In this document: positions 1 to 12,721 of the stretch, in pieces
Layout: each line of letters begins with the position of its first letter
How positions within the stretch are numbered: position 1 is the stretch's first letter
Assembly (NCBI GenBank): GCA_945875045.1
Contig: CAMCIX010000014.1
Coordinates: forward strand, 1 to 12,721
DNA: 12,721 nt
Reading direction: 5' to 3'
From: an uncultured Clostridia bacterium
GTDB lineage: Bacteria > Bacillota > Clostridia > Oscillospirales > Acutalibacteraceae
Translations under genes and position numbers: made by a program
Notes under the pieces: generated by a model
The model's database searches: none
What the model saw: the letters and a program-made list of their open reading frames with translations, nothing else
Told to the model about the DNA's origin: nothing

Positions 1-46
1 AGATGTAGAGAGGTCTCGTGGGCTCGGAGATGTGTATAAGAGACAG
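1..46 (+). other. Illumina Nextera adapter remnant (non-genomic)
   Basis: Positions 13-46 match the Nextera read-2 transposase adapter, and 28-46 are the 19-base Tn5 mosaic end AGATGTGTATAAGAGACAG. Bases 1-4 (AGAT) match the end of the P7 primer, and 5-12 (GTAGAGAG) match the adapter form of i7 index N707, from memory of the published adapter set. This is library DNA left on the contig end. Genomic sequence starts at about 47. The stretch happens to be open in the frame of the large gene, so automatic gene callers can add about 30 false N-terminal residues. Confidence 0.97.
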
Positions 47-105
47 GATATACCCAAAGGCACCTTATTTGTGTTCCCCGCGGTATATCGGTTTTGTATT
101 TGTAT

Positions 106-113
106 AAGGAGAG
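106..113 (+). promoter_or_regulatory. Ribosome binding site fixing the start of the subtilase-Rhs gene
   Basis: AAGGAGAG lies 8 bases before the ATG at 122. The protein starting there begins with a textbook signal peptide (MLSKLSKKTA followed by a hydrophobic run), whereas the in-frame ATG at 32 lies inside adapter DNA. Only 75 genomic bases precede the start and no convincing promoter is seen in them; the promoter is probably off the contig. Confidence 0.85.
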
Positions 114-121
114 AAATCAAT

Positions 122-3100
122 ATGTTGAGCAAATTGTCAAAGAAAACCGCTGTTTTAATGATTATGGTCATTATCCTTGAACTTTTTGTTTGTGTTCCGG
201 TTTCTTCACAATCTGAAAATGTTGCCGATTCAGACAAGTATTCAGTTTCGGAAATAATTGTGAAATATAAGAACACTAATAGTAAATTATTAAAAAGCAC
301 TTTAAAAAATTCAAGCCAATACATAGTGAAAAAAACAATTGATTCTTCTAATATAGAAATAATTGATGTTTTATCGACTGATAAAATGAGTGCTGCAATC
401 GAGCTCTATGAAAGCGATCCAAATGTAGAATATGTAGTTCCAAATGACAAAATAAAGACATACAATTATTCGGAAGAGCCACTTTTTGAAAATCAATGGG
501 GACTTGGATACAACGGTGTCAACATTAATCAATACTATGAGTATGCAAACAGCGAAGATGTAATTGTCGGCGTGATGGATACAGGTATAGATATCAATCA
601 TCCCGATTTGGCAGAAAATATAATTCCTGGTGGATGGGATTTTGTCAATGACGATAGCACGGTATTTGATTCGCAGGAAAATCAGCATGGTACAAATGTT
701 ACAGGAATTATTACCGCTTCTATTAATAATATAGGAATTGCCGGAGTGGCTCCATCTGCTAAAATACTACCCTTAAAAGTTATCGAAGGTGAAACAGGAT
801 ACGTTTCAAATGTAATTGAAGCGATAGAATATGCAAAATCCAATGGTGTTAAAATCATAAACTGCAGTTGGGGAACTGATAATTTTAATCTTGCCTTAAA
901 GGACGCTATTAAAAAATCAGACATTCTTTTTGTATGTGCTACAGGAAATAGCGGAAACAATACAGAAACTTATCCTGCAGCTTTCGAATTGAATAACATT
1001 ATTTCTGTCGGGGCCTGTGATTTTTCGGGTAAAATTGCCTCATTCACGAATTCGCGTAATACGCTTGATCTTTATGCCCCAGGGGTAGATATATTAACTA
1101 CTGCTCCTGATAGCACATATACATCAGTCAGTGGAACTTCCTTTGCTGCAGCGTTCGTAACAGGTATTGCCGCCTTAACCATACAGACTGTTCCTTCCCT
1201 TACGGCAAGTGAAACGGCTGCCGTTTTATCGGAATGTGGTCGCGCTACAAACGAAAACGGAATCCGAATTGCGGATGTAGCCAAATCCATACGTCTTGCT
1301 TTGCCGTTTAGATTTACGAAAGACCTCGATAGCAGATTAACAAAAATAATGAATTCCGCAAATCTTTTGATCACACCGGATGTTGCGGATATTTTGACTA
1401 AACGCAATTACTATAATCAATTGACCGATGAAGAAAAAGACACAATAAACAGCTTCTTCGGAATGAGCAACAGTGATATGAACTTATGCTTTGATGCAGG
1501 GATTGATTTAACAGAATCAATAGCTGCTTTACTAACCGCGCAAAAAGCTTATATAACCGCAAGTCAAACCATTGCACTTTTAGAACACTATCAGGACAAC
1601 AGTGTATTTGACAGTGAGATTGATAATCTCTCAGAAATAATAAATAGAATTAAGATATCAGATTCCGAGAAAAATGAAATTATATCTTATATGCAAAACA
1701 ACCGTACTGTTGTAAAAATCGCAGGGGCATACATTTTTTCCAAAGTTACCGGATATCCGCTTTCCCAGGTTATCGGCACACCTGAGACTGTACTCTTGCC
1801 AAGTAATTCAGATTTAACAGGAGCAGAAAGAGAAACGCTTGCTCAAATCATTGAACAATATATGATTACCCCAACCGCGACAATCACTTATCTTGAAGAA
1901 AATAATTTGTCCGCATCTGATTTATCTGATAAACTTTATGAGTGGCAGAAAAACAACAATTTTTTTGTTTGTGGTAACAGCATATCCCCCTATGCTTTTC
2001 CCTCTTTAAGTTCATCCTTTTATGACAAGTATGAATTTAATACAAATGATTCTTGGTCGAATGGAAATGCAGTTATTGACAAAACTAACGGCATGTTAAG
2101 CTATACCTACCCGCTTTTATCGCTTGCAGGAAAAAACGGATTGGATTTAAACTTGGGATTGAGGTTTGATCCAGAAGTTGCCGATACAGTTAGCAACGTA
2201 AAATCCTCCGACTTACTTACTGTATCTTATACAGTAACCGAAAGCAGAACCTATTATTCTGCTGATTTATCGCAGAGACTTCCAGAGCTTGACTGCGAAT
2301 ATGTCTATATTAAAACAGATTGTTCAGAAGTTGAAAATTATATCGCACAGGACGGAATGTATTTTACCGATTTTATAGATACACAGGAGGTTCGCTATTA
2401 TAGAAACATCAGCGTTACTGCACAGTATGATATGTCCGATTATCAGGAAACAAATTCTTCAAATTATTATGACAGCCTTTATTCATTAGGTGTAGGTTGG
2501 ACATTAACATTTCCTTCTATTGAGAACATCGGGAATATAAAATATCTCCACCTCCCCGACGGCACAAAATACAAAATTAACACAGATAACACATTAGAAG
2601 GTTATCTGCTTTCCGACCTGTCTTTTCAGCCGGACAATTCTTTTCATACGGACAATTTGAGCTATTACTCTTTTATTGGCGGTCTGATTCTGCCGTCAGA
2701 TCCATTTGACGAGATTGTATCCGCATACTCATTATCCGAATTATCCGGCATAAAACATTTTTTTACCCAATCGGGTAGATACATAGGCTCGCGAGATTTG
2801 TATAATAATTCGATATTTGTCTATTATGATTCAGATGGTCGTATAGAAAGAATTGAAGATTCAACAAACAGAAAAATACAATTTAACTATCAGGAACTTG
2901 AAACAGTCAGAACGGTTGAAATTTCGGTTTCGAATAAAGACTCTAATGAAACCAAAAGCCTTTATACAATTACGCAGACAAAAAACGGTCAGCAAAAATT
3001 TGAACTGACCGGCATTGCAGACGGATCAAATCATAGTACTGTTTTTACCTATAATACCTATGATACGGATATAACACTCAATGAAACAATCGTTCCTGAT

Positions 3101-6100
3101 TCCGGTAAAAGTATATATATCAGTTCGGTGACCTCCCCAACCGGCGTAACAACAGAATTCACATATACACAGAAGCTAAAGAAATATGGCATCGCCGGAA
3201 CCGAGAAATACTTTGCTGTAACCGCGGCTGTAGATAAAATCGGAACAGCTGAGTATAACGCTGTTTCCTACCAAACGCCTAATCTCCGACTGTCACAATA
3301 TCCGTCCGGCACAGTATATCCCTATAACGATATCTCTGCAACCGATGTTTGCACATCAGAAAAGACAACAGATAATCTAAAGGAGAGCACCCTATACAAC
3401 AACAGCCGTATTCCATATAAAATACAAACATGGGACACATCCGAAAATATTTTGAAATCCGAACAGGAAATTGTGTCATTTGATTCTTATTATCAACCAA
3501 CTGAAATAAATGAAAAATCATATTCCGATGCAGGCATCTACTCCCTTGTGAAGACCGTATTACAGTGGGACTCCCTCGGCAATTGCCTTTCAAGAGAAGT
3601 GCGTTCAGGCAATCAGGACGGTTTAAGTGTCAATATTGATGAAAAAACCGTAACGGAATATTATTCTGATTCAAATATTCCATCTGTCAAAATTCAGTAC
3701 AGTTATAAAAAAGAGGGCGAATACTACGCTCAAAAAACCGTTAATTCAATCCTACCGTCATTAAGAAAGATAAGTAAGTCTGAAACCTACTCTTGTAACA
3801 TAAACGGCAACGAAACTACAAACGATAAGTTACTGTATTATTACGATTATCTTTATAATTCTTTCGGTCAATTGGTACAGAGCAAAACAACATATTCGAA
3901 GGATAATCAAGCATTGATGTCTTCAAATTCCGCAGTACGAATAAAGGATATTGTTTATGACGATAATTACGGAGTTTATCCTGTTCTAACAAAATCCTTC
4001 GGCAGATATAAGGATGTCGACGGAAACGACATTGACGGAATTAAAGACGCTGACGGTAATTTTCTTAAAGACGAAGACGGCAACCATAGTGCATCTCAAA
4101 CTGTATCAAGCTATAATATTCTCGGACAAATTCTTAGCTCACAGACATCAGACAATGTCAAAAAGGTTTATACTTATGATTCGGCAACAAACGAGCTTTC
4201 AAAAGTCGAATACTTTGACAGCAATACTAAACTCGGTGAAGAATCAACATTTACCGATTATGATAATAATACTGTTGTTACTGTCAGCTTTAACGGTGTT
4301 CATACTAAAACACAGTACAACAGCTTTGGAAACACCGTAAAAATCTACCGTCAAACACAAGCAAGTGTCGGCAGCGCAGTTCCCATATACGAGCTTCTTG
4401 AAAAAAACATTTATGACAGCTATCAAAGACTGATAGATACATATTCTCTGCGTACTTCCATATTAGAAGGCAGCGAAGATTTGACGAGTTCCGGCGTTCA
4501 ATATACAAAAACACATAACGAATACGATGAAATCGGAAGAATCATATCGATATCAACCACAGATGAAAATGGAGATACCGTTTCCTCCCCTGCTTACTAT
4601 GAATATGAGTCAGGCGTTCAATACGGTGAATCAAGCGAAAGCTATTCCACCATATCAAAAACTGTTTCCAGCGGAAACGCCGACAATGAAATATTTAAGA
4701 GCAAACAGTTTCTTGATTCTCATGGAAGAATAAGGTTGGAAGAATATTATAACGGAGCTACAAAAATATATACAAATCAATACACCTATTCCGATTTTGG
4801 TTACTTGTCCTCTGTGGATGGAGAAACCGTAAACTCACAAAGCAACGAAAACGAACCTACCGAAAACTCAACCACAGTGTCTCAAGGAGTCAATGTAAAT
4901 AATGACGGAACGTCAGCAGAAGTTACAACAACGCAAATCGCCGACGGATTAGGCCAAACGATACAATCCATAGACGGCAGCGGTCATATTACCTACTATC
5001 TTTACGATGACTTGGGAAGATTGATAAAAACAAAAACACCGGTTACAAAAATCGGTCAAACCGTTGTGTATAAGGAAGAAAAAACCTATTATGACACAAA
5101 CGGAAACGTATGCGAAGTAAAGGAACAAATAAACAATATTGGAGAAGCCGAAAAGTTCTCATCTAAAAAAATGAAGTATGATGCGTTCGGCAGAACGGTT
5201 CTTGTTTCTGTTAACGAAGATGACGAAGGCAGATGCAATCTTACGCAGTATTATTATGAAGGCAATAATACCTCTCCGTCAAGGGTATACTGCGGACAAG
5301 ACGTACCGCTAACAATACTCGGACTTGATAATATTGTCAATTCGGAGTATTATATAGACAAGACAAACAACCGTATTTTAGGAATTGAAAGCAATACTGA
5401 GCTAAATCGCTTTTTGGAAAAAATAGCTTCAGGCTACGGCACCGCAGCCGTATTAAGCAACGCGAATAGCGGCAATATTTCAACAGGCGATACCGTTCAA
5501 TTAACAATAAACGGTGAATGCAGGAATTTCAAGGCAGTTGTAACCGCAGATGTAACTTGTGACGGTTTAACTAATCTTTTAGATTTGGTACGTTTAAAAA
5601 AATATCTTTCGGGATTATCGCAATTTTCTGCTGAGCAACAATTAGCTGCAAGATTAGACAGCGACGAAACTGTGGGCGGTGCTGACCTCATTGTGATGAA
5701 AAAAATACTGCTCGGTAAGAAGGATGAATTACCGAATTTCTCATTGCCGGAATATACAGTTCAGAAATATCAATACGATTATCTTGGAAATTTAGTGCAA
5801 TATACCGACGCGCTCGGAAATTCGGATAGTTTTGAATATGATTATTATATTGGCAAACCAACCAAGAAGACATTGCGTAACGGAATAATCATTACTCTGG
5901 AATACGACGCGGCAGGAAATCTCGTCAGAACCGTTGGCAGCGAGGACGGAGCTTCACCGGTAGTTTATGAGTATGAATATGATCTACTCGGAAATGTTTT
6001 ATCGGCTTCAAATGCAGACGGGACGATAAAAGATACATATACCTACGATAATCTGAACCGCCTGATTGAAAGCGTCAGCACTCATAACGGTCTAATCACA

Positions 6101-8209
6101 CAAGTGGCATATTTATATACCGGAAAAGATTTAACCGCTATGACTACCTCGCGCTTTGAAATGTTGGGAAATGGCACAAAGGGTATGGGTACAACGGTTG
6201 CAAAGGAAGAATACACCTACAATGAAACCGGCGCTATTTCCGATAAAACAATTACCGCCTATTCCGGAAACTTTCTTAACGAAGCAGAGACATATAAAAT
6301 ATCATACGGTTACGGATATAATGCGGATAATAATTTAATTTACACGACAATATATTCAAACGGCGAGGACATTTCCTGCGGTCAATTTTCAACATACACT
6401 TATGATATGAGCGATCATATTACCAAGATCAGTACATCTATGGATCCCGGCAATACCTACAGAGTAACCATACGCGATGAGAGCTATCAGTACAGTTTGA
6501 GTGGAAATCTTATCGGGAAACAGACTTCTATTCTTCAAAATTTTGATGAAGAAATGGAGGATTATGTTACCAGAAATTACTTTGCAAATTATTCTTATAA
6601 TAACGCAGGAACTCTTATTGAGGAGGAATATGGTGAAACCGTAAACAACACGAACAGTCTCAGTTTGAAAAAGAGGTATAGTTACGATAGATTTGGGAAC
6701 AGAATATCAGAGGAAAAGACCAACTATGAAAATTCTCCGACCGTAACCAATATAACCTATACATACGATTTGGCAAACCGTATGCAAAGCAGAACAGAAA
6801 CGTCCTCAAATAATTCCTCACAGACCTGCTATACCTACGATTTATCCGGGAACTTGATTTCAACTCAAGAAACGCAGAATAACGGCGGAGTACAAAGCTC
6901 TGAAACCACTGTATATGCTTATGACACCATGAACCGCACCTCTTCAATCACTAAAAACGGTACGGTTACAAGCTTTGCGTATGATGAAAACAACCGTCGT
7001 ATCTCAAAGTCAAGCGGAACTCAATGCACATTATTTGTATGGAATAACGATCAGCTTCTTTTCGAAACGAATGCGGAAAATTACTCTCAAAACAATTATT
7101 ATATTTTCGGAATCGGCGGAGAAGCTGAAGGAATGCTTAAAAACGGCAAGCCTTATGCCAATACGCTCGATTTGACGGGCAACGTTGTAAATTCAACCAA
7201 TCTTACAACCCAGACCGAAACCGAGTCTAAGTACGATGCGTTCGGGAACATTACAGAAGGTCAAACCGTTTCTTCAATCGGATACAGCGGAGAATATTTG
7301 GACGCCGAAACAGGGCTTTATTACCTGACTGCCCGTTTTTATGATCCCGAAACAGGACGTTTTACGCAGGAGGACGATTGGCTGACAGAAGGTCCGAATC
7401 TGTATATTTACTGCCGAAATAATCCAGTTATGTATTCAGACCCGTCCGGGCATTGCAGTGCGATCGACCTTGTGTACTATAGACGCAGAGGTGATATGGC
7501 TAAACTTGAAAAGCTAAAGCGTATCATTGCAAACGGTGAATGTGATCCTAAATATCATTACGATCCAAGCAAGCCTGTTGATATTTTTATCAAACAAACT
7601 TATCCCATAACGGAAGATCAATATAATCAAATTAAAAACTCTATATTTAATAGAAAATTCAAAAATTTGTTTGGACTAAGCAAAAGTGGTTATAAAATGA
7701 ATCCGTCAACAACATCCGGTAGCATTCAATTATTTTCGAGCACTTATTATGATAAAGGCGGCTTTTTTAATTCTCCCGGTTGGCAAGGCATAACATATGT
7801 TTTTATCACTAATACTGTCGCTGTTTGGAAACTATATATAGAAACAATCAATTTTAGTGATACTCCGTTTATGAATACGCTCAGGCGTTTCTTTGAAAGT
7901 GATTTATATGAATATGCTTCTTTTGCTGTTGATGAATTAGTTCAAAGCTATACGGACATTCCTAATATCGGTAGCGGGTTTGGAGTATTATTCAATTGCA
8001 TAGATTCCATAGGAGAAGTGATCATAGATCCATTCAGTAGATATATTTCGGGTGCTATTTACGGAAAAGAGGATACAGAATCAGTATCGTTGCTATTTGC
8101 GGCATATGATTGGTATCACAAAAAATCTGTTTTCTCAAATAAATGGAAGACTACATATGTTAACTACGCATTTCCTTGGTCAAAAAACGTTGAATCATTT
8201 TTATTATAA
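122..8209 (+). CDS. Secreted subtilase-Rhs/YD-repeat polymorphic toxin with internal dockerin-like module
   Basis: This is a 2,695-residue predicted exported toxin. Seen in order: signal peptide (about 1-30); I9-like propeptide (about 41-112); S8 protease domain (about 123-355) with Asp153 in MDTGI, His189 in HGT, Asn276 in ATGNSG and Ser340 in SGTSFAA; a helical linker (about 360-640); an Rhs/YD shell starting near residue 651 with many YD..G-type repeats; a dockerin-like insert (1808-1871); the Rhs core (FYDPETGRF at 2406, DPSG at 2440-2443); and a C-terminal region (2444-2695). Known of the family: Rhs/WapA shells enclose a C-terminal toxin that is cleaved after the core and is neutralised by an adjacent immunity gene. 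Inferred: the subtilase may process this protein, a partner, or a target surface. The start at 122 is chosen by its RBS and signal peptide. Its C-terminus is far less GC-rich than the core, as expected for a swapped tip. The target of the toxin is unknown. Confidence 0.92.
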   Translation: MLSKLSKKTAVLMIMVIILELFVCVPVSSQSENVADSDKYSVSEIIVKYKNTNSKLLKSTLKNSSQYIVKKTIDSSNIEIIDVLSTDKMSAAIELYESDPNVEYVVPNDKIKTYNYSEEPLFENQWGLGYNGVNINQYYEYANSEDVIVGVMDTGIDINHPDLAENIIPGGWDFVNDDSTVFDSQENQHGTNVTGIITASINNIGIAGVAPSAKILPLKVIEGETGYVSNVIEAIEYAKSNGVKIINCSWGTDNFNLALKDAIKKSDILFVCATGNSGNNTETYPAAFELNNIISVGACDFSGKIASFTNSRNTLDLYAPGVDILTTAPDSTYTSVSGTSFAAAFVTGIAALTIQTVPSLTASETAAVLSECGRATNENGIRIADVAKSIRLALPFRFTKDLDSRLTKIMNSANLLITPDVADILTKRNYYNQLTDEEKDTINSFFGMSNSDMNLCFDAGIDLTESIAALLTAQKAYITASQTIALLEHYQDNSVFDSEIDNLSEIINRIKISDSEKNEIISYMQNNRTVVKIAGAYIFSKVTGYPLSQVIGTPETVLLPSNSDLTGAERETLAQIIEQYMITPTATITYLEENNLSASDLSDKLYEWQKNNNFFVCGNSISPYAFPSLSSSFYDKYEFNTNDSWSNGNAVIDKTNGMLSYTYPLLSLAGKNGLDLNLGLRFDPEVADTVSNVKSSDLLTVSYTVTESRTYYSADLSQRLPELDCEYVYIKTDCSEVENYIAQDGMYFTDFIDTQEVRYYRNISVTAQYDMSDYQETNSSNYYDSLYSLGVGWTLTFPSIENIGNIKYLHLPDGTKYKINTDNTLEGYLLSDLSFQPDNSFHTDNLSYYSFIGGLILPSDPFDEIVSAYSLSELSGIKHFFTQSGRYIGSRDLYNNSIFVYYDSDGRIERIEDSTNRKIQFNYQELETVRTVEISVSNKDSNETKSLYTITQTKNGQQKFELTGIADGSNHSTVFTYNTYDTDITLNETIVPDSGKSIYISSVTSPTGVTTEFTYTQKLKKYGIAGTEKYFAVTAAVDKIGTAEYNAVSYQTPNLRLSQYPSGTVYPYNDISATDVCTSEKTTDNLKESTLYNNSRIPYKIQTWDTSENILKSEQEIVSFDSYYQPTEINEKSYSDAGIYSLVKTVLQWDSLGNCLSREVRSGNQDGLSVNIDEKTVTEYYSDSNIPSVKIQYSYKKEGEYYAQKTVNSILPSLRKISKSETYSCNINGNETTNDKLLYYYDYLYNSFGQLVQSKTTYSKDNQALMSSNSAVRIKDIVYDDNYGVYPVLTKSFGRYKDVDGNDIDGIKDADGNFLKDEDGNHSASQTVSSYNILGQILSSQTSDNVKKVYTYDSATNELSKVEYFDSNTKLGEESTFTDYDNNTVVTVSFNGVHTKTQYNSFGNTVKIYRQTQASVGSAVPIYELLEKNIYDSYQRLIDTYSLRTSILEGSEDLTSSGVQYTKTHNEYDEIGRIISISTTDENGDTVSSPAYYEYESGVQYGESSESYSTISKTVSSGNADNEIFKSKQFLDSHGRIRLEEYYNGATKIYTNQYTYSDFGYLSSVDGETVNSQSNENEPTENSTTVSQGVNVNNDGTSAEVTTTQIADGLGQTIQSIDGSGHITYYLYDDLGRLIKTKTPVTKIGQTVVYKEEKTYYDTNGNVCEVKEQINNIGEAEKFSSKKMKYDAFGRTVLVSVNEDDEGRCNLTQYYYEGNNTSPSRVYCGQDVPLTILGLDNIVNSEYYIDKTNNRILGIESNTELNRFLEKIASGYGTAAVLSNANSGNISTGDTVQLTINGECRNFKAVVTADVTCDGLTNLLDLVRLKKYLSGLSQFSAEQQLAARLDSDETVGGADLIVMKKILLGKKDELPNFSLPEYTVQKYQYDYLGNLVQYTDALGNSDSFEYDYYIGKPTKKTLRNGIIITLEYDAAGNLVRTVGSEDGASPVVYEYEYDLLGNVLSASNADGTIKDTYTYDNLNRLIESVSTHNGLITQVAYLYTGKDLTAMTTSRFEMLGNGTKGMGTTVAKEEYTYNETGAISDKTITAYSGNFLNEAETYKISYGYGYNADNNLIYTTIYSNGEDISCGQFSTYTYDMSDHITKISTSMDPGNTYRVTIRDESYQYSLSGNLIGKQTSILQNFDEEMEDYVTRNYFANYSYNNAGTLIEEEYGETVNNTNSLSLKKRYSYDRFGNRISEEKTNYENSPTVTNITYTYDLANRMQSRTETSSNNSSQTCYTYDLSGNLISTQETQNNGGVQSSETTVYAYDTMNRTSSITKNGTVTSFAYDENNRRISKSSGTQCTLFVWNNDQLLFETNAENYSQNNYYIFGIGGEAEGMLKNGKPYANTLDLTGNVVNSTNLTTQTETESKYDAFGNITEGQTVSSIGYSGEYLDAETGLYYLTARFYDPETGRFTQEDDWLTEGPNLYIYCRNNPVMYSDPSGHCSAIDLVYYRRRGDMAKLEKLKRIIANGECDPKYHYDPSKPVDIFIKQTYPITEDQYNQIKNSIFNRKFKNLFGLSKSGYKMNPSTTSGSIQLFSSTYYDKGGFFNSPGWQGITYVFITNTVAVWKLYIETINFSDTPFMNTLRRFFESDLYEYASFAVDELVQSYTDIPNIGSGFGVLFNCIDSIGEVIIDPFSRYISGAIYGKEDTESVSLLFAAYDWYHKKSVFSNKWKTTYVNYAFPWSKNVESFLL
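488..1186 (+). other. Subtilisin-type (peptidase S8) protease domain with complete catalytic set
   Basis: Residues about 123-355 of the large protein. The Asp, His and Ser motifs of subtilases all occur in the right order and spacing: Asp153 (codon at 578), His189, Ser340, plus the oxyanion-hole Asn276. The preceding residues 41-112 resemble the I9/fervidolysin-type propeptide, ending in a typical SDPNVEYVVPN strand. Nothing essential is missing, so an active secreted serine protease is expected. Rhs proteins usually self-cleave with an aspartyl protease activity near DPxGxxx; a complete N-terminal subtilase is an additional, less usual module. Confidence 0.93.
4013..4087 (+). other. Asp/Gly-rich, possibly calcium-binding insert in the Rhs shell
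   Basis: Residues about 1298-1322 contain four DxDG-like units: DVDGND, DIDG, DADGN and DEDGN. Such D-x-D-G-N runs resemble EF-hand or thrombospondin-type-3 calcium loops and stand out from the surrounding YD repeats. Binding is inferred from the spacing of acidic residues only; no full EF-hand helix pair is visible. Confidence 0.4.
5543..5734 (+). other. Dockerin-like (type I) module embedded in the Rhs shell
   Basis: Residues about 1808-1871. The first half, DVTCDGLTNLLDLVRLKKYL, has acidic or polar residues at calcium-loop positions 1, 3, 5, 9 and 12 (D1810, T1812, D1814, N1818, D1821), followed by the LxxLKKYL helix typical of dockerins. The second half (AARLDSDETVGGADLIVMKK) matches the usual ARLDVNGDGxVNGAD pattern but its loop is two residues short. 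A short beta-rich stretch containing STGDTVQLTING precedes it, as in many clostridial beta-domain/dockerin pairs. YD repeats resume immediately after. No cohesin gene is in the window, so a cellulosome role is not supported; surface docking or a structural role is possible. Confidence 0.8.
7203..7568 (+). repeat. Rhs core recombination arm, copy 1 (in the main gene)
   Basis: Direct repeat of 9038-9403, offset 1,835 bp. By hand alignment there are 6 mismatches in 366 bp (at 7211, 7256, 7503, 7516, 7561, 7565), with an unbroken identical run from 7257 to 7502 (246 bp). It encodes the last part of the shell, the Rhs core through DPSG, and 38 further residues ending at KYHYD. Downstream of it the two copies are unrelated, so the end of the repeat marks the boundary of the exchangeable toxin tip. 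Confidence 0.97.
7565..8209 (+). other. Variable C-terminal toxin region of the main Rhs protein (unrecognised)
   Basis: Residues 2482-2695 (214 aa), starting where homology to the orphan copy ends. I do not recognise the family and see no nuclease, deaminase, ADP-ribosyltransferase or peptidase signature. It opens with a segment containing ITEDQYNQIKNSI, a helix type common at the start of Rhs tips. A glycine-rich stretch of moderate hydrophobicity follows around GSGFGVLFNCIDSIGEVIIDPF. The toxin role rests on position after the core and on the adjacent candidate immunity gene. A membrane-active toxin is conceivable because the neighbour is a membrane protein, but that is inference. Confidence 0.6.
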
Positions 8210-8218
8210 AAAACTATT

Positions 8219-8223
8219 AGGAG
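8219..8223 (+). promoter_or_regulatory. Ribosome binding site fixing the start of the membrane protein gene
   Basis: AGGAG lies 8 bases before the ATG at 8232 and 9 bases after the stop of the Rhs gene. The same frame is open back to 8052, but that extension overlaps the Rhs coding sequence by over 150 bases and has no membrane-protein character, so 8232 is the start. Confidence 0.85.
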
Positions 8224-8231
8224 TATTTTTT

Positions 8232-9020
8232 ATGTTGAAAAATATTAAAAAAGAAGCAAAAAGAATTATATTTTCATATTATTTTAAGCTTATATTGCCT
8301 AGTCTTATATATATGTTTTCTAATGCAGCCTTATATTTAATTATTAATCAAGTTATGGCTTTTAATGAATGGTATTTATATTCTGAGGTTATAAAAATTC
8401 TAATAATTCTTGCTATGCTAATACTCTGTTTTATAATTAATCCGATTTCTTTAAATTTGTTATTTAAAATTACCGTATTATTAGTAAATGAGGAAAGGTC
8501 AATACTGAATGATATTATTTATTATTTAAAGTCGTTGACAACTGTAAAGAGAATAATCATTATAAACTGTATACCTAGGTCGCTTCAACTACTAAGCCTA
8601 TTGTTTTCAAGCAATAGATTCTATATGGGTACAAATAATTCATTGGCGCTTATCGTTGTAGCAATAATTGTAATTATTGCAGACTATAAACTATTTATAT
8701 CAAATTATTGTCTTGTGCTTTCAAACTGTGCAGCAAAGACAGCTATAACGAATTCTATTGGTTATATGAAAAAGAATTTAGGTAATTACATATATTATAA
8801 ACTTTCTTTTATTGTATGGTACTTGTTTGCTGCAACGTTAAGAATTATATTTGAAATACTTATTACTGGAGATGTGAACGCTATTCTACATAACTATAAT
8901 TTGCCGTTTTTAGATGCATTTAAGTATTTTGAATATGGGGTTGGATTATTTCTGTGTCCTTATTTATATGTTACGCAAACTCTTTTCTGCCGTCATATTA
9001 TTGATAATACAAAGCAATAA
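8232..9020 (+). CDS. DUF975-like multi-pass membrane protein, candidate immunity protein
   Basis: A 262-residue integral membrane protein with about six hydrophobic segments (about 18-40, 53-76, 107-126, 138-160, 190-213, 232-252). The end resembles DUF975 proteins: a helix like AITNSIGYMKKNLGNYIYYK, then LSFIVWYLF, then YGVGLFLCPYLYVTQTLF, matching the family pattern of 'S...MKG.....L.LSFI.W.L ... GIG....PY...A...FY'. It starts 22 bases after the Rhs stop, with its own strong RBS, so it is probably co-transcribed. Its place, between a toxin tip and an orphan tip, is where Rhs immunity genes sit. The gene is very AT-rich (14 G/C in 60 bases at 8281-8340), unlike the Rhs core (29 of 60 at 7321-7380), suggesting acquisition with the toxin tip. 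The immunity role is inferred; an unrelated membrane cargo gene is the alternative. Confidence 0.65.
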   Translation: MLKNIKKEAKRIIFSYYFKLILPSLIYMFSNAALYLIINQVMAFNEWYLYSEVIKILIILAMLILCFIINPISLNLLFKITVLLVNEERSILNDIIYYLKSLTTVKRIIIINCIPRSLQLLSLLFSSNRFYMGTNNSLALIVVAIIVIIADYKLFISNYCLVLSNCAAKTAITNSIGYMKKNLGNYIYYKLSFIVWYLFAATLRIIFEILITGDVNAILHNYNLPFLDAFKYFEYGVGLFLCPYLYVTQTLFCRHIIDNTKQ

Positions 9021-9037
9021 TAGCAAAACTGAATATT

Positions 9038-9403
9038 TTACAACCTAGACCGAAACCGAGTCTAAGTACGATGCGTTCGGGAACATTACAAAAGGTCAAA
9101 CCGTTTCTTCAATCGGATACAGCGGAGAATATTTGGACGCCGAAACAGGGCTTTATTACCTGACTGCCCGTTTTTATGATCCCGAAACAGGACGTTTTAC
9201 GCAGGAGGACGATTGGCTGACAGAAGGTCCGAATCTGTATATTTACTGCCGAAATAATCCAGTTATGTATTCAGACCCGTCCGGGCATTGCAGTGCGATC
9301 GACCTTGTGTACTATAGACGCAGAGGTGATATGGCTACACTTGAAAAGCTTAAGCGTATCATTGCAAACGGTGAATGTGATCCTAAATATCATTATGATT
9401 CAA
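9038..9403 (+). repeat. Rhs core recombination arm, copy 2 (orphan tip)
   Basis: Near-exact copy of 7203-7568, beginning 18 bases after the stop of the membrane protein gene. The six differences include C to T at 9046, turning a Gln codon (CAG) into TAG in the shared frame, and G to A at 9091 (Glu to Lys). All mismatches lie near the two ends of the repeat, with 246 identical bases between them, as expected after a recent duplication or gene conversion. Confidence 0.97.
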
Positions 9404-9938
9404 ATGAAATTAACAATGTGTATTCCGTTAATAATTACACTTGGGCTATATATGTTACAGATTATTCTTCGGACGGTTTACCTGTAGTTGGACATGCAAG
9501 GTTATATATTGAAGACAATTCTGGAAAATGGTGGTTAACGGAATTTACAGGAACAAAACCATCAAATGCAAAAGTTTACTGTTACAAAGTTGAGATTGAA
9601 GATATTTTAACGATTTAAATAAAGGGTTGTTTAAACTTAATTTTGGGCTTATTAATATAAATTTAACAGGTACAGAATTCTGTGTTTTAAAAGGGGATTT
9701 TTCTAAGAGCTTAACCATGGCCAAGAAATATAAAAAGGAAGATAATTATCCTGAATACAAATTCTTTACAAATAATTGTTTAACATATGTTCAAACTATT
9801 TTGAGTTATGCAAAAAGTGATGAATATTCTGTTCAATTCTTATTTGATCACCCTTTAACAATTATTCCGTCTGAATTCAACAAACAAATTATTGCCGTAC
9901 GATTTTTAGAGCAATTTGAGTATTCCGCGAAAAACTGA
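9049..9938 (+). pseudogene. Orphan Rhs toxin tip with papain-like (permuted NlpC/P60-type) motifs, frameshifted and truncated
   Basis: After an in-frame TAG at 9046-9048 the Rhs frame runs through the core and KYHYD, then into a different tip. That tip contains VVGHARLYIED (His codon 9493-9495) and, further on, FFTNNCLTYVQTIL (Cys codon 9777-9779). A His-first, Cys-later order with GHxxxY and NNC is seen in permuted papain-like peptidases (LRAT/NlpC-P60 type), and similar tips occur in Firmicute Rhs proteins. The two motifs lie in different frames: frame 1 stops at 9616-9618, while frame 0 is open to 9938. Adding one A in the run at about 9605-9610 would join them as EDILNDLNKGLF, so a one-base deletion (or a sequencing error) is likely. 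There is no proper start or RBS. The TGA at 9936-9938 belongs to the IS21 end, so the natural C-terminus is lost. Possibly a silent donor for tip switching. Confidence 0.72.
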
Positions 9939-10012
9939 ACACCTTGACCGCTCAAGTTGAACAGTCTGACCGCTAAAATTGAACAGTACGGCCGCAGAGG
10001 TTGAACACCCTG
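9936..10012 (+). repeat. Left terminal array of IS21 element (four 22-bp units)
   Basis: TGAACA boxes begin at 9936, 9958, 9980 and 10002, an exact 22-bp period. The unit approximates TGAACAGTNNGACCGC plus an A-rich spacer. The third unit has GGCCGC in place of GACCGC, and the fourth keeps only the first part. The array mirrors the right end and is the expected IstA binding region; IS21 elements are known for multiple terminal repeats. Confidence 0.9.
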
Positions 10013-10037
10013 CAATTAAGGTAACAGTAACACCCGC

Positions 10038-10066
10038 TTCAATGCACAGCAGACGGTCGGTATAAT
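10038..10066 (+). promoter_or_regulatory. Probable istA promoter
   Basis: A perfect -10 box TATAAT at 10061-10066 has a weak -35 candidate TTCAAT at 10038-10043, 17 bases upstream. It lies 52 bases before the istA start, which has a strong RBS (TAGGAGGT at 10103-10110). An imperfect inverted repeat (CACCCGCTTC at 10031-10040 against GAAAGCGGTG at 10082-10091) brackets the -10 region and could damp expression. Confidence 0.55.
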
Positions 10067-10117
10067 GGATATATGCACTGCGAAAGCGGTGTAAATATTC
10101 ATTAGGAGGTCAAGAAT

Positions 10118-11653
10118 ATGACCAATTATCGAGAGATACTGAGGCTGGACAGCCTCGGTCTCAACAAAACCCAAATAGCCGACGCCTGCGACTGTTCAAG
10201 AACTACAGTAATAGCGGTGCTTCGGCGAGCTGAAGAGGTAGGACTTTGCTACCCTTTGCCTGAAAACCTTTCAGACAAAGAACTGTCTATGAAGCTGCAT
10301 CTGTCTGCTCAGAGTAAGCCTATGTACAAAATGCCGGACTACGAATATGTACATAAAGAACTGCAAAAGAGCGGTGTTACACTGAAGCTCTTATGGCTTG
10401 AATACTGTGAGAAATGCCGTGAAAACGGAGAATTGCCGTATCATTCTACGCAGTTTAACAAGTATTACAGTGACTATGCCATTAAAACAAATGCAACGAT
10501 GCATTTAAACCACAAGCCCGGTGAAATTATGCAGGTAGATTGGGCGGGCGATACAGCCTCTGTTATCGACACCGTAACGGGCGAAATAATACCGGCATAT
10601 CTTTTTGTGGCTTCTTTGCCGTATAGCGGATATGCCTATGTAGAAGCTTTTTTCTCTATGAATCAGGAATGCTGGATAGCAGCCCATGTAAATGCCTTTA
10701 AATACTTTGGCGGTGTTACCCGTATTCTTCAGTGCGACAATTTAAAAACAGGAGTTATCTCTCACGGCAGAACCGAGGTTACACTTAATAAGGCGTACAG
10801 TGAAATGGCAGAGCATTACGGTACTGCAATTCTGCCCTGTAGAGTAAGGTCGCCAAAGGATAAGGCTATGGTAGAAGGCACTGTAGGTGTAATTACAAAC
10901 TTTGTCCTTGGCGCTTTGAGAAACAGAAGGTTTTTATCCTTGCCGGAGTTAAATGAAGCAATATGGGAACGCTTAGGAATTCTTAATAATGCTCCGTTTC
11001 AAAAGCGTGAGGGTAGCCGTGCTACCGCTTTTGAGGATGAAAAAGCATTTTTGTTACCCTTACCGCCAAGACCCTTTGAATTATCCGAATGGAAAATTGC
11101 AACGGTAGCACCAAATTACCATATTAGTATAGAAAAACAAAACTACTCTGTACCTTATGAATATATTAAGCAAAAGGTGGATGTACGAATTACAAAATCC
11201 ACTATCGAGGTTTTCTTCGGTGGTAACCGTATCGCTTCCCATCCAAGACTGTACGGCAGATTAAATCAGTACAGCACCGTAGAAGCACATATGCCGCCTA
11301 ATCATCAGCAATACATTCAATGGAACGGTGAGCGTTTTGTTAAGTGGGCAGCTAAGATAGGAATAAATACCAAAACAGCAGTAAGTGCCATACTCAGCGG
11401 ATACAAGATAGAACAGCAGGGTTACAAGGCTTGTATGGGCATTTTAAAGCTTGCGGACAAGTATTCTCCCGAAAGATTGGAAAATGCCTGTAAAAAGGCG
11501 TTAACCTTTACTCCAAGACCCTCCCTTAAAAACATACAGGCAATTCTTTCTTCAGGTCAAGATAAGGAACAACCCCCGGAAGAAGAAAAGCCATCATCAT
11601 CGCAATACGGGTTTACCCGTGGAGTAGAGTATTATGCAGGGAGGAAAAACTAA
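10118..11653 (+). CDS. istA: IS21-family transposase IstA
   Basis: This 511-residue DDE transposase cuts and joins the IS ends together with IstB. Residues 1-42 form an N-terminal helix-turn-helix (LGLNKTQIADACDCSRTTVI), which should bind the terminal repeats. The catalytic core has Asp141 in MQVDWAGD, Asp207 in LQCDNLKTG and Glu253 in PKDKAMVEG, matching the IS21 DDE pattern. A C-terminal Mu-type beta domain follows (for example KQNYSVPYEYI), as in other IstA proteins. The RBS TAGGAGGT is 7 bases from the ATG. The stop overlaps the istB start by one base. No break or missing catalytic residue is seen, so the element should be functional apart from the tip outside the window. Confidence 0.96.
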   Translation: MTNYREILRLDSLGLNKTQIADACDCSRTTVIAVLRRAEEVGLCYPLPENLSDKELSMKLHLSAQSKPMYKMPDYEYVHKELQKSGVTLKLLWLEYCEKCRENGELPYHSTQFNKYYSDYAIKTNATMHLNHKPGEIMQVDWAGDTASVIDTVTGEIIPAYLFVASLPYSGYAYVEAFFSMNQECWIAAHVNAFKYFGGVTRILQCDNLKTGVISHGRTEVTLNKAYSEMAEHYGTAILPCRVRSPKDKAMVEGTVGVITNFVLGALRNRRFLSLPELNEAIWERLGILNNAPFQKREGSRATAFEDEKAFLLPLPPRPFELSEWKIATVAPNYHISIEKQNYSVPYEYIKQKVDVRITKSTIEVFFGGNRIASHPRLYGRLNQYSTVEAHMPPNHQQYIQWNGERFVKWAAKIGINTKTAVSAILSGYKIEQQGYKACMGILKLADKYSPERLENACKKALTFTPRPSLKNIQAILSSGQDKEQPPEEEKPSSSQYGFTRGVEYYAGRKN

Positions 11654-12399
11654 TGTTAACAGAAAATACAGTTACTAAACTACAGGAAATGAAGCTTACA
11701 GCTATGGCAAGAGCCTTTAAGGAGCAGCTTACCGACCCTAATATTAACGGATTAGCTTTTGAAGATAGGTTCGGTCTTTTGGTAGACCAAGAATGGACAT
11801 CCCGTAAAAACAATCATCTTAAAAGATTAATAAAGCAGGCAAAATTTTCGGAAACGGGTGCTTGTGTTGAGGATATTGAATACCACTCGGACCGAAATTT
11901 AGAGTCTGCTCAAATAGCAAGGCTTGCTTCCTGCAACTACATTGCAGAAAGGCACAACATACTGTTACTCGGTGCTACCGGCAGCGGTAAAACCTATCTC
12001 GCCTGTGCGTTAGGTATGGCAGCAGTAAGGAATTTTTTGTCGGTCAGATATGTTAGACTTCCCGAGCTTTTAACCGAGCTTGCGATTGCACGCAGCAGCG
12101 GTAATTACAGAAAGGTGATCGCTCAATACAAAAAGCCGGCATTACTAATTTTAGACGAATGGTTACTATATCCCCTTAAAGAAACCGAAGCCAGAGATTT
12201 ACTTGAAATTGCAGAGGCGAGATACAAAAAGGCATCCACCATTTTTTGCTCTCAATTCGATGTGCCGGGATGGCCTGAAAAGTTAGGTGACCCAATAATA
12301 GCAGATGCAATATGTGACCGCATTGTACACGATTCATATTCGGTAGTTATTGAATGCAAGGAATCTATGCGCAAACGCAAAGGCGTTACGGAGATATAA
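11653..12399 (+). CDS. istB: IS21-family helper ATPase IstB
   Basis: This 248-residue AAA+ ATPase selects target DNA and stimulates IstA. The Walker A motif GATGSGKT is at residues 107-114, Walker B LLILDEW at 164-170, and a probable arginine finger lies in ICDRIVHDS near residue 223. The N-terminal helical domain (about 1-70) is the normal IstA-contact region of the family. Length is usual. The start ATG overlaps the istA stop (TAATG at 11651-11655), with a GGGAGG ribosome site inside the end of istA, so the two are translationally coupled. It is intact. Confidence 0.96.
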   Translation: MLTENTVTKLQEMKLTAMARAFKEQLTDPNINGLAFEDRFGLLVDQEWTSRKNNHLKRLIKQAKFSETGACVEDIEYHSDRNLESAQIARLASCNYIAERHNILLLGATGSGKTYLACALGMAAVRNFLSVRYVRLPELLTELAIARSSGNYRKVIAQYKKPALLILDEWLLYPLKETEARDLLEIAEARYKKASTIFCSQFDVPGWPEKLGDPIIADAICDRIVHDSYSVVIECKESMRKRKGVTEI

Positions 12400-12401
12400 T
12401 A

Positions 12402-12430
12402 GCACCTACGGTGCATCGGACGCTGTCCGA
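12402..12430 (+). other. Two tandem short hairpins directly after istB
   Basis: GCACC-TAC-GGTGC (12402-12414) and TCGGAC-GCT-GTCCGA (12416-12430) are perfect stems of 5 and 6 bp with three-base loops, separated by one base and starting 2 bases after the istB stop. No U-run follows, so they are not classical terminators. They may protect the 3' end of the istAB mRNA; function is not shown. Confidence 0.5.
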
Positions 12431-12459
12431 ACCTGAGGTTTAACGCATTAAAGGTTTTC

Positions 12460-12531
12460 CGGGAAGAGTGAAGAAGCGTGATTACAATGCAAAAAAAGAG
12501 TGACCCCGATCATACGGCATCACTCTTCCCG
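12460..12531 (+). other. Large inverted repeat with an alternative inner stem
   Basis: CGGGAAGAGTGA at 12460-12471 is the perfect reverse complement of TCACTCTTCCCG at 12520-12531 (12 bp). The right arm can instead pair with AAGAGTGA at 12496-12503, so two mutually exclusive hairpins exist. This lies in the roughly 230-base stretch between istB and the right repeat array, in which I see no gene. Confidence 0.6.
12491..12527 (-). terminator. Rho-independent terminator on the minus strand, facing into the IS
   Basis: Read on the minus strand, AAGAGTGA ... TCACTCTT (stem arms 12527-12520 and 12503-12496) with an inner CCG/CGG pairing is followed by a run of T (complement of the A-run at 12491-12497). 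This is the form of an intrinsic terminator. It would stop transcripts entering from the right flank before they run antisense through istB and istA, a known protective strategy of IS elements. It would not end the istAB mRNA. Confidence 0.65.
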
Positions 12532-12633
12532 CTAAACCCCGCTTACAGCGCTCGTGTCGCTCCTCAGCGTTGCACTATCCTCTGCTGCGGTTAAAAGCAT
12601 ATTTATGATACCATTTTACTTTATTGCCGTCAA

Positions 12634-12721
12634 TGTACAATCTATGCGGTCGCACTGTTCAATTCAGGCGGTTTGACTGTTCAATTTGGGCGGTCGCACT
12701 GTTCAATTCAAAACGGTCAGG
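12634..12721 (-). repeat. Right terminal array of IS21 element (22-bp units, last unit cut by window end)
   Basis: TGTTCA boxes (minus-strand TGAACA) start at 12656, 12678 and 12700, with a degenerate TGTACA at 12634, all exactly 22 bp apart. A terminal box is predicted at 12722, just beyond the window. Minus-strand units read TGAACAGTGCGACCGC and similar, the same as on the left. The right array has one more recognisable unit than the left. Confidence 0.88.

Follow-up and report, generated by a model that had tools for sequence, protein, structure and literature searches.

Orphan Rhs tip modules have been described in Salmonella and Yersinia (PMC3967940). In Salmonella Typhimurium LT2, a main rhs gene is followed by an immunity gene and a downstream core fragment carrying a different tip, and the locus reported here is likewise arranged. 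The arm comprises 522 bp with 95% identity in LT2 and 369 bp with 98% identity here, and in both loci the orphan has no translation start or export signal, in our case judged by sequence. Whereas the LT2 orphan is functional, is paired with an immunity gene of its own and was shown to recombine with the main gene, the orphan described here is broken; moreover, unlike in LT2, the shell is a secreted subtilase-Rhs protein and the repeat reaches about 36-38 residues beyond the core motif (PMC3967940). Orphan cdiA-CT/cdiI and rhs modules, in the accessible sections of PMC3150448, are tip fragments behind a main gene with variable upstream homology, and several are disrupted by insertion sequences like the present orphan; these sections deal mainly with CDI shells of Gram-negative bacteria, unlike this locus. 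The papers found on Rhs orphans likewise concern mostly Gram-negatives. Polymorphic toxins with RHS and S8 domains are described in PMC3482391 as secreted proteins of several domains whose C-terminal tips can be swapped, as found here; that source lists an S8 peptidase with RHS for Ntox32 and also covers papain-like tips. In contrast to the systems described there, neither tip of our locus, named A and C below, reaches the cut-off of any Pfam or NCBIfam family. A literature search on subtilase/S8 or Ruminococcaceae in combination with Rhs gave nothing on point besides PMC3482391.

The window, i.e. the whole stretch of 12,721 nucleotides that was analyzed, contains the following features:

122..8209, plus strand: main subtilase-Rhs gene, 2,695 amino acids from the ATG at 122 (open reading frame)
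7200..7568, plus strand: main arm, end of the Rhs core and 36-residue linker, 369 bp, 98.1% identical to 9035-9403
7568..8209, plus strand: tip A, 213 amino acids, with relatives on three other subtilase-Rhs shells
8232..9020, plus strand: membrane protein, candidate immunity protein, 262 amino acids, 6 TM-like segments by simple hydropathy
9035..9403, plus strand: orphan arm, copy of core end and linker, with an in-frame TAG at 9046-9048
9403..9618, plus strand: orphan tip C, first piece, whose frame closes with a stop
9627..9920, plus strand: orphan tip C, second piece, in another frame, its end cut by IS21; weak TseH-like and Lnb_N-like match
9917..12721, plus strand: IS21-family element with IstA (10118-11653), IstB (11653-12399) and terminal repeats

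We consider it probable that this locus encodes a polymorphic toxin of the Rhs kind in which the orphan tip is a decayed remnant, and that tips have been exchanged between shells in this clade. The secreted subtilase-Rhs shell bears tip A at its C-terminus, followed by a putative immunity protein in the membrane, and tip C, an earlier or alternative tip, lies farther downstream, attached to a 369-base duplicate of the core end with its linker. The arms are still a possible substrate for recombination, but tip C itself has the look of a leftover from earlier swaps. As the orphan is a decaying remnant in this genome, a deletion between the arms would yield no intact new tip.

The first-pass annotation had described a direct repeat of 7203-7568 and 9038-9403 at a spacing of 1,835 bases, and a recount reproduced it in every detail: 360 of 366 bases are identical, the six mismatches lie at 7211, 7256, 7503, 7516, 7561 and 7565, and a perfect run of 246 bases covers 7257-7502. 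BLASTN extended the pair to 7200-7568 and 9035-9403 (98.1% of 369 bases, 7 mismatches), giving the orphan a core-homologous arm in common with the upstream main gene. The Rhs core model TIGR03696 scored 84.2 bits with the main protein and 68.6 bits with the orphan piece from 9133 on (cut-off 32.5), and it matched both copies of the repeat with equal scores (92.3 bits). Since the model ends at 7453 and 9288, respectively, the repeat continues about 36-38 codons beyond DPSGH, up to KYHYD. Both copies thus carry the end of the Rhs core and diverge afterwards: as already claimed, there is no DNA similarity between main and orphan sequence beyond 7568 and 9403, and tip A and the pieces of tip C show no protein similarity (best E 2.7), so that a different C-terminal tip follows the orphan arm. 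In the assembly of 285 contigs the arm occurs only in these two copies. The 246-base run is a weak argument for the recent conversion proposed earlier: the simulated probability of a perfect run of at least 246 bases was 0.008 with six randomly placed mismatches, and 0.045 when the two mismatches at the 3′ boundary were left out. As a further mark of decay, changes between the arms fell on third codon positions in 2 of 7 cases here, whereas six loci used for comparison had 258 of 388 (p 0.049, one-sided Fisher test).

The main protein is composed of a prodomain, an S8 subtilase domain, a dockerin-like insert, RHS repeats, the Rhs core, the linker and tip A. Pfam matches were obtained for Peptidase_S8 (E 6e-53), RHS_repeat (E 2e-14) and Fervidolysin_NPro-like (E 6.5e-8), and Dockerin_1 reached 22.0 bits, slightly below its cut-off of 22.9. 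For tip A, a search covering proteins of 0.55-1.75 times the length of the whole main protein revealed the relatives P0001, P0002 and P0003 with 42-52% identity. Compared with these three, tip A is conserved about as much as its shell, so that a stable domain other than a toxin could also fit. No sequence match of tip A was found in the PDB or among 72,556 plasmid records. An AlphaFold model of tip A based on four sequences had a mean pLDDT of 59.5 (45.9 for the next of five models), and none of 74 Foldseek matches of this model had E ≤ 0.001; because of the low pLDDT and the lack of such a match we claim no fold for it. Tip A and the second piece of tip C are each present in one copy in the assembly and in 1 of 398 genomes of the family, namely their own. 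The predicted membrane-protein gene between the main Rhs gene and the orphan tip is indeed present. Its product is probably the immunity protein of tip A, given its position. It has a single relative in the databases, P0004 (98% identity), no Pfam family match and no immunity homolog besides this 98% copy.

The orphan frame opens at 9049, behind the in-frame TAG within the arm. Tip C had been annotated as a single frame to 9938, yet the first frame closes at 9618, and what remains of the tip is read in a different frame from 9627. Because of these two frames and the IS21 cut, we class the orphan as a decayed module rather than an intact tip. An error of sequencing or assembly could, however, give a false frame break here. 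The label papain-like given to this tip is not upheld, since the Pfam gathering score was not reached: TseH (E 0.013, 15.9 bits of 27) and Lnb_N (E 0.02, 14.9 of 22.2) matched the second piece only and below threshold. The first piece was compared with Pfam and NCBIfam (with both as part of 9133-9615), the PDB, 63 loci and 8 proteins. Weak PDB matches of this piece to a phage fibre and Src (best E 0.014), and of the second piece to HSM3 (best E 0.0028), were not taken as homology. No immunity gene is visible behind the orphan on the contig, where IS21 directly adjoins and the contig ends at 12721.

The element was assigned to the IS21 family by adjacent IstA (NF033546, 245.4 bits, cut-off 160) and IstB (NF038214, 227.5 bits, cut-off 200). 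Its left end was placed at about 9917-9921 according to a terminus common to the contigs C111 and C79, and it supplies the last codons of the orphan tip and the stop at 9936-9938. The right end probably lies just past the end of the contig. The end of C111 has the last 55 bases of the window contig. As the bases beyond the end of the element on C111 do not repeat those preceding it here, C111 is no more than a possible continuation.

Comparison with related proteins revealed like shells with unlike tips. The main protein and P0005 share 99% identity in the shell, with 100% in the last 150 shell residues and 75% in the linker, and have unrelated tips (z -0.6). P0003 and P0006 are 83% identical in the shell and 92% in the linker, and their tips are unrelated from just past YHF, which corresponds to the KYHYD boundary. 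The tips of P0005 and P0006 are 55% identical and their shells 54%. The tip of P0003 is closer to that of P0002 (52%; shells 52%) than to that of P0001 (39%; shells 84%). On these alignments, the incongruence of shells and tips shows that tips are exchanged between shells in this clade; the most likely mechanism is homologous recombination within the core end and linker. The first-pass annotation had named a lack of tip variation at the KYHYD boundary among relatives as refuting its idea. Such variation was found (P0005, P0006), and the idea survived this test. Its orphan tip following a main Rhs gene is thus supported, and so is the exchange of tips at this position in relatives.

Of 70 genus genomes, 18 contained any core and 6, our own included, had tandem core arms with different tips. 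In the genome G119, which belongs to another genus of the family, a related shell (36% over the 601-residue query region) carries a Peptidase_C39_2 main tip, followed by a 224-bp arm of 94.6% identity and a Peptidase_M91 orphan tip; genes with TM-like or lipoprotein-like starts lie behind each tip. In G011, an upstream core stretch is repeated and no new tip follows. Among 17 wider loci from a scan of genome contigs, none with the identity of this shell was found; 7 had a second core-end copy within the stretch taken, the tips there being left out of the comparison, and 10 had none. The 601-residue shell region occurred in 4 of 398 family genomes (E ≤ 1e-15) and 2 of 394 order genomes (E ≤ 1e-25), with our own genome included in both counts and the two samples overlapping. 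The core end gave no match to other genus genomes above 56% or beyond residue 91 of 122. As no close relative of the shell was seen in the genus, the shell may derive from transfer or mis-binning. A scan of viral contigs with P0005 gave no relative.

A switch operating in the living population, in which recombination between the arms deletes tip A together with the membrane gene and brings in a functional tip C, would find suitable arms of 366-369 bases at 98%, and in Salmonella an arm pair of 522 bp and 95% does recombine and loads the orphan tip, as reported in PMC3967940. We regard it as unlikely here, because the frame break and the IS21 insertion in tip C leave the crossover proposed in the first-pass annotation, which was to give the shell a functional papain-like tip, without support; in addition, no immunity gene was seen behind the orphan, and a swapped copy with the main arm joined to tip C is absent from the assembly. 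A stricter form of our preferred reading, compatible with it, is that the older tip C was shifted downstream when a tip A module entered, the arms being simply left over and not retained for recombination. A comparable process, in which newly arriving modules displace older effectors, was proposed for Vibrio T6SS clusters (PMC5361080), and it would agree with the decay marks of the orphan (in-frame TAG, frame break, IS21 cut) and with one arm residue that is T in the orphan and in 5 of 5 relatives compared, and K in the main copy. Against it, in none of the six other loci examined is the orphan frame interrupted within the arm (83-95% identity), suggesting that an orphan can be retained, and we place this stricter form somewhat below an even chance.

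Instead of being toxins, the tips might also serve a surface protein as domains for adhesion or enzymatic activity, in line with the lack of a toxin family over the cut-off for both tips and of a fold match for tip A. The tips of G119, including Peptidase_M91 (effector protein), with the genes behind them, argue against this, as do unlike tips on like shells, described as the hallmark of polymorphic toxins in PMC3482391, so that non-toxin tips appear quite improbable. An artefact of assembly or strain mixture, setting two alleles of one locus in tandem, is conceivable for a metagenome-assembled genome in 285 contigs with a contig start resembling untrimmed adapter. The 246-base perfect run also exceeds commonly used k-mers. 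The membrane gene, however, is joined to the orphan arm via arm-specific mismatches, and tandem arms of 84-95% lie well inside contigs of G060, G069, G046 and G119, where an error is unlikely; we therefore judge such an artefact very improbable.

Returning to tips exchanged between shells, we tentatively propose, as a possibility rather than an expectation, that the clade may use two alternative crossover zones, one at DPSGH, as suggested by the window and P0005, and one at the YH[YF] ending the conserved 36-residue linker, as suggested by P0003 and P0006 and by the two arms of the window. The linker would then remain with the shell in some swaps and travel with the tip in others. If this is true, orphan arms containing the linker would represent a DNA bank for exchange, and if the core is cut at the usual place, the linker would form the N-terminus of any released tip, giving unlike tips a handling segment in common. 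An arrangement of main and orphan Rhs genes, for which recombination has been proven in Salmonella, is found here on a secreted subtilase-Rhs shell; to judge by the names of relatives, the host is probably a clostridium. Since the orphan of the window is broken, it informs on past exchange more than on an active switch. The window and P0005 form a natural allele pair differing almost only in linker and tip, and together with the orphan loci of the genus this pair offers concrete places for testing tip swapping.

Self-comparison of the window at an offset of 1,835 exactly reproduced the repeat described in the first-pass annotation (7203-7568 versus 9038-9403): six mismatches, and an uninterrupted match at 7257-7502. 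BLASTN extended it to position 7200 (369 bases, seven mismatches, 98.1%). No other repeat of comparable size was found within the window, the arm is present in two copies only in its own assembly, and each copy scored 92.3 bits with the Rhs core model. The features concerned are as follows.

122-8209, main gene (start ATG at 122): S8 subtilase with prodomain, dockerin-like insert, RHS repeats and Rhs core
5546-5713, dockerin-like insert within the Rhs part of the main gene
7200-7568, main arm
7454-7561, linker of 36 residues, after DPSGH and ending KYHY
from 7568, tip A, 213 residues, after the linker
from 8232, membrane protein gene with six TM-like segments
9035-9403, orphan arm
9403-9618 and 9627-9920, two pieces of the orphan tip

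The dockerin-like insert scored slightly below the cut-off; a match is present in this shell and in the database relatives P0005 and P0002, whereas P0001, P0003 and P0006 have none. Positions 1-46 resemble an untrimmed adapter, presumably Nextera read-2, which makes the long ORF open with a VYKRQ-type peptide. In the same assembly, contig C79 likewise starts with an adapter-type peptide, VGSEMCIRDR.

Related shells were searched with residues 400-1000 as query, scoring, out of many candidates, the 7,985 that shared most words, and six proteins were returned. Two of these were kept out of the pairwise comparison: P0007, with a shell identity of 27-46% depending on the segment and a linker identity of 29%, and P0008, which is partial and lacks the core end; P0002 came from the tip search alone. 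P0005 is 99% identical to the main protein over the shell, 100% over the 150 residues leading up to the linker and 75% within the linker, and its tip is unrelated. This tip is 55% identical to that of P0006, and the two shells are just 54% identical. P0001, P0003 and P0006 have shells of 78-84% and linkers of 92-97% identity, and P0006 carries the P0005-type tip. Like shells thus bear unlike tips (P0003 versus P0006), and divergence among these three begins immediately after YHF, at the boundary that the first-pass annotation had placed at KYHYD. Within the tip A group, the P0003 tip is closer to that of P0002 (52%) than to that of P0001 (39%), with the order reversed for the shells (52% and 84%). 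The tip-region search, by design biased to tip A, would on its own have suggested a stable tip and was corrected by the shell search. The P0005 cluster (68 members, 90% identity) is uninformative on frequency because it may include window-like alleles. In each of the six proteins of the shell clade that were compared, and irrespective of tip, the core leads into a linker of the type C[NS]A..L[VI]YYR[RK]..GD; the 36-residue linker is absent from P0007 and from G119, a genome of another genus of the family. A relative of the P0005 tip (25% identical, E 1e-5) lies close to another Rhs core fragment in genome G038 (L075, G038:C17, 4758-5300).

As far as its anatomy was tested, the module belongs with the orphan rhs-CT kind, its broken tip frame excepted. 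In the open-licence literature searched, no prior description of the subtilase-Rhs shell type or of the linker-end boundary was found. The orphan arm starts 14 bases past the stop of the membrane gene and contains an in-frame TAG at 9046-9048; the frame behind it ends at a stop at 9618, and the remaining tip continues in a second frame from 9627. This second frame takes its final codons from the terminus of an IS21 element, which is therefore located inside the orphan tip gene. The terminus, TGA[AG]TATTCCGC followed by a TGAACACC stretch, occurs as a left end in the window and as ends on contigs C111 and C79. The last 55 bases of the window (12667-12721) are the reverse complement of the C111 end, resembling a k-mer branch of the assembly graph, and comparison of window and C111 for a target duplication gave no match in the bases beyond the shared 55.

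Mismatches between the arms fall 4/1/2 on the three codon positions, including one nonsense change. Third-position changes made up 2 of 7 in the window versus 258 of 388 pooled over six other loci (one-sided p 0.049; one of the three G062 pairs used, G011 with 58/97 excluded). The codon-position bias is weak, but it points the same way as the in-frame TAG, the broken frame and the IS element: the orphan looks unconstrained. At one differing site the orphan has T, as do all five relatives compared, and the main copy K, so a simple late duplication of the current main arm does not explain the orphan. The recent conversion proposed from the mismatch-poor middle finds no strong evidence in this pattern (p 0.008, or 0.045 without boundary sites; chosen post hoc).

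The sequences show the paired arms, the broken orphan and the incongruence of shells and tips in relatives; most probably, homologous recombination within core end and linker shifts tips among shells. Tip A is probably toxic toward neighbours, and the membrane protein, the immunity candidate, would guard against it. If the present arms crossed over, 1,835 bases would be lost, the figure given in the first-pass annotation; the tip so loaded would be broken, and the immunity candidate would be gone. In Salmonella, locus duplication is proposed as the first step because plain deletion costs immunity (PMC3967940).

Rhs core matches (E <= 1e-6) were obtained in 18 of 70 genomes of the genus (30 matches in total; the search control was positive in 2 of 14 named genomes). 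Same-strand tandem cores less than 5 kb apart were present in six of the 18 (the window's own genome G000, G060, G069, G046, G038 and G062), a lower bound since several single cores sit close to contig ends. In the other five tandem loci, arms of 173-1,461 bases are 83-95% identical and the proteins diverge beyond them. The shared stretch ends within the core in G060, G046 and G038, shortly ahead of the DPxG motif in G069 and a few residues beyond it in G062; arms spanning a long linker are found in the window and in none of these five. G011 was excluded from the tandem-tip count, as it repeats an upstream core stretch (L048, G011:C31, 7309-8432 and 9939-11026) whose second copy lacks a tip.

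The subtilase-Rhs shell of G119 is related (36% over the region used as query). Its arm measures 224 bp (94.6%), its main tip is a Peptidase_C39_2 (E 4.9e-9), and its orphan has an open frame and a Peptidase_M91 effector tip (E 1.6e-10). In a simple hydropathy count without control, each of the seven second-tip loci (the six and G119) has an ORF between its main tip and its second arm that contains one or more TM-like segments. The shell of G128 is also related, but the stretch fetched there shows no second arm, and the G111 gene extends past the contig end. Close to a contig end, G062 carries three consecutive core fragments with three unlike tips (L071, G062:C1, reverse complement, 1062-5210). 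Past the orphan tip of G069, two small paralogues with hydrophobic starts and 71% identity (L040, G069:C1, 12939-14494) may belong to an array of immunity genes.

Counted by core-end copies rather than by tip comparison, 7 of 17 wider loci (L022, L024, L026, L029, L030, L032 and L034) carry the core end again within the sequence fetched, at 76-96% identity or more; in the other ten no such copy lies there. As one of the seven is a complete Rossellomorea marisflavi chromosome, the arrangement is not limited to MAGs or Gram-negatives. In this complete genome (L032, 665-6585), three core-end stretches lie in tandem, near-identical at 96-99.6%, and the locus offers a cultured setting for the study of tip swapping.
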